Shown here: one piece after another, positions 1 to 64,000 of the stretch
Position numbering within the stretch: position 1 is the first letter of the stretch
Layout of the letters: every line of letters starts with the position of its first letter
From: Geobacter sp. SVR
GTDB lineage: Bacteria > Desulfobacterota > Desulfuromonadia > Geobacterales > Pseudopelobacteraceae
Reading direction: 5' to 3'
DNA length: 64,000 nucleotides
Assembly (NCBI RefSeq): GCF_016865365.1
Contig: NZ_AP024469.1
Span: forward strand, 2,386,501 to 2,450,500
Notes under the pieces: generated by a model
What the model was told of the DNA's origin: nothing
What the model saw: only the letters and a program-made list of their open reading frames with translations
The model's database searches: none
Made by a program: the position numbers and the translations under genes

Positions 1-970
1 GGATCTCTTCCTCGGTCGCCATGCGGATCTCATCCCACCCCATGCTGTTCTTCAGCTTGATCTCGTTGAGTTCGTGATCGCCACGCAGGATCGCCATGAC
101 GAATTCGCCGGCATCCGAGGCGTACACCAGTGTCTTGATGGTCTTATCGGTGCTCATACCGAGGAAGGCCGCTACATCGACAATGGTCTTCATCTCCGGA
201 GTGGCCTTCTTTTCCAGCGACAGCAGTTCCACGCCGACGGTCGGCTGCAGCGGACGCGCTTCGGCCTTCTCCACATTGGCGGCATAGCGGCAGGCATCGC
301 AGGAAACGATGGCATCTTCGCCCGAATCGGCCAGCACCATGAATTCATGGGAGGAAGAACCGCCAATGCTGCCGGTGTCGGCTTCAACTGCCCGGAAATT
401 CAGGCCGCAGCGTTCGAAAATGCGGTGATAGGCGTTGAACATCTTGTTGTATGAACCGTCTGCCGCAGCGCTGTCCACATCAAAGGAATAGGCATCCTTC
501 ATGATGAATTCCCGGCCGCGCATCAGGCCGAAACGGGGACGGATCTCGTCGCGGAACTTGGTCTGGATCTGGTAGAAATTGATCGGCATCTGGCGGTAGC
601 TCTTGATCTCGCGCCGCACCATATCGGTAATGACCTCTTCATGGGTGGGCCCCATGCAAAAGTCATTGTCCTTGCGATCCTTGAAACGGAGCAGCTCCTT
701 GCCGTAGAACGTCCAGCGCCCGGACTCCTGCCACAGTTCGGCCGGCTGCACGCTCGGCATCAGCATTTCGATGGCATCGGCCCTGTTCATTTCCTCGCGC
801 ACGATTGCCTCGAATTTGCGGATCGAACGCAGCCCCAGCGGAAGATAATTGTAGATGCCGGCGGCCAGTTTGCGGATCATGCCGGCGCGCAGCATCAGTT
901 GATGCGAAATGACTTCGGCGTCGGAAGGAGTTTCCTTGACGGTGGGGATAAAATAGCGGGAATAAAACAT
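1..970 (-). CDS. proS: Prolyl-tRNA synthetase, N-terminal part (gene runs off the left edge)
   Basis: Class II aminoacyl-tRNA synthetase that charges tRNA-Pro. Reading the minus strand from the ATG at 970, about 323 codons are open to the window edge, against roughly 570 for the bacterial-type enzyme, so the C-terminal part (rest of the editing insertion, motif 3 and anticodon-binding domain) lies outside. Visible are the motif-2 segment [10 protein letters not shown] followed by [17 protein letters not shown], and the start of the bacterial editing insertion with a [10 protein letters not shown] stretch. The ATG fits the usual N-terminus [13 protein letters not shown], and an AGAGGTAG ribosome-binding sequence lies just upstream. 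It is 34 bp downstream of ispG on the same strand and probably co-transcribed with it. Confidence 0.95.
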
Positions 971-1004
971 TGCTACCTCTTTCGTATGTAATGCTCCGGG
1001 GCTG

Positions 1005-2051
1005 CTAGAGCTTTTCTATCTCCTCCAGGAGTGCCTCAGCCAGCTTGTCTTCCGGCACCTTGCGGACGATCTCGCCGTTGCGGAACAGGAGCCCCTCCCC
1101 TTTTCCGCCGGCAATACCAACATCGGCCTCGCGGGCCTCGCCGGGACCATTGACCGCACAGCCCATGACTGCAACCGTGATCCGTTTGTCGACACCCTGC
1201 AGGCGGCGCTCCACATCTTCCGCCACCTTGATCAGGTTGATCTGGCACCTGCCGCAGGTGGGGCAGGAAACGAAATTGACGCCGCGCTGGCGCAGCCCCA
1301 GGCTTTTCAGGATTTCGTACCCTACCCTGACCTCGTCCAGCACCTCGCCGGTCAGGGAGACCCGCATGGTGTCGCCGATACCGTCGGCCAGCAGGATACC
1401 CAGGCCGACCGAGGACTTGATCGTGCCGGAAAAGATCGTGCCAGCCTCGGTAATGCCGATGTGCAGGGGATAGTCGACCCGTTCCGCCAGCAGCCGGTAG
1501 GCCGAAACGGTCTTGAGTACATCCGAGGCTTTGAGGGAGATCTTGATCTCCTGGTAGCCAAGGTCTTCCAGGATGCGGATATGTCCCATGGCCGATTCAA
1601 CCATGGCTTCGGCCGTGGGATGGCCGTAACGCTGCAACAGCTCCTTTTCCAGTGAGCCGGCATTGACGCCGATCCGGATCGGTACCTGGCGTTCCGCAGC
1701 GGCCTTGACCACTTCGGCCACTTTCCAGTGTTCTCCGATATTGCCGGGATTCAGGCGCAGACCGTCAATGCCCCCCTCCAGCACTTTCAGGGCCAGCTTG
1801 TAGTCGAAATGGATGTCGGCGATGACCGGAATGGGGCTGCCCTGCTTGACCTGTGACAAGGCCAGCGCGGCATCCATGTCCGGAACGGCGCAGCGCACGA
1901 TTTCACAGCCGGCGCCGGCCAGAGAGGTGATCTGGTTCAAGGTGGCGGACACGTCGCGCGTGTCGGTGGAACACATCGATTGCACCGAGCAGGGTGCTCC
2001 CCCGCCAACCAGGACATTGCCTACTTTTATCTGTCGTGTCGTTTTTCTCAT
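1005..2051 (-). CDS. ispG: 4-hydroxy-3-methylbut-2-enyl-diphosphate synthase (IspG/GcpE)
   Basis: Iron-sulfur enzyme of the MEP isoprenoid pathway that converts the cyclic diphosphate MEcPP to HMBPP. The 348-residue protein has the expected TIM-barrel part followed by the [4Fe-4S] domain. The cluster ligands are visible as C263 and C266 in SCPTCGRC and C298 in [10 protein letters not shown]. The reading frame stays open 16 codons further upstream, but the family N-terminus [18 protein letters not shown] points to the ATG at 2051. The protein is the compact form without the plant-type insertion. It sits between glyA and proS on the same strand; the 128-bp gap to glyA holds a strong hairpin, so it probably has its own promoter. 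Confidence 0.95.
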
Positions 2052-2120
2052 AGAAGCGGCATAGTAGCCAAAGAGAGGCTGAAAAGTCAAGAAAGACAAG
2101 CCGTGACGGCCCCGAAACAG

Positions 2121-2153
2121 GTGCGGCGCTGCCGGTCAACAGCAGCGCCGCAC
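2121..2153 (-). terminator. GC-rich hairpin downstream of glyA
   Basis: A perfect 12-bp inverted repeat (GTGCGGCGCTGC, 9-base loop, GCAGCGCCGCAC) lies 27 bp after the glyA stop codon and before ispG. There is no clear run of T after it on the minus strand (CTGTTTCGG follows), so it is either a weak intrinsic terminator or an mRNA 3'-end structure. The placement favours termination of glyA transcription. Confidence 0.55.
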
Positions 2154-2179
2154 GTAAGGCTGGCAGTTCGCTTTCGGTC

Positions 2180-3427
2180 TCAGGCGAGCCGGTGGGCGTA
2201 GAGCGGGAAGCGTTTCATCAACTCGTTCACTTTACCCTTGATCTCGACCAGTTTATCGTCATTACCGATATTGGCAACTGCATCGGCAATGAATCCAGCC
2301 ACCAGATCCATCTCGGTTTCCTTGAGGCCGTGGGAGGTGGCAGCCGGGGTGCCGATGCGGATGCCGGAGGTCACGAACGGAGAACGGGTCTCGAAGGGCA
2401 CGGTATTTTTGTTGACCGTGATGCCAGCCTTGTCCAGAGCCTCTTCGGCTGCCTTGCCGGTAATCTCCGTGCCGGAGAAGTCGATCAGCATCAGGTGATT
2501 GTCGGTGCCTCCGCTGGTGAGCTTGAAGCCACGCTGCATCAGAGCTTCGGAAAGGGCCTTGGCATTCTTGACGATCTGCTGCTGGTAGACCTTGAATTCG
2601 GGCTGCAGCGCCTCCTTGAAGGCAACCGCCTTGGCCGCGATGACATGCATCAGCGGTCCACCCTGAATACCGGGGAAGATCTGCGAATTGACGGCCTTGG
2701 CGAATTCTTCACGGCAGAGGATCATACCGCCGCGCGGGCCGCGCAGGGTTTTGTGGGTGGTGGTGGTAACGAATTCGGCGTACGGCACCGGGCTGGGGTG
2801 CAGGCCGGCTGCCACCAGTCCGGCGATATGGGCCATGTCGACCATAACCACGGCGCCTACCTTGTCGGCAATGGTACGGAAGGCGGCGAAGTCGATGATG
2901 CGCGGATAGGCGCTGGCGCCGACCACGATCATGCGAGGCTTGTGTTCCAGGGCAAGGCGCTCAACCTCGGCGTAGTCGATGGTCTGGGTTTCAGCGGAGA
3001 CACCGTATGGCACGATGTTGAAGAAGCGGCCGGAGAAGTTGACCGGGCTGCCATGGGTGAGGTGCCCTCCATGGGAAAGATTCATTCCCAGGATCGTGTC
3101 ACCCGGCTTGCAGGCGGCGAAATAGACCGCCATGTTGGCCTGGGAGCCGGAATGGGGCTGCACGTTGGCATGCTCGGCGCCGAAGAGCTGCTTGGCCCGC
3201 TCAATGGCAAGGGTTTCGACAACATCGACCTGATGGCAGCCGCCGTAATAGCGCTTGCCGGGATAGCCTTCGGCATACTTGTTGGTCAGCACCGACCCCT
3301 GGGCCTCGAGTACCACTTCCGACACGAAGTTCTCGGAGGCGATCAGTTCAAGATTGTATTCCTGGCGTTCGGTCTCCAGGCGTATGGAGGCGGCGACTTC
3401 CGGATCAAACTGTGAAAGAATCGACAT
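2180..3427 (-). CDS. glyA: Serine hydroxymethyltransferase
   Basis: PLP enzyme interconverting serine plus tetrahydrofolate with glycine plus 5,10-methylene-tetrahydrofolate, the main source of one-carbon units. The 415-residue length is standard. The PLP-binding lysine is K226 in [20 protein letters not shown] near residue 31 and [14 protein letters not shown] near 195 are the family's substrate and cofactor-contact segments. The start ATG is preceded on the minus strand by AAGGAGCTCC, a good ribosome-binding site. It follows rpiB on the same strand with an 86-bp gap that contains a hairpin, an arrangement common in Geobacter-type genomes, where fabF and rpiB lie just upstream. Confidence 0.97.
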
Positions 3428-3469
3428 GAAGGAGCTCCTTGAAAGATTTTTTGTTTCTGAAAGAGAAAC

Positions 3470-3488
3470 GGGACTTTTTCAAGTCCCG
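3470..3488 (-). terminator. Hairpin between rpiB and glyA
   Basis: CGGGACTT and AAGTCCCG form an 8-bp stem with a 3-base loop in the gap between rpiB and glyA. On the minus strand it is followed by the pyrimidine-rich TTTCTCTTTC, so it may terminate rpiB transcription or act as an attenuator in the glyA leader. A possible -10 element (TATACT/TATGAT) lies just upstream of it. Confidence 0.45.
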
Positions 3489-3513
3489 CTCAATGAATCA
3501 TAGTATAAACTTC

Positions 3514-3960
3514 TTATTTTGAATACTTTTTCTCGATATCCGAGATCAGGTCGAGACGTCCCTGATGGCGTCCCCCTTCAAAGGAGGCGTCCAGCCAGGC
3601 GCCGACCAGTTCACAGGCTTGCTGTTCGGTCAGTACACGGCCACCCAGCACCAGGATATTGGCGTTGTTATGCTCCTTTGCCATACGTGCCATGAAGGGA
3701 TCGGTCACCAGTGCCGCCCTGATGCCGGGCACCTTGTTGGCGGCAATGGACATGCCGATTCCGGTTCCACAGACGAGAATGCCGCGCTCGGCAGAACCGC
3801 TGACCACCATCTCGGCCACCTTGAGGCCGAACTCGGGATAATCGACCGAGTCGTTAGTCTGGGTGCCCGCGTCAGCCACTTCAACTTTCCGTTGCGCGAG
3901 GTATTCTTTCAACGCTGCCTTGAGGTTCAGGCCGCCGTGATCGCTGCCGATGACAAGCAT
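3514..3960 (-). CDS. rpiB: Ribose-5-phosphate isomerase B
   Basis: Interconverts ribose 5-phosphate and ribulose 5-phosphate in the pentose phosphate pathway; belongs to the RpiB/LacA/LacB family. The 148-residue protein begins MLVIGSDHGG, the family N-terminus, so the ATG at 3960 is chosen although the frame stays open 22 codons further. The catalytic cysteine is C64 in LVCGTGIGMS, and the AKEHNNANILVLGGR segment carries the conserved Asn-Asn pair. The upstream extension falls inside a repeat element and is unlikely to be coding. It lies between fabF and glyA on the same strand. Confidence 0.95.
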   Translation of the reverse strand: MLVIGSDHGGLNLKAALKEYLAQRKVEVADAGTQTNDSVDYPEFGLKVAEMVVSGSAERGILVCGTGIGMSIAANKVPGIRAALVTDPFMARMAKEHNNANILVLGGRVLTEQQACELVGAWLDASFEGGRHQGRLDLISDIEKKYSK

Positions 3961-3982
3961 GTTCGGTCTCCGTCCTTTAAAA

Positions 3983-4120
3983 GATTGTTGAAAAACGGGC
4001 ATCTCGCCGCCGTCCTCGTCAGTCACCTTGTGCGGTGTAGCGCTGCTACGCCTCCGCGGGACTTCCTGCGGGGATGCGACGATCTACCCATTTTTGAACA
4101 ACCTGAAAATTTCAACAATC
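3983..4120. repeat. Palindromic intergenic repeat, copy 1 (between rpiB and fabF)
   Basis: The gap between rpiB and fabF is bounded by a perfect 11-bp inverted repeat, GATTGTTGAAA at 3983-3993 and TTTCAACAATC at 4110-4120. Its arms continue with partial complementarity, and its core is a smaller palindrome at 4027-4057 (CTTGTGCGGTGTAGCGCT then GCTACGCCTCCGC). The same core, in opposite orientation and split by 18 bases, recurs at 40160-40208. It ends two bases before the fabF stop codon. This looks like a REP- or MITE-like dispersed repeat rather than a simple terminator. Confidence 0.7.
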
Positions 4121-4122
4121 AC

Positions 4123-5355
4123 TTAAATCTTCCTGAACAACAGGGTGGCGTTGGTACCGCCGAAGCCGAAGTTGTTGCTCATGGCATATTCGATCTTTGC
4201 TTCGCGGGCCGTATTGGGCACGTAATCGAGATCGCATTCGGGATCGGGTTCGCTGTAGTTGATGGTCGGCGGCACGATACCCTTATCCATGGCCATCAGG
4301 GTGAAGACCGCTTCCACACCACCGGCGGCACCCAGCAAATGGCCGGTCATGGACTTGGTCGATGAAACCAGCATGTTTTTGGCATGGTCGCCGAACACGG
4401 TCTTGATTGCCTGCGTTTCGTACATATCCCCCAGCGGAGTGGATGTGCCGTGGGCGTTGACGTAGGAGACCAGTTCAGGATTGACTCCGGCGTTCTTGAG
4501 GGCCATCTTCATGCAGCGGGCAGCCCCTTCGCCACCCGGGGCCGGAGCAGTCAGATGGTAGGCATCGCCGGTCAGGCCATATCCTACTATCTCGCCGTAG
4601 ATCTTGGCACCGCGTGCCTTGGCAGCTTCGTATTCCTCAAGCACGAGGATACCGGCCCCCTCCCCCATGACAAAACCATCCCGATTTTTGTCGAACGGAC
4701 GGGAAGCTGCTGCGGGATCGTCATTGCGGTCCGAGAGCGCCTTCATGACGGAAAATCCGCCGATGCCGAGCGGCGTCACGGTCGATTCGGTGCCGCCGGC
4801 GATCATGGCGTCGGCATCGCCCCGCTTGATGATGTGATAGGCGTCGCCGATGGAGTGAGTTGCTGTTGCACAGGCCGAAACCGATGAAACGTTGGGACCC
4901 TTGGCACCGTATTTGATGGAGATGTGCCCCGGCGCAAGGTTGATGATCAGCATCGGGATGAAGAACGGCGAGATCTTCTTGTAGCCACCCTCCTGCAGCG
5001 CCTGGTGATATTTCTCGATGGCCGGAAGACCGCCCAGACCGGCACCGACCAAAACGCCGACGCGTTCCGCGTTGTTCTCGTCAATGACGAGACCGGAATC
5101 GGCCATGGCAAAATGCGCGGCACCGAGAGCATATTGGATGAAGAGATCCATTTTCTTGATCTCTTTTTTGTCGATGAAGTCTTCGGGATTAAAGCCTTTG
5201 ACTTCGCCGGCTATCCTGACCGGCATTTCGGTCGCGTCGAAACGGGTGATTGTGCCGATACCGGAGGTGCCGCTGATCAGTGCATCCCAGTTGGCAGCGT
5301 TTCCTGTTCCAAGCGGCGACACTGCGCCGACGCCAGTAACTACGACTCTTCTCAT
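4123..5355 (-). CDS. fabF: 3-oxoacyl-[acyl-carrier-protein] synthase II
   Basis: Condensing enzyme KAS II that elongates acyl-ACP with malonyl-ACP in type II fatty acid synthesis. The 410-residue protein has the complete Cys-His-His triad: C162 in [11 protein letters not shown]302 in [11 protein letters not shown] and H339 in [10 protein letters not shown]. The C-terminal [10 protein letters not shown] motif is also present. It starts with the typical [10 protein letters not shown]. It is the downstream end of a fatty-acid cluster on the minus strand and follows acpP after 89 bp, the common fabD-fabG-acpP-fabF order. A repeat element abuts its stop codon. Confidence 0.97.
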
Positions 5356-5444
5356 GATCTGTGACTCCCGGACTGATGTTTAAGGGTAGAAATGGAAAGA
5401 GGGGAGTAGCTCCCCCCTCCCATTCTGACTGGCACGCCGTTTTC

Positions 5445-5678
5445 TCAGCTGTGCTCGGTGATGTATTCGATGGCGTCGTTTACCGACTGGATCTTTTCGG
5501 CATCCTCATCCGGAATCTCAATGTCGAATTCTTCTTCAAGGGCCATTACCAGTTCGACGGTATCCAGAGAGTCGGCGCCCAGATCGTCCATAAAGGAGGC
5601 CTCGGGTACGACCAGAGATTCTTCCACACCCAGCTGCTCGGCTACAATTTCCTTAACGCGTTTTGCAATGTCAGACAT
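5445..5678 (-). CDS. acpP: Acyl carrier protein
   Basis: Small acidic carrier of growing acyl chains. The 77-residue protein has the phosphopantetheine attachment site S37 in [12 protein letters not shown] and the acidic helix [12 protein letters not shown] that docks onto fatty-acid synthase enzymes. The start is preceded on the minus strand by CGGAGGTGAAAG, a strong ribosome-binding site as expected for a highly expressed gene. It lies between fabG and fabF, and the 168-bp gap upstream contains a plausible promoter of its own. Confidence 0.97.
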
Positions 5679-5737
5679 CTTTCACCTCCGTGTGATGTAA
5701 ACCCTGTTCAGGTTTCTCAGTCGATAGACGTTTAGCT

Positions 5738-5766
5738 AATTAAGTCATGAAACAATCAAAAGTCAA
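5738..5766 (-). promoter_or_regulatory. Candidate sigma70-type promoter for acpP
   Basis: On the minus strand TTGACT (5761-5766), a 17-base spacer and TTAATT (5738-5743) lie about 60 bp before the acpP start, in the AT-rich part of the fabG-acpP gap. The -35 matches consensus at five of six positions; the -10 is weak. A separate acpP promoter downstream of fabG would fit the high demand for this protein. Confidence 0.45.
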
Positions 5767-5846
5767 TTGATATTTTCAGTGCCGCGGAGAGCCAAAGTCC
5801 GTACCAGAGCTGCAAAGGCAAAGCAGCGGTACGATCCGGACCCGCA

Positions 5847-6584
5847 TTACATGTACATTCCACCGTTGACCGAAAGTATCTGTCCGGTCACATAGGAAGA
5901 CAGCGGTGAAACCAGGTAGAACACCGCATTGGCGATGTCCTCGGTTGCGCCGAATCGCTCAAGCGGGATCTGCTGCAGAAGCGATTCGCGCACCTTTTCC
6001 GGCAGTTCCGCCGTCATGTCGGTTTCGATGAAGCCGGGGGCCACGGCATTGACCGTGACATTGCGCTTGGCCAGTTCACGTGCGGCGGACTTGGTCATGC
6101 CGAACATGCCGGCCTTGCTGGCGCAGTAGTTGACCTGGCCCGGATTGCCCATCTCTCCGACCACGGAGCTGATGTTGACGATCCGGCCGTAGCGGGCCTT
6201 GGTCATGACCTTGGATGCCTCACGGGTACAGAGAAAGGCACCCTTGAGATTCGTATCGAGTACGGCATCCCAGTCTTCTTCCTTCATGCGCATCAGCAGA
6301 CCGTCCCTGGTGATCCCGGCATTGTTGACCAGGATGTCGATCCGGCCGAAATCAGTGACGATCTTCTTGAAAAGCGCTTCAACCTCCGCTGCGGAAGCCA
6401 CATCGAGCTTTTCGGCCCTGCCTGCACCACCTTGGGCGATAATCGCCTCCACCGTGCCTGCTGCCCCGCTTTCCGAGGTGGCGGTGGCAATGACGAAGGC
6501 TCCCTCGGCAGCCAGTTTCAGCGCAACGGCTTGGCCGATGCCGCGTGAGGCGCCGGTAACGAGCGCAACTCTTTCCTTGAGCAT
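5847..6584 (-). CDS. fabG: 3-oxoacyl-[acyl-carrier-protein] reductase
   Basis: NADPH-dependent short-chain dehydrogenase that reduces 3-oxoacyl-ACP in fatty acid elongation. The 245-residue protein has the nucleotide-binding TGASRGIG at residues 10-17, NNAG at 87-90 and the catalytic S140, Y153 and K157. The frame stays open 60 codons upstream into fabD, but the family N-terminus MLKERVALVTGASRGIG and an excellent GGAGGGGAGGG site place the start at the second of two tandem ATGs (6584; 6587 is the alternative). The start codon overlaps the fabD stop as ATGA, indicating translational coupling. Confidence 0.96.
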   Translation of the reverse strand: MLKERVALVTGASRGIGQAVALKLAAEGAFVIATATSESGAAGTVEAIIAQGGAGRAEKLDVASAAEVEALFKKIVTDFGRIDILVNNAGITRDGLLMRMKEEDWDAVLDTNLKGAFLCTREASKVMTKARYGRIVNISSVVGEMGNPGQVNYCASKAGMFGMTKSAARELAKRNVTVNAVAPGFIETDMTAELPEKVRESLLQQIPLERFGATEDIANAVFYLVSPLSSYVTGQILSVNGGMYM

Positions 6585-7513
6585 CATGCCCTCCCCTCCG
6601 CTGCCTTGATGCCTGCGATATCTTCGATGTTGGAAATGGAAACGTCCTTGGTGATGCGTTTCACCAGGCCGCCCAATACCTTGCCCGGGCCGATCTCGAC
6701 AAACGAGGTGATGCCTGCGGCAGCCATGGCAACGACCGACTGTTCCCAGCGCACCGGAGCGCAAACCTGGGTCACCAGCAGCGGCCGCACTTGCGTTGTG
6801 TCCGCATTGGCTGTTGCAGTGGCATTGGCGATTACCGGCAGTTTCATGTCGCTGACCGTAATGCTGTCGAGCACGCCGGCCAGGCGGTCGGCAGCAGGCT
6901 GCATCAGGGCGCAGTGGAAGGGGGCGCTGACCGGCAGCAGCATGGCCTTCCTGAAGCCGCGTGCCTTGGCGATTTCAATGGCCCGATTGACCGCACTGGT
7001 ATGGCCGGCAATGACAATCTGTCCCGGAGAATTGAAGTTGGCGGGGGAGACGACCTCTCCCTGTGCCGCTTCCCGGCAGATATCTTCTAGCACATCCTGC
7101 TCGATGCTTAGCATGGCTGCCATGGTGCCGGTGCCGACCGGCACCGCTTCCTGCATAAAGGTGCCGCGCGCCCGAACCGTACGGACTGCATCGGCAAAGG
7201 CCAGTGCGCCGGAGCAGACCAGCGCGGAATATTCGCCCAGGGAATGCCCGGCAAGACAGGCAGCTTTCAGGCCGGTTTCCTGTTCCACAACCTTGAGGAC
7301 GGCAATGCTGGTTGTCAGGATGGCGGGCTGGGTATTGGCGGTCAGCTTCAGCTCTTCCTCGCTGCCGCCAAAGCAGATGGCGGAAAGTTTCAGCCCGAGT
7401 GCGTCGTCGGCTTCCTCGAAGATCTGGCGGGCTGCCGGGAAGGCGTCGGCGAGTTCCTTGCCCATGCCGGGGTATTGGGACCCCTGCCCGGGGAAAATAA
7501 ATGCTGTGCTCAT
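6584..7513 (-). CDS. fabD: Malonyl-CoA-[acyl-carrier-protein] transacylase
   Basis: Transfers malonyl from CoA to ACP to supply the elongation substrate. The 309-residue protein has FPGQGSQYPGMG at the N-terminus, the nucleophile S91 in GHSLGEYSAL and the catalytic H200 in SAPFHCALM, so the active site is intact. It lies between fabH (52 bp upstream) and fabG (stop and start overlap) in the minus-strand fatty-acid operon. Confidence 0.97.
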   Translation of the reverse strand: MSTAFIFPGQGSQYPGMGKELADAFPAARQIFEEADDALGLKLSAICFGGSEEELKLTANTQPAILTTSIAVLKVVEQETGLKAACLAGHSLGEYSALVCSGALAFADAVRTVRARGTFMQEAVPVGTGTMAAMLSIEQDVLEDICREAAQGEVVSPANFNSPGQIVIAGHTSAVNRAIEIAKARGFRKAMLLPVSAPFHCALMQPAADRLAGVLDSITVSDMKLPVIANATATANADTTQVRPLLVTQVCAPVRWEQSVVAMAAAGITSFVEIGPGKVLGGLVKRITKDVSISNIEDIAGIKAAEGRA

Positions 7514-7565
7514 TTCACGTTCCTTCCGTGCCGCTGAATAGTAATATTTACGTTCGCTGCCGCTT

Positions 7566-8564
7566 TTACCACCGCATCAGGGCCGAACCGTAGGTGAAGC
7601 CGCCGCCAAAGGCATCCAGCAGGACAAGGTCCCCCTTCTTGATGCGATTGGCGCGATTGGCTTCGTCCAGGGCGATCGGAATGGACGCGGCAGACGTATT
7701 GCCGTAGTTGTGCAGATTCACGAATACCTTGTCCTCGGACAATCCCAGGCGTTTGCTGGTGGCATCGATGATCCGGCGATTGGCTTGATGGGGAATGAAC
7801 AGGGAAATATCGGCGGCAGACATGCCGTTCGCGGCCAGGGCGGCACTGGCCGCTTCGTCCATGCCGCGGACAGCGTGCTTGAACACGTCATTCCCGTCCA
7901 TTTTGATGAAGAACAGACGATCCTCGATGGTACGGTCGTTGCCGGCCGGGTTCCTGCTCCCGCATCCCGGCTGATAGAGCGTGTTCCAGAACGAGCCGTT
8001 GCTGAAAATGTGGGTCGACAGGATGCCGTTGTCATCGTCCGTGTTGGCCGCGACAATCGCAGCGCCGGCCCCGTCTCCGAACAGAATGCAGGTATTGCGG
8101 TCGGTCCAGTCGACAACGCGGGACAGCACTTCGGCGCCGATCACCAGCGCTTTCCGGGCCATGCCCATGCGGATGTACTTGTCAGCAATGGAGAGGCCGT
8201 AGACAAAGCCGGAACAGGCTGCGGAAAGGTCAAAGGCAGCGGCCCTGACAGCGCCGATTTCGTGCTGAACAATGCAGGCAGTGGCTGGAAAGGGGAAATC
8301 GGGGGTAACGGTACCCAGTACGATCAGGTCGAGCTCTGCGGCATCGACACCTGCCATGGCTAGGGCACGCCGTGAGGCCTCAACGGCGAAGGTCGAGGTA
8401 AATTGCCCTTCGGCAGCAATGCGGCGCTGCTTTATGCCGGTCCGGGTAGTGATCCACTCGTCGTTGGTATCGAGCGTCCGTTCGAGATCGTGGTTGGTGA
8501 GGATCCGTTCGGGCAGTGCCGAACCGGTGCCGATGATCCGTGCACGTGGCATGGGTGTGTTCAT
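7566..8564 (-). CDS. fabH: 3-oxoacyl-[acyl-carrier-protein] synthase III
   Basis: KAS III starts fatty acid synthesis by condensing a short acyl-CoA with malonyl-ACP. The 332-residue protein has the Cys-His-Asn triad C117 (DLSAACSGF), H259 (IPHQANRRI) and N289 (NYGNTSAAS). The open frame extends into plsX; the start chosen is the ATG at 8564, one base past the plsX stop codon, giving MNTPMPRARIIGTGS. An internal ATG at 8552 is an alternative. It is coupled to plsX and followed by fabD. Confidence 0.96.
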   Translation of the reverse strand: MNTPMPRARIIGTGSALPERILTNHDLERTLDTNDEWITTRTGIKQRRIAAEGQFTSTFAVEASRRALAMAGVDAAELDLIVLGTVTPDFPFPATACIVQHEIGAVRAAAFDLSAACSGFVYGLSIADKYIRMGMARKALVIGAEVLSRVVDWTDRNTCILFGDGAGAAIVAANTDDDNGILSTHIFSNGSFWNTLYQPGCGSRNPAGNDRTIEDRLFFIKMDGNDVFKHAVRGMDEAASAALAANGMSAADISLFIPHQANRRIIDATSKRLGLSEDKVFVNLHNYGNTSAASIPIALDEANRANRIKKGDLVLLDAFGGGFTYGSALMRW

Positions 8565-8565
8565 G

Positions 8566-9603
8566 TTATACAGCCGCCTGCGAGTTGAGATGGTCGCGTT
8601 GCCCCGAAACAGCGATGTTTTCGGTGAGTTTTTCCGCAACATGCTCGGTCACGCCGCTCCGGGCATATTCATGCGCAAAACGGACGGCATTCTTGATGGC
8701 TTTCACATTGGAGCCGCCATGACAGATCATGCCGACACCGTTGATCCCCAGCAGCGGCGCTCCGCCATATTCGGCATAGTCGACGATCTTTTTGAAACGG
8801 TTGAAGGCACCGCGCACAAAAAGGTATCCCAGCTTGGAAACCCAGCTTTTGAGGATTTCCTGCTTCAGCATGTGGCCAGCGGCATCGGCCAGACCTTCCG
8901 AGGACTTGAGGACAACGTTCCCCACAAAGCCGTCGCAGACCACCACCTCCACCGAGCCCTTGAAGATGTCGCGCCCTTCCACATACCCGGCGTAATTCAG
9001 TGAGGTATTACGCAGAATGGCATTGGTTTCCCGGGTCAGTTCATTGCCCTTGGAATCCTCCTCGCCGTTGGAGAGCAGCCCCACCGAAGGATTGGCGATT
9101 CCCATGGCATACCGGGCATAGACCTCGCCCATGATGGCGAACTGGACCAGGTGCAGCGGCTTGCAATCGACATTGCCGCCGACATCGAGCACCAGTGTCT
9201 GTCCCTTGAGGGTGGGAAAAATCTGCGCGATGGCGGGCCGCTCGATGCCCTGGATGCGCTTGAGCACGAACATTCCTGCTGCCATGGTGGCGCCGGAGTT
9301 GCCGGCGCTGACAGCGGCGCAGGCCTTGCCCTCCTTGACCAGGTCAAAGGCCACACGCACGGAGGAGTTCTTTTTCTTGCGCACCGCGTCCGACGCCGAA
9401 TCGTGCATGCCGATCACTTCGCTGGCATGAAAGATATCGATGTCGAGCTTGTCCGCAGCGTGCCGGGACAGCTCCTGCTCGAGCCGCGACCGGTCCCCCA
9501 CCAGTGTTACGGGAATGCCGAATTCACGACAGGCCGCGACAGCGCCACCGACCTCTACGGCCGGGGCATTGTCGCCGCCCATAGCGTCGACAGCAACTCT
9601 CAT
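8566..9603 (-). CDS. plsX: Phosphate acyltransferase PlsX
   Basis: Converts acyl-ACP and phosphate to acyl-phosphate, the acyl donor for PlsY in phosphatidic acid synthesis; a peripheral membrane enzyme. The 345-residue protein starts [14 protein letters not shown], the family signature, at the ATG at 9603, with GAGAGGTG directly upstream; an in-frame ATG six codons earlier is less likely. [11 protein letters not shown] and [17 protein letters not shown] near the C-terminus are also family-typical. The rpmF-plsX-fabH order is widespread in bacteria and links membrane lipid and fatty acid synthesis. Confidence 0.96.
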
Positions 9604-9633
9604 CACCTCTCGTAAAGACACGGAGACGCTGAT

Positions 9634-9819
9634 TTATTGAGCTTGGGAGAGATCGAGAACGGTTTTACCCTTATAGGTGCCACAGCTCGGGCAGACGCGG
9701 TGCGGCAGCTTGGGGGACTTGCACTGGGGGCAGACCGAAACTGACTGGGCTGTCAGGAAGTCGTGTGCTCTTCTCATGTTCTTGCGTGACTTGGAGGTCT
9801 TTTTCTTGGGTACCGCCAT
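9634..9819 (-). CDS. rpmF: 50S ribosomal protein L32
   Basis: Small basic ribosomal protein of 61 residues, starting [20 protein letters not shown]. It keeps the zinc-binding pairs C30/C33 and C43/C46 (CPQC and CPSC), so it is the C+ form. An AAGGAG ribosome-binding site precedes the start on the minus strand. It lies between a DUF177 gene and plsX, the classic yceD-rpmF-plsX arrangement. Confidence 0.97.
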
Positions 9820-9876
9820 GGTATTTCTCCTTTTTCGGTGGATCGACGCAGGCCGCCACCCTGTTGTGTTATCTGG

Positions 9877-10419
9877 TTACCGGGATACTTTGAAATCTTT
9901 GAGCGCGCTGAATTTGAAATTTATCTGTTCGCGGGAGCAGGTGCAACTGCCGCGATTGAGATCGGTCCCGCAGGTTGAGCATAACCCTTTGCAATTCTCG
10001 CTGCACAACGGCTTGAGAGGAATCTCCATGGCGACCTGCTCCTCGATTTCATGGGTCAGGTCGATTTCATCGCCGCTGTAGGTTCCGGAGATCAGGTCCT
10101 GTTCGTTGAGCTCGACCTCATCCTCGACTGGAACTTCTTCGGGAGTTCCCTTGCGGAAGAAGATCGAGAAATTCGAGTCAACGGCAGAATCGTACGCTTC
10201 AAGACACCGCGAGCAGGTCAGTCTGATCGGGGCGGAAACCCGGCCCGCGATCCGGATATGGTCATATTCCCGGCTTACCGTGATATCGGAGCGCACCGGG
10301 CCGGTGAAGGTACAGTCACCATCAGACTGCAGCCTGTCAAGCACGGGAAATGCCTGGATATCATCCTCGTTTTTGAGGACAAGCGGTTTTTCCTTGATAT
10401 GATCGACAACTATCTTCAT
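9877..10419 (-). CDS. DUF177 (YceD-family) protein with extra cysteines
   Basis: The protein of 180 residues belongs to the DUF177/YceD family, which is almost always encoded next to rpmF; a role in rRNA or ribosome metabolism has been suggested for the family, but the function is not settled. Visible are the conserved LTCSRCLEAYD pair (C69, C72) and a C-terminal cysteine-rich segment (C139, C143, C147, C150 and further cysteines), which suggests one or two metal sites. The frame extends 16 codons upstream, but MKIVVDHIKEKPL at 10419 is the natural N-terminus. It is the first gene of the run that leads into rpmF-plsX-fab. Confidence 0.88.
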   Translation of the reverse strand: MKIVVDHIKEKPLVLKNEDDIQAFPVLDRLQSDGDCTFTGPVRSDITVSREYDHIRIAGRVSAPIRLTCSRCLEAYDSAVDSNFSIFFRKGTPEEVPVEDEVELNEQDLISGTYSGDEIDLTHEIEEQVAMEIPLKPLCSENCKGLCSTCGTDLNRGSCTCSREQINFKFSALKDFKVSR

Positions 10420-10497
10420 CGCTGCGCATCCGTTTAAATAAAATACAAAGCACACAAGTATATTCAATGCATGTTATTTGTCAATAGTTTTGAATTC

Positions 10498-11985
10498 CTA
10501 GGATTTCAAGCGGCCGTACCGCTCCAGCATCTCGGCCAGAGAAGGTCCCAGATGGCGGGGAACGATGCCCCAGGAAAAGCGCCAGCCCCAGTTGCCGCTG
10601 GAGGTGCCGGGCAGGTTCATGCGGGCCTCCGAGGGGAGGCCGAGCAGGTCCTGGAACGGAAGGATGACGGTGTTCGCGACCGACATCAGCGCCAGGCGCA
10701 GGATGGCTCCCACGGCTTCGTGACCGGAGCTGCCGATATACTCGCACACGTCGTGGCGCTGCGTCGGGGAAAGGCTGTCGAACCATCCCAGGGTGGTGTC
10801 GTTGTCGTGGGTGCCGGTGTAGACGATACAGTTGCGGATATGGTTATGGGGCAGATAGTAATTGTCCGGTCCCGAATCAAAGGCGAACTGGAGGATCTTC
10901 ATCCCCGGATAGTCGCATCTGTCACGCAATGCCTCCACCTCGGGAGTGATAACTCCCAGATCCTCGGCAATGATGCTGACGCGACCCAGGGCGGCGTGAA
11001 CCGCTTCGAAAAAGGGATACCCCGGCCCTTTGACCCATGTCCCCTGCTCTGCGGTCTTGTGGTCCGCCGGAACATGCCAGGCTGCCTCGAAGCCGCGAAA
11101 ATGATCCACCCGTACCCCATCGAACTGGGAGAACAGATGCCGGAAGCGGTCGATCCACCAATCATAACCCTGCTGCTCCAGCCGGTCCCAGTCATAGAGC
11201 GGATTGCCCCAGAGCTGGCCCGTTGTGCTGAAATAATCCGGCGGTACACCCGCCACGACCGTCGGCCGCCCCTTGGCGTCGAGCAGGAAGATGCTGCGGT
11301 TGCGCCACACATCGACTGAATCGTAGGCCACGAAGATGGGAATATCCCCGATGAAGGAGATGTGCCGGTCAGCGGCATAGTCCCGCAATGACTGCCATTG
11401 CCGGTAAAACTGCCACTGCATGTATTTCTGCACCCCGATCTCAGGGCCCAACTCCACTGAAGCGGCTTCGTATGCCCCCGGTTTGAGCAGGGCTACGTCG
11501 GAGGGCCACTTATGCCAGCTCACGCCGTGATGGTGGTGCTTCAGTGCCATGAAAAGGGCGTAGTCGTGCAGCCAGGGGGTGGTATCGCAAAAATGCCAGA
11601 ACTCCTTCATCCTGACGGTTTCGCCTGCGGCAAAGAAGGCTGCGGCCGCTTGCCTGAGCGCGGCAAATTTGAACGAACATACCTTATCGAACTGCACGAC
11701 ATCGTCGGAGAAGGTCTTGTTGCGGAAGCCGCGCGGCAGATCCCCCTCGGCGACGAGTTGGCTCAGATCGATCAGCAGCGGGTTGCCCGCGAAGGCCGAA
11801 AATGCGGAGTACGGGGAATTGCCGCAGGCAGGGGGAGTCAGGGGAAGAAGTTGCCAGAACGACATGCCCATGGCGGACAGCAGATCCACAAACCGCCGCG
11901 CATCGGCACCCAGCGTGCCAATGCCGCCGGCTCCCGGAAGCGATGTGGGATGAAGCAGAACGCCGCAACTTCGTCGCTGTAACAT
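10498..11985 (-). CDS. malQ: 4-alpha-glucanotransferase (amylomaltase)
   Basis: Glycoside hydrolase family 77 enzyme that transfers alpha-1,4-glucan segments between maltodextrins, probably for glycogen or maltodextrin turnover. The 495-residue protein opens with SCGVLLHPTSLPGAGGIGTLG and contains the nucleophile segment GVRVDHFRGFEAAW, the acid/base segment IIAEDLGVITPEV and YTGTHDNDTTLGW. The start at 11985 follows a GGGGAGG site on the minus strand; the frame is open 23 codons further without a better start. No glycogen gene is adjacent. It is divergent from clpB, separated by an unusual inverted-repeat element. Confidence 0.95.
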   Translation of the reverse strand: MLQRRSCGVLLHPTSLPGAGGIGTLGADARRFVDLLSAMGMSFWQLLPLTPPACGNSPYSAFSAFAGNPLLIDLSQLVAEGDLPRGFRNKTFSDDVVQFDKVCSFKFAALRQAAAAFFAAGETVRMKEFWHFCDTTPWLHDYALFMALKHHHHGVSWHKWPSDVALLKPGAYEAASVELGPEIGVQKYMQWQFYRQWQSLRDYAADRHISFIGDIPIFVAYDSVDVWRNRSIFLLDAKGRPTVVAGVPPDYFSTTGQLWGNPLYDWDRLEQQGYDWWIDRFRHLFSQFDGVRVDHFRGFEAAWHVPADHKTAEQGTWVKGPGYPFFEAVHAALGRVSIIAEDLGVITPEVEALRDRCDYPGMKILQFAFDSGPDNYYLPHNHIRNCIVYTGTHDNDTTLGWFDSLSPTQRHDVCEYIGSSGHEAVGAILRLALMSVANTVILPFQDLLGLPSEARMNLPGTSSGNWGWRFSWGIVPRHLGPSLAEMLERYGRLKS

Positions 11986-12029
11986 CTGATGCCTCCCCGG
12001 ACCAGTGTGAGTCTTCAGTCCGTTGTTTA

Positions 12030-12058
12030 AACATACCTCATAGCGGCATTGCAATCAA
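12030..12058 (-). promoter_or_regulatory. Candidate promoter for malQ
   Basis: On the minus strand TTGATT (12053-12058), a 17-base spacer and TATGTT (12030-12035) lie about 45 bp before the malQ start. Both boxes match the sigma70 consensus at four or more of six positions. Confidence 0.5.
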
Positions 12059-12085
12059 ATTCATCGCCTCTTTTGACTGTGTGGG

Positions 12086-12265
12086 CGTCCTGCATCCGTG
12101 CTGCCTCCCTGCCGGGACGCCTGAAAGGCCTCTGCCTTTGCATTTCCCCGGCATGAAGCCTCTCAGCGGAGGGCCGGCGGATTAAGCAACCGCCGCAGCC
12201 CGGCGACGGTCGGGCCCCGGCTTCTTTCAGGCGTCCCTACAGTCCGGCAGCACAGATGCAGGACG
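12086..12265. repeat. 180-bp element with 42-bp imperfect terminal inverted repeats
   Basis: The arms 12086-12127 and 12224-12265 match as inverted repeats at 36 of 42 positions, with an outer block reading CGTCCTGCATC and an inner block GGGACGCCTGAAAG shared exactly. The 96-bp interior contains a nested hairpin (CGGCGG at 12175-12180 pairing with CCGCCG at 12190-12195) and further GC-rich pairing. It has no coding capacity. It lies outside both predicted divergent transcripts, so a terminator is an unlikely explanation. It could be a MITE-like remnant, a structured RNA or a regulatory element. Confidence 0.75.
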
Positions 12266-12274
12266 TAGCGAACC

Positions 12275-12303
12275 TTGACTTTGCTTGGCGCGGTGCTTAT
12301 CTA
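12275..12303 (+). promoter_or_regulatory. Candidate promoter for clpB
   Basis: TTGACT (12275-12280), a 17-base spacer and TATCTA (12298-12303) lie about 38 bp before the clpB start. The upstream CTTGACTT also resembles the -35 of heat-shock sigma32 promoters (CTTGAAA), which would fit clpB, but the -10 side (CTTATCTA) is a poor match to CCCCATNT. The sigma factor is therefore undecided. Confidence 0.45.
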
Positions 12304-12341
12304 GAAAAATAAGGCACATTATTTAAAGCGGGGAAAACCAT

Positions 12342-14948
12342 ATGGACTTCAACAGACTGACGCAGAAATCCCAGGAAGCGTTTGCCGAGGCGCAAAACAA
12401 GGCGGTCACCTACGGACATGTGGAGGTGGACGGTGAACACCTGCTGTGGGCGTTGCTGGAGCAGGCCGAAGGGCTGGTGCCGCGCCTGCTGGCGCGCATG
12501 GACATACACCCCGAGGCGCTGAAAAACGAGGTCGAAAAGGAGCTGGAGCGCCTGCCCCGGGTTTCCGGCCCCGGCGCCGAGCCCGGCAAGATCTACGTTT
12601 CCCAGAGACTCTCGCGAATTCTCGTGGCTGCCGAAAATGAGGCTAAACGGCTCAAGGACGAATATGTCTCGGTCGAACATCTGTTGATTGCACTGCTGGC
12701 CCAGGGAGAGAAGACCCCTGTGGGCCGCATTCTGAAACAGGCCGGGGTCGACCGGGAGAAGCTGCTGGCCGCCCTGACCGACGTGCGCGGCAACCAGCGG
12801 GTCACTTCCGCCACTCCGGAGGCCAGTTACGAAGCCCTGGAAAAGTACGGCCGGGACCTGGTAAAGATGGCCCACAGCGGCAAGCTCGATCCGGTCATCG
12901 GCCGCGATGAGGACATCCGCCGGGTGATCCGCATCCTTTCCCGCAAAACAAAGAACAACCCGGTGCTGATCGGCGAGCCAGGCGTAGGCAAGACCGCCAT
13001 CGTGGAGGGGCTGGCCCAGAGGATCGTACGCGGCGACGTGCCCGAGGGGCTGAAGGACAAGACCGTCTTTGCCCTTGATATGGGGGCCCTGGTTGCCGGC
13101 GCCAAGTACCGCGGAGAATTCGAGGAACGCCTCAAGGCGGTGCTGAACGAGGTCAAGCAGGGAGAAGGGCGCATCATCCTCTTTATCGACGAATTGCACA
13201 CAATTGTAGGTGCCGGCAAGGCCGAGGGGGCCATGGATGCCGGCAACATGCTCAAACCGATGTTGGCCAGGGGGGAGCTGCACTGCATTGGCGCAACCAC
13301 CCTGGACGAATACCGCAAGCACATCGAAAAAGATGCCGCCCTGGAGCGCCGTTTTCAGCCGGTGCTGGTGGAACAGCCCACCGTGGAGGATACCGTCTCG
13401 ATCCTGCGGGGCCTGAGAGAACGCTTCGAGGTCCATCACGGCGTCAAGATCCAGGACAATGCACTGGTGGCGGCTGCCGGCCTTTCCAACCGCTACATAA
13501 CCGACCGTTTCCTGCCTGACAAGGCCATCGACCTGGTGGACGAAGCCTGCGCCATGCTGCGCACCGACATCGATTCCCTACCGGCCGAGCTGGATGCCAT
13601 CTCCCGCCGGGTGATGCAATTGGAGATCGAGGAGCAGGCCCTTAAAAAGGAAAAGGATCCGGCCAGTCAAGAGCGACTGGAGACCTTGCGCCGGGAGCTG
13701 GCAACCGACAAGGAAAAGGCTGCCGCCATGCGGGCCCAGTACGACACCGAAAAGGTAGCCATCCAGCGCGTCCAGGCCCTGAGAGAGCAGATCGAGAAGA
13801 CCCGCCGCGATATCGAACAGGCCGAGCGCACCTATAATTTGGAGCAGGCCTCGAAATTGAAGTACTCCGAACTGCCCGGTCTGGAAACCGCCCTCAGGAA
13901 CGAGGAGGAGGCCCTGGCAGCCAAACAGGGGGGGCATAAGCTGCTGCGCGAAGAGGTTACGGAGGAGGAAATCGCCGAGATCGTGTCCCGCTGGACCGGC
14001 ATCCCGGTCACCAGGCTGGTGGAAGGCGAGCGCGAGAAGCTCCTGAGGCTGGAGGATATCCTGCATCAACGGGTGATCGGCCAGGACGAGGCGGTGCAAT
14101 TGGTGGCCGATGCCGTCCTGAGGGCGCGCTCGGGCATCAAGGACCCCAACCGCCCCATCGGCTCGTTCATATTCCTCGGTCCCACCGGAGTCGGCAAGAC
14201 CGAGTTGGCGCGCACCCTCTCCTCTTCCCTGTTCGACTCTGAGGAGAACATGGTACGCATCGACATGTCCGAATACATGGAGAAGTTCGCCGTTTCGCGG
14301 CTGATCGGCGCCCCTCCCGGTTATGTCGGCTACGAGGAGGGGGGGCAGCTGACCGAAGCGGTGCGCCGCAAACCTTACTGCGTCCTGCTGTTCGACGAGA
14401 TTGAAAAGGCCCATCCCGACGTGTTCAACATCCTGCTGCAGATCCTGGATGACGGCCGGGTGACCGACAGCCAGGGGCGTACGGTCAACTTCAAGAATAC
14501 GGTCGTCATCATGACCTCCAACATCGGCGCCCCGTATCTGATCGAAGGGATCACCCCTTCGGGCGAAATCCGCGAGGAGGCGCGCCACAACGTCATGCGA
14601 GAACTGCGGGGCGCTTTCCGTCCCGAGTTCCTCAACCGGGTGGACGATATCGTGCTGTTCAAGCCGCTGAACCTTGACCAGATCGTACGGATCGCGGAGC
14701 TGATGATCGGACAGCTCAGAAACCGGCTCATGGACCGGCGCATCAATCTGGAGATCAGTGAAGAGGCCCTGCGTTTCATCGCGGAGGCAGGGTACGACCC
14801 GGTCTACGGTGCCCGGCCGCTCAAGCGTTACCTGCAACGTGAGTTGGAAACCCGCGTGGCAAGGGCAATCATAGCGGGCAATGTTCCCGAGGGATCGACG
14901 CTGCAGGTCGAGTTGCAGAATGGAGGTCTCGTGATCCACGTCAACTGA
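12342..14948 (+). CDS. clpB: ATP-dependent disaggregase ClpB
   Basis: Hsp100 AAA+ chaperone that works with DnaK to dissolve protein aggregates. The 868-residue length is standard. In order: Clp N-terminal repeats (1-145), first AAA+ module with Walker A GEPGVGKT at 211-218, a coiled-coil M domain rich in Glu, Lys and Arg (about 400-520), and a second AAA+ module with Walker A GPTGVGKT at 613-620. The M domain distinguishes it from ClpA and ClpC. The start [14 protein letters not shown] is typical. Monocistronic: a hairpin overlaps the stop codon and the next gene is 370 bp away. Confidence 0.97.
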
Positions 14949-14961
14949 TGCCGTGGATCAC
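14931..14961 (+). terminator. Hairpin overlapping the clpB stop codon
   Basis: GTGATCCACG (14931-14940) and CGTGGATCAC (14952-14961) form a perfect 10-bp stem around an 11-base loop that contains the clpB stop codon. The following bases (CGCCTGTCC) are not T-rich, so it is either a non-canonical terminator or a 3'-end stabilising structure. Confidence 0.5.
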
Positions 14962-15318
14962 CGCCTGTCCTTTCCTGGCATGTCCAATCCACTCCGGGCC
15001 ACGCGGCCGTTGCATCCGCGCCCGCGGTCCGGAGCTTCACCCCTTTCCCCGAGTCGTTTCCGAATCAAGGAACTCTTCGACCATCACTCGCACACCTGTT
15101 CAGATCCAGCGTTCGAGGCATGAGAGACAGTGTGTCCGGCCTGATGTATGGAAACAGCCTGCAGCGACCGCACACTACCATGACACTCCCTGGCTGCCAT
15201 GCTTACCTGATTCAGGCGAGAAACATCATAAATCCTGACGGGAAGCCTCTCTGCTTGACAATCAATCCGCCGGGGACAATAATCCACCAATTATACGCGA
15301 CTCAGAAGGGACGTTCTC
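14949..15318. other. Intergenic region clpB-nadB
   Basis: No convincing gene or RNA is seen in these 370 bp. The left end carries the clpB hairpin and the right end the nadB promoter. Short open frames in the middle have no recognisable product and no good ribosome-binding sites. Confidence 0.7.
15255..15283 (+). promoter_or_regulatory. Strong sigma70-type promoter for nadB
   Basis: TTGACA (15255-15260, perfect), a 17-base spacer and AATAAT (15278-15283, five of six) lie 36 bp before the nadB start. This is one of the best promoter matches in the window. Confidence 0.7.
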
Positions 15319-16914
15319 ATGCGCATTGACAGCGATTTTCTGGTCATCGGCAGCGGTATCGCCGGACTTTCCTATGCCCTCCAGGCAGCCGACCATGGCA
15401 GCGTAGCCATTGTCACCAAACGTGAGATAACTGAATCTGCCACCAAGTATGCCCAGGGAGGCATTGCCTCGGTCTTTTCGGCCGAAGATTCCTTTGATGC
15501 CCACATGGAAGATACCATGGTGGCCGGTGCCGGCATCTGCCATGAGGACGTAGTGCGCATGGTGGTGGAGGAAGGCCCCCAGACCATCAAAAACCTGATC
15601 GAATGGGGGGTCAAATTCACCACCAGCGGCGAAAGCTACGATCTGACCCGCGAGGGGGGACACAGCGCCCGCCGCATCCTGCATGCCGAAGACATCACCG
15701 GCCGCGAAATAGAACGCGCCTTGGTGGAGGCGGTCCGCAACCACCGGAATATTCAGATCTATGAACATCATATTGCCATTGATCTGATCACCTCCGCCAA
15801 GGTCAGCAAGACAGCCGAAGACAATCGCTGCCTGGGAGCCTATGTCCTGGACATCAAGGACAGCGGCCGGGTAAAGACCTTTGCGGCCAAAGTGACCCTC
15901 CTGGCCAGCGGGGGCGCCGGCAAGGTCTACCTGTACACCTGCAATCCCGATGTCGCTTCAGGGGACGGCGTTGCCATGGCATACCGGGCCGGAGCGACCA
16001 TTGCAAACATGGAATTCATGCAGTTTCACCCCACTACCCTGTTCCATCCCCTGGCCAGGTCGTTCCTGATCTCCGAGGCGGTGCGCGGTGAGGGTGCCAT
16101 CCTGCGGCGCCGCGACGGCACGGCCTTCATGGAGAAGTATCACAAGCTGAAAGACCTGGCACCGCGCGACATCGTGGCGCGTGCCATCGACAACGAGATG
16201 AAGACCAGCGGCGACGACTGCGTCTTTCTGGACATCACCCATGAGCCGGCCGATTTCGTACGCAGCCGCTTTCCCAACATTTACCAGACTTGCATGGAAT
16301 TCGGCCTGGATATGACCAAGGAATGGCTGCCGGTGGTACCGGCCGCCCATTACCTGTGCGGCGGCGTTGCGGTCAACATGGACGCCGAAACCGACATCCC
16401 CGGTCTGTATGCCATCGGGGAGACTGCCTTTACCGGGCTGCACGGCGCCAACCGGCTGGCCAGCAACTCGCTGCTTGAGGCCGCGGTCTATGCCGGCCGT
16501 GCCTACCGTCATTCGGTCCAGGCGCTCCAGTTGCTGAAGAACGAACGGCCGGCACTGCCGGAGTGGGATTCGGGCACTGCCACCAACAGCGACGAAATGG
16601 TCGTGGTTTCCCAGAACTGGGACGAAATCCGCAGAAGCATGTGGAATTATGTCGGCATCGTACGGTCCGATAAACGCCTGGCGCGCGCCATGCGCCGCAT
16701 CAAGCTGATTCAGGACGAGATCGAGGAATATTACTGGAACTTCATCATCACCTCCGATCTGGTGGAGCTGCGTAACATTGCCACCGTTGCGGAACTGATC
16801 GTTACCTGCGCCCAGATGCGTAAGGAATCCCGGGGGCTGCACTACACCATCGATCACCCCGAGCGTGACGATGTTTCCGGCAAAAAAGACACCTTCATAA
16901 AGAAACGTTTTTGA
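15319..16914 (+). CDS. nadB: L-aspartate oxidase
   Basis: FAD flavoprotein that oxidises L-aspartate to iminoaspartate, the first step of de novo NAD synthesis; NadA, the partner, is not in this window. The 531-residue protein has the dinucleotide motif [13 protein letters not shown] near residue 11, the succinate dehydrogenase-like [13 protein letters not shown] and [13 protein letters not shown], and an active-site segment [14 protein letters not shown]-terminal helical domain follows ([21 protein letters not shown]). In an oxygen-poor lifestyle fumarate is the likely electron acceptor. It is followed 22 bp later by a chorismate mutase gene, probably in one transcript. Confidence 0.95.
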
Positions 16915-16936
16915 AACCCATACCCGGGAGCCGACT

Positions 16937-17221
16937 GTGGATATCAACGAAACAAGAAAACGAATCGACCTGCTGGATGATGTGCTGCTGCGGATCTTCA
17001 ACGAGCGGGCACGTCTGGCTTTGGAGATCGGCCATCTCAAGAAGGGACTCAATCTTCCGGTGTTCGATCCGGCGCGGGAGAAACGGATTTTTGCGCGTAT
17101 GAAGGAAGAGAATCCCGGTCCGCTGGATGACGGCGCCATTGTCCGTCTGTTCGAGCGTGTGGTCGACGAATCGCGCCGGCTGGAGCGCATCATGTCTCAT
17201 GCCGACGAGGAAGCCCAGTAA
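16937..17221 (+). CDS. Chorismate mutase, AroQ class
   Basis: Small all-helical enzyme that converts chorismate to prephenate for phenylalanine and tyrosine. The 94-residue protein reads MDINETRKRIDLLDDVLLRI and continues with a helix containing RARLALEIGHLKK, matching the conserved Arg and Lys residues of AroQ chorismate mutases, and a C-terminal helix VVDESRRLER. The start is GTG at 16937, supported by a CGGGAG site seven bases upstream. It lies 22 bp after nadB and 80 bp before another aromatic-pathway-like gene. Confidence 0.88.
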   Translation: MDINETRKRIDLLDDVLLRIFNERARLALEIGHLKKGLNLPVFDPAREKRIFARMKEENPGPLDDGAIVRLFERVVDESRRLERIMSHADEEAQ

Positions 17222-17301
17222 AGGCCGAGGCCCTGGTTCCTTTCAGGGGAAGGTTTGGTCGAAATTTTTTAAAAGTTATGGATCAGGGAGGGCTATACAA
17301 G

Positions 17302-17511
17302 ATGTTGATCATAATGAAGAAACATGCTCCGGAAGAGGCGTTGGACCGGATCAAAGAATACCTGATTACCCGCGACTTTGACATCCATCAGTCTACGGGA
17401 GCCAACCGCACCATCATCGGGGTCATCGGCGATACTGAAACGCTGAACGACCAGGAAATCGAGGCAATGTCCGGGGTGAGCCAGGTGGTGAGAATCAAAA
17501 AGGATGATTGA
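17302..17511 (+). CDS. Free-standing DAHP synthase ferredoxin-like domain protein
   Basis: The 69-residue protein resembles only the N-terminal ferredoxin-like regulatory domain of type I-beta DAHP synthases (family pattern MIIVMKK...RTVIGVIGD). Here MLIIMKKHAPEEALDRIKEY is followed by NRTIIGVIGDTE and a final SQVVRIKKDD, which in the full enzyme would precede the catalytic barrel. The catalytic domain is absent: a stop codon follows at once and nothing barrel-like lies downstream. The ATG at 17302 has GGAGGG nine bases upstream; an earlier in-frame ATG at 17278 is less likely. Its position after chorismate mutase suggests a link to aromatic amino acid control, which is inference. Confidence 0.72.
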   Translation: MLIIMKKHAPEEALDRIKEYLITRDFDIHQSTGANRTIIGVIGDTETLNDQEIEAMSGVSQVVRIKKDD

Positions 17512-17682
17512 GCCGTGGGGCATTTCCTCTTTTCAGAAAGCACCGATCTGGCGCTGCCGTCCGTACCGCTCCCCGATATGGAATCCCCCGGCAGCGCCCT
17601 CCCCTCCCTAACCCGCGGGCCGTGCGTCCGCTCCCACCAAGCATAAGTCACGTACCTCACCATACCCGAGGCTTTCCCCCTG

Positions 17683-18426
17683 TCAGCACACCTGCGGGTC
17701 AGGATGCTCGATCATCGGATTCATCCGCACCGCCAGGGAGAACAGATAGGGATAGTCCTGCTTGAGATGCTTCATATACAGGACCCAGGCGTGTGAAAGA
17801 TAGCCGAAGGCGCGTTTGATGTCGCCGTTGATGTGTTCCACATCGGTGTGGGGCATGCCGTCGAAAGAACGTCTGGCCTCCAGTTCTTCCATCAGGTGGA
17901 AGACCGCCCACAGCAGTTCGGTGAACTGCTCGTGTTCCAGCAGATTCTGGTTCTCCAGCAGACCGACCATAAAGCTGCGTTTGGACATCAGGAACTCCTT
18001 GAGATCCCCAATGTCGCAGCACCTGCAGTCCATCTGCAGGTCGTGGGATGTGAGAAACGCCAGTGCCCGCCGGAAATCCGCCTCTCCCCACTGCCCGCTC
18101 ACCAGCAGTTCCTGTCGCACCTGTCCGCTGATGCTGACGCAGGCCGACAGCTCTTTCAGCAGATGGTTGCCCGCTTCGCTGAAGAATACGCCGATCACCA
18201 TGTTCAGCTTGCGCATGATGGTCTGACGTTCCCTTTCACGCATGATCCGCTCGACCATCATGGTCACCAGCATCACGTACAGCGGCAGGAAGGCCAGGTT
18301 TCCGATGAAACTGGCTGCCAGATCGCGGGCATTGCCAATGATGAAATAGTCGATCAGGTAGAGACCGGTCGACACGACCGCCAGAGAAAGCAGCAGAATG
18401 TTTCTTGTGCGAAAACCGTCCCGCAT
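17683..18426 (-). CDS. Two-helix membrane protein of unknown function downstream of pilS
   Basis: I do not recognise this 247-residue protein. It has two N-terminal membrane helices (about residues 11-30 and 36-57), then a charged RERERQTIMRK junction and a mostly helical cytoplasmic part of about 180 residues. That part includes a cysteine cluster CRCC (near residue 133) and an HTDVEHINGDIKRAFGYLSHAW segment. Architecture suggests a membrane-anchored signalling or sensor-associated protein without a catalytic domain I can name. It follows pilS by 126 bp on the same strand, where pilR would be expected, but nothing resembles a response regulator. Confidence 0.7.
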   Translation of the reverse strand: MRDGFRTRNILLLSLAVVSTGLYLIDYFIIGNARDLAASFIGNLAFLPLYVMLVTMMVERIMRERERQTIMRKLNMVIGVFFSEAGNHLLKELSACVSISGQVRQELLVSGQWGEADFRRALAFLTSHDLQMDCRCCDIGDLKEFLMSKRSFMVGLLENQNLLEHEQFTELLWAVFHLMEELEARRSFDGMPHTDVEHINGDIKRAFGYLSHAWVLYMKHLKQDYPYLFSLAVRMNPMIEHPDPQVC

Positions 18427-18552
18427 GGAACCCCCTTGGCATCAAAGTGCACGGATACAGTAGTTGGAACATTGCAGTTGACATAGATCATGCCGGGGCT
18501 CGATCCTCCGCTTCCTGCGGCCGGGCCGTGCCATCTGCGGCGCCATCCGGCA

Positions 18553-20178
18553 TCAGGCGGGCAGCATGATCGTGAAGCGGCAGCCGCCGGCAAGGGGCGA
18601 TTCGACCTTGATGCAACCGCCATGGCCTTCGATGATGCGATAGATAATGGCCAGGCCCAGGCCGGTGCCGGAGGGCTTTGTGGTCCAGAACGGTTCGAAC
18701 AGGTGAAGCATCGCTTCATCGGACAACCCCGGACCGTTGTCGGTGACCGAGATCCGGGTGACCGGGGCCTCTGCGCCCAGGCCGCCGTTCTGCAGAGAAG
18801 CCTCTATTTCGACGCTGCCGTCATGCCGGCTCGCTTCAGCGGCATTGTGCAACAGGTTGATCAGCACCTGGCGCACCTGGTTTTCGTCGGCATGTACGGT
18901 TAGGGCGGCCGGGACCAGGTTGGCGATGGCAACACCGCCGAAGCGCCGGTCAGCAGCGAGCAGCAGCCTCAGATCCTCGATCAGTTCTCGCAGTTCGATC
19001 GGCTGCTTGTGCGGGGGGGCCGGGCGTGCGTAACTCAGAAATTCATCGATGAGCAGGTTTAACCGGTCCGCCTCCCTGAGAATGATCGCCAGGAGCCGCT
19101 GATCGCTTTCCACGATGGAACCGTGCTCGACCAGCAGTTGGACTGAACCGGTCATGGCTGCCAGCGGATTGCGGATTTCATGGGCCATTCTGGCGGAAAG
19201 CTCACCCAGGGTCGCTAATCTTTCCCTGCGCTTCAAGGCCTGTTCCATCTCCTTGATCGAGGTAAGATCCTTGAAATTCAGGATGGTTCCTGCCCTCTCC
19301 CCCAGCAGGCCATTGAAAGGGACGGCACTGTAGCCCAGGATCATGTTCCCACCCCGGGGGCCTTCGCAGGCGAACTCGCCATTGCTGACTCCGCTGGCGT
19401 CTTCGATGACGCTGGCCATGGCAGGCAGGACCTCCTGCAGGGGAAGGTCGTAGACATCTGCCTGGGATTTGCCGGTCAGTTCCTCTGCGTAACGGTTGAA
19501 GACCCGGATCCTGCCTTCCGGAGTAACCGTCAGGAGGCCGCTCTCAACATTGGAGACAATCGTGCTGCTCAACTGCTCCAGTTCGTCATAATTGATGCTT
19601 TTGGCACGAAAGGCCTCTTCGCTCTCTTCGGCAAGAACGGACAGGTATCCGGTGATGAAGGCTGCCAGATAGAATCCCATCAGATTCAGGAAGATGTTGT
19701 AAAAGAGGCGCATGGGGCCGAGCTGCAGGGCAGCGGCCTGGCTGAGCCCGATCGGAGCGAGCAGCCCGAAGTACTGGAAATCGACGATTGCGCCGTACAG
19801 AATGCCGCACAGAGAGGCGGTCTGAATGGCATCCTTGCGGCGCAGCATGACACCGGCGCTCATGATCGAGAGCAGGTAGAGAAAGGAGTAAGGGCTGGTG
19901 ACACCGCCGGTAAACAGCAGCAGCACCGTCACGAACAGAAGATCCCAGATCGTCTGCAAATGGGTAATAAAAAGGCGGAACCGCTGGAACTTGAGGAAAA
20001 AGTAGGAGAGAGCCGAGAACAGAAAGGAAAAGCCCACCAGCCGTACCATCGCTACATAGGACGAATCGTCGACGGCCTTGGGCTCGTTCAGGTTGAGAAA
20101 GACGGTGGAAGCCAGGAACAGGAATGCCACCAGGATCCTGGCGTATATGAAGAGGCGGAGCCTCCGTTCAGGACCCAT
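18553..20178 (-). CDS. pilS: Membrane sensor histidine kinase of the pilus operon (PilS-type)
   Basis: Two-component sensor kinase. The 541-residue protein has about six membrane helices in residues 10-185, a PAS domain near 200-310 (VESGLLTVTPEGRIRVFNRYAEELTG), a HisKA domain with phosphoacceptor H333 in RMAHEIRNPLAA, and an HATPase domain with N445 (LLHNAAEA), DNGPGL 480-485 and GTGLGL 504-509. This matches PilS kinases that control pilin transcription. It starts 2 bp after the pilC stop, so it belongs to the pilB-pilT-pilC operon. Its usual partner pilR does not follow. Confidence 0.88.
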   Translation of the reverse strand: MGPERRLRLFIYARILVAFLFLASTVFLNLNEPKAVDDSSYVAMVRLVGFSFLFSALSYFFLKFQRFRLFITHLQTIWDLLFVTVLLLFTGGVTSPYSFLYLLSIMSAGVMLRRKDAIQTASLCGILYGAIVDFQYFGLLAPIGLSQAAALQLGPMRLFYNIFLNLMGFYLAAFITGYLSVLAEESEEAFRAKSINYDELEQLSSTIVSNVESGLLTVTPEGRIRVFNRYAEELTGKSQADVYDLPLQEVLPAMASVIEDASGVSNGEFACEGPRGGNMILGYSAVPFNGLLGERAGTILNFKDLTSIKEMEQALKRRERLATLGELSARMAHEIRNPLAAMTGSVQLLVEHGSIVESDQRLLAIILREADRLNLLIDEFLSYARPAPPHKQPIELRELIEDLRLLLAADRRFGGVAIANLVPAALTVHADENQVRQVLINLLHNAAEASRHDGSVEIEASLQNGGLGAEAPVTRISVTDNGPGLSDEAMLHLFEPFWTTKPSGTGLGLAIIYRIIEGHGGCIKVESPLAGGCRFTIMLPA

Positions 20179-20180
20179 GC

Positions 20181-21398
20181 TTATCCGCCGACAGCCCCCG
20201 CCAGCTTGAATATCGGCAGGTACATGGCAATCACCAGCCCACCGACGGTAGTGCCGAGAAATACCATCAGCAGCGGCTCCATCATGGAGGTCATGGCAGA
20301 GACGGCATCATCCACCTCGTCATCGTAGAAATCGGCGATCTTGTTGAGCATGGCATCCATGGCACCGGTTGCCTCGCCGACGGAGATCATCTGCACCACC
20401 ATCGGGGGAAACACGCCGCAGGCCGCCAGCGGTTCGGCCATGGTCTTACCCTCCGAGATGGCGCTGCGCACTCCGTAGATGGCCTCCTCGACGACCTTGT
20501 TGCCCGCAGTTTTGGCAACGATCTCCAGACCGTCCATGATCGGCACCCCGGAGCTGACCATGGTACCCAGCGTTCTGGTGAATTTCGCTACGGAAACCTT
20601 TCTGATCAACGGACCGGCAATGGGGGTCTTGAGGGCCAGCCGGTCGATGTTCTTGCGGCCGATGGCGGTGGAGTAGTACTTTTTGATCATAAAAGCCAGG
20701 CCGTAAAGAACGGCGACGATCACGATGATGTACTTGGACAGGAAGCTGCTGAGCCCGATGACGAACTTGGTGGGTGCCGGAAGTTCCCCTCCGAATTCGG
20801 CAAACATCTTGGCAAAGGTCGGAATGACGAAAACCAGGATGACACCGACGACAATCACGGCGATCGACATGATGGTGATGGGATACACCATGGCACCCTT
20901 GATCTGTTTTTTCAGTTTCTGGGCCTTTTCGATGTAGGCTGCCAGGCGCTGCAGGATCGTGTCGAGAATGCCGCCGATCTCGCCGGCGGCCACCAGATTG
21001 ACGAATAGTTCGTCGAAGGCTTTGGGATGCTTGGCCAGGGCCTCGGCAAAGGTGGAGCCGCTTTCCACGCTCTCCTTCACCTTTACGAGGATATCCTTGA
21101 AGGTCTTGTTCTCCTGTTGGCTGGACAGGATTTCGAGACATTGCACGAGTGGAAGTCCGGAATCGATCATGGTCGCGAATTGCCGCGTAAACACGACCAG
21201 TTCCTTGGTTTCGACCTTTCCTCCCCTGCTGAAGGAGAGGCGCTTGAACTGCAGGCCTCGGGCCGTTTCAGTGACGGTGATGCTCGAAAATCCGAATCTC
21301 CTGAGCTGTGCCTCGACGATTTCGCCGCTGGCAGCTTCCATGACACCCTTCTGGGCCCCTCCTGTCCTGGTGCGGGCTTCCCAGTTGTACTTAGGCAT
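20181..21398 (-). CDS. pilC: Type IV pilus inner-membrane platform protein PilC
   Basis: Polytopic GspF/PilC family protein that connects the cytoplasmic motor ATPases to the pilus base. The 405-residue protein has two T2SSF repeats (VFTRQFATMIDSGLPLVQ near 70 and KFTRTLGTMVSSGVPIMDG near 270) and three membrane helices (about 170-190, 220-240 and 375-395). The ending MYLPIFKLAGAVGG is typical of the family. It lies 20 bp after pilT and 2 bp before pilS. Confidence 0.95.
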   Translation of the reverse strand: MPKYNWEARTRTGGAQKGVMEAASGEIVEAQLRRFGFSSITVTETARGLQFKRLSFSRGGKVETKELVVFTRQFATMIDSGLPLVQCLEILSSQQENKTFKDILVKVKESVESGSTFAEALAKHPKAFDELFVNLVAAGEIGGILDTILQRLAAYIEKAQKLKKQIKGAMVYPITIMSIAVIVVGVILVFVIPTFAKMFAEFGGELPAPTKFVIGLSSFLSKYIIVIVAVLYGLAFMIKKYYSTAIGRKNIDRLALKTPIAGPLIRKVSVAKFTRTLGTMVSSGVPIMDGLEIVAKTAGNKVVEEAIYGVRSAISEGKTMAEPLAACGVFPPMVVQMISVGEATGAMDAMLNKIADFYDDEVDDAVSAMTSMMEPLLMVFLGTTVGGLVIAMYLPIFKLAGAVGG

Positions 21399-21418
21399 TG
21401 CAGTTCTCCTTGATCACT

Positions 21419-22513
21419 TCATTTGGCAGGGGGGCGGCGCATGCCGGCTGCCGGATTGCTCAGCATCTGTTTCAGTTCCTCGGGGTCCTGGGACCGTCCG
21501 ATGGCCTCTTCCAGAGAGATCATTCTCCGCTGGAACAGGTTGAAAAGCGACTGGTTCATGGTCTGCATGCCGAACTTTTCCTGGCCGACCTGCATCTGGG
21601 AATAGATCTGGTGGATCTTGTCCTCGCGGATCAGGTTGCGGATGGCCGGGTTCGGCACCATGATCTCCAGCGCCAGTACCCTGCCTTTGGTGTTGGACCG
21701 GGGAATCAGCATCTGGGACATCACCCCCTCCAGCACGAAGGAAAGCTGGGCCCTGATCTGGGTCTGCTGGTAGGGGGGGAAAACATCGACGATGCGGTTG
21801 ATGGTCTGGACGCAGGAGTTGGTGTGCAGCGTTGCCAGACAGAGATGGCCGGTCTCGGCCAGGGTCAGGGCAGCCTCGATGGTCTCCAGGTCACGCAGTT
21901 CCCCCACCAGTATCACGTCCGGGTCCTGACGCAGAACGTACTTGAGCGCCTTTTTGAATCCCTGGGTATCGGCCCCCACCTCCCGCTGGTTCACCAGGCA
22001 GCCCTTGTGCGGATGCAGGTATTCGATCGGGTCCTCGATCGTCACGATGTGGTCGTGGCGATTGATGTTGATATAGTCGATCATCGAGGCCAGGGTGGTC
22101 GATTTGCCGCTGCCGGTGGGACCGGTGACCAGGATCAGTCCGCGGGCCTTGGAAGCCAGCTCCGGGACTATCGGCGGGAGTGCAAGTTCTTCGAAGGTAA
22201 GAATCCGGTAGGGAATGACGCGGAACACTCCGGCCACCGCTCCCCGCTGGATGAAGACATTGCCCCTGAAACGGGAGAGCCCTTTTACGCCGAAGGAGAG
22301 GTCCAGCTCGTTCTCTTCCTCGAATTTATGTTTCTGCGCATCGGTCAGGACGCTGTAGCACAGCTGTTTGGTTTCCACCTGGTTCATCGGCGGGAAATCC
22401 AGCGGCGTCAGCTTTCCGTCCACCCTGATCTGCGGCGGCGAATTGGTGGTTATATGCAGGTCCGAGCCATTGGATTCCACCAGAATTTTCAAAAGCTGAT
22501 GAAGGTTCAGCAT
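21419..22513 (-). CDS. pilT: Type IV pilus retraction ATPase PilT
   Basis: Hexameric secretion ATPase that depolymerises pili. The 364-residue protein has Walker A GPTGSGKS at 131-138, the Asp box TIEDPIEYLH, Walker B DPDVILVGELRD and the His box AETGHLCLATLHTN. The PilT-specific signature QMLIPR is present near 250, although the preceding residues read VLEGVMS. It lies between pilB and pilC, the order known for the PilT4 locus of Geobacter. A second, divergent PilT-like ATPase is encoded at 54045-55112. Confidence 0.94.
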   Translation of the reverse strand: MLNLHQLLKILVESNGSDLHITTNSPPQIRVDGKLTPLDFPPMNQVETKQLCYSVLTDAQKHKFEEENELDLSFGVKGLSRFRGNVFIQRGAVAGVFRVIPYRILTFEELALPPIVPELASKARGLILVTGPTGSGKSTTLASMIDYININRHDHIVTIEDPIEYLHPHKGCLVNQREVGADTQGFKKALKYVLRQDPDVILVGELRDLETIEAALTLAETGHLCLATLHTNSCVQTINRIVDVFPPYQQTQIRAQLSFVLEGVMSQMLIPRSNTKGRVLALEIMVPNPAIRNLIREDKIHQIYSQMQVGQEKFGMQTMNQSLFNLFQRRMISLEEAIGRSQDPEELKQMLSNPAAGMRRPPAK

Positions 22514-22569
22514 AAGCGCTCCTTTCCGGCTCTTTTCAAGAAGGTGCCCCCTTGAGGGTCACCCGGCGG

Positions 22570-24276
<1,707 letters not shown>

Positions 24277-24306
24277 AGAGGCCCCTGAAGAATGAGATCG
24301 AAAAGG

Positions 24307-24335
24307 ATTCTATGCGGATTACCCGATGATGTCAA
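24307..24335 (-). promoter_or_regulatory. Sigma70-type promoter of the pil operon
   Basis: On the minus strand TTGACA (24330-24335, perfect), a 17-base spacer and TAGAAT (24307-24312, five of six) lie 30 bp before the pilB start. This suggests housekeeping transcription of pilB-pilT-pilC-pilS rather than sigma54 control. Confidence 0.65.
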
Positions 24336-24401
24336 GGCGTTGTTGTGCCTGAAAACATTAGTAAAATCGCACATTATGGCTCCATTTCGTCTCTCTGTAT
24401 T

Positions 24402-26261
24402 CTATCGGAAACGGGCCATGATCTGCTGCACTGCCGTTTTCATCTCAGGCGAGATCTGCTCCGCTTTTCCGAGCATCGCAGCCCCTTCGAGGGTCCTGCC
24501 GATACTCATCATGAACTCCCCTGCTTCGAGATAGCTGTTGGCGTAGATCTGGATCGCCTTGCCGGTATCGAGATCAAGGAAGCTGATTTTTTCCGCTATG
24601 CCGCGGTTATTGTAGTTTTCCCATACCGCGGGATCGATCAGCCCCCCCGGTTCGCTGGCGCGGCGCATGCGGTAGACGATCCCCTTCTGTACGGGGGCGA
24701 AGTCCTGGAAAGCAACGGAATAACGGGTGGAAAAGTCGATATAGGTCGGTCTGCGGCCGATCACTTCATTGATCGAGAACTGCAGGCACGCCTCTGCCCC
24801 GGAGGCGGAAACGCCGTACCGTTTCAGTTTGCTGTTCCCGAACAGCCGCGGCATGGAGTCCAGGTACCAGTCGAACACGAGATGGGGCGTATGGGGAAGA
24901 TCGACATCCTCGCGCATCCGCTCGACCCCCTGGAGATACCACAGAGGAAATGCGCCGCTGTCGCCCCAGGTGTACATGACCGCGTTTTGCGGCAGTGACC
25001 TGAGGGAATTGGTGGCGTAATCGAAGGCGATGTAATTGTTATGCTGGTCGTTTTCGTAGTAATTGCCGGCACACAGGGCCAGCGACAGCGAGAAAAACAT
25101 GACCGCAACCAGGCCGTACACCTGCGGAGTAAGGCGTTCGGCCACCTGTGATTTTCTCACAGCCAGCACCAGCAGGTGAAAAAGGCCGATGCCGATCAGC
25201 ACGGCGGCAAACAGGTACAGCGGCGTAAAAAACTCTTCGGTGAGAAAGATCATATCCGGAAGGGTATTGAAATACCCGGCTATTACCAGCAGGAAGGTAC
25301 CCACCCCTGCCAGCCAGGCAATTACCACGTCGCGCTGTTTCTTCCAGAGACAGACCAGGGCATAGACAACCAGGAGGGCACCCAGCCAGCCGAATTCGTG
25401 GGGGATATTGAAGGCCTTGACCTGGGCCCACAGCAGGGAGGCATCGCGAGGGTGCGGTTCGCTATAGTAGCCCTTGCGCAGAAAATGCCAGAGAAACTGC
25501 GGGTAGGTCTTCGGATCGCCCCAGTTGAGGAGCGGATTCTGAGTTGCGCGCAGGGGCAGGTAGAGGTTGACGGAAAAACCGAGCATGGCAAAGGCGGTCG
25601 CCAGGATAAGTTCCTTTATGCGGGTGACCATCCGCCAGTCCGCCAGAACGATCAGCAGCACCCAGGCCGGCAGCAGCAGCACGATGGTCTGATGTACGGC
25701 CATGGCCAAACCGGCCAGAAAGGTGCAGGCGTAGATGTAGCCGGGCGCTTCGTGTCCGTTTTTGTAGTGCTCGCGCCACTTCAGCAGGAGATAAAAGATC
25801 ACGGCAGTGATGAATGACAGCAGGGGGTACGGCTTGTCGTGGTTGGACTGCAGCCAGAGGCGCGGCGTGAAGCTGAAGGCCAGGGCGGCAGCCAGCCCTG
25901 CGGTCTTGACGGCAAAGGAATCGAACCGCTGATTGCCGGTCGGCCGTTCGTAGCGCAGCAGATAAACTGTCAGCAGATAGACCGCCATGCAGGCCAGCGA
26001 CGAGGAAAAGGCGGTTGCCATATTGATGCGGAAGGCGATATTTCCCAGCGGAATCCAGGTAAAGGGCTTGGCGTACATTAGAAACAGGGGATAACCGGGG
26101 GAATGGGCGGAACCGAGCGACGAAATGGCGGTAAGGAACTCTCCGCTGTCGAAAAAGGTCACCGAAGGGGCCAGGGTCAGCATGTAGATGAAGAACGGCA
26201 CCGTACAGGAAAGGATCAGGTAAGGATCGATGCCCCTGGTTATGCTCGCTAAACGTTTCAC
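24402..26261 (-). CDS. DUF2723 polytopic membrane protein (glycosyltransferase-like)
   Basis: Large membrane protein of the DUF2723 family, related in fold to lipid-dependent O-mannosyltransferases (GT-C type) and eukaryotic TMEM260; the substrate here is unknown. The chosen start is the GTG at 26261, preceded by a strong AAGGAGAGGAC site, giving about 619 residues; the frame also has an ATG at 26312 with a weaker site. The first loop carries the acidic FFDSGEF and the SLGSAHSPGYPLFLM segment typical of the family, followed by about ten membrane helices and a soluble C-terminal part of about 200 residues with helical repeat-like segments. It follows a flippase-like gene on the same strand. 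Confidence 0.82.
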   Translation of the reverse strand: MKRLASITRGIDPYLILSCTVPFFIYMLTLAPSVTFFDSGEFLTAISSLGSAHSPGYPLFLMYAKPFTWIPLGNIAFRINMATAFSSSLACMAVYLLTVYLLRYERPTGNQRFDSFAVKTAGLAAALAFSFTPRLWLQSNHDKPYPLLSFITAVIFYLLLKWREHYKNGHEAPGYIYACTFLAGLAMAVHQTIVLLLPAWVLLIVLADWRMVTRIKELILATAFAMLGFSVNLYLPLRATQNPLLNWGDPKTYPQFLWHFLRKGYYSEPHPRDASLLWAQVKAFNIPHEFGWLGALLVVYALVCLWKKQRDVVIAWLAGVGTFLLVIAGYFNTLPDMIFLTEEFFTPLYLFAAVLIGIGLFHLLVLAVRKSQVAERLTPQVYGLVAVMFFSLSLALCAGNYYENDQHNNYIAFDYATNSLRSLPQNAVMYTWGDSGAFPLWYLQGVERMREDVDLPHTPHLVFDWYLDSMPRLFGNSKLKRYGVSASGAEACLQFSINEVIGRRPTYIDFSTRYSVAFQDFAPVQKGIVYRMRRASEPGGLIDPAVWENYNNRGIAEKISFLDLDTGKAIQIYANSYLEAGEFMMSIGRTLEGAAMLGKAEQISPEMKTAVQQIMARFR

Positions 26262-26325
26262 GTCCTCTCCTTTTTCGATGCGGCGGCCTCTGGTGCCGAA
26301 CACTGAAACCATTTCACGATCCCTT

Positions 26326-27339
26326 TCAATCCTTCAGCGCACCGCCGGCCGTCCACAGTCCGCCAAAGCTCAGCTTGCTCCTCCAGAGGTAGTAAAAACC
26401 GGCCAGGATGACCGGGAAGAAGGACATGCCGTGGATGATCAGGGCAATGCTGACTGAAACCGATTCTTCGATGCCGAAGGCCGAAAGTCCCTTGAAGCAG
26501 GCATAGTGGTAGGTGCCGATGAAACCGGGGGAAGCCGGCACCATCACGGCAAATACCAGCAGCACCATGATGAACATCGATGCGGTGATGGGGAGCTGGA
26601 TGCCGAAGCCTTGCAGGATTGCATCGACCGAAAGCACGGCAAAGGTCCAGATCAAGATCGAGGAACCCAACAAGGCCGACACGTGTCCACCGCGGGCGGA
26701 AAGCCTGATGCCACCGATGAAGGAACCGAGCATGGGGATCAACCGCTCAGAGACGCGCGGGAACGGCTTCAGCAGACGCCCCATGAGCGACAGGGTCCTG
26801 ACGGTCTGGCGTTTGAGCAGATACAAAAATGCGAGCACTCCGCAGTACAGCAGAAACGTCACCACGCCCCCGGCTTTGAGCGCTGTTTCCGCCTCCGACA
26901 TTCCGGCCGGCAGATGCAGCGTAAAGAGGGTTACCAGGAGCATCACGATCACCGTGAATCCGTCAAAGAGACGGTCAATGACCAATGACGCGAAAACGGA
27001 GGCGGTTTGGAGTCCTTCGCGCTGAGCCAGCACATAAGCCCGGACGAATTCACCCAAACGGGCCGGCAGCAGGTTGTTGGCCATGTAGCCGATGATGGTG
27101 GCGGGATAGAGCGACGAAATCGGGATCCGTTTTTCGGAGATGAGCAGGTAATACCAGCGCACGGCGCGCAGGTAGTAGGATGCAAAGGTGTACACCAGCG
27201 CCAGGAAGATGAAGCGGTAGTCAACGGTGCGCAACGCTGCCAGCAATCGGTTGAAATCGATCTTCCTGAAGAGCAGGACCAGGAAAAACATGCTGATCCC
27301 GATGCCGAGCCAGAATTTGATATCCAGCCCTTTTTTCAC
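26326..27339 (-). CDS. Lysylphosphatidylglycerol synthase TM-region / flippase-like membrane protein
   Basis: The 337-residue protein has about eight membrane helices and the family pattern of the LPG_synthase_TM superfamily (AglD/UPF0104): YYLRAVRWYYLL near 60, NNLLPARLGEFVRAYVLAQREG near 90 and VMVPASPGFIGTYHY near 265. It lacks the aminoacyl-transferase domain of MprF, so it is probably a lipid transporter or scaffold rather than a lysyl-PG synthase. It overlaps the end of ribF by four bases and is followed by the DUF2723 gene; the pair suggests a role in cell-envelope glycan or lipid modification, which is inference. Confidence 0.82.
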   Translation of the reverse strand: MKKGLDIKFWLGIGISMFFLVLLFRKIDFNRLLAALRTVDYRFIFLALVYTFASYYLRAVRWYYLLISEKRIPISSLYPATIIGYMANNLLPARLGEFVRAYVLAQREGLQTASVFASLVIDRLFDGFTVIVMLLVTLFTLHLPAGMSEAETALKAGGVVTFLLYCGVLAFLYLLKRQTVRTLSLMGRLLKPFPRVSERLIPMLGSFIGGIRLSARGGHVSALLGSSILIWTFAVLSVDAILQGFGIQLPITASMFIMVLLVFAVMVPASPGFIGTYHYACFKGLSAFGIEESVSVSIALIIHGMSFFPVILAGFYYLWRSKLSFGGLWTAGGALKD

Positions 27340-28316
27340 GCCGCTCCCCTGTCTGAAAAGCCTGGAATGAGCGGAGCGATCAGATGGCCCTCCACCTCGG
27401 CCAGAATTGCCCGGGTGGCGCTCACATCGGCACCGATGGCACGGATCAATGCCTCCGCATCGGGGAACTTGATCATGTCCCGCAGGCGCTGGACAAAGCA
27501 GAGGGCTATTTCCGTGTCGTAGAGCTCTCCCGAGAAATCGAGCAGAAACACCTCGATGGAGCGCTCTTTGCCGTCAAAGGTCGGATTGGTGCCGATACTG
27601 CAGGCACCCTGATAGAGCCCGCCGTTGGCAGCCACCATCACGGCGTAGATCCCGTCCGGCGGAACCAGTTCGTTCGGGGTTGCGATATTGGCGGTAGGAA
27701 AGCCGAGCTTGTGACCCATTTCGCGGCCATGCACCACCCGACCCGAGATGACGTGATAGCGCCCCAGGATGGCCGAGGCTCCGGCCATGTCGCCTGCGGA
27801 GATCAAGCGCCGGGCCAGGCTGCTGCTGAAGACATCCTTACCCTGCCCCACCGGGTCGAGATCCTCCAGCAGGAAGCCGCATTCAGTTCTCAAGTGCGCC
27901 AGCGTTTCGAAATTGCCCTGACGATCGCGGCCAAAGGCATAATCGTGCCCGATGATGATGTGGCGCATGCCGAGGGACCGGCAGAGAATCTCCCGAACAA
28001 AGCTGTCGGCGGGCATGCGTGAGAATTCGGCGGTAAACGGAATCACCGCCAGACAATCGATACCGGCGGCGGCAATCAGGGCGGCTTTTTGATTGAACGT
28101 CGTAATGAGCTGCGGAGCGAGTTCCGGCGCCACCACCTTCAAGGGGTGAGGCTCGAAGGTTACCACCACCGATGATAGCCCCTGTCTGGCGCCCTCCGAT
28201 GTGACGCGATTGAAGATCGCCGCATGCCCGCGATGAACACCGTCGAAGTTTCCGATGGTTATAATCGATTTATGTATGTTTTGATTGAATGTTCGGGGGT
28301 CTTTTAATATCTGCAT
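27336..28316 (-). CDS. ribF: Bifunctional riboflavin kinase / FAD synthetase
   Basis: Makes FMN and then FAD from riboflavin. The 326-residue protein has the N-terminal adenylyltransferase domain with IGNFDGVHRGHAAI near 22, GHDYAFGRDRQGN near 127, and the C-terminal riboflavin kinase domain with GHKLGFPTANI near 205 and the active-site NPTFDG. The last codons overlap the next gene by four bases, indicating translational coupling. It is separated from recG by 38 bp on the same strand. Confidence 0.95.
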   Translation of the reverse strand: MQILKDPRTFNQNIHKSIITIGNFDGVHRGHAAIFNRVTSEGARQGLSSVVVTFEPHPLKVVAPELAPQLITTFNQKAALIAAAGIDCLAVIPFTAEFSRMPADSFVREILCRSLGMRHIIIGHDYAFGRDRQGNFETLAHLRTECGFLLEDLDPVGQGKDVFSSSLARRLISAGDMAGASAILGRYHVISGRVVHGREMGHKLGFPTANIATPNELVPPDGIYAVMVAANGGLYQGACSIGTNPTFDGKERSIEVFLLDFSGELYDTEIALCFVQRLRDMIKFPDAEALIRAIGADVSATRAILAEVEGHLIAPLIPGFSDRGAA

Positions 28317-28354
28317 ACCGATACGCCATTATGATTTTGCCACTGCATTGGCAC

Positions 28355-30688
28355 TCATCCTATCGAACCGAGTTCGAGCCGTTGGCCCCAACGGCTGACC
28401 AGTTCTTCACGCAGCCGCACATGATCGGAACCGGACAGTTCCGGATCGGCGGCCAGCAATTCAAAGGCGGCTTTACGGGCCGTTTCAAGTATCTGTCCAT
28501 CCCGCAGGATGTTGGCAATTCTGAAGTCGGGCATGCCGGACTGACGCGTGCCGAGGAAATCGCCGGGCCCCCGTATCTCGAGATCCGCCTCGGCTATGCG
28601 AAAGCCGTCGTTGGTCTTTTCCATTTCGTGCAGCCGCTTTTCGCCATCCTCGGAGAGCTTGCCCGAGGTCAGAAGAATGCAGTACGACCGGGCCTGGCCC
28701 CGGCCGACCCTGCCCCTGAGCTGATGCAGCTGGGACAGGCCGAAACGCTCGGCATGTTCGATAACCATCACCGTGGCATTGGGGACATCGATGCCCACCT
28801 CGATCACCGTGGTGGCTACCAGTATATCCGTTTCCCGAGCCTTGAAGGAGCCCATCACCGCCTCCTTCTCCTCCGGGCTCATGCGGCCGTGGAGCAGCGC
28901 CACCCGCAGACCGGGAAAGATATCGGTCCGCAGATGCTCCGCCATTTGGGCGGCAGCGCGCAGATCGGATTTTTCGGTCTCTTCGACCAGCGGATAGATC
29001 AGGTATGCCTGACGCCCCTGCCCGATCTCCCGGCGGATCATGTCGTACACCTGCGCCCGCCGCGACTCGAAATAAACACGCGTCTCGACCGGCGTCCGCC
29101 CCGGCGGCAGCTCGTCGATCACCGAGAGTGACAGGTCGCCGAACAGCGTCATGGCCAGGGTGCGCGGTATCGGTGTGGCGGTCATCACCAGGATATCGGG
29201 ATTGCTTCCCTTTTTCTTCAGAATGCCGCGCTGCAGCACCCCGAAACGATGCTGTTCGTCGATGATGCCCAGCCCGAGGCGTTTAAACTCGACTTTGTCC
29301 TGGATCACGGCATGGGTGCCGATCACGATGCGGGCACTGCCCTCGGTCACTCGCGCCATGGCGTCGCTTTTGGCCCTGCCTTTCATGCCAGCGGTCAGGA
29401 GGACCGTTTCGATGCCGAGTTCGGCACACCAGCGATGAATCGTCAGCCAGTGCTGTTCCGCCAGGATCTCGGTGGGGGCCATGATGGCCACCTGGTAATC
29501 GTTCTCGACCGCCACCAGGGCAGCCATCAGTGCCACCAGGGTCTTGCCGCACCCCACGTCCCCCTGCACCAGGCGGTGCATCGGATGAGGCGCCATCATG
29601 TCGGCCTTGATCTCGGACAACACCCGGCGCTGGGCCGCGGTCAGTTCAAAGGGCAGTAACCTGGCAAGCTGCTTAGTATAGCGGTGGGTAACCTGAAAGG
29701 CAATACCTTCCTCAAGCGTAATGCCGCGCCGTTTCAGGGCCAGCCCCAATTCCCAGAAGAAAAATTCCTCGAAGGCAAGCGAGCGGTGGGCCTGGGAACG
29801 CCCTTCGTTCAGCCCGGCGAGATCGGCGTCGGCCGGCGGCATATGCACCTGTCTGAGGGCTGCCGGCACCGGCATGAAATCATGCGGCGTCAAAAGGGAG
29901 GCGGGCAGATGGTTTTCCACATCATCGAGAAAGCGGGCAACGACCTCGCGCATCACCTTGCGCATCGGTTTCTGCTGCAGCCCCTCGGTCAGGGGATATA
30001 CCGGCACGATGCGGCCGAAATTGGCCGGGTCGGCTGCCATGATCTCCCGCACGTCCGTCCCTTCCTCCAGCCATTCCACGTCCGGGTGGTGCACCTCGCG
30101 CTGATGTCCGAAAACACTCACTTCCCCGGTAAAAATACCCTCCCTGCCGACCTTCCAGGTGCGTTTCATCCAGACGGCATTGGCGTTGAACCACTTGAGG
30201 GCGATCTGGCCGCTGGCATCCCCGACCATCGCCTCAAAGACGCGCCGCCCTCCTCGGGTGGTCACGCTATCCGCCGCCAGTATCCTCCCTTGGAAAACCT
30301 GGGAGGTCCCGGGGCGTAACCGCGCGACCGGGATCAGCTCCCGGCGATCTTCGTAACGCAGGGGCAGCAAATAGAGTGCATCCCCGACCGTTTTGATGCC
30401 CCGTTTTTCAAGCAGTTCTGCCATTTTGGGGCCGATCCCCTTGATGAACTGCATCGGCGTCTGGAGATTCTTGCGTGCAATGGCATGCCTGACGGCAACG
30501 GGGGGATCACCCGGCTTCTCCGGGGCTGCAGGGGAGGCCTTCTGGCGTGCCGGGGAAGTCGGTTGGATAACCAGAGCCCCGTCGCGCAGTTCAAGGGCCA
30601 GGGAGTCCCCCGGTTTCAGGCCCAGCTTTGCAAGCATTTCGGTGGGGATGGTGATGCGGCCGGATTTGTCGAGGCTCAGAGCGGTCAT
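28355..30688 (-). CDS. recG: ATP-dependent DNA helicase RecG with an N-terminal AbrB-like domain
   Basis: Superfamily 2 helicase that remodels stalled forks and Holliday junctions. The 777-residue protein is longer than the roughly 690 of E. coli RecG because residues 1-44 (LDKSGRITIPTEMLAKLGLK and following) read as an AbrB/MazE/SpoVT swapped-hairpin DNA-binding domain, joined by a Pro/Ala-rich linker (45-75). The RecG core follows: HhH-like GIGPKMAELLEKRGI, the wedge OB domain (about 130-230), Walker A GDVGCGKT at 376-383, DEQH at 477-480 and GRVGRG in the second helicase domain. The frame is continuous through the junction. The ATG at 30688 is the only start that includes the AbrB part. 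Confidence 0.94.
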   Translation of the reverse strand: MTALSLDKSGRITIPTEMLAKLGLKPGDSLALELRDGALVIQPTSPARQKASPAAPEKPGDPPVAVRHAIARKNLQTPMQFIKGIGPKMAELLEKRGIKTVGDALYLLPLRYEDRRELIPVARLRPGTSQVFQGRILAADSVTTRGGRRVFEAMVGDASGQIALKWFNANAVWMKRTWKVGREGIFTGEVSVFGHQREVHHPDVEWLEEGTDVREIMAADPANFGRIVPVYPLTEGLQQKPMRKVMREVVARFLDDVENHLPASLLTPHDFMPVPAALRQVHMPPADADLAGLNEGRSQAHRSLAFEEFFFWELGLALKRRGITLEEGIAFQVTHRYTKQLARLLPFELTAAQRRVLSEIKADMMAPHPMHRLVQGDVGCGKTLVALMAALVAVENDYQVAIMAPTEILAEQHWLTIHRWCAELGIETVLLTAGMKGRAKSDAMARVTEGSARIVIGTHAVIQDKVEFKRLGLGIIDEQHRFGVLQRGILKKKGSNPDILVMTATPIPRTLAMTLFGDLSLSVIDELPPGRTPVETRVYFESRRAQVYDMIRREIGQGRQAYLIYPLVEETEKSDLRAAAQMAEHLRTDIFPGLRVALLHGRMSPEEKEAVMGSFKARETDILVATTVIEVGIDVPNATVMVIEHAERFGLSQLHQLRGRVGRGQARSYCILLTSGKLSEDGEKRLHEMEKTNDGFRIAEADLEIRGPGDFLGTRQSGMPDFRIANILRDGQILETARKAAFELLAADPELSGSDHVRLREELVSRWGQRLELGSIG

Positions 30689-30777
30689 AAAATGTTCTAC
30701 AACCTGTCGGGTTATTTTGGCCCCATGATACCCGTATAAAGACGAGCGGAAAAGGATTTTGTCATTTCGGCGGCCGG

Positions 30778-31314
30778 TTATTCAAGCGGTGGGTCGAGCA
30801 GACCAAAACTTCTGATAGCCGTATGGATGGCACCGGATGATGTCAAGCGGCTTTCGAAGAGGGTAAATTCCCGTACCGGTACGGAGGATATAGCTACGGG
30901 GCCGTCCGGAAAGCCGGCAATGCTGGCGGGAGCCCTGAGGCGGGCCAGGGTGATATGGGGCGAAAAGGGGCGCTCCTCCTGAGGGATGCCGGAAGCCAGC
31001 ACTGCCGCACGAACCAGGGCAGCCAATTTCTGCAGCAGCGGTTCGGGCTCGAATCCGATCCATACTACCCGCGGCCTGCGCTTGTCGGGAAAGCAACCGG
31101 TACTGCCGAAACGGAGATCGAACCCCCTGGCCTGGATATCTGCCAGCTTGGTTGTCAGGCTTTGGGCAGTCTCCTGGTCGGTTTCTCCAAGAAATGCAAG
31201 GGTCAGATGAAGCTGGTCCGGCACGACCCACCGAGCCCCCGGGATCTCCGTGCGCAACCGGCCGAGAGTCTGTTTGACCGCATCGGGAAGTTCGATGGCA
31301 ATGAAAAGTCTCAT
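30778..31314 (-). CDS. thpR: RNA 2',3'-cyclic phosphodiesterase (2'-5' RNA ligase family)
   Basis: Two-histidine phosphoesterase of the LigT/ThpR family that opens 2',3'-cyclic phosphates on RNA. The 178-residue protein has both HxTx motifs, H36 in HLTLAFLGE and H120 in HITLARLRA, and the usual N-terminus MRLFIAIELP. It is on the minus strand upstream of recG with a gap of about 90 bp. RtcB, another enzyme acting on RNA cyclic phosphate ends, is encoded some 20 kb away. Confidence 0.92.
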   Translation of the reverse strand: MRLFIAIELPDAVKQTLGRLRTEIPGARWVVPDQLHLTLAFLGETDQETAQSLTTKLADIQARGFDLRFGSTGCFPDKRRPRVVWIGFEPEPLLQKLAALVRAAVLASGIPQEERPFSPHITLARLRAPASIAGFPDGPVAISSVPVREFTLFESRLTSSGAIHTAIRSFGLLDPPLE

Positions 31315-31359
31315 GCTCTATACTCCTCCCGCAAGTATACCGCAGGCACACGATCGCCC

Positions 31360-31397
31360 AAAAAAACAGGCCCCGGACGGAAACCATCGGGGGCCTG
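31360..31397 (-). terminator. Rho-independent terminator after the DUF1858 gene
   Basis: CAGGCCCC (31367-31374) and GGGGCCTG (31390-31397) form an 8-bp GC-rich stem; on the minus strand it is followed directly by seven T residues. It ends the DUF1858 gene and separates it from thpR. Confidence 0.9.
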
Positions 31398-31424
31398 AAT
31401 GCTGTCTGCTATGCCGGGATTGTG

Positions 31425-31625
31425 CTACGCAACGGCGGCGTTGAGATCCTTGACAAGGGTCTCGGCATCGATGCCATGGGCATTGGCGCCCTGCTCAAGG
31501 CTTTCGTTCTGGGCGCCCATGCAGCCGATGCAGCCCAGGTTGTATTTCTGCAGTACCTTGACCGATTCGGGGTAGGTACGCATCACTTCGAAAAAGGTCA
31601 TGTCCTTGGTGATTTTGTCGCTCAT
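31425..31625 (-). CDS. DUF1858 domain protein
   Basis: The 66-residue protein belongs to the DUF1858 (ScdA N-terminal-like) family, found alone or fused to hybrid-cluster or hemerythrin proteins. It contains the conserved pattern MTFFEVMRTYPESVKVLQKY and the cysteine pair CIGC, which may bind a metal or react with nitric oxide or sulfur compounds; its role is not established. The ATG at 31625 has GGAG at a good spacing, while the upstream ATG at 31631 would be too close. It lies between greA and thpR and has its own terminator. Confidence 0.85.
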   Translation of the reverse strand: MSDKITKDMTFFEVMRTYPESVKVLQKYNLGCIGCMGAQNESLEQGANAHGIDAETLVKDLNAAVA

Positions 31626-31659
31626 ATCCATTCTCCTCTCGTTTCGCCGTGCTCAGCGA

Positions 31660-32136
31660 TTACTCGTACTTGATGTCAATGATCTCGTATTCCTTTGTTC
31701 CGGAAGGCACGCTGACCCTGACCGAGTCATCCAGCTTGTGACCGATCAGCGCCTTGCCGACCGGTGAGGTACAGGAGATCTTGCCCTGCTTGATATCGGC
31801 CTCGTCCTCGCCGACGATGCGGTAGGTAACCTCTTCCTCCGAGGCGGTATCGTACAGCGTAACGGTTGCGCCGAACACGACTTTGTCCGGGGTAAGGCCC
31901 CGCAGGTCCACCACATGTGCACGCGCCAGCTTGCCGTTGATCTCCTGGATGCGCCCTTCGATGAATCCCTGGCGGTTTTTGGCTGCATCGTATTCCGCGT
32001 TTTCAGACAGATCCCCGTGGGAACGGGCTTCCGCTATGTCCTGAATCACCCTGGGGCGCTCTTCGCGGATCAGCCGCTTGAGCTCCTCCTGCAAGGCCTC
32101 ATAGCTTTCTTTGGTCAATGGGATTGTATGAGACAT
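31660..32136 (-). CDS. greA: Transcription elongation factor GreA
   Basis: Binds the secondary channel of RNA polymerase and stimulates cleavage of backtracked transcripts. The 158-residue protein has the N-terminal coiled coil (residues 1-75, including IQDIAEARSHGDLSENAEYDAAK, which carries the acidic tip) and the C-terminal FKBP-like domain with SPVGKALIGHKLDD. It is 60 bp downstream of carB on the same strand and probably co-transcribed; the carB-greA order is common in this group of bacteria. Confidence 0.96.
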   Translation of the reverse strand: MSHTIPLTKESYEALQEELKRLIREERPRVIQDIAEARSHGDLSENAEYDAAKNRQGFIEGRIQEINGKLARAHVVDLRGLTPDKVVFGATVTLYDTASEEEVTYRIVGEDEADIKQGKISCTSPVGKALIGHKLDDSVRVSVPSGTKEYEIIDIKYE

Positions 32137-32196
32137 CGAACTACGACTCCTTATGAGGAATTCTTGTTACTACCTGCCTGCTTTCGCCTTCAGGTG

Positions 32197-35437
<3,241 letters not shown>

Positions 35438-35445
<8 letters not shown>

Positions 35446-36271
35446 GTGTTTGTTTTCCTGTTATCTTTTTGTGATATAACTTTAGCTTAGCAACTAACTC
35501 TTTAATTGTTTTATGATTTATTCCGATTAGAAACAAAAATATCAATAATGCATCAAGAATAGTAATCTTATTTAATGTACCGATCAATAATATTCTAAAG
35601 CTTATGATGGAAAAAGTTAGTGCTAATAACTCATGTAATTTTAAATACTCATCTCTATCAATATATAAGTTAATAACTATAAAAAGACAAAAAATAAATA
35701 ATGTTACTGTTATAACCACAATAAAATAAGATCGTTTAATGTCAAAACTAATAAAGTTATTTTTCAATTTAATATTAGTTCTAAAGTTTTCAGTATCTTT
35801 AAAAATTAACGTTGAAGTATTATCAATATTCGCAAATTCGGTGGTATTTTCAGTTATATATTTAATTCTGTAGGATATTTCAGTTAGATATCTATCAAAA
35901 GGAAAGTTCTTAAGCTTACCCTTCATTTCTATGATAATTGGTTCCCGATTAACCCAAATAACTTCAGTTGGATTTCCAAACCTATTCTGTGGAACTAAAA
36001 AAATAATTTTTTCATTTGGTATTATAGAGTTATTCTCTTGTATTAAGAGTATTAAAGAGGTTTTAGCATCATTTTTATCTATTTTGAGCAGTCCATTAGG
36101 AATTAAAGCAACATCTAAATACAGGTTACTATTGTCTATTTTATTTACTTTTATATTAAAAGGATAAAGATGATTGCCTTCACAACTAAAGTGGCTTTCC
36201 TGTGTTTGCTGAAAAGAAAAAAATAAGCTAACAGCTAATATGATTGATATTATGAAAACTGTATATCTCAT
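35438..36271 (-). CDS. AT-rich membrane protein with FPFD motif, possibly DUF4436-like; probably acquired by transfer
   Basis: The 277-residue protein has an N-terminal membrane anchor or signal (6-22), an ectodomain of about 150 residues and three C-terminal membrane helices (about 178-200, 212-232 and 235-250), ending in a Lys-rich tail. The ectodomain ends with [13 protein letters not shown]; an FPFD-x-Y motif followed by membrane helices is known from DUF4436 proteins and, more distantly, the Pro-loop of pentameric ligand-gated channels. Assignment to DUF4436 is tentative. The gene is strikingly AT-rich against its neighbours: two sampled 60-base lines (35521 and 35701) hold only 14 and 13 G or C. 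It lies inside the carA-carB interval. Confidence 0.75.
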
Positions 36272-36274
36272 CCC

Positions 36275-36601
36275 TTACCTAAATATAAAAAAAACGGCTC
36301 CGGCCAGGCAGCACCCGGCCCAGAGATAATTCCATGTCAGGGAGGTTCCCATGTAGAAAACCGCAAACGGCACGAACACCGTCAGGGTGATGACCTCCTG
36401 GATGATCTTCAGTTGCGCCAGGCTGAAAGTCCCGTAGCCCATGCGGTTGGCCGGCACCTGCAGCAGATACTCGAAAAAGGCGATACTCCACGACACCAGG
36501 ACCGCGATCAGCCAATGCCGGGAACTGAGATTCTTGAGATGGGCATACCAGGCAAAGGTCATGAACACGTTGGATAGGATCAGCAAGACTATCGTTCTCA
36601 T
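36275..36601 (-). CDS. DMT-family / DUF486 small membrane protein
   Basis: The 108-residue protein has four membrane helices and the DUF486 pattern TFAWYAHLK near residue 15 and ISWSIAFFEYLLQVPANR-like sequence near 37, then LKIIQEVITLTVFVPFAVFYM. DUF486 proteins are distant relatives of the drug/metabolite transporter superfamily with no proven substrate. The stop of this gene's upstream neighbour, a radical SAM gene, overlaps its start (ATGA). It lies between that gene and the AT-rich membrane gene. Confidence 0.85.
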   Translation of the reverse strand: MRTIVLLILSNVFMTFAWYAHLKNLSSRHWLIAVLVSWSIAFFEYLLQVPANRMGYGTFSLAQLKIIQEVITLTVFVPFAVFYMGTSLTWNYLWAGCCLAGAVFFIFR

Positions 36602-37524
36602 ACCGCTCCCCGCTCCTCGTCCAGTTCTTGCACCCAGCCGTTTTCAAGGGATGCCTCCTCCAGGGCCTCGACTGCGGCATCGTACTCGTCGCCGGTCAGG
36701 GTGCGGTCGATGCCAGGGGTGTCCATGGCCCGATGGGCGGGAAAATACTGGCTCATCAACGCCACGTGGGTCTCGGTGCCCAGGTTGCGGGCGATCCAGC
36801 TCAGCGTATCCCTGCTGCCCCCCTTGCCCTCCGGCAGTACCAGATGTCGGACGATCAGGCCGCTGAGGGCGATGTCCTCCTCATCGGTGCGCAAATGCCC
36901 TACCTGACGGAGCATCTCTGCCACAGCGTCGCGGTTGGTTTCCGAATAGCCGGGGGCACCGGATACGGCGACCGCCGATTCATTGGAGGCATACTTCATA
37001 TCCGGCAGGTAAACGGCCACCACACCATCCAGGAGCCTCAGCGCATCAACCTTCTCATAGCCGCTGGAATTCCAGACGATCGGGAGACGGAAACCCTGCG
37101 GAATAGCAAGATACAGGGCTGCCAGAATCTGGGGCAGGTAGTGGGTCGGCGTAACGAAGTTGATGTTGTGCACCCGCTGCCGCTGCAGCTTGAGCATCCG
37201 CTGCGCCAGCCCGGCCGCCGTGGTGTCCTCGCCGTTGCCCAACTGGCTGATGGGGAAGTTCTGGCAAAAGCGGCATTTCAAGGAACAGCCGGACAGGAAG
37301 ATCGTGCCGGAACCTCGCGTGCCGGAGATGGGGGGTTCCTCGCCGCGGTGCACATTGGCCGAGGCGATGCGCGGATGGGCGCCGGCACCGCAGAGGCCCG
37401 TTTCCCCGGCAATACGGTTCACGCCGCAATCGTGGGGACACAGGTCGCAGGCCGCCAGCCGTCGGTAGGCCTCCCGGACACGCTGCAGCAATTCGCCTGA
37501 TTGATAAAGATCTAAGTAATGCAT
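36598..37524 (-). CDS. Radical SAM protein, PflX / PflA-like
   Basis: The 308-residue protein has the radical SAM CX3CX2C motif at C80, C84 and C87 (CSLKCRFC) and, before it, a second cysteine cluster C26, C29, C33 and C45 that may bind another Fe-S cluster. This matches the uncharacterised PflX group (COG1313) related to pyruvate formate-lyase activating enzymes; the substrate is unknown. It sits between carA and carB in the pyrimidine cluster of Geobacter-like genomes, but no functional link is known. It overlaps the DUF486 gene by four bases. Confidence 0.88.
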   Translation of the reverse strand: MHYLDLYQSGELLQRVREAYRRLAACDLCPHDCGVNRIAGETGLCGAGAHPRIASANVHRGEEPPISGTRGSGTIFLSGCSLKCRFCQNFPISQLGNGEDTTAAGLAQRMLKLQRQRVHNINFVTPTHYLPQILAALYLAIPQGFRLPIVWNSSGYEKVDALRLLDGVVAVYLPDMKYASNESAVAVSGAPGYSETNRDAVAEMLRQVGHLRTDEEDIALSGLIVRHLVLPEGKGGSRDTLSWIARNLGTETHVALMSQYFPAHRAMDTPGIDRTLTGDEYDAAVEALEEASLENGWVQELDEERGAV

Positions 37525-37593
37525 AGGGACCGGGGATTGGGGGCTGGGGACCGGGAAATCTTGTTTAACTGATCCCCGGCTCCTGATCCCTGA

Positions 37594-38715
37594 TCACCGA
37601 TTTTTCTCCATCAGTTCCACGAACCGTCCGAACAGATAATGCGAATCGTGCGGACCGGGCGAGGCCTCGGGATGATGCTGCACCGAGAAGATCGGCAGCG
37701 AACAGTGACTGATACCCTCCACGGTCTGGTCGTTCAGATTCTCGTGCCCCAGGCAGGCTGCATCGCCCAGTGAATCGAGATCAACGGCAAAGCCGTGATT
37801 CTGTGAGGTGATTTCGACCTTACGGGTGGCCATGTCCATGACCGGCAGGTTGGAGCCGTGGTTGCCGAAGGGGAGTTTCATGGTCTTGCCCCCCAGGGCC
37901 AACCCCAGCAACTGGTGCCCCAGGCAGATGCCGAACACCGGCTTTTTGCCGATGAATTTGCGGATCTCCGCCTGCACCTGTGCCAGCGGTTCGGGATCGC
38001 CGGGGCCGTTGCTGAGGAAAATGCCGTCCGGATTCATGGCCAGGGCCTCTTCGGCCGGGAAATTGGCCGGTACCACGGTCACGTCACAACCGGCATCCAC
38101 CAGGCAGCGCAGGATGTTGTACTTGATGCCGAAATCGTAGGCCACCACCTTGTACTTCAGACCGGAGCGGTCCACCTCGGGATAGCCCCCTTCCAGGTCC
38201 CACAGCCCCTGGGTCCAGTGGTAGGGCTGATCGCAGGAGACACCGCTGGCCAGATCAAGGCCGGACATGCTGGGAATGGCGCGCGCTTTGGCGATCAGGC
38301 TTTCATGGTTGAAATCAATGGTGGAGATGATGCCGTTCTGGGCTCCCTTGTCGCGCAGATGGCGGGTCAGGGCACGGGTGTCCAGGCCATGGATGCCGAC
38401 CACGCCGTTCTCCTTCAGGTAGGCGTCCAGGCTCATGGTGGCGCGCCAGTTGGAGTAACAGTCCTGGTATTCACGGACGATGAAGCCGGACAGGAACAGC
38501 CCGCGGCTCTCGATGTCCTCGGGGTTTATGCCGGTGTTGCCGATCTGGGTATAGGTCATGGTAACCATCTGGCCCTTGTAGGAGGGATCGGTCAACACTT
38601 CCTGGTACCCGGACATGGCGGTATTGAACACGACTTCGCCGGTGGCCTCGCCGCCGGCGCCAAATGATCTGCCTTCAAAGATGCGCCCGTCAGCGAGCGC
38701 CAGAACTGCTTTCAT
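37594..38715 (-). CDS. carA: Carbamoyl-phosphate synthase small subunit
   Basis: Glutaminase subunit that supplies ammonia to CarB. The 373-residue protein has the N-terminal CPSase_sm domain (FNTAMSGYQEVLTDPSYKGQ near 30) and a class I glutamine amidotransferase domain with nucleophile C264 in FGICLGHQLLGLALGG and the His/Glu pair in VQHHPEASPGP. It lies between pyrC and the radical SAM gene on the minus strand. Confidence 0.97.
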   Translation of the reverse strand: MKAVLALADGRIFEGRSFGAGGEATGEVVFNTAMSGYQEVLTDPSYKGQMVTMTYTQIGNTGINPEDIESRGLFLSGFIVREYQDCYSNWRATMSLDAYLKENGVVGIHGLDTRALTRHLRDKGAQNGIISTIDFNHESLIAKARAIPSMSGLDLASGVSCDQPYHWTQGLWDLEGGYPEVDRSGLKYKVVAYDFGIKYNILRCLVDAGCDVTVVPANFPAEEALAMNPDGIFLSNGPGDPEPLAQVQAEIRKFIGKKPVFGICLGHQLLGLALGGKTMKLPFGNHGSNLPVMDMATRKVEITSQNHGFAVDLDSLGDAACLGHENLNDQTVEGISHCSLPIFSVQHHPEASPGPHDSHYLFGRFVELMEKNR

Positions 38716-38801
38716 GCGGTTGACTCCTGTATAAGTAAAAAGCTTTTACCACGGAGGACATTTCTTCCACGTCCTCTATGGGAAATAAGGTTTCCTTGGT
38801 T

Positions 38802-40079
38802 TTATTGCCGTGAGAACGTGATCTTCCCACCGACAACGGTACAGGCGGCAGCCCCTTGAAGCTCCCAGCCCAGGAAGGGAGAGTTCTTGGACTTGCTGGC
38901 CAGTTTGTCCTTCTCCACGGTCCAGGCGGCTGCGGGATCGATGAGGGTGATATCGGCAATGCTGCCGCTCTTCAGGCTGCCGCGTTGAAGTCCCAGGATT
39001 TTCGAAGAGTTGACTGACATTTTCTCAACCAACTGATCAAGTGTCAACACCCCTTCTTCAACCAGCCTGAGCGACAACGGCAGCGATGTTTCCAGGCCGA
39101 TAATGCCGTTCAGGGCCGCGTTGAACTCCACATCCTTCTCGTCCAGGTGATGGGGGGCATGGTCGGTGGCGATGCAGTCGATGGTACCGTCCCGGAGCCC
39201 TTCCTTGATGGCCGCCACATCACCGGCTTCGCGCAGCGGCGGATTCATCTTGGCATTGGTGTTATACCCGCGCACCGCATCATCAGTCAGGGTAAAGTAG
39301 TGCGGAGCGGTCTCGCAGGTCACTTGGACCCCGCGCGCCTTGGCCTCGCGGATGATGCGCACCGAACCGCTGGTGGAGACGTGGGCGATGTGGATCGGGG
39401 AATTGGTGTATTCGGCCAGCATCACGTCACGGGCCGTGGCGATGTCTTCGGCCACCCGGGGAATGCCCTTCAGACCGATCTCGGTGGAGGTGAAGCCTTC
39501 GTTCATGGTCCCCTCTCCCACCAGCGCCAGGTCTTCGGCATGGCTGATCACCAGGATGCCCATGCCCCGGGCATACTCCAGGGCCCGGCGCATCAGTTCG
39601 CTGTTGGTCACCGGCCGGCCATCGTCCGATACCGCCACACAGCCTGACTCTTTCAGTTCACCCATTTCGGAGAGCCGGTCGCCGTTCATGCCGCAGGTAA
39701 TGGTGCCGACCGGGAACACGTTACAGAAGCCTTCGCTCTTGGCCTTGTTGATGATGTAGCTGGCAATGGCCTTGTTGTCGATGGCCGGCTTGGTGTTGGG
39801 CATGCAGACAACGGAGGTGAAGCCGCCGGCTGCGGCCGCACGCGTACCGCTGACGATGTCTTCCTTGTACTCCAGGCCGGGATCGCGCAGGTGCACGTGC
39901 ATGTCAATCAGTCCCGGTACCACGTATTTACCGGTTGCATCAACGGTTTCGGTACCTGCCTGAGCAGCCAGACCTTTGCCGATCTCCTTGATCAGTCCGT
40001 TTTCAACCAGCACATCCAGCGTATCGTCCAGCCCCTGGGAGGGGTCGATCACCCTGCCCCCTTTGATCAGAAGATTCAT
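38802..40079 (-). CDS. pyrC: Dihydroorotase
   Basis: Zinc amidohydrolase that cyclises carbamoyl-aspartate to dihydroorotate. The 425-residue type I protein has the metal-binding H61 and H63 in [10 protein letters not shown], further conserved histidines in [17 protein letters not shown] and [12 protein letters not shown], and [13 protein letters not shown] carrying the catalytic aspartate. With all metal ligands present it is likely an active enzyme rather than the inactive PyrX form. It is between pyrB and carA; a palindromic repeat fills the gap to pyrB. Confidence 0.95.
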
Positions 40080-40119
40080 ATAATCACCTCGTCACTTGTA
40101 ATTAGGAATTGCTGCATAA

Positions 40120-40239
40120 CCGGCAATTTTTCGCCAGATCAAGGCTGTCGAGGGAGAGCGCGGAGGCGTAGCACCCAACAGGGCATAAACAGCGCTACGC
40201 CGCACAAGCGAACCCGAAAGCTGGCGGAAAAGCGGCCGG
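40120..40239. repeat. Palindromic intergenic repeat, copy 2 (between pyrB and pyrC)
   Basis: Imperfect outer arms (CCGGCAATTTTTCGCCAG at 40120-40137 and CTGGCGGAAAAGCGGCCGG at 40221-40239) flank a core made of GCGGAGGCGTAGC (40160-40172), 18 bases, and AGCGCTACGCCGCACAAG (40191-40208). The core is the reverse complement of the core at 4027-4057, with 13/13 and 17/18 matches, except that copy 1 lacks the 18-base loop. It ends at the pyrB stop codon. Confidence 0.7.
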
Positions 40240-40240
40240 T

Positions 40241-41176
40241 TCACTCAAGTTCGCCGCCGCAGACGTGGTAGAGCATCGCCATCCTCACCGCCACACCGTT
40301 CTCTACCTGCTTGAGGATGTGCGACTGGGGACCGTCCACCACGTAGGAGGACATCTCAACCCCGCGGTTGATCGGGCCGGGGTGCATGACCATGGCATCC
40401 GGTCTGGCCAGCTTGAGGTTTTCGGGATTGAGCCCGAAGTAGCGCGAGTATTCCCGGGCATTGGGCATCAAGGTCTTGCCCTGGCGCTCCTGCTGGATGC
40501 GCAGCATCATGACCACATCCGCATCCTGAACTGCCTCCTTCATGGTGGCGCAGACCGTGACGTTGCCCAGCCGTTCAGCACCGGGGGGCACCATAGTCGG
40601 AGGGCCGGCCAGGAAGACCTGCGACCCCATCTTGGTCAGCCCCTGGATGTTGGAGCGGGCCACGCGGCTGTGGGTTATGTCGCCGATGATGGCCACCTTG
40701 AGCCCATCCAGCCGGCCGAAGCGGTCCTTCATGGTCAGCATGTCCAAAAGCCCCTGGGAAGGGTGTTCGTGGGTACCGTCTCCGGCATTGACGATCGAGC
40801 AGTTCGGCAGCTTGCCGGACAGAAAATAGTGCGAACCGGATACGGCGTGGCGCATGACGATGATGTCAGGTTTCATGGCCAGCAGGTTGAGGGCAGTATC
40901 CGCCAGGGTTTCGCCTTTGGTGGCGGAGCTGGAAGAAGGGGTGATGTTGACGGTATCTGCCGAAAGCCGCTTGCCGGCAATTTCGAAGGAGGTGCGCGTG
41001 CGGGTTGAAGACTCGTAGAACAGATTGATGATCGTTTTGCCCCGCAAGGTGGGCACTTTTTTGATGTCCCGGCTGTTGATCTCGCGCATGCTCTCGGCCG
41101 TGGACAGGAGCAGTTCTATCTCCTCCTTGGTAAGATCACGCAGCGCAATAATGTTCTTATGCTTGAATTCCGCCAT
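40241..41176 (-). CDS. pyrB: Aspartate carbamoyltransferase catalytic subunit
   Basis: Condenses carbamoyl phosphate with aspartate in the committed step of pyrimidine synthesis. The 311-residue protein has the carbamoyl-phosphate-binding [11 protein letters not shown] (55-65), KGETLADTA, and [11 protein letters not shown]. No pyrI regulatory subunit is adjacent, as usual where PyrR controls the operon. The open frame runs 57 codons further upstream into pyrR, but [19 protein letters not shown] with GAGGGGGG before it fixes the start at 41176. It starts 14 bp after pyrR. Confidence 0.96.
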
Positions 41177-41190
41177 GCCCCCCTCCTCTC

Positions 41191-41847
<657 letters not shown>

Positions 41848-41867
41848 CAGTAAAATGTATTGGAGGC

Positions 41868-41896
41868 ACCTTATCACTCTCCGGCGATCAGGTCAA
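41868..41896 (-). promoter_or_regulatory. Promoter of the pyr operon
   Basis: On the minus strand TTGACC (41891-41896), a 17-base spacer and TAAGGT (41868-41873) stand just upstream of the PyrR attenuator. The -35 is five of six; the -10 is moderate. The position gives a leader of roughly 135 bases. Confidence 0.55.
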
Positions 41897-41934
41897 GGGA
41901 GATTTGACCTCTAGGCAGGTTGTTCAACAGTCTG

Positions 41935-42075
41935 CTAGTCGTCATCCATCATGCGGTGTTTGGGCTTCTCCACATCGTCGAATTCTCCCTTTTTCACGGC
42001 CCACATGAAGCACAGCCAGCACCCTCCCCCCAGGCAGAGCGACAGAACCATCAGAGTGACAATGCTTTCATCCAT
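41935..42075 (-). CDS. ccoS: cbb3-type cytochrome oxidase assembly protein CcoS
   Basis: A 46-residue protein starting MDESIVTLMVLSLCLGGGCW, with one membrane helix (5-27) followed by a short charged tail (AVKKGEFDDVEKPKHR). This is the pattern of CcoS/FixS, needed for cofactor insertion into cbb3 oxidase. Its start overlaps the ccoI stop region by eight bases, the standard ccoI-ccoS arrangement, which strongly supports the call despite the small size. Transcription from the operon runs on toward the pyr promoter region. Confidence 0.88.
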   Translation of the reverse strand: MDESIVTLMVLSLCLGGGCWLCFMWAVKKGEFDDVEKPKHRMMDDD

Positions 42076-44485
42076 CGATTCGGACCTTCATTAATCTCAG
42101 AGAATTGAGTGAAACGGTCAATGAGCTGACCGTCATGGCTGCGGCGGCGTACGCCGGAGTCAGCATACCACACATTGCCAGCGGTATGCCGATCAGGTTG
42201 TAGAGAAAGGCCCAGGCCAAGTTCTGCCGGATGACCCGCATGGCAGCCCTGGCCAGGGCATGCGCTGCGGTGAGCTGAGACAGATTAGTTCCGGTGATCA
42301 CCATATCGGCGTTTTCCAGGGCGATGTCGCTGGATCCGGAGATCGAGCAGCCTACCTGTGCCGCAGCCAGGGCCGGTGCGTCGTTGATGCCATCCCCTGC
42401 CAGCAGCACCTGCCTCCCCGCAGCCTGCAGTTCGCGCACCAGATCAAGTTTGTTGTCCGGCGTCAGCTCCGATCTGGCGTGGCTCAGTTCCAGGGAGCGG
42501 GCCGTGCGGTCGACCACGGCCTCCGCATCGCCGCTGACCAGCCAGGTCTCGATCCTGCGCCGCCTGAACAGGAGACTGGCTTCCCGGGCACCGTGCCGGA
42601 CCGAATCGGAGATCACGAAATATCCGGCAGCGCACCCGGCTACGGCCAGCACCACGACCGTTCCCGCCGCATTCTCCAGCTCAGACAGGGAGTCGAGCGC
42701 AACGCCATGTTCCCGCAAAAAGAGGGGACTTCCGCAGATGATCACGGTCCCATCGTCCAGGCTGGCCGAAACGCCTCGTCCCGGAATGGCGTCGAAGTCG
42801 CGGCATTCGCCCGCCAGGCAGCCTTGTTCCGCTGCAAAGCGTTCGATGGCCCTGGCCAGCGGATGCGTCGCGACCCGCTCCACGGTGGCTGCCAGGTACA
42901 GCAGGCGCTTCTCCTCGAAATCGCCCAAAACATCCCATCGGATTACCTCGGGCCTCCCCTGGGTCACGGTGCCGGTTTTGTCGAACAAGACGGTGTCGAT
43001 CCGGGCCAGGCGTTCGATGACATCCCCTCCGCGCAAGATGATGCCGAGTTTCGCAAAACGGCTGCAGGCGCTCGTCACGGCAGTCGGTACTGCCAGCCCG
43101 AAGGCGCAGGGGCAGGCGATCAGCACTACGGTCAGTGCCGTCATGACGGACTGATCGAGTGCAACGCCCAAGAAGAGGTGAAGTAAAAGCAATGTCCCCC
43201 CTGCCAGGGCGAGAACGGCCGGTACGAAGCGGGAGGCAACACGATCCGCCAGGCGCTGGATATCCGGTTTTGCGGCCTGGGCCATACGTACCAGGGCTGC
43301 CACGCGCATCATGTAGCTCTGGCCCGCCGGCCTGAGAGCACGGGCCGTGACCGGTGCGGCAGCGTTCAGGCTGCCCCCCTTGACCTCGTCCCCCGGAAGT
43401 GCCATCACCGGCATGCTCTCCCCCGTGACCAGCGACTGGTCGACCTCGGTCTCCCCCCGCTCGATCCTGACGTCGACCGGAAAGCGTTCCCCCTGCCTGA
43501 TCAGCAGCAGATCACCCGCCTGAACGTCGCCAGCGTCGATCTCGCGGGGATGCTCTGCATCGAAGATGGTGGCCCGTTGGGGAGCTCCTTCGTACAGCGC
43601 TTCCAGCCCGGAGGTTGCCTTCTGTCTCACGACCGACTCCAGCAGTCGCCCCACCAGAACGAAGGTGACGATCATGGCCGCGCTTTCGAAATAGGTCTCA
43701 TGCCCCTGCAAGGCTGCCAGCGCACTGAAGGCCCAGGCAGAGCCGGCCCCTACGGCGATCAGCATGTCCATGCCGACCGCACGCGTCCTGATGCCCCGCC
43801 ATGCCCCCCTGAAAACGGGCCAGCCGCAGTAGAAGACGACCGGTGTGGCCACTGCGAAGGAAAACATCTGGAGGATCTGTTTCATGAACGGCGACATGCC
43901 CTGGAAAAACCCGGCATACAGGGCAAAGGAATAGGCCATCAGCTGCATGCTCAGGAACAGGCTGGTACCGAAACGTATCAGCAGGTCGCGATACTCCTGT
44001 CTGGCGGTTCTGGCCGAGAGATCGGGGGAGTATGGGCGAGGTGAGTACCCCAGCGCCGCAATCGTCGCAAAGATGTCCTCGGGTGCGACCAGGCCCGGAT
44101 CGAAGCGAACCGAAGCTGTTCCCTCGCAGTGGACCAGGCTGACCGTCAGCACTCCTTCCCGTTGGCCGATTACCCGTTCAAGCAGCCAGATGCACGATGA
44201 ACAGCTGATCCCGGCAATGAGGATATCGATACGGCTTACCGGCCCGTCCTGCCGGACCGAAGCTGCCACGTCACGTGCGCTGTAATCGGGGGTATCCCTG
44301 CCCACCGTTGGGGTCGACCGGTCGCTGCGCAGGTAATATGCATCCAGCCCCGCCCCCCGGATCAGCAGATACGCACCGAGGCACCCCCGGCAGCAGAACC
44401 TGCGGGAGCCTTCCGCGTCTTCCAGAGGTTTCCAGCGGAAAACGATGCCGCAATGATGGCAGGTTTGCGTGTCGGTGCTAGTCAT
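42068..44485 (-). CDS. ccoI: Cu(+)-translocating P-type ATPase CcoI/FixI
   Basis: P1B-type ATPase exporting copper for cbb3 oxidase assembly. The 805-residue protein has an N-terminal metal-binding region (C9, C12, C31, C32, C35; PF12156 type), an HMA domain with C95 and C98 (GISCSSC), eight membrane helices, the intramembrane CPC at 458-460 (LIACPCAFGLAVP), the phosphorylated D502 in DKTGTVTQG, and GDGINDAPALA. The cysteine-rich N-terminus separates the CcoI group from CopA. It overlaps ccoG by eight bases and ccoS at its end, forming ccoG-ccoI-ccoS. Confidence 0.93.
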   Translation of the reverse strand: MTSTDTQTCHHCGIVFRWKPLEDAEGSRRFCCRGCLGAYLLIRGAGLDAYYLRSDRSTPTVGRDTPDYSARDVAASVRQDGPVSRIDILIAGISCSSCIWLLERVIGQREGVLTVSLVHCEGTASVRFDPGLVAPEDIFATIAALGYSPRPYSPDLSARTARQEYRDLLIRFGTSLFLSMQLMAYSFALYAGFFQGMSPFMKQILQMFSFAVATPVVFYCGWPVFRGAWRGIRTRAVGMDMLIAVGAGSAWAFSALAALQGHETYFESAAMIVTFVLVGRLLESVVRQKATSGLEALYEGAPQRATIFDAEHPREIDAGDVQAGDLLLIRQGERFPVDVRIERGETEVDQSLVTGESMPVMALPGDEVKGGSLNAAAPVTARALRPAGQSYMMRVAALVRMAQAAKPDIQRLADRVASRFVPAVLALAGGTLLLLHLFLGVALDQSVMTALTVVLIACPCAFGLAVPTAVTSACSRFAKLGIILRGGDVIERLARIDTVLFDKTGTVTQGRPEVIRWDVLGDFEEKRLLYLAATVERVATHPLARAIERFAAEQGCLAGECRDFDAIPGRGVSASLDDGTVIICGSPLFLREHGVALDSLSELENAAGTVVVLAVAGCAAGYFVISDSVRHGAREASLLFRRRRIETWLVSGDAEAVVDRTARSLELSHARSELTPDNKLDLVRELQAAGRQVLLAGDGINDAPALAAAQVGCSISGSSDIALENADMVITGTNLSQLTAAHALARAAMRVIRQNLAWAFLYNLIGIPLAMCGMLTPAYAAAAMTVSSLTVSLNSLRLMKVRIDG

Positions 44486-45674
44486 GGGGTATCCAGGCCC
44501 GTGCCACGCGTTCGCCTGCCCTGGTCAGGCGCAGCTCGAACCTGCCCGGCTGCCGTCCGCTTGCGGGGGGAATGCGCAGGGAAAAGGTGACTGTCATGCT
44601 TTCGTTGGGTTCCACACGAATGTCGCTGACCGGCCCGCCCAGAATCGCTCCCGACATCGGTGGGACCTGCAGGGAAAATGAGGTCGGCTCCTGCCGGCGA
44701 TTACCGATGACCGCCTGCCAGACCTGAATCCGGGAGCCGTCCGGCAACTGGTCCGGTGCACCGCTCACCACCCGCCGGATAGCAAAGGTGGCATCGCTTC
44801 GGCTGCGGACATCCCAGACGAGAGTTGCAGCCAGAATCAGTACTGCCGCCGCCACAGTGACGGTTTTGTATCCAAGGCGTACTCCGCTGGCGCCGTCACC
44901 GCTGCGATAGCCGATCAATCCGCGCTCGGCCTGATGCAGGCGGTTGGCGCAGGCATCGATGCAGCGGCCGCAGTTGATGCATTCGATCTGAAAACCCTGC
45001 CGGATGTCAACGCCCATGGGGCAGGCCCTAACGCAGGCACCGCAATGCAGGCATTCCCTCCGTCTTTCTTCATCAAAGGAGAGCGTAAGGGTTCCCCGGT
45101 CCATGAGCACCGCCTGAAATCTGCCGTAGGGACAGAAGCTTCGGCAGAAGCTCCTTCTGACCAGCGTCAGGTCGATGAAGAGGAAAAGTGCGACTGCCGT
45201 GAAAGCGATTGACGCGGACAGGTTGTCGCCCGGATGTGACAGCGCCCATACGACATCCGAAGGGGGCATGAACAGCGTGAGCAGGAATCCCGGCAGCACG
45301 AGCGAGATGATCGCAGCGGCTGCCGGATAGGCGATCCTGCCGGCACGCTTCGTAGCGAAGGGGCGCTCCAGCAGAGAAGCCAGCAGCAGGGTCAGGTCGT
45401 TCAGTACGGTTTGGGGACAGCCCCACCCACACCATACCCGGCCCAGCACGATGGTCAGCAGCGAAAAGAGCGCCACAGCCAGTAGACCGAGCAGCAGAAG
45501 CAGGAATGATTCGTCGATTCTAAGTGCTGTTCCGGCCAGAAAGAGAGTACTGAGGCGCACATCCAGGCGCAGGAATGGCTGCTCACCCACCATGCAAAAG
45601 GGAATACCCAGGGCGACAGCGGCGAGGGTGATCTGGAGCAGAGTGCGACGAGCGGAGATGGAGGCAGGTTTCAT
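44478..45674 (-). CDS. ccoG: Cytochrome c oxidase accessory protein CcoG (FixG/RdxA)
   Basis: Membrane ferredoxin-like protein that acts as cupric reductase in cbb3 oxidase maturation. The 398-residue protein has about five membrane helices, WCGWGCPQTVL near 81, two [4Fe-4S] motifs (C208, C211, C214, C218 and C232, C235, C238, C242) and a C-terminal immunoglobulin-like domain after a membrane helix near 275. It is shorter than many homologues, mainly at the N-terminus, but appears complete. It is the first of ccoG-ccoI-ccoS on the minus strand; the oxidase genes ccoN, ccoO and ccoP are not next to it. Confidence 0.92.
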   Translation of the reverse strand: MKPASISARRTLLQITLAAVALGIPFCMVGEQPFLRLDVRLSTLFLAGTALRIDESFLLLLLGLLAVALFSLLTIVLGRVWCGWGCPQTVLNDLTLLLASLLERPFATKRAGRIAYPAAAAIISLVLPGFLLTLFMPPSDVVWALSHPGDNLSASIAFTAVALFLFIDLTLVRRSFCRSFCPYGRFQAVLMDRGTLTLSFDEERRRECLHCGACVRACPMGVDIRQGFQIECINCGRCIDACANRLHQAERGLIGYRSGDGASGVRLGYKTVTVAAAVLILAATLVWDVRSRSDATFAIRRVVSGAPDQLPDGSRIQVWQAVIGNRRQEPTSFSLQVPPMSGAILGGPVSDIRVEPNESMTVTFSLRIPPASGRQPGRFELRLTRAGERVARAWIPHD

Positions 45675-45800
45675 CGAGAAAGAAACATTTCGGTTCTGGC
45701 AAAAGATTCTGACATTGACAGCTCTGCCGGCGGCGTTGTCACGGCATTGTTTTTACTTTTCAAGATGCTTCTCTCAGACCCCGCAGAAACATTGCTTGAA

Positions 45801-45833
45801 AAGCGAAGCCGGCGCTTATCCGGCCTTTCGCTT
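45801..45833 (-). terminator. Hairpin at the end of the VOC gene
   Basis: AAGCGAA and GCCGG in the left arm (45801-45812) pair with CCGGC and TTCGCTT in the right arm (45820-45833) with a small bulge. The stem overlaps the VOC-protein stop codon, and on the minus strand CTTTTC follows. It is a plausible terminator between the VOC gene and ccoG. Confidence 0.5.
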
Positions 45834-46241
45834 CTTAACCGGCTCATCCAGCACGACCAGATATCCGTCCGGATCAAAGCACCACATCTCTTTGATGCCG
45901 TATGGCTTGATCTCCAGAGGATAGAGGATTTCAAGATCCTCCTCCTGGATCGCGTCGCTGATCCCTTCGATGTCTTCGACCTCGAAATGCAGGGTGACGC
46001 CGGTGCCCCGTGGAAACAGGCCCAGACGATGTTCGAGCACCGGATGGGTTCTGACGACATCCCCCTCCTCGACAAACACGATGGCAACGCCCCCCAGATC
46101 CAGCACAAGATGATCGGGCGCCCCGGGTGAGGTGAATGGCCTCTGGACGGGCAGTTCAAGAATACCGGCGTAAAAGGCTTCGGTCACAACCAGGTCGGCG
46201 ACAACCAATTGGATGGAGTGCCGTGCGCGATAGGCCTTCAT
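45816..46241 (-). CDS. VOC / glyoxalase-bleomycin resistance family protein
   Basis: The 141-residue protein has the paired beta-alpha-beta-beta-beta modules of the vicinal oxygen chelate fold: HSIQLVVADLVVTEAFYAGIL at the start and TLHFEVEDIEGISDAIQE in the middle. It ends with CFDPDGYLVVLDEPVKKRK. Possible metal ligands are H9, E55-region acids and the C-terminal Glu, but the substrate is unknown. The start ATG overlaps the ccdA stop (ATGA), which fixes it at 46241 although the frame is open far upstream. The link to ccdA and tlpA is positional only. Confidence 0.82.
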   Translation of the reverse strand: MKAYRARHSIQLVVADLVVTEAFYAGILELPVQRPFTSPGAPDHLVLDLGGVAIVFVEEGDVVRTHPVLEHRLGLFPRGTGVTLHFEVEDIEGISDAIQEEDLEILYPLEIKPYGIKEMWCFDPDGYLVVLDEPVKKRKAG

Positions 46242-46963
46242 TGGTTGAAGAGCATGTTCGAATAGGCGGAAAGACGCGACAGCCAGTTGAAGAAGAGCAG
46301 GATACCCACCCCCATCAGGAACAGACCGGTAATGATCTCGAACACGCGAATGAATTTTTTGAAGCGATTGAACACTACCAGAAACTGGTGCAGGGCCAGG
46401 GACGAGATCAGGAAGGGCAGACCGAGCCCGAGGGAGTAGAGCAGCAGCAGGGTTATGCCCTCGCGCATGTTGCCTTCGGTGGCGGCAACCATCAGAATGG
46501 ATGCCAGGATCGGACCGATGCAGGGGGTCCAACCGGCCGCGAACACCAGACCAACCAGGAAACTGCCGGCATAACCGGCAGGCTTGTGCTTGATAGATAC
46601 CCGTTTCTCGCCCAGCAGCGCTCCGATGGGGATCAGACCGGTCACGTGCAGGCCGAAGAAAAAGATCAGCAGGCCGCCAACCCTTCTGATCGCCACCACA
46701 TGTTCCTGCAGAAAGGTCCCGATCAGTGTGGCCGAGGCTCCCAGGAACACGAACACCACCGTAAAACCGGCTATGAAGCAGAGGGAATGGAAGATCGTCT
46801 TGCGACGGACAAGGTTGGAGGGGTGTTCAGCCTGCAGATCGCTGAAGGAAAGACCGGTGATGTAGGTTATGAAGGAAGGGATCAACGGCAGCACGCAGGG
46901 CGACAGGAACGACAGCAGGCCAGCCAGGATGGCGCCCAGATATGTGACTTGTTGACTCGGCAT
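46238..46963 (-). CDS. ccdA: Cytochrome c biogenesis protein CcdA
   Basis: Six-helix membrane protein of the DsbD family that carries electrons from cytoplasmic thioredoxin to periplasmic thiol proteins. The 241-residue protein has the two redox cysteines in the symmetric segments FLSPCVLPLIPSF (residue 22) and GWTPCIGPIL (residue 139). The partner is probably the TlpA-like lipoprotein encoded 15 bp upstream, the two forming a periplasmic reduction pathway for haem ligation or copper-site maturation. It overlaps the VOC gene by four bases. Confidence 0.94.
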   Translation of the reverse strand: MPSQQVTYLGAILAGLLSFLSPCVLPLIPSFITYITGLSFSDLQAEHPSNLVRRKTIFHSLCFIAGFTVVFVFLGASATLIGTFLQEHVVAIRRVGGLLIFFFGLHVTGLIPIGALLGEKRVSIKHKPAGYAGSFLVGLVFAAGWTPCIGPILASILMVAATEGNMREGITLLLLYSLGLGLPFLISSLALHQFLVVFNRFKKFIRVFEIITGLFLMGVGILLFFNWLSRLSAYSNMLFNQ

Positions 46964-46978
46964 GGATAGTATCCGCTG

Positions 46979-47506
46979 CTATTTTGTCAGTCCTTCCAGA
47001 AAGGCATGTGCCTCGGGACTGTCCCACGAAAGGGCCCCGATCACCTTCTTCACAAGTATACCACGCTTATCGATGATGAAGGTTTCCGGAACACCGGTGA
47101 TGCCGTAGATCTTGCCGGCCTTGCCCTCCGGATCGGTATAGGCCGGAAGTTTGAAACCGCTGGTCTGAAAGAAGGATTCAACAGCCTGCTTACCCCCTTC
47201 GTCGATCGACACCGCTACCATCTGGAACGGTTTACCGGACATGGACTTTTCGAGAGCCATCATGGAGGGGATTTCTTCGCGGCAGGGGGGACACCAGGTG
47301 GCCCAGAAGTTGAGCAGCACCACCTTGCCCCGAAGATCGGAAAGCTTGAGCGTGCTTCCGTCAAGGGCCGTCACCTGCACATCGGGAGCAGGACTGTTTT
47401 CGGAGGGCGCCTGCTTCGCGGCCGTCTGCTCCTTGCGGGTACAGCCCGACAGCGAAACCGCAGCAGTCATGAGCAGCAGCATCACCAGACACAGAAGTCG
47501 TCTCAT
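46979..47506 (-). CDS. TlpA/ResA-like thioredoxin lipoprotein
   Basis: Periplasm-facing thiol:disulfide protein. The 175-residue product has a lipoprotein signal ending VSLSGC (C22 lipidated), a thioredoxin fold with redox pair C72 and C75 in WATWCPPCREE, the cis-proline segment GITGVPETFIID and an ending AHAFLEGLTK. It is likely reduced by CcdA, encoded immediately downstream, and may reduce cytochrome c haem-binding cysteines or Cu(A)/cbb3 maturation targets. Confidence 0.92.
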   Translation of the reverse strand: MRRLLCLVMLLLMTAAVSLSGCTRKEQTAAKQAPSENSPAPDVQVTALDGSTLKLSDLRGKVVLLNFWATWCPPCREEIPSMMALEKSMSGKPFQMVAVSIDEGGKQAVESFFQTSGFKLPAYTDPEGKAGKIYGITGVPETFIIDKRGILVKKVIGALSWDSPEAHAFLEGLTK

Positions 47507-47556
47507 TTTTCCTCCAGGTGCTTGTTTTCAGCCGACAAGGGGGGAGCGAAGGGAAG

Positions 47557-48528
47557 CTATCTGCTACGGGTCACCACATAGCCGGCCAGATCGAGCAACG
47601 CCTCCCGTACGGGTCCGGCTTCGAACAGTTCGAGATGGGCGGAGCAGGCGTCGATGTAACGTCGTGCGGAGGCAATACTATACTCTATGCCGCCGTACCG
47701 CTTCACCAGGCCTGAAACCTCGCGGAACTCATCCAGCGACATTTCGTCCTTTTCAACGACAGCGGCAATCACATCCCGTTCTTTCTGATTGCACTGGCGC
47801 AGGGTGTGGATCAGGGGCAGGGTTATCTTACCCTCTTCCAGGTCGTGGCCGATGCTTTTGCCGAACTCTTCTTCCGACGCGATATAGTCCAGCGTGTCGT
47901 CCATCAATTGGAATGCGATGCCAAGGTCCATGCCGAAATTGGCCAGAGCCTGCTGTTTCTCAGGGCTGACAGCTCCGAGAATGGCTCCGGCCTCGCAGGC
48001 GGCCGACATCAGAATGGCGGTCTTCGAGCGGACCACGCCCACATACTGCTCCTCCGTCAGGTCAAGCTCGCCGGTACAGAGCAGTTGCAGAACTTCCCCT
48101 TCGGCAATGACGGTGGTGGCATTGGAAAGTACCCGCAGGACATCCATGCTGCCGACGGCAACCATCAGCGAGAAGGATTTGGAAAAGAGGAAGTCTCCGA
48201 CAAGCACCGAGGCCTCGTTGCCCCACAGGGTATTGGCAGAGGCGATGCCGCGCCGCAGCGTTGCGCTGTCCACGACATCGTCGTGAAGCAGGGTGGCGGT
48301 ATGGATGAATTCAATGACGCTTGCCAGGGGAACGGCCTGATTGCCCTGGTATCCGCAGAGGTGCGCGGCCAGCAACAGCAGTGCAGGACGGATGCGTTTA
48401 CCGCCGCTGGAGAGCACATATTCGCCGACCTTGCGGATCAGGGGGACATCCGATTCGAGGTCTTTCACAAATTGCTGCTCGACGCTCTTCATTTCGGCGC
48501 CGATAATGTTCAAAGCAGCCTGCATCAA
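47557..48528 (-). CDS. Polyprenyl diphosphate synthase (IspB-type)
   Basis: Trans-isoprenyl diphosphate synthase that builds the C40-C45 side chain of menaquinone. The 323-residue protein has the first aspartate-rich motif DDVVD at 83-87, preceded by two small-to-medium residues and HTATLLH, the second DDTLD at 210-214, and GGKRIRP near 42. The product length cannot be read with certainty from sequence. It is transcribed from its own promoter and lies 50 bp upstream of the TlpA-like gene. Confidence 0.93.
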   Translation of the reverse strand: MMQAALNIIGAEMKSVEQQFVKDLESDVPLIRKVGEYVLSSGGKRIRPALLLLAAHLCGYQGNQAVPLASVIEFIHTATLLHDDVVDSATLRRGIASANTLWGNEASVLVGDFLFSKSFSLMVAVGSMDVLRVLSNATTVIAEGEVLQLLCTGELDLTEEQYVGVVRSKTAILMSAACEAGAILGAVSPEKQQALANFGMDLGIAFQLMDDTLDYIASEEEFGKSIGHDLEEGKITLPLIHTLRQCNQKERDVIAAVVEKDEMSLDEFREVSGLVKRYGGIEYSIASARRYIDACSAHLELFEAGPVREALLDLAGYVVTRSR

Positions 48529-48554
48529 AGGTATCCTTGGGGTAAAGTTTCAAC

Positions 48555-48584
48555 ATACTAAAAGATTAAAATGTGATTTGTCAA
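48555..48584 (-). promoter_or_regulatory. Promoter of the polyprenyl synthase gene
   Basis: On the minus strand TTGACA (48579-48584, perfect), an 18-base AT-rich spacer and TAGTAT (48555-48560) lie about 30 bp before the start codon. Confidence 0.65.
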
Positions 48585-48715
48585 CCTTTCTGGCCGTACC
48601 ACCAGCGGCAAAAAGCGGCTGCCGGAAGGTTTCCATTGCCAGATAAGTACCCTGCGGTATATGGTATACCCTGATGTCTTCAATACATACCGTTACGCAC
48701 CTATTCGAGGAATAA

Positions 48716-50101
48716 ATGAAATTTGATGCTCTTATGCTGCCCGAGTCGCTCCGGAGAGGAATCGCCGAAGCCGGGTTTATTGAATGTACACCGATTCAGC
48801 AGAGTACCCTGCCGATTTCGCTGACGGGCAAAGATGTGGCCGGCCAAGCCCAGACCGGCACCGGCAAGACAGCCGCCTTCCTGGTGACCCTGTTTTCCCG
48901 GTTGCTGTCCGGCACCGGCAACACCGGCGGCCATCCCCGTGCCCTGATCCTGGCCCCCACCCGCGAGCTGGTGGTGCAGATCGAGCAGGATGCCCAGCTC
49001 CTGGGCAAGTATTGCGGTCTCACCATCCAGGCCATCTACGGCGGCGTGGATTACATGAAGCAGCGCGACGCCCTTCGGGAGGGAGCCGACGTGGTGATCG
49101 GCACGCCGGGGCGATTGATCGACTATCTCAAGCAGAAAGTCTACAGTCTCAAGCAGATCGAAATGCTGGTGATCGACGAGGCCGATCGCATGTTCGATAT
49201 GGGATTCATTGCGGATCTGCGCTTCATTCTGCGCCGCCTGCCCCCGTTCGACAAGCGCCAGAACCTGATGTTTTCGGCCACACTCAATCAGCGCGTCATG
49301 GAGTTGGCGTACGAATTCATGAACATGCCCGAAAAGGTGTCGGTGACCCCTGAAAAAATGACCGCCGAAAGAATCGAGCAGGTCATCTACCACGTCTCCC
49401 GCAAGGAGAAATTCCCGCTCCTGCTCGGACTGTTGCGGCGCGACGGCATGGCGCGCACCATGATATTCATCAATACCAAGCGCGAGGGGGAGTACCTGCA
49501 CGATCGCCTGAACGCCAACGGCTTTCCCTGCCGCATTATTTCGGGCGATGTCGAACAGAAGAAACGCCTGCGTATCCTGGAGGATTTCAAAGAGGGCAAG
49601 CTGCCGATTCTGATCGCCACCGATGTCGCTTCACGCGGCCTGCACATCGACGGCGTTTCGCACGTCATCAATTACGATTTACCCCAGGATTGCGAGGACT
49701 ACGTCCATCGGATCGGCCGGACCGCGCGAGCCGGAGCCGAAGGCAAGGCGATCTCCCTGGCGGACGAGGATGGCGCCTTTTACCTGGAAGCCATCGAAGG
49801 CTACATCCGGCACAAGATCCCGGCCGAATGGGCCGAGGACGACCTGTTTGTGCACGACTTCATCCGGGTGGCCAAGCCGGAACGCAAAAAGGAATTTCCC
49901 AGGGAACGCGCCGGCGAAAAACGCTCCGGCAGCAGGACCCGCAAAAAGCCCTCTGAAAAGAAAGCGGCCGCCGTACAACCTGCAACACCTGACCAGGCTG
50001 CTGCTCCCCCTGTAACGGGTGAGCCTGCCAAAAAGAAACGCAGGCGCAGAAGAAAACCTGCAGGCGCAGGTACTCCCCCTACGGAAAACTCGGCGGAATA
50101 A
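48716..50101 (+). CDS. DEAD-box RNA helicase (RhlB/RhlE type)
   Basis: ATP-dependent RNA helicase of 461 residues. Q motif FIECTPIQQSTLP (21-33), Walker A AQTGTGKT (45-52), PTRELVVQ (81-88), DEAD at 154-157, SATL, GDVEQKKRLRILEDFKEG, and HRIGRTARAG in the second RecA domain are all intact. The C-terminal 80 residues are a Lys/Arg/Pro-rich low-complexity tail likely to bind RNA. It lies divergent from the polyprenyl synthase gene and convergent with the archease gene, with only two bases between stop codons. RhlB versus RhlE is not resolved. Confidence 0.93.
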   Translation: MKFDALMLPESLRRGIAEAGFIECTPIQQSTLPISLTGKDVAGQAQTGTGKTAAFLVTLFSRLLSGTGNTGGHPRALILAPTRELVVQIEQDAQLLGKYCGLTIQAIYGGVDYMKQRDALREGADVVIGTPGRLIDYLKQKVYSLKQIEMLVIDEADRMFDMGFIADLRFILRRLPPFDKRQNLMFSATLNQRVMELAYEFMNMPEKVSVTPEKMTAERIEQVIYHVSRKEKFPLLLGLLRRDGMARTMIFINTKREGEYLHDRLNANGFPCRIISGDVEQKKRLRILEDFKEGKLPILIATDVASRGLHIDGVSHVINYDLPQDCEDYVHRIGRTARAGAEGKAISLADEDGAFYLEAIEGYIRHKIPAEWAEDDLFVHDFIRVAKPERKKEFPRERAGEKRSGSRTRKKPSEKKAAAVQPATPDQAAAPPVTGEPAKKKRRRRRKPAGAGTPPTENSAE

Positions 50102-50103
50102 TC

Positions 50104-50535
50104 TCAAATATCCAGAACGACCGTCGCCTTCCAGATGGTGCCGTCAAAAGCCACCCCGAACCGGTGAAGCGTAACCGCTTTTACGTCCACCAGCAGCGGA
50201 TGCCGGTCATAGTCGATCTCTTCCCCCCGTGCAACCGCTTCGAGCTGAAAGCTGCCATCTCGTTCGGTTATCTGCAGCCTGTCCGCATGCAGCAGCAGTC
50301 TGCGGGCATCCTTGTAGAAGACCAGCTCCGCCAGAAATGCATACAGCAGCAGATCCAGCTCCTCGTGGGAAACTGCGATAGGCTGCTCCAGCAACGGTTT
50401 TACCAGCTGCGGATCATGGACCATGGTGGCCAGCAGCGCAGCCGCCGAAGAGATGAACATCTCCTCTTTTGTCCCGCCCCATGCCTCAAAGGCCACGTCG
50501 GCTGTCACCAAGTCTTCAAGAAATCGATACGGCAT
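50104..50535 (-). CDS. Archease (RtcB cofactor)
   Basis: SHS2-fold protein that speeds guanylation of the RNA ligase RtcB. The 143-residue protein starts MPYRFLEDLVTADVAFEAWG, contains the acidic D12 and the ELDLLLYAFLAELVFY segment, and ends IDYDRHPLLVDVKAVTLH followed by KATVVLDI with a conserved acidic residue near the C-terminus. It directly follows rtcB (30 bp) on the minus strand. This neighbourhood is the main support together with the archease sequence pattern. Confidence 0.93.
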   Translation of the reverse strand: MPYRFLEDLVTADVAFEAWGGTKEEMFISSAAALLATMVHDPQLVKPLLEQPIAVSHEELDLLLYAFLAELVFYKDARRLLLHADRLQITERDGSFQLEAVARGEEIDYDRHPLLVDVKAVTLHRFGVAFDGTIWKATVVLDI

Positions 50536-50565
50536 GCTGATTCCCTTCGGGAGCAGGCTGTTGTA

Positions 50566-52023
50566 TCAGCCCTTGATATTTCCGATCGGCACCAGTTTGA
50601 CCACCCGCCGGCTGAGTCCCGCCTCCTCGGTGGCCGCTGTGACCAGATCGATGTCCTTGTAGGCGAACCCCGCCTCCTCGGCCAGGCCGCCGTACGAATC
50701 GCTGCGAACGTAGATGCCGCGCTGCTCCATCTCTCCCAGAAGTTTCTGTCCCTTGACCATCTTCCTGGCCTGATGACGGCTCATGGTGCGGCCGCTGCCG
50801 TGGGCGGTGGTGCAGAACGTGGCCTCGGCACCTTTTTCCCCTGCCAGAAGGTAGGACCCCGTCTCCATACTGCCGCCGATGATCACCGGCTGGCCCGTCT
50901 CCTGATAACATTCGGGAATGCCGGCCATGCCGGGGCCGAAAGAACGGGTGGCTCCCTTGCGGTGCACCAGCACTTCCCGTCTTTGCCCTTCGATCTGATG
51001 GGTTTCCAGCTTGGCGGTGTTATGGGCCACGTCATAGACCATGCGCATGCCTAGATCTTCGGGCGATCTATGAAAGACCCGCGAGAAGACCTCCCGCAGG
51101 CGGTGCAGGATCACCTGGCGGTTGGCGAATCCCATATTCACGGCGCATTTCATCGCGGCGAAATAGGCCTGCCCTTCGGGGGAACGGAACGGGGCGCAGG
51201 AGAGCTCGCGGTCGTGGATCCTGATGCCGTACTTGGTGGTCATGACCCTGAGAAAGGTCTGCAGATAATCGGTAGCCACCTGATGCCCGAAGCCGCGGCT
51301 GCCGCAGTGGAACATGACCACCACCTGGTTCGGGATGGTAATGCCGAAAGCCTCGGCGGTTTTCCTGTCGTAGATGTTCTCTGGCCTGACCACCTGTATC
51401 TCGCAGTAATGGTTGCCCGACCCCAAGGTACCGATCTGGTCGTATCCCCGCTCGATAGCCTTCTCGCTCACCGCATCCGCATTGGCCCCGCCGAAACAGC
51501 CGTGTTCTTCGGTCATCTCCAGATCTTCAGGCCAGGCATATCCTTTGTCGAGACACCAGCGTGATCCCTGTTCGATGACCGTGCGGAATTCGGTGCGGGA
51601 ACAGCGCACAAACCCGGTACAGCCAACTCCGGTGGGAATGCGGGTAAACATCAGGTCCACCAGCTGCCGGAGATGGGGGGTAACCTGTTCCTCGGTCAGA
51701 TTTGTCAGCACCAGCCGCATGCCGCAATTGATGTCAAAACCGATCCCGCCGGGGGAGATTACCCCGGTGTTGGGATCCATGGCCGCCACGCCGCCGATGG
51801 GAAAGCCGTAGCCCCAGTGTCCATCCGGCATGCAGTAGGAATACCTGAGGATGCCGGGCAGACAGGCCACGTTGGCGGTCTGCTCGAACACCCCCGCTTC
51901 CATTGCCTCCAGAAGCGCTTCAGTGGCTATGATCCTGCCCGGAACCCGCATGCCCTCCTTGTAGGAAACGGGAAGTTCCCACACGGTGGGGGAGATCCGG
52001 CGAAGCTGGTGAGGAACCGGCAT
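50566..52023 (-). CDS. rtcB: RNA-splicing ligase RtcB
   Basis: GTP- and Mn-dependent ligase joining RNA 2',3'-cyclic phosphate (3'-phosphate) and 5'-OH ends in RNA repair or tRNA splicing. The 485-residue protein resembles the archaeal-size enzyme: metal-binding C100 in GGIGFDINCGMRL, GSGNHYCEIQ, and the guanylated H408 in TTAHGSGRTMSRHQ. The open frame runs 46 codons further upstream, but GGAGGATTG before ATG 52023 and the family N-terminus settle the start. It pairs with the archease gene; no RtcR regulator or Ro/Y RNA gene is seen nearby. Confidence 0.95.
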   Translation of the reverse strand: MPVPHQLRRISPTVWELPVSYKEGMRVPGRIIATEALLEAMEAGVFEQTANVACLPGILRYSYCMPDGHWGYGFPIGGVAAMDPNTGVISPGGIGFDINCGMRLVLTNLTEEQVTPHLRQLVDLMFTRIPTGVGCTGFVRCSRTEFRTVIEQGSRWCLDKGYAWPEDLEMTEEHGCFGGANADAVSEKAIERGYDQIGTLGSGNHYCEIQVVRPENIYDRKTAEAFGITIPNQVVVMFHCGSRGFGHQVATDYLQTFLRVMTTKYGIRIHDRELSCAPFRSPEGQAYFAAMKCAVNMGFANRQVILHRLREVFSRVFHRSPEDLGMRMVYDVAHNTAKLETHQIEGQRREVLVHRKGATRSFGPGMAGIPECYQETGQPVIIGGSMETGSYLLAGEKGAEATFCTTAHGSGRTMSRHQARKMVKGQKLLGEMEQRGIYVRSDSYGGLAEEAGFAYKDIDLVTAATEEAGLSRRVVKLVPIGNIKG

Positions 52024-52247
52024 GCAACAATCCTCCGGAAGAAGTCGTTGTTTTCTTAGACTATAGCATACCGGCAATTCACTGCAGAGCACAACAGGCG
52101 TATGGGGCCGCCCATCAGTCGCTCGGATCCGAATGCTGTGTGCATTCACAAACACGCGCACTGTCGGCGTTTCTAAAAATTAAATGCTTGATCATTCACC
52201 TTTTTGTATGATTTTATCGGATAAAACCACGTGAGAGGCTGGTGTCC

Positions 52248-54014
52248 ATGTCCTTTGCAGGCGACCTGGAACATTTTCCGATAATCGATATCATTCAACT
52301 GCTGCACTCCACCAGAAAGACCGGCACCCTTCGCCTGAACGGCCCCGGCGGAGAAAGCCAGCTGGCCTTCAGCGATGGGTACATCGTCAGCGCCAATCAT
52401 GCAAATAACCACATTCGCATCGGCCAGATCCTGGTGGAAATGAACGCTGTCAGCCGTGAAGACCTGGACCGGGCCGTCGGGCTGCAACAGAGCGCCGGAA
52501 ACCGGCGCAAACCGTTGATAGCCACCCTGATCGAAAGCGGTCTGCTCGGGAAGGAGGCTGCCTTTTCAGGCCTGGCAACACTGATCGAAATGACCATCGT
52601 CGATATCCTCACCTGGAGCGAAGGAAGTTTCGCCCTTGATGTCACCTCCACGGTCATCAGCGACGAATACCGCTATTTCCCCGAAACCCTCAGGCAGGAG
52701 ATCCATCTCAATACGCAGAATGTACTGATGGATGCGCTCCGTATCTATGACGAGAAGATGCACGACGGCACCCTTGCCTCCGGTGCTTTCCCGTGCGAAT
52801 CCGACGGAACTCCTTTTGATGAAACCCAGCCGTGGCAGATTACGGTGGACGATCTGGGACTTGAGGCGCTCGATTCTGTCGAGAAAAAGATACCGGATCA
52901 TTTCGGCGGTCTGAAGGATCACGACGGTACCGAGAACCACCGCCGTAAGATAAAGGCCGTGCAGGGTCTGGCGGATGCGGAACAGGAAAAGCTGCTTTCC
53001 TTTCTGACGGAACTGTCTGCCGTGCCCGTTGCAGGCGGGGGGCGCCTGCCGAGTTCCGGAGGCGCTGCGCTGGCAGTGATCGTTTACAGCCGGGACGAGT
53101 TTCTCCGGCACATCGTGTTCACCGTTTGCAAGGCTGAAAATGTGCTGTTCGTTTCCGCCGAGGATGAAGAGAGCCTCGATCACCTCCTGGAACAGACACT
53201 TTCCCGGGAGCTGGTGCCGCTGCTGGTTTTCGATGCCCCGCAGCAATCCCCCTCCCCCTTTTCGGAAGATGCGCTTGCGCAGTTGATGCTCCGGGAAATG
53301 GAGAACCATCCTCAGGCCTCGATCGTCCAACTGGTAGCCCAGCGCGATTTCGATTTTTCGCTGCGTGCCTTGCAGGAAGGAGCACGGTACGTCCTTTCCC
53401 GTCCCGATCCCTTTGAACGCCGTGACTCCTTTGCCGATGACACCATCAAATTTCTGAAGGCCTTCCAGGCTTACATCGAAAGATCATTGAACGCATCCAA
53501 TCACCTGATGCTGCGCCTTTTCAAGGAATCCATCCACAAACTCGGAGAAGCGCGTGAAATTCCCGAGGTTGCCTTCATTCCCCTGCAATTTGCATCTGCC
53601 ATGTTCCGGCGCTGCATCACCTTTGTCGTCGGCACATCCGAACTGGTTGCGGAAAAGAGCTTCGGTATCGCACAGGATACAGGTTCCGGGGCAAGCGCCC
53701 CGCTCCTCTTCCGAATTCCGCTGACGCATCCTTCGGTTTTTCAGGACGTCATCCGCAGCGGCCGCTTGCATGCCGGTCCGGCCGACGATCCCTTTTTGCG
53801 CAACCATCTGTTCGACAAAATCGGCGAACCGGCCGATCCGGCAATACTGCTGATGCCGATAAAAACCTTCGGCAGGACAATAGCCGTGATTTACGCTGAT
53901 TCCGGCATCAAGACCGGCTGGCCCGCACAGATCGACCTGCTCGATATTGTGGCGCGTCACGCCGGGCTGGTGCTGGACAACAACCTGTACCGAAAAAAGC
54001 ACCCGGACACCTGA
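52248..54014 (+). CDS. DUF4388 (PATAN) protein with receiver-like and GAF-like regions
   Basis: The 588-residue protein begins with a DUF4388/PATAN domain (about 1-110, MSFAGDLEHFPIIDIIQLLHST), followed by a helical region that resembles its continuation (to about 180). A receiver-like domain lies around 265-400 (LAVIVYSRDEFLRHIVF, then PLLVFDAPQQ with a possible phosphoacceptor Asp). A C-terminal region (about 430-585) is GAF-like. No output enzyme is seen. DUF4388 proteins are frequent in Deltaproteobacteria and occur with motility and signalling genes. It lies 30 bp before a PilT-like ATPase, so both probably act together. The ATG at 52248 is preferred over a GTG two codons earlier because of GAGAGG spacing. 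Confidence 0.78.
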   Translation: MSFAGDLEHFPIIDIIQLLHSTRKTGTLRLNGPGGESQLAFSDGYIVSANHANNHIRIGQILVEMNAVSREDLDRAVGLQQSAGNRRKPLIATLIESGLLGKEAAFSGLATLIEMTIVDILTWSEGSFALDVTSTVISDEYRYFPETLRQEIHLNTQNVLMDALRIYDEKMHDGTLASGAFPCESDGTPFDETQPWQITVDDLGLEALDSVEKKIPDHFGGLKDHDGTENHRRKIKAVQGLADAEQEKLLSFLTELSAVPVAGGGRLPSSGGAALAVIVYSRDEFLRHIVFTVCKAENVLFVSAEDEESLDHLLEQTLSRELVPLLVFDAPQQSPSPFSEDALAQLMLREMENHPQASIVQLVAQRDFDFSLRALQEGARYVLSRPDPFERRDSFADDTIKFLKAFQAYIERSLNASNHLMLRLFKESIHKLGEAREIPEVAFIPLQFASAMFRRCITFVVGTSELVAEKSFGIAQDTGSGASAPLLFRIPLTHPSVFQDVIRSGRLHAGPADDPFLRNHLFDKIGEPADPAILLMPIKTFGRTIAVIYADSGIKTGWPAQIDLLDIVARHAGLVLDNNLYRKKHPDT

Positions 54015-54044
54015 CCTGTCATCTCTCCAACAAGAAGGACCGCT

Positions 54045-55112
54045 ATGGACGCGAACATCCTCAATCAGATTCTCGAAATCGCCTTTCAGAAAAAGGTTTC
54101 GGATCTTCACTTCGAAGTCGACAACCCCCCTTTTTTTCGGGGACGGGGCCAGCTTATCCGTTCAAAGATGCCGAATCTTACCCCGAAGGATACGGAATTC
54201 ATTGCGGCCACCATTCTCGCGTACAACAACCGCCAACTCAGTGACGACCTGAAAGAGCTGGACGCCTCCTACGCGCTGGCCAGCGGCGGACGGTTCCGGG
54301 TCAGCATCTTTCGCCAGCGCGGACACTTCGGCATCATCATGCGCGTCATCCCCCCCCATATCGGCACCTTCCAGGATCTGAACCTGCCCCCCGTGCTGGC
54401 CGAGATCGCCCAAGCCCCCAACGGGCTGATACTGGTGACCGGCCCCACCGGCAACGGCAAATCGACCACCCTGGCCTCCATGCTGAGATTCCTCAATGAA
54501 AACCAGAGTTACAACATCATCACGATTGAAGACCCGATCGAGTTTCTGTTCACGTCGCTGAAGAGCTGCATCATCCAGAGGGAAGTCGGCATCGACACCC
54601 ACTGCTTCAATACCGCCCTGAAAGCGGCACTGCGGATGGACCCGGATGTCATCATGGTCGGCGAAATGCGTGACCGCGAAACGATCGACTCCTGCATCAA
54701 GGCAGCTGAAACCGGGCATCTGGTTCTGTCGACCCTGCACACCCAGGGTGCCGTTTCCACGATCAACCGCATCATCGGCAACTTCCCCCCGGAATCGCAG
54801 GAGATCGTCCGCCAGCGACTGGCCGACGTCCTGGTTGCAATCGTTTCGCTGCGACTGGTGAAGGATAAATCAGGTGAAGGTATCCTGCCGGTCGTGGAAA
54901 TCATGCGCTCCACCACCACGATCATGTCCTGCATCCGCGAGGGGCGGCTCGATGAGATCGAAAAACATATCGAGAACGGCAGCTCCCAGTATCGCATGCA
55001 GAGCCTGGACCAGCATCTTCTGGCGCTCTACAGGCAGGGCAGGATATCGATCGAAGATGCGAAGCGGCTGACGCACTCCATGGACTTCGAGCGCAAACTG
55101 ATGTTCGATTGA
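54045..55112 (+). CDS. PilT-like ATPase (second copy, divergent)
   Basis: Secretion-ATPase family protein of 355 residues with Walker A GPTGNGKS at 133-140, TIEDPIEFLF, MDPDVIMVGEMRD and AETGHLVLSTLHT. It matches PilT in length and layout but departs from the operon PilT at 21419-22513, for example SLRLVKDKSGEG in place of the usual QMLIPR retraction signature. That suggests a PilU-like or specialised role. It follows the DUF4388 signalling protein by 30 bp; a pilus-regulating pair is inferred. A 10-bp hairpin lies 19 bp after the stop. Confidence 0.88.
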   Translation: MDANILNQILEIAFQKKVSDLHFEVDNPPFFRGRGQLIRSKMPNLTPKDTEFIAATILAYNNRQLSDDLKELDASYALASGGRFRVSIFRQRGHFGIIMRVIPPHIGTFQDLNLPPVLAEIAQAPNGLILVTGPTGNGKSTTLASMLRFLNENQSYNIITIEDPIEFLFTSLKSCIIQREVGIDTHCFNTALKAALRMDPDVIMVGEMRDRETIDSCIKAAETGHLVLSTLHTQGAVSTINRIIGNFPPESQEIVRQRLADVLVAIVSLRLVKDKSGEGILPVVEIMRSTTTIMSCIREGRLDEIEKHIENGSSQYRMQSLDQHLLALYRQGRISIEDAKRLTHSMDFERKLMFD

Positions 55113-55131
55113 CATGCGGCATCAGACGCAG

Positions 55132-55159
55132 CGAGAGCCCGCTTCACACCGGGCTCTCG
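55132..55159 (+). terminator. Hairpin after the PilT-like gene
   Basis: CGAGAGCCCG (55132-55141) and CGGGCTCTCG (55150-55159) form a perfect 10-bp stem with an 8-base loop between the convergent PilT-like and STAS genes. No T-run follows, so bidirectional or rho-assisted termination is possible. Confidence 0.6.
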
Positions 55160-55206
55160 TATCACGGCCGCTTGAAATTCTTTCCTGTGATTTGGATCGG
55201 GATGGC

Positions 55207-55530
55207 CTATGCGGCCAATGGCAGATGCTGCGTCTCGAAAATGGTATGAAGCCCCATGCGGACGAGCATTTCCCTCATCGCAGCGGAAATGTTGGTGAGT
55301 TTGGTACGGAAACCTTTGAGGTTCATGCACTGCAGCCACACGTACAGCAACTGCAGCCCGCTCACATCTATCTTTTCAATGCCGCTGCAGTCGATGTTAA
55401 CCACAAGCCCCTGCAGGACAACCTCGGATTGCTGTGTCGAGAATTCCATCAGAGAGTTCGCCCGCTGGGTAATAGTCGAAATCGTCCAATCACCCTCAAG
55501 ATGCGTTGAAATCTCTTCCTTCATCTTCAT
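55207..55530 (-). CDS. STAS-domain protein (anti-sigma factor antagonist-like)
   Basis: The 107-residue protein is a single STAS domain: EGDWTISTITQRANSLMEF, then VVNIDCSGIEKIDVSGLQLLYVW with the usual DxSG segment carrying the serine that partner-switch kinases phosphorylate, and a C-terminal FRTKLTNISAAMREMLVRMGL helix. It could take part in partner switching or chemotaxis-linked signalling. No anti-sigma kinase gene is adjacent, so its partner is unknown. It is convergent with the PilT-like gene. Confidence 0.85.
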   Translation of the reverse strand: MKMKEEISTHLEGDWTISTITQRANSLMEFSTQQSEVVLQGLVVNIDCSGIEKIDVSGLQLLYVWLQCMNLKGFRTKLTNISAAMREMLVRMGLHTIFETQHLPLAA

Positions 55531-55563
55531 ACGTTCTCCTTTGATTTTTTAAGATGTTTTTCG

Positions 55564-55758
55564 CTACTGGGCCTGCTGTTTTCTGCAGTCCTCCCGCCAC
55601 AGGCAATCGGTTTGGCCGCAACCGCTGACGGCAGGTGTGCCGAAACACTCCTGATAACCTTCGCTGTGCTGGATCAGCCTTACCAGGTCTATCTTTTTCA
55701 AACTTCCGGGACTCAGCAGATGCGCCAGGGCCATCTTTTTGATTTCAACCATATTCAT
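55564..55758 (-). CDS. Small SAP/Rho-N-like protein with CxxxxxC motif
   Basis: The 64-residue protein starts MNMVEIKKMALAHLLSPGS and continues LKKIDLVRLIQHSEGYQECFG, a SAP or Rho-N-like helix-extended-helix pattern, then has a cysteine-rich end (GCGQTDCLWREDC) that may bind a metal. Small proteins of this type are common in Geobacter-like genomes; function is unknown. The start at 55758 is fixed by an AGGAGG site eight bases upstream; the longer open frame is not supported. Confidence 0.75.
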   Translation of the reverse strand: MNMVEIKKMALAHLLSPGSLKKIDLVRLIQHSEGYQECFGTPAVSGCGQTDCLWREDCRKQQAQ

Positions 55759-55883
55759 GAAAGCAACCTCCTGAAAATGCTCGATCACGGGGATCGGTAT
55801 ATTCTCAGCAGAAAATATGCCAGTCGTTCCGGCGGCCGTAATGCCGTGAAAAACCAAATGAACGGCCGATAGGGGATCAGTTG

Positions 55884-55909
55884 CCGCCCGGCATTTTTTT
55901 GCCGGGCGG
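55884..55909. repeat. Perfect hairpin with T-rich loop
   Basis: CCGCCCGGC (55884-55892) and GCCGGGCGG (55901-55909) form a 9-bp stem around a loop ATTTTTTT. No T-run follows on either strand, but the position, after the minus-strand gene at 56020-56328, would suit transcript ending. Confidence 0.55.
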
Positions 55910-55943
55910 ACACCGGAATACGGCCCATCTGCTTACTTTGAAA

Positions 55944-55976
55944 GAGGGGTAATTTTTTTGGGAGGGGTAATTTTTT
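55944..55976. repeat. Short tandem repeat (18-bp period)
   Basis: GAGGGGTAATTTTTT occurs twice, at 55944 and 55962, an exact 15-base match at a spacing of 18 bases, downstream of the gene at 56020-56328. Likely a local duplication. Confidence 0.6.
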
Positions 55977-56019
55977 GAAGAACCACGAAAGAACAGCAGG
56001 ATATGTACAGCACGTTTTT

Positions 56020-56328
56020 TTACAGCAGGGATACCTCGCTGACCCGGACAATCAGGACCTCCTGCCTGAACAGGCTGGCCAGTTTTTCACGGTATGCCCG
56101 CCACCAGTCGCGATCGAGCTGCCCGACCATGACTTCGTAAATCACGATGTCATCATGAATAGTCATGCTGCTGCTTTCCTTCCATAAGCCTTTGGCCGGC
56201 GAACGGACGTAGGTGGTGATACCGCCGTACAGTTCTGTCAGTTCGTCGCGCACCCGTTCGTATTCATGCGGCGGAAACGGTTTTCCATCATTATCCAGCA
56301 GCGGCAGCAGGATCTGGATGAGATACAT
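56020..56328 (-). CDS. Conserved hypothetical protein, about 100 residues
   Basis: The 102-residue protein starts MYLIQILLPLLDNDGKPFPPH and contains GGITTYVRSPAKGLW and IHDDIVIYEVMV followed by DRDWWRAYREKLASLFRQEVLIVR. I recognise the pattern as a widespread single-domain bacterial family of unknown function; the fold is probably an alpha-beta dimer. AAAAGGAGCG precedes the start. It is divergent from the gene at 56454. Confidence 0.75.
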   Translation of the reverse strand: MYLIQILLPLLDNDGKPFPPHEYERVRDELTELYGGITTYVRSPAKGLWKESSSMTIHDDIVIYEVMVGQLDRDWWRAYREKLASLFRQEVLIVRVSEVSLL

Positions 56329-56453
56329 CGGCGCTCCTTTTCGAAGGTGATTTACCGACCGTCAATGCCTGCAATTCCCTTTGTGATATACTTGAGAATG
56401 GCAGGGCAATCACTTTCGGTGTACCGGTTCGATGTTCGGTACGGGGGTATGTC

Positions 56454-56885
56454 ATGACAGCAGCAAAGATCGATGAGGCTATCGAGTGTTACATGAAGGA
56501 GCGCAAAAAAAGTGAGCGCAAGGCCGCCGAGACGAGGTTTCTGAGCTATGCCTACCTTTGCGGTACGAGCGACACCGCTGCCTTCATGCAAAGAACACGC
56601 AGCCTGATCTGTTACTATATCGATTTCCTGTCCGTGCTGGAAAATCCGATGCGCGGACCGCAGGCAGCATGGCTGGCATTGATGATGCTGATCGGAGCCT
56701 TCGGGTGCTACCTGCTGGCTGACGGAAAAATGAGCATCGGGCTGTTTATCATCGCAGGGATGCTGGTCAACGGTATCTCCCTTGGCCGTGCAGTCATTGC
56801 AAAATGGATTCAGACCTCCATCACGATTGCTCTCTACCAGGAGATCATCGAACTGATCGACAGGACCCTGCCGGGCGAATGTTGA
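56454..56885 (+). CDS. Small membrane protein of unknown function
   Basis: The 143-residue protein has a charged N-terminal helix (DEAIECYMKERKKSERKAAET), then two membrane helices (about 73-88 and 95-113) and a C-terminal amphipathic segment IALYQEIIELIDRTLPGE. I do not recognise the family. Possible start codons include ATG at 56454, with no strong ribosome-binding site. It is convergent with the next gene and stands alone on the plus strand. Confidence 0.6.
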   Translation: MTAAKIDEAIECYMKERKKSERKAAETRFLSYAYLCGTSDTAAFMQRTRSLICYYIDFLSVLENPMRGPQAAWLALMMLIGAFGCYLLADGKMSIGLFIIAGMLVNGISLGRAVIAKWIQTSITIALYQEIIELIDRTLPGEC

Positions 56886-56891
56886 GCGCCT

Positions 56892-57311
56892 CTACAGGTG
56901 GAGCTCCGGCTTGATGTTGCCGGACATGAAACTGGTGGCGATGCGCCAGCCCCTGTTCCCGACCAGCACCGGCTGCAGCCGGTTGTCGATATAACCGATC
57001 AGACTGGCATGGACCGGCAGCTCCGTGGCGATCCTGACGATGCGGAAGCTCACCAGGTCGCCCACGTCCGGATGCGCCGGCGCATCGGCCAGGGTGCATC
57101 CCCAGATTTCGAGAGGTTCCTGTTGACTCGCCAGATGCAGCAGAAAACAGCGTTCACCCGCGCTGCCGCGGTGTCCCTCTTCCAGCACCAGCGCCGGGAT
57201 TCTGGCATTGATGAGCAGAGGATATCCGCAGGTACAGGCATGGGCGAACGCGGAAGCATTGTCCGGAAATTCCAGCACCGCTGTATCTTTCCTGCGTAAC
57301 CAGTTGAACAT
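56892..57311 (-). CDS. Hypothetical protein, 139 residues
   Basis: The protein starts MFNWLRRKDTAVLEFPDNAS and contains a CTCGYPLLINARIPALVLEE segment and GDLVSFRIVRIATELPVH, mostly beta-structure by appearance, with no signal peptide. I do not recognise the family. The upstream frame remains open but overlaps the DUF309 gene, so the internal ATG at 57311 is chosen. It lies 23 bp after the DUF309 gene on the same strand. Confidence 0.6.
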   Translation of the reverse strand: MFNWLRRKDTAVLEFPDNASAFAHACTCGYPLLINARIPALVLEEGHRGSAGERCFLLHLASQQEPLEIWGCTLADAPAHPDVGDLVSFRIVRIATELPVHASLIGYIDNRLQPVLVGNRGWRIATSFMSGNIKPELHL

Positions 57312-57334
57312 GCACGGCCACCGTTTCCAAAGCC

Positions 57335-57730
57335 TTACGTCAGTGAAGTATCCGTCAGGCGCAGCCGGGGAATCAATTCCGCAGGCAGCTCCGACATCCG
57401 TTCCCGCCCCAGTTGGCCCAAGGTTTCCCTGACCTTGTCGCTCTCCGCGATCAGGGCGGCTACATCGATCCTCTGGCAGACGCCGGAAACACGTCTCAAG
57501 TAACGGGCACCCCCTTCGAGAAGGCTGACCGCACCGCCAAAGTTCCCGTTGCGCCAATGATGGAGGGCCACCGCGATCTGTAAAATCCCCTGATAGAAAT
57601 CACGCAACTCCCCCTGTTCACCCACCCACAGCTCCTCAAGGGTTTCGTGACACTCGAACCAGCAGCCGCGATTAAACTCACCGAGGGCCTGCAGCAACAG
57701 GCGTGACGGCGATGAACTGCACTCCGGCAT
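57335..57730 (-). CDS. DUF309 family protein
   Basis: The 131-residue helical protein carries the DUF309 pattern EFNRGCWFECHETLEELWV followed by DFYQGILQIAVALHHWRNGN, with conserved His, Glu and Trp residues. The family is widespread and has no assigned activity, although the conserved polar residues suggest an active site or metal site. The ATG at 57730 has GAGGTGAG seven bases upstream. The frame is open for 17 more codons (to 57781), and that region contains a TATAAT-like sequence (57761-57766), favouring the shorter form. Confidence 0.82.
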   Translation of the reverse strand: MPECSSSPSRLLLQALGEFNRGCWFECHETLEELWVGEQGELRDFYQGILQIAVALHHWRNGNFGGAVSLLEGGARYLRRVSGVCQRIDVAALIAESDKVRETLGQLGRERMSELPAELIPRLRLTDTSLT

Positions 57731-57852
57731 GAGCGCTCTCACCTCTTCTCTTTCCCACAGATTATATCCCCCTTGCGCCAAATGAAAACAGGCCGGCGGT
57801 ATGGGGATGAAGCGCCGGAGCTGCGTCTCCGAAAACGGATATGCCTCCCCTC

Positions 57853-59058
57853 TTACAACGCAAAATTTTCCGCAGCGTGATCGGCTATTGTCCGGCCGAT
57901 GCTGATCGAGGCGGTCGCAGCCGGTGAAGGGGCATTCAGCACGTGAATCATGCCGGCGCCGGAGGCAATATGGAAATCGTCCAGCAGACGCCCGTCACGG
58001 TCGACCGCCTGGGCCCTGACCCCCGCCCCACCCCGCCTGATATCAGCCGGGCCCACTTCCGGAACCAGGCGCATCAGATCATTGACAAAGATACGCCTGC
58101 TAAAGGAACGGCGGTACTCCTGCACCCCCATCCGCCAGTAGCGGCGGACGAGTTTGCGGAATCCCGGAAAGCGCACCATATCCAGGGTGTCGCGCAGGGA
58201 AAAACTCAGGCGACTGTATCCCTCCCGCTTCAGGGCGAGAACCGCATTGGGACCGGCCTCCACCTCGCCGTTGATCATGCGCGTGAAGTGCACCCCCAAA
58301 AAAGGGAAGGCCGGGTCCGGTACCGGATAGATCAGGTTTCTGACCAGCATGCGGCGAGCCGCCTGGATCACGTAATATTCGCCCCGAAACGGTACGATGC
58401 GCACATCGGTCTCCACCCCGCACAGGCGCGCCAGGATATCGCTGTGCAACCCGGCGCAGTTGATCAGGTAGCGGCAGACAAGCTCGCCCCGGGACGTTCC
58501 GAGTACGAAGCCCTCCCCCTGCCGGTCGACCTGCGCCACGGCGCAGTGGGTATGCACCCGGCCTCCGCGGCTGCGGATGACGTCGGCATAGGCTTCCGTC
58601 ACCAGGGGATAATCGACGATGCCGGTCTGCGGCACAAACAGGCCGGCAATCCCCGCCACATGCGGTTCGTAATGGCGCAGCCCCCGACTGTCGAGCCGCT
58701 CCAGCCCCTCCAATCCATTGTCCCTGCCCCGCTGCTCCAGCGCATCCAGCGCTGCCAGCTCGCTTTCGTCGGTAGCGACCACGACCTTGCCACAGCGTTC
58801 ATGGGCAATGTTGTGCTCGGCGCAGAAGCTATACAGGGCATCCCGTCCGCTGATGCACGTGCGTGCCTTGAGCGATCCCGGCCGGTAGTAGAGGCCGGAA
58901 TGGATCACACCGCTGTTGTGTCCGCTCTGATGAGAGGCGAGACATGCCTCTTTCTCGACTACAGCCACCTCCAGACCGGGGTGGCGCTCCAGCAGGGCCA
59001 TGGCCGTAGCTGTTCCGACCACTCCTCCGCCGACCACGACTATATCTGTAGTACGCAT
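57853..59058 (-). CDS. lhgO: L-2-hydroxyglutarate dehydrogenase / oxidase
   Basis: FAD-dependent enzyme of the DAO family that oxidises L-2-hydroxyglutarate to 2-oxoglutarate. The 401-residue protein begins with the dinucleotide motif IVVVGGGVVGTATAMALLE and has SGHNSGVIHSGLYYRPGSLKA near 45, a substrate-binding region with LINCAGLHSDILARLCG, and PAFPFLGVHFTRMI. The electron acceptor is probably a quinone. It stands alone on the minus strand after a 257-bp gap with no recognised feature. Confidence 0.92.
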   Translation of the reverse strand: MRTTDIVVVGGGVVGTATAMALLERHPGLEVAVVEKEACLASHQSGHNSGVIHSGLYYRPGSLKARTCISGRDALYSFCAEHNIAHERCGKVVVATDESELAALDALEQRGRDNGLEGLERLDSRGLRHYEPHVAGIAGLFVPQTGIVDYPLVTEAYADVIRSRGGRVHTHCAVAQVDRQGEGFVLGTSRGELVCRYLINCAGLHSDILARLCGVETDVRIVPFRGEYYVIQAARRMLVRNLIYPVPDPAFPFLGVHFTRMINGEVEAGPNAVLALKREGYSRLSFSLRDTLDMVRFPGFRKLVRRYWRMGVQEYRRSFSRRIFVNDLMRLVPEVGPADIRRGGAGVRAQAVDRDGRLLDDFHIASGAGMIHVLNAPSPAATASISIGRTIADHAAENFAL

Positions 59059-59315
59059 ATCACCTCCCCTGTCTGGAAAACCGGAGACTACAGTGGCTCC
59101 GCCATGAAACGGAGTGGGGGCTTAGAAGTCCGGTCTTAGGAGTTGTTTCAGCTGCCATTCTTTGATCAATGATAACACGAAGGGAGTATTTGGACCTGAG
59201 AGTTCCGAAGAACATATTCGGGAGCACGATCAGGAATTGGTAGGAGAAAAAGGTATTTCAGGCGCGGGAACTTCATCGGGATGTGCCGGCTTGGTGGCCG
59301 CTGAGCACACATGAT

Positions 59316-59729
59316 CTACGGCACCTCGAACCGCTCCTTGATAAACACCACCATTTCCCGGTCGTAATTTTTAATGTGTCGGATCATCCACTGCAGGAGT
59401 TTTTTATAGACGACCAGCGAGAGCGTATGGGTTTCACCTTCCCGGTTGATTTTGGCTTCCAGATCTTTTATCTCGTTCAGGAAATCGACATGCAGATTCC
59501 TGTGTTCCTGAAGTTTGGGATAATTATGGCGTTCCATGATCTCTTCTTCAACGGGAAAATGATCTTTCAAATAGGTGTTGACGTAATCCAGCAGGTCTCT
59601 CAGGCCGTGGGTGCGGTCACCGTTAGCAAAGGACTGGGACAAGGCATTGAAGCGATCGAAAAGTTCCCTGTGCTGACTGTCGATTTCATCGATTCCAAGG
59701 GTCAGAGTGTCATCCCAGGCAAGCGACAT
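59316..59729 (-). CDS. Bacteriohemerythrin
   Basis: Non-haem di-iron oxygen-binding protein. The 137-residue protein has all seven ligands of the family: H20, H57, E61, H76, H80, H118 and D123 (DSQHRELF, DHFPVEEEIM, LQEHRNLHVDFL and RHIKNYD). It is a stand-alone single domain, so a role in oxygen sensing, storage or supply to methane/NO-type chemistry cannot be separated here. The start at 59729 has AAGGAGAG upstream; longer in-frame starts are weaker. Confidence 0.94.
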   Translation of the reverse strand: MSLAWDDTLTLGIDEIDSQHRELFDRFNALSQSFANGDRTHGLRDLLDYVNTYLKDHFPVEEEIMERHNYPKLQEHRNLHVDFLNEIKDLEAKINREGETHTLSLVVYKKLLQWMIRHIKNYDREMVVFIKERFEVP

Positions 59730-60087
59730 CTTCAACTCTCCTTTTATTGCAGTAGACATGATTTGAGATTGTTTCGGTACAGCCCTCAGGCCAGCCCGGA
59801 ACGGGCATATACTACGCCATCGCCATTCCCGCCTCAAGTATTTTTAGGTGTACACCTGCTTCCCCCTGCCCATTCCTCTCGATACGCTTGGCGGTTTTTC
59901 CCCGCTGCGTTCATCATTTCATCGCAATTACAACGAATTAATGTAGTTTCCCCCTCCGATGTTAGACTTTTAGGCATGGATCCCACCTGGGTGGGACAGC
60001 ATCTGGTCGATTCTTACACACGTCACGGAGATACTAGGAACGGCTGCAATCGGAAGGAGGCACACCCAGGCTCGCAAAGGAGGTACC
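59730..60087. other. Intergenic region between hemerythrin and the cytochrome gene
   Basis: No gene is seen in this 358-bp divergent region. It contains an inverted repeat TCCCACC-TG-GGTGGGA (59981-59996) about 90 bp before the cytochrome start, which could be an operator or hairpin, and a purine-rich GGAAGGAGG shortly before the coding sequence. I could not match it to a known riboswitch. Confidence 0.6.
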
Positions 60088-61416
60088 ATGGACATAAAAT
60101 CGAAGGTTTGTAGTGCGTTTGCTGTGGTCATGCTGTCGCTTACCGCCCTGATTGCGCTGCTTGCCGGCTGCAACGGCAGTGGCGGCGGCTCTCCGGCGTC
60201 GGCCGCTGAGAAGAAGGCCGACAGCCAGAATCAGATGGTTGTTGACGGGCAAAAGACATTCCGCTTCGACACATTCGGCGATGAGACATTCTGGGGCGAC
60301 ACGCTGAAACTGCACCAGGCGATCGCTGGAATTGGTCCGAAGACTGTACTTTCCCTGGGACTCAAGGTGGATGTGGAGGCACTCCCGGCTGACTTGACAC
60401 AACAGATCAAGGAGGGGGACATAAATCTCGACGATCCGGCCAGTACGATTGCACTGCTCAAGCTCAATGCCGTTGTCGGTGTCACCGGTTTCTTCAATGA
60501 AGACGGCAGCCTCAGGTCAATTGGCATCCAGTGCGCCCTCTGCCACTCGACCGTTGACGATTCGTTCTCCGGCGGCATCGGCCACCGCCTGGATGGCTGG
60601 GCAAACAGGGACCTCGACATCGGGGCGATCGTGGCTCTTGCTCCGAATCTCAAACCGCTCGCAGACCTGCTGGGGAGCGATGTGCCGACAGTGAAAGCGG
60701 TCCTCAACGGGTGGGGTCCGGGAAAATTCGACGCTGAGCTGTTTCTGGACGGCAAGACTGCCAAACCGGGGGGCATGCCCGGATCATCCGCAGCGCTCAT
60801 ACCCCCCGCCTTCGGGTTGTCGGGAGTCAACCTTCATACCTGGACCGGATGGGGATCCGTGACCTACTGGAATGCCTTTGTGGCCAATATCGAGATGCAC
60901 GGCAAAGGCACTTTCTACGATCCTCGCCTGAACGATGCGGTCAAGTTCCCGGTAGCAGCCAGGAACGGCTTCTTCAATGTGCGTCAGCCGACCCGGGAAG
61001 AGGATCTGATCACTCCGAAGCTGGCCTCCCTACACCTGTTCCAGTTGTCATTGCCGGCTCCAGCTCCGCCGGCAGGTTCTTTCGATGCAGCTGCCGCAGA
61101 TCGCGGCAAGGCTCTTTTCTCGGACAAGGCCAAATGCGCCACCTGTCATGTTCCCCCGCTCTTCACCGAGCCGGGCTGGAATATGCATACCGCGGCCGAA
61201 GTGGGCATCGATGATTTCCAGGCCAAGCGCTCGCCTGACGAACGCTACCGCACTTCTCCGCTAAAGGGGCTCTGGACCCATACCAAGGGGGGATTTTATC
61301 ACGACGGCAGGTTCGCCACCCTGTTGGACGTGATCAACCATTATGACAGTTTCCTGACCCTCAGGCTCTCCGATGGCGAAAAAAACGATCTTGTGGAATA
61401 TCTGAAGTCGCTCTGA
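60088..61416 (+). CDS. Diheme cytochrome c lipoprotein (peroxidase/MauG-related)
   Basis: The 442-residue protein has a lipoprotein signal ending LLAGC (C28) and two haem-binding motifs, CALCH at 149-153 and CATCH at 350-354. The C-terminal part after CATCH (PLFTEPGWNMHTAAEVG, RTSPLKGLWTHTKGGFYHDGRFATLLDV) resembles the second domain of bacterial cytochrome c peroxidase/MauG-like proteins. The N-terminal domain does not look typical, so peroxidase activity is uncertain and an electron-transfer role is equally possible. It is exported and likely anchored in the outer or inner membrane. GCAAAGGAGG precedes the start. Confidence 0.82.
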   Translation: MDIKSKVCSAFAVVMLSLTALIALLAGCNGSGGGSPASAAEKKADSQNQMVVDGQKTFRFDTFGDETFWGDTLKLHQAIAGIGPKTVLSLGLKVDVEALPADLTQQIKEGDINLDDPASTIALLKLNAVVGVTGFFNEDGSLRSIGIQCALCHSTVDDSFSGGIGHRLDGWANRDLDIGAIVALAPNLKPLADLLGSDVPTVKAVLNGWGPGKFDAELFLDGKTAKPGGMPGSSAALIPPAFGLSGVNLHTWTGWGSVTYWNAFVANIEMHGKGTFYDPRLNDAVKFPVAARNGFFNVRQPTREEDLITPKLASLHLFQLSLPAPAPPAGSFDAAAADRGKALFSDKAKCATCHVPPLFTEPGWNMHTAAEVGIDDFQAKRSPDERYRTSPLKGLWTHTKGGFYHDGRFATLLDVINHYDSFLTLRLSDGEKNDLVEYLKSL

Positions 61417-61432
61417 GCAGACTGAAACAGGC

Positions 61433-61474
61433 ATGTAACAAAGGTCACCGATGGCGGGGTGGCCTTTGTTACAT
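61433..61474 (+). terminator. Very long hairpin after the cytochrome gene
   Basis: ATGTAACAAAGGTCACC (61433-61449) and GGTGGCCTTTGTTACAT (61458-61474) form a 17-bp stem with a single G-T pair and an 8-base loop, 16 bp after the stop codon. No T-run follows (the next bases are CTGCG and then A residues), so it is not a textbook intrinsic terminator; it may stabilise the mRNA end or separate the cytochrome from the chemoreceptor gene. Confidence 0.7.
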
Positions 61475-61627
61475 CTGCGAAAAAAAAGTAGGAGAGTAAA
61501 ACAGGACTAGAACGATCTTAATTGTTGTCTACAGGGGGTGCATGCTGTATATTCCAACATCGTATTGATCCGAGCGCATGAGGAAGGATCGGCCGAAGGT
61601 TTTGACCATTTTCAAGGAGGCAATCCA

Positions 61628-63328
61628 ATGAATGTATCCCTCTCCGGTATCAGCTTCAAGGCAAAGATCCTGCTGCTGGTGCTCACCAGCTGTTTCGTCC
61701 TCGGCGCTCCCACCGGCACCATTGCCCTGAAAGAGTTCCTCAACAGTCACCATACCTTCATGGATTCCTACCGGAAATCGCTGTTCCGCGATTTCGATAC
61801 CCAGGCCAAGAGCCAGGTGGAGCTTGCCGTCAGCATCCTGCAGCGGATCAACGAGCGGCACCAGAAAGGCGAACTGTCCCTGGATGACGCCAAGACGATC
61901 GGGGCCGACGTGATCCGCAACCTGCATTTCGGGGACAACGGCTACATATGGGCGGACACCTCCGCGGGAGTCAATGTGGCGATGCTGGGCAAGGCAGAGG
62001 TGGAAGGCAAGAGCCGCATCGACATGAAGGACGTACGCGGAAAATACATGATGCAGGAAATCATCAAGAACGGCATGCAGCCCGGAGGGGGGTATACCGA
62101 CTACTGGTTCCCAAAGCCGGGGAATGACCAGCCGCTGCCGAAACGGAGCTACTCCCTGTACTTCAAACCGTTCGACTGGGTCATCGGTACCGGCAACTAT
62201 GTCGATGACCTGGAAGCACTGGTCAAGAAGGCTTCCGATGAAAATCGCGCTCGTATCAAGCAGGGAATTTACCTGATCCTGGGAGCCACGCTCCTCATTC
62301 TTATCATCGTCAGCCTCATGGCTGTTATGGTGACGAAACTGCTGCTCAGGAACATCGGTGCCGAACCAAAGGAGATGGAGGAGATTGCCGTCCGGGTCGC
62401 TGAAGGAGATCTGACCCTGCAGATGAAAGAAGACAGCAGCGGTATTTACGGCGCCATGCGCCGGATGGTGCACGGCCTGCGGCAGGTCATGGACAAGGTC
62501 AACCAGAGCTCCCGGGAGGTTTCCACCGCTGCGTCGCAGCTCAATTCACATGCCGAAAATACTGCCGACGGTTCGCACCGGGTGGTGGGCCAGGCGGCAG
62601 CCGTGGCCACAGCCAGCGAGGAGATGTCGGCCACCAGCTCGGATATTGCCAACAACTGCCATATGGCTGCCGAGAGTTCCAATCGGGCAAGCGTCACGGC
62701 ACAGAACGGCGCGGTTATTGTCAGGGAGACCGTAGACGGCATGAACCGCATTGCCGACAAGGTGCGCAGTTCTGCCGGAGCGGTCGAACTGCTGGGCTCC
62801 CGTTCCGAACAGATCGGCAATATCGTCGGCACCATCGAGGACATTGCCGACCAGACCAACCTGCTGGCTCTCAATGCCGCCATAGAGGCTGCCCGCGCCG
62901 GAGAACAGGGGCGTGGATTCGCCGTTGTCGCCGATGAGGTCAGGGCGCTGGCCGAGCGCACCACCAAGGCTACCCGCGAGATCGGCGAGATGATCAAGAG
63001 CATCCAGAGCGATACCAGGCTGGCGGTCAAGGCAATGGAGGAAGGGGTTGTGGAGGTAGAGCGGGGAACGGTGGGGGCCGCCAAATCGGGTCAGGCGCTG
63101 GAGTCGATCCTGGAGCAGATCAACGACGTAACGCTCCAGATCAACCAGATCGCCACGGCGGCCGAGGAACAGACCGCCACCACCAGGGAGATCACCAACA
63201 ACATCCACGCCATTTCCGAAACTGTCCAGATGAGCGCGGAAAGCTCCCGCGAGATCTCCGTTTCTTCCTCTCGGCTTTCCCAGCTCTCGGGCGAATTGCA
63301 GGATATGGTCCGGCGCTTCAGCCTGTAG
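61628..63328 (+). CDS. Methyl-accepting chemotaxis protein with Cache sensor
   Basis: The 566-residue chemoreceptor has one N-terminal membrane helix (11-33), a periplasmic Cache-2-type sensor (about 45-200, with the [19 protein letters not shown] and [14 protein letters not shown] landmarks), a second membrane helix (213-240), HAMP (238-290) and a signalling domain. The conserved hairpin tip is [20 protein letters not shown] (404-423). No C-terminal CheR/CheB pentapeptide is present. The ATG at 61628 with AAGGAGG upstream is used; the frame extends 30 codons earlier. No cheA or cheY gene is nearby, so it acts with a remote chemotaxis cluster. Confidence 0.93.
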
Positions 63329-63424
63329 GAGCATTTCTGGGCAAGCAGGATCAGCGGGAGCGGGAGACACCTTCCGTGTAAATGACTCCCTGAGTCACAT
63401 CTCACTCCGATAAGATTTCAAAAA

Positions 63425-63462
63425 CAAGAAGGCCCGCCGGTTAATTCCGGCGGGCCTTCTTG
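63425..63462. terminator. Bidirectional terminator between the MCP gene and acnB
   Basis: CAAGAAGGCCCGCCGG (63425-63440) and CCGGCGGGCCTTCTTG (63447-63462) form a perfect 16-bp stem with a TTAATT loop between the convergent genes. On the minus strand it is followed by TTTTTG, and it can serve both directions. Confidence 0.9.
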
Positions 63463-63480
63463 CATGGAAGCGGGTTTCGC

Positions 63481-64000
63481 TTACTTGTACTCGGGCATTT
63501 CGTCGAACTGGAGGTACTTGTAGATCTTCTCCTTGTTCGGCTCGACCTTCTCCTTGTACACCTTCAGATATTCGGCCGGGGTGGGCAGCTTGCCCAACAG
63601 CGCGGCAACCGCGCCGAGTTCTGCCGAACCGAGGAATACCTTGGCACCGTCGCCCATGCGGTCATCGAAGTTGCGGGTCGAAGTGGAGAAGACCGTGACG
63701 CCGTCGGGCACGCGGGCCTGGTTGCCCATGCAGAGCGAACAACCGGCGATCTCGATGCGGGCACCAAAGGCGCTGTAGACCGAGAAGTAGGCCTCGTCCT
63801 TGAGCTGGGTCTGGTCCATGCGGGTCGGCGGGCAGATCCAGGTGCGGACACCGGGGTTGAACTTGTTACCCCTCCAGATCTCGGCCGCGGCGCGGAAGTG
63901 GCCGATGTTGGTCATGCAGGAGCCGAGGAAGACATCCTGAATCGCGGTGCCCTTGACCTGGGACAACAGCTTGACATCGTCGGGATCGTTCGGGCAGGCC
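63481..64000 (-). CDS. acnB: Aconitate hydratase B, C-terminal part (gene runs off the right edge)
   Basis: TCA-cycle enzyme interconverting citrate and isocitrate through a [4Fe-4S] cluster. Only the last 173 codons are inside the window; the frame is open to the edge and continues as ACPNDPDDVKLLSQVKG upstream of the apparent ATG, so that internal Met is not the start. Visible are GSCMTNIGHFRAAAE, the cluster ligand cysteines in GCSLCMGNQARV, and STSTRNFDDRMGDGAKVFLGSAELGAV. The sequence clearly belongs to AcnB rather than AcnA. A strong terminator lies just past the stop codon. Confidence 0.94.
   Translation of the reverse strand, partial: ACPNDPDDVKLLSQVKGTAIQDVFLGSCMTNIGHFRAAAEIWRGNKFNPGVRTWICPPTRMDQTQLKDEAYFSVYSAFGARIEIAGCSLCMGNQARVPDGVTVFSTSTRNFDDRMGDGAKVFLGSAELGAVAALLGKLPTPAEYLKVYKEKVEPNKEKIYKYLQFDEMPEYK

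Follow-up and report, generated by a model that had tools for sequence, protein, structure and literature searches.

The hairpin between malQ and clpB of Geobacter sp. SVR is very probably an old copy of a gene-less MITE family

IS1380 elements such as ISEcp1 have ends that start with CCT and make 5-bp duplications, TIMEs combine inverted repeats of about 40 bp with 5-bp duplications, and ERIC is an intergenic palindromic repeat of 100-200 bp with a long hairpin. TIMEs are miniature elements derived from Tn3, according to the part of the source available (PMC4133298), and Correia and QMITE2 are described, in an excerpt of a second account, as intergenic palindromic repeats of 100-200 bp with long hairpins (PMC10969869). 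The same excerpt describes Chunjie, a MITE of Geobacter uraniireducens Rf4 with 38 full and 57 partial intergenic copies of 178-235 bp that carry terminal inverted repeats and direct repeats (Chen et al., 2008, via PMC10969869). Palindromic multicopy intergenic families also occur in G. metallireducens and G. bemidjiensis, and the ends of one set of Geobacter multicopy sequences form inverted repeats, as the available portions of these reports have it (PMC2700814, PMC2996986). An orientation that follows replication is known, from part of a further source, for IS200/IS605, Tn7 with TnsE and a number of IS families with a sliding-clamp-binding transposase (PMC5371812). A limited search of the open-licence literature found no other description of a Geobacter MITE, nor one of a replication-linked orientation of a MITE.

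We analysed a 64,000-nucleotide stretch of Geobacter sp. SVR, here called the window, in which a long hairpin lies between the divergent genes malQ and clpB (Table 1). This hairpin is very probably an old copy of a family of MITEs of about 180 bp that have inverted repeats based on CCTGAATCCGTGA, make a 5-bp target duplication, carry no gene and occur mainly in one family of the order. Like Chunjie, the family is a Geobacter MITE of similar size, with inverted and direct repeats and an intergenic location; this comparison is by description only, and the excerpted Chunjie account does not mention fork polarity. The two may be one family, likened by description only. We are dealing with a known kind of element, a MITE, and possibly with an already named member. 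The multicopy sequences of G. metallireducens and G. bemidjiensis, as partially available, are likewise comparable by description only. Correia, QMITE2 and ERIC are alike in size and fold but differ in sequence and host, and the portions of their accounts at hand do not mention fork polarity. TIMEs share inverted repeats of about 40 bp and 5-bp duplications with the present family, the ends of which differ from those of Tn3. IS1380 elements such as ISEcp1 share CCT-type ends and the 5-bp duplication; however, no IS1380 transposase scored over the cut-off in any of seven genomes; fragments in G012 fell short of it, and the matches in G000 were weak.

Table 1. Features at the malQ-clpB locus (positions in the window)
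Feature	Position	Strand	Basis
MITE copy, subfamily A, ~180 bp	12086..12265	+ (= strand of model R1)	21 own-genome places, model match, folding
Left arm, terminal inverted repeat	12086..12127	+	repeat search
Interior, non-coding, G+C-rich nested hairpins, in part conserved among copies	12128..12223	.	copy alignments
Right arm, terminal inverted repeat, terminus GATGCAGGACG	12224..12265	+	repeat search
TTGACT, probable -35 of clpB, 9 bp past element	12275..12280	+	conserved in relatives without the element
malQ (4-alpha-glucanotransferase, PF02446)	10498..11985	-	ORF list, domain search
clpB	12342..14948	+	ORF list, domain search

The arms of the window copy, 42 nt long and 96 nt apart, match at 36 of 42 positions (86% complementary), as had been predicted from the sequence. 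This is the top 42-nt inverted repeat of the malQ-clpB gap; 200 first-order Markov shuffles of the gap averaged 22.3 matches and never exceeded 26. The family end CCTGAATCCGTGA reads CCTGCATCCGTGC at 12089-12101, model R1 (see below) matched 12083-12268 with 179 bits, and the minus strand folds better, both as RNA and as DNA. The interior had been said to lack an ORF and the element to be no terminator, and both statements held. Among the ORFs of at least 100 aa listed, one of 127 aa extends from malQ into the element (11802-12185) and is read as spurious; the ORF list contains no transposase gene within the 180 bp. A scan of 11950-12360 found no terminator, although most copies with two called neighbours sit 3' of a gene.

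The TTGACT words previously noticed on both flanks are real (12073-12078 on the left), but the right-hand one is part of a CTTGACTTT...GTGCTTA stretch that two relatives lacking the element also have upstream of clpB, and is therefore probably part of the clpB promoter and not of a target duplication. A strict sigma-70 consensus scan of 11950-12360 detected no promoter and likewise missed this TTGACT. An obvious target-site duplication had not been seen, and indeed no 5-bp duplication flanks the ends of the window copy, with GGCGT on the left and ACGTA on the right. The malQ start was placed from the sequences of relatives; the ORF list gives an upstream TTG, at 12054. In G002 and G005 the two genes are divergent and the element is absent, and their malQ-clpB gaps are too diverged to reveal an insertion junction. 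In G001, G012, G021 and G029, malQ and clpB lie 1.5-3.8 kb apart, and the stretches read at this locus from these four genomes and from G002 and G005 contained no model match. The window copy looks old. We infer that its insertion into the promoter region between malQ and clpB left the clpB promoter in place; the expression of either gene may be affected. Its identity as a MITE accounts for a hairpin that could otherwise be mistaken for a regulator of these genes.

The original prediction left a MITE, a regulatory structure and a small RNA as options; dispersed copies with variable flanks were to favour the first, and the lack of any other copy was to speak against the proposal. A search of the 4.72-Mb genome with a 211-bp query returned 23 rows, two of which were the element's own arms reversed, leaving 21 places. 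When the 20 other copies were aligned with their flanks, they matched along about 180 bp, the flanks were unrelated and homology stopped at the ends. Other copies thus exist in the genome, as they do in relatives, and they are dispersed in the way expected of a MITE.

We built a covariance model, R1, from 19 own-genome copies of this type (subfamily A). In the same genome it gave at least 64 matches at E <=0.01 among the 150 of 2617 candidates that were scored, some of these matches being one copy on both strands. Reading 23 of the weaker matches, we assigned 17 by eye to a subfamily B, which has the same ends as A, is homologous along its length and includes three copies in tandem; six were deviant. 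The genome thus holds about 40 copies overall, from 21 A places and some 17 of B. The tandem copies (L066 2044-2612; G000:C1:1112546-1113108) are spaced by 191-192 bp, each preceded by an identical or near-identical 20-bp flank. Across the order, a minus-strand model, R2, matched 25 of 141 genomes at E <=1e-6, 20 of these 25 in the window's own family, f1, and R1 matched 20 of 57 at E <=0.001; both searches used stricter filters that lose weak matches. The host family of the MITE within the Geobacterales is one that we take to be the Geobacteraceae. With these models, the family, which extends over several related genera, can be searched for. Plasmid and phage collections gave no match with one query each; 12 viral-contig stretches with a 17-letter end pattern had no model match and were taken as chance. 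Two genome contigs with the core pattern carry actinobacterial titles, and the window itself contains a weak partial R2 match at 33264-33361 (16.7 bits, E 0.027).

The copies end in CCTGAATCCGTGA/TCACGGATTCAGG. For the analysis of these ends we assembled 90 copies: genus g6 contributed 46, each standing for one orthologous group, other genomes 12, and the own genome 19 of A and 13 of B; further own-genome copies, including L027, L028, L061, L062 and L065, had been omitted beforehand, and dropping two A copies with fewer than 8/13 end matches left 88. Flank repeats abut the 13-base ends as 5-mers, with a mean identity of 0.53 at length 5 and of at most 0.36 at all other lengths from 1 to 14. 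Exact 5-bp duplications flanked 16 of the 88 copies, and 29 had at least 4/5 (shuffled means, 0.36 and 2.65). All exact cases lay outside the own genome (16/58; shuffled mean 0.42); none was found among the 17 A and 13 B copies tested there, that of the window included. The own-genome copies lack this mark and are probably older insertions. Insertion into palindromic targets was rejected: complementarity of the flanks is confined to the first two positions (0.50 and 0.41, against 0.18-0.31 at later ones), which suits a partly symmetrical 5-bp target.

An empty site was found for the L113 element of G007, which has TTTAT on both sides; G014 has a single GTTAT and no element, within wider flanks that are 95-97% identical. 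The site is imperfect, with about 25 bp left of the insertion poorly aligned, and G019 and G029 carry a different repeat near this spot. Together with the dispersed copies and the 5-bp duplications elsewhere, this leaves the MITE as the option that stands among those first proposed, and a structured RNA is not favoured.

Many g6 insertions are old, as 16 of the 46 orthologous groups have members in two to five genomes. Copies are also lost or shrunken, as seen in a remnant arm in G029 and in 31-bp palindromes. The latter (L203 ~358-388, L214 ~350-380) are perfect or near-perfect and consist of the two 13-base ends alone; the flanks of the G029 palindrome resemble those of the full element L107 in G007, so that it looks like the product of an internal deletion. 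Some orthologous copies diverge far beyond their flanks, for example L108 and L150 (28% vs 9%), which suggests, on sequence comparison, that copies convert or replace one another.

With a crude ORF caller and without collapsing orthologues, 75 of 108 copies had two called neighbours: in 31 both genes ran in the direction of the element and in 18 against it, 23 were convergent and three divergent. Counting the window copy, divergent contexts make up 4/76. In a sample of 20 own-genome stretches of 20 kb each, divergent gaps are 17% of the gaps of at least 20 bp and 21% of intergenic bases, so that divergent promoters appear avoided (p = 0.003 by gaps and 0.0002 by bases, with the own-genome baseline applied to all copies). 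The place of the window copy is therefore unusual.

On the minus strand, the consensus of the 19 A copies folds to -70.8 kcal/mol, against -33.1 for the plus strand. The outer arms of subfamily A vary between copies and stay complementary, with two-sided changes at 23 of 49 minus-strand pairs (plus strand, 15 of 33), which exceeds the simple decay of a dead MITE and speaks against that reading. Among 78 copies of other genomes, two-sided changes affected 39 of the 49 pairs (shuffled mean 15.6, slid controls 14-20), in an alignment that includes orthologues and was fitted to the model, which favours covariation. These figures suit a structured non-coding RNA or leader that is read off the minus strand and maintained by selection at each locus, as do the outer-stem mismatches of A, which lean to minus-strand wobble pairs (36 to 9), and the direction and place of the window copy, which would fit a malQ leader. 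We nevertheless regard this explanation as very unlikely. Several of the A mismatches are common by descent, and the wobble bias falls off in B (14 to 8) and in copies of other genomes (outer stem, 65 to 48; inner stems, in an alignment fitted to the minus strand, 250 to 94). By DNA energies, the minus strand is the more stable in 15/21 A and 15/16 B copies but in only 20/46 of g6. Between orthologues, in overlapping genome pairs, one-sided changes mostly break pairs (187 vs 100 that keep them); two-sided changes keep pairs in 32 cases and break them in 18. Position and direction relative to genes are not fixed, and in the Rfam search of window positions 11500-13000 no family came near its threshold, the one hit scoring 18.8 bits against 100. 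Compensatory changes had been expected of an RNA at one conserved locus; they were found, but between copies at many dispersed loci, and thus do not by themselves make the element a functional RNA. We read the covariation as structure tied to mobility or as arm-to-arm copying, two causes inseparable here, rather than as function at each locus. In all three groups conservation peaks in model columns 24-52 and 136-162 (0.87-0.91), and the outer segments score lowest in A (0.68-0.69, counting flanking columns). As judged from the alignments, this suits putative sub-terminal binding sites, which leave the drift of the A tips unexplained.

The copies tend to be oriented with the replication fork. 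Fork polarity was scored with the origin taken at dnaA and with lists compiled by hand from R1 matches. In the own genome, where a switch of GGGNAGGG words places the terminus between about 2.18 and 2.39 Mb, the R1 plus strand ran along the fork in 14/21 A copies (p = 0.19, not significant) and 16/21 B and deviant copies (p = 0.027), or 30/42 overall. Among the matches listed for relatives, agreement was 15/16 in G029 and 8/12 in G019 (p = 0.39), the terminus of both being assumed opposite the origin, and, on the dnaA-bearing contig, 15/15 in G014 and 9/9 in G007; of two further G019 copies among the R2 matches, one agreed. With orthologous groups counted once, 31 of 35 agreed in g6 (p = 3.5e-6), 11 of the 46 groups being left out for having no origin on the contig or lying outside the four genomes used. 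Gene direction was considered as the cause and rejected in view of the 31 same-direction contexts with and 18 against the element in all context rows; those with fork information were 13 with and 10 against (entered by hand, orthologues not collapsed, a tandem pair counted as one), and transcription is at most a weak factor. A hairpin-strand cause, in which the stabler strand is kept off the lagging template, fits the own genome but was rejected because it fails in g6, where polarity is strongest and stability is not biased to the minus strand.

MITEs in general would not be expected to show fork polarity, which counts against the MITE reading. This polarity could be explained by a single-stranded-DNA element moved by a Y1 transposase, of the IS200/IS605 type or as a REPIN with its RAYT, since all of the 14 IS200-like copies that score highest in the own genome have the same polarity (three other Y1 matches were uncounted); the long structured hairpin would also suit such an element. 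Y1 (IS200/IS605-type) transposition, however, is not known to make a 5-bp target duplication. Moreover, 52 of 57 genomes and all 17 genera have Y1 genes, and 20 of the same 57 were found to have the element, so that the two do not track each other, and a scan of 12 Y1 loci for the end, with up to three mismatches, found no close pair. We consider a Y1 origin extremely unlikely. Co-option of a transposon-derived hairpin for a role on the replicating chromosome would accommodate the g6 polarity, the loci common to up to five genomes and the avoidance of divergent promoters, but seems improbable in the extreme, given that stems decay between orthologues, copies are lost or shrunken, polarity is weaker in the own genome and 116 of the 141 genomes of the order have no R2 match.

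For the MITE, then, a transposase would have been supplied in trans and may be lost or unrecognised in the genomes searched. Binding at the ends and at the sub-terminal blocks, it would have placed the element in 5-bp targets rich in A+T, for the most part 3' of genes. One strand would usually have been aligned with the moving fork, perhaps through contact of the transposase with the replication machinery; the hairpin would be a consequence of the symmetry of the ends. It is conceivable, if rather unlikely, that insertion or survival of this MITE is set by fork direction regardless of transcription, with the arms changing in step, through either an as yet unnamed polarity-reading transposase or a hairpin co-opted on the replicating chromosome. 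A gene-less family with both 5-bp duplications and polarity offers a handle on what in the element, or in the lost enzyme, carries the polarity.

No parent with the same ends was detected with NF033539 in seven genomes or with the end pattern, among the matches listed for six genomes and in the own genome. The 13-base end occurs 66 times in the own genome with at most one mismatch and, among the matches listed, is frequent in five relatives. One candidate for an autonomous copy, G000:C1:2479841-2481014, has two inward end-like words 1.17 kb apart and was rejected, as no transposase-like ORF was seen by eye.

Other repeats were noticed in passing. A palindromic repeat unrelated to the MITE, its ends resembling AGGTTGTTGAAAAA...TTTTTCAACAACCT, lies at 3982-4104 of the window and also in L115, L118, L125, L141, L204 and L205; it is present or absent between sister genomes, and in L141 it directly adjoins an element of the MITE family. 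A 183-bp insertion in G014, absent from G007 (L144 2990-3174), has the ends GGGACT.GGAA...TTCCAAGTCCC and is another miniature element. Finally, five IS200-like genes with identical scores are spaced by about 7 kb in G000:C1 208616-236763, as if in an amplified array.
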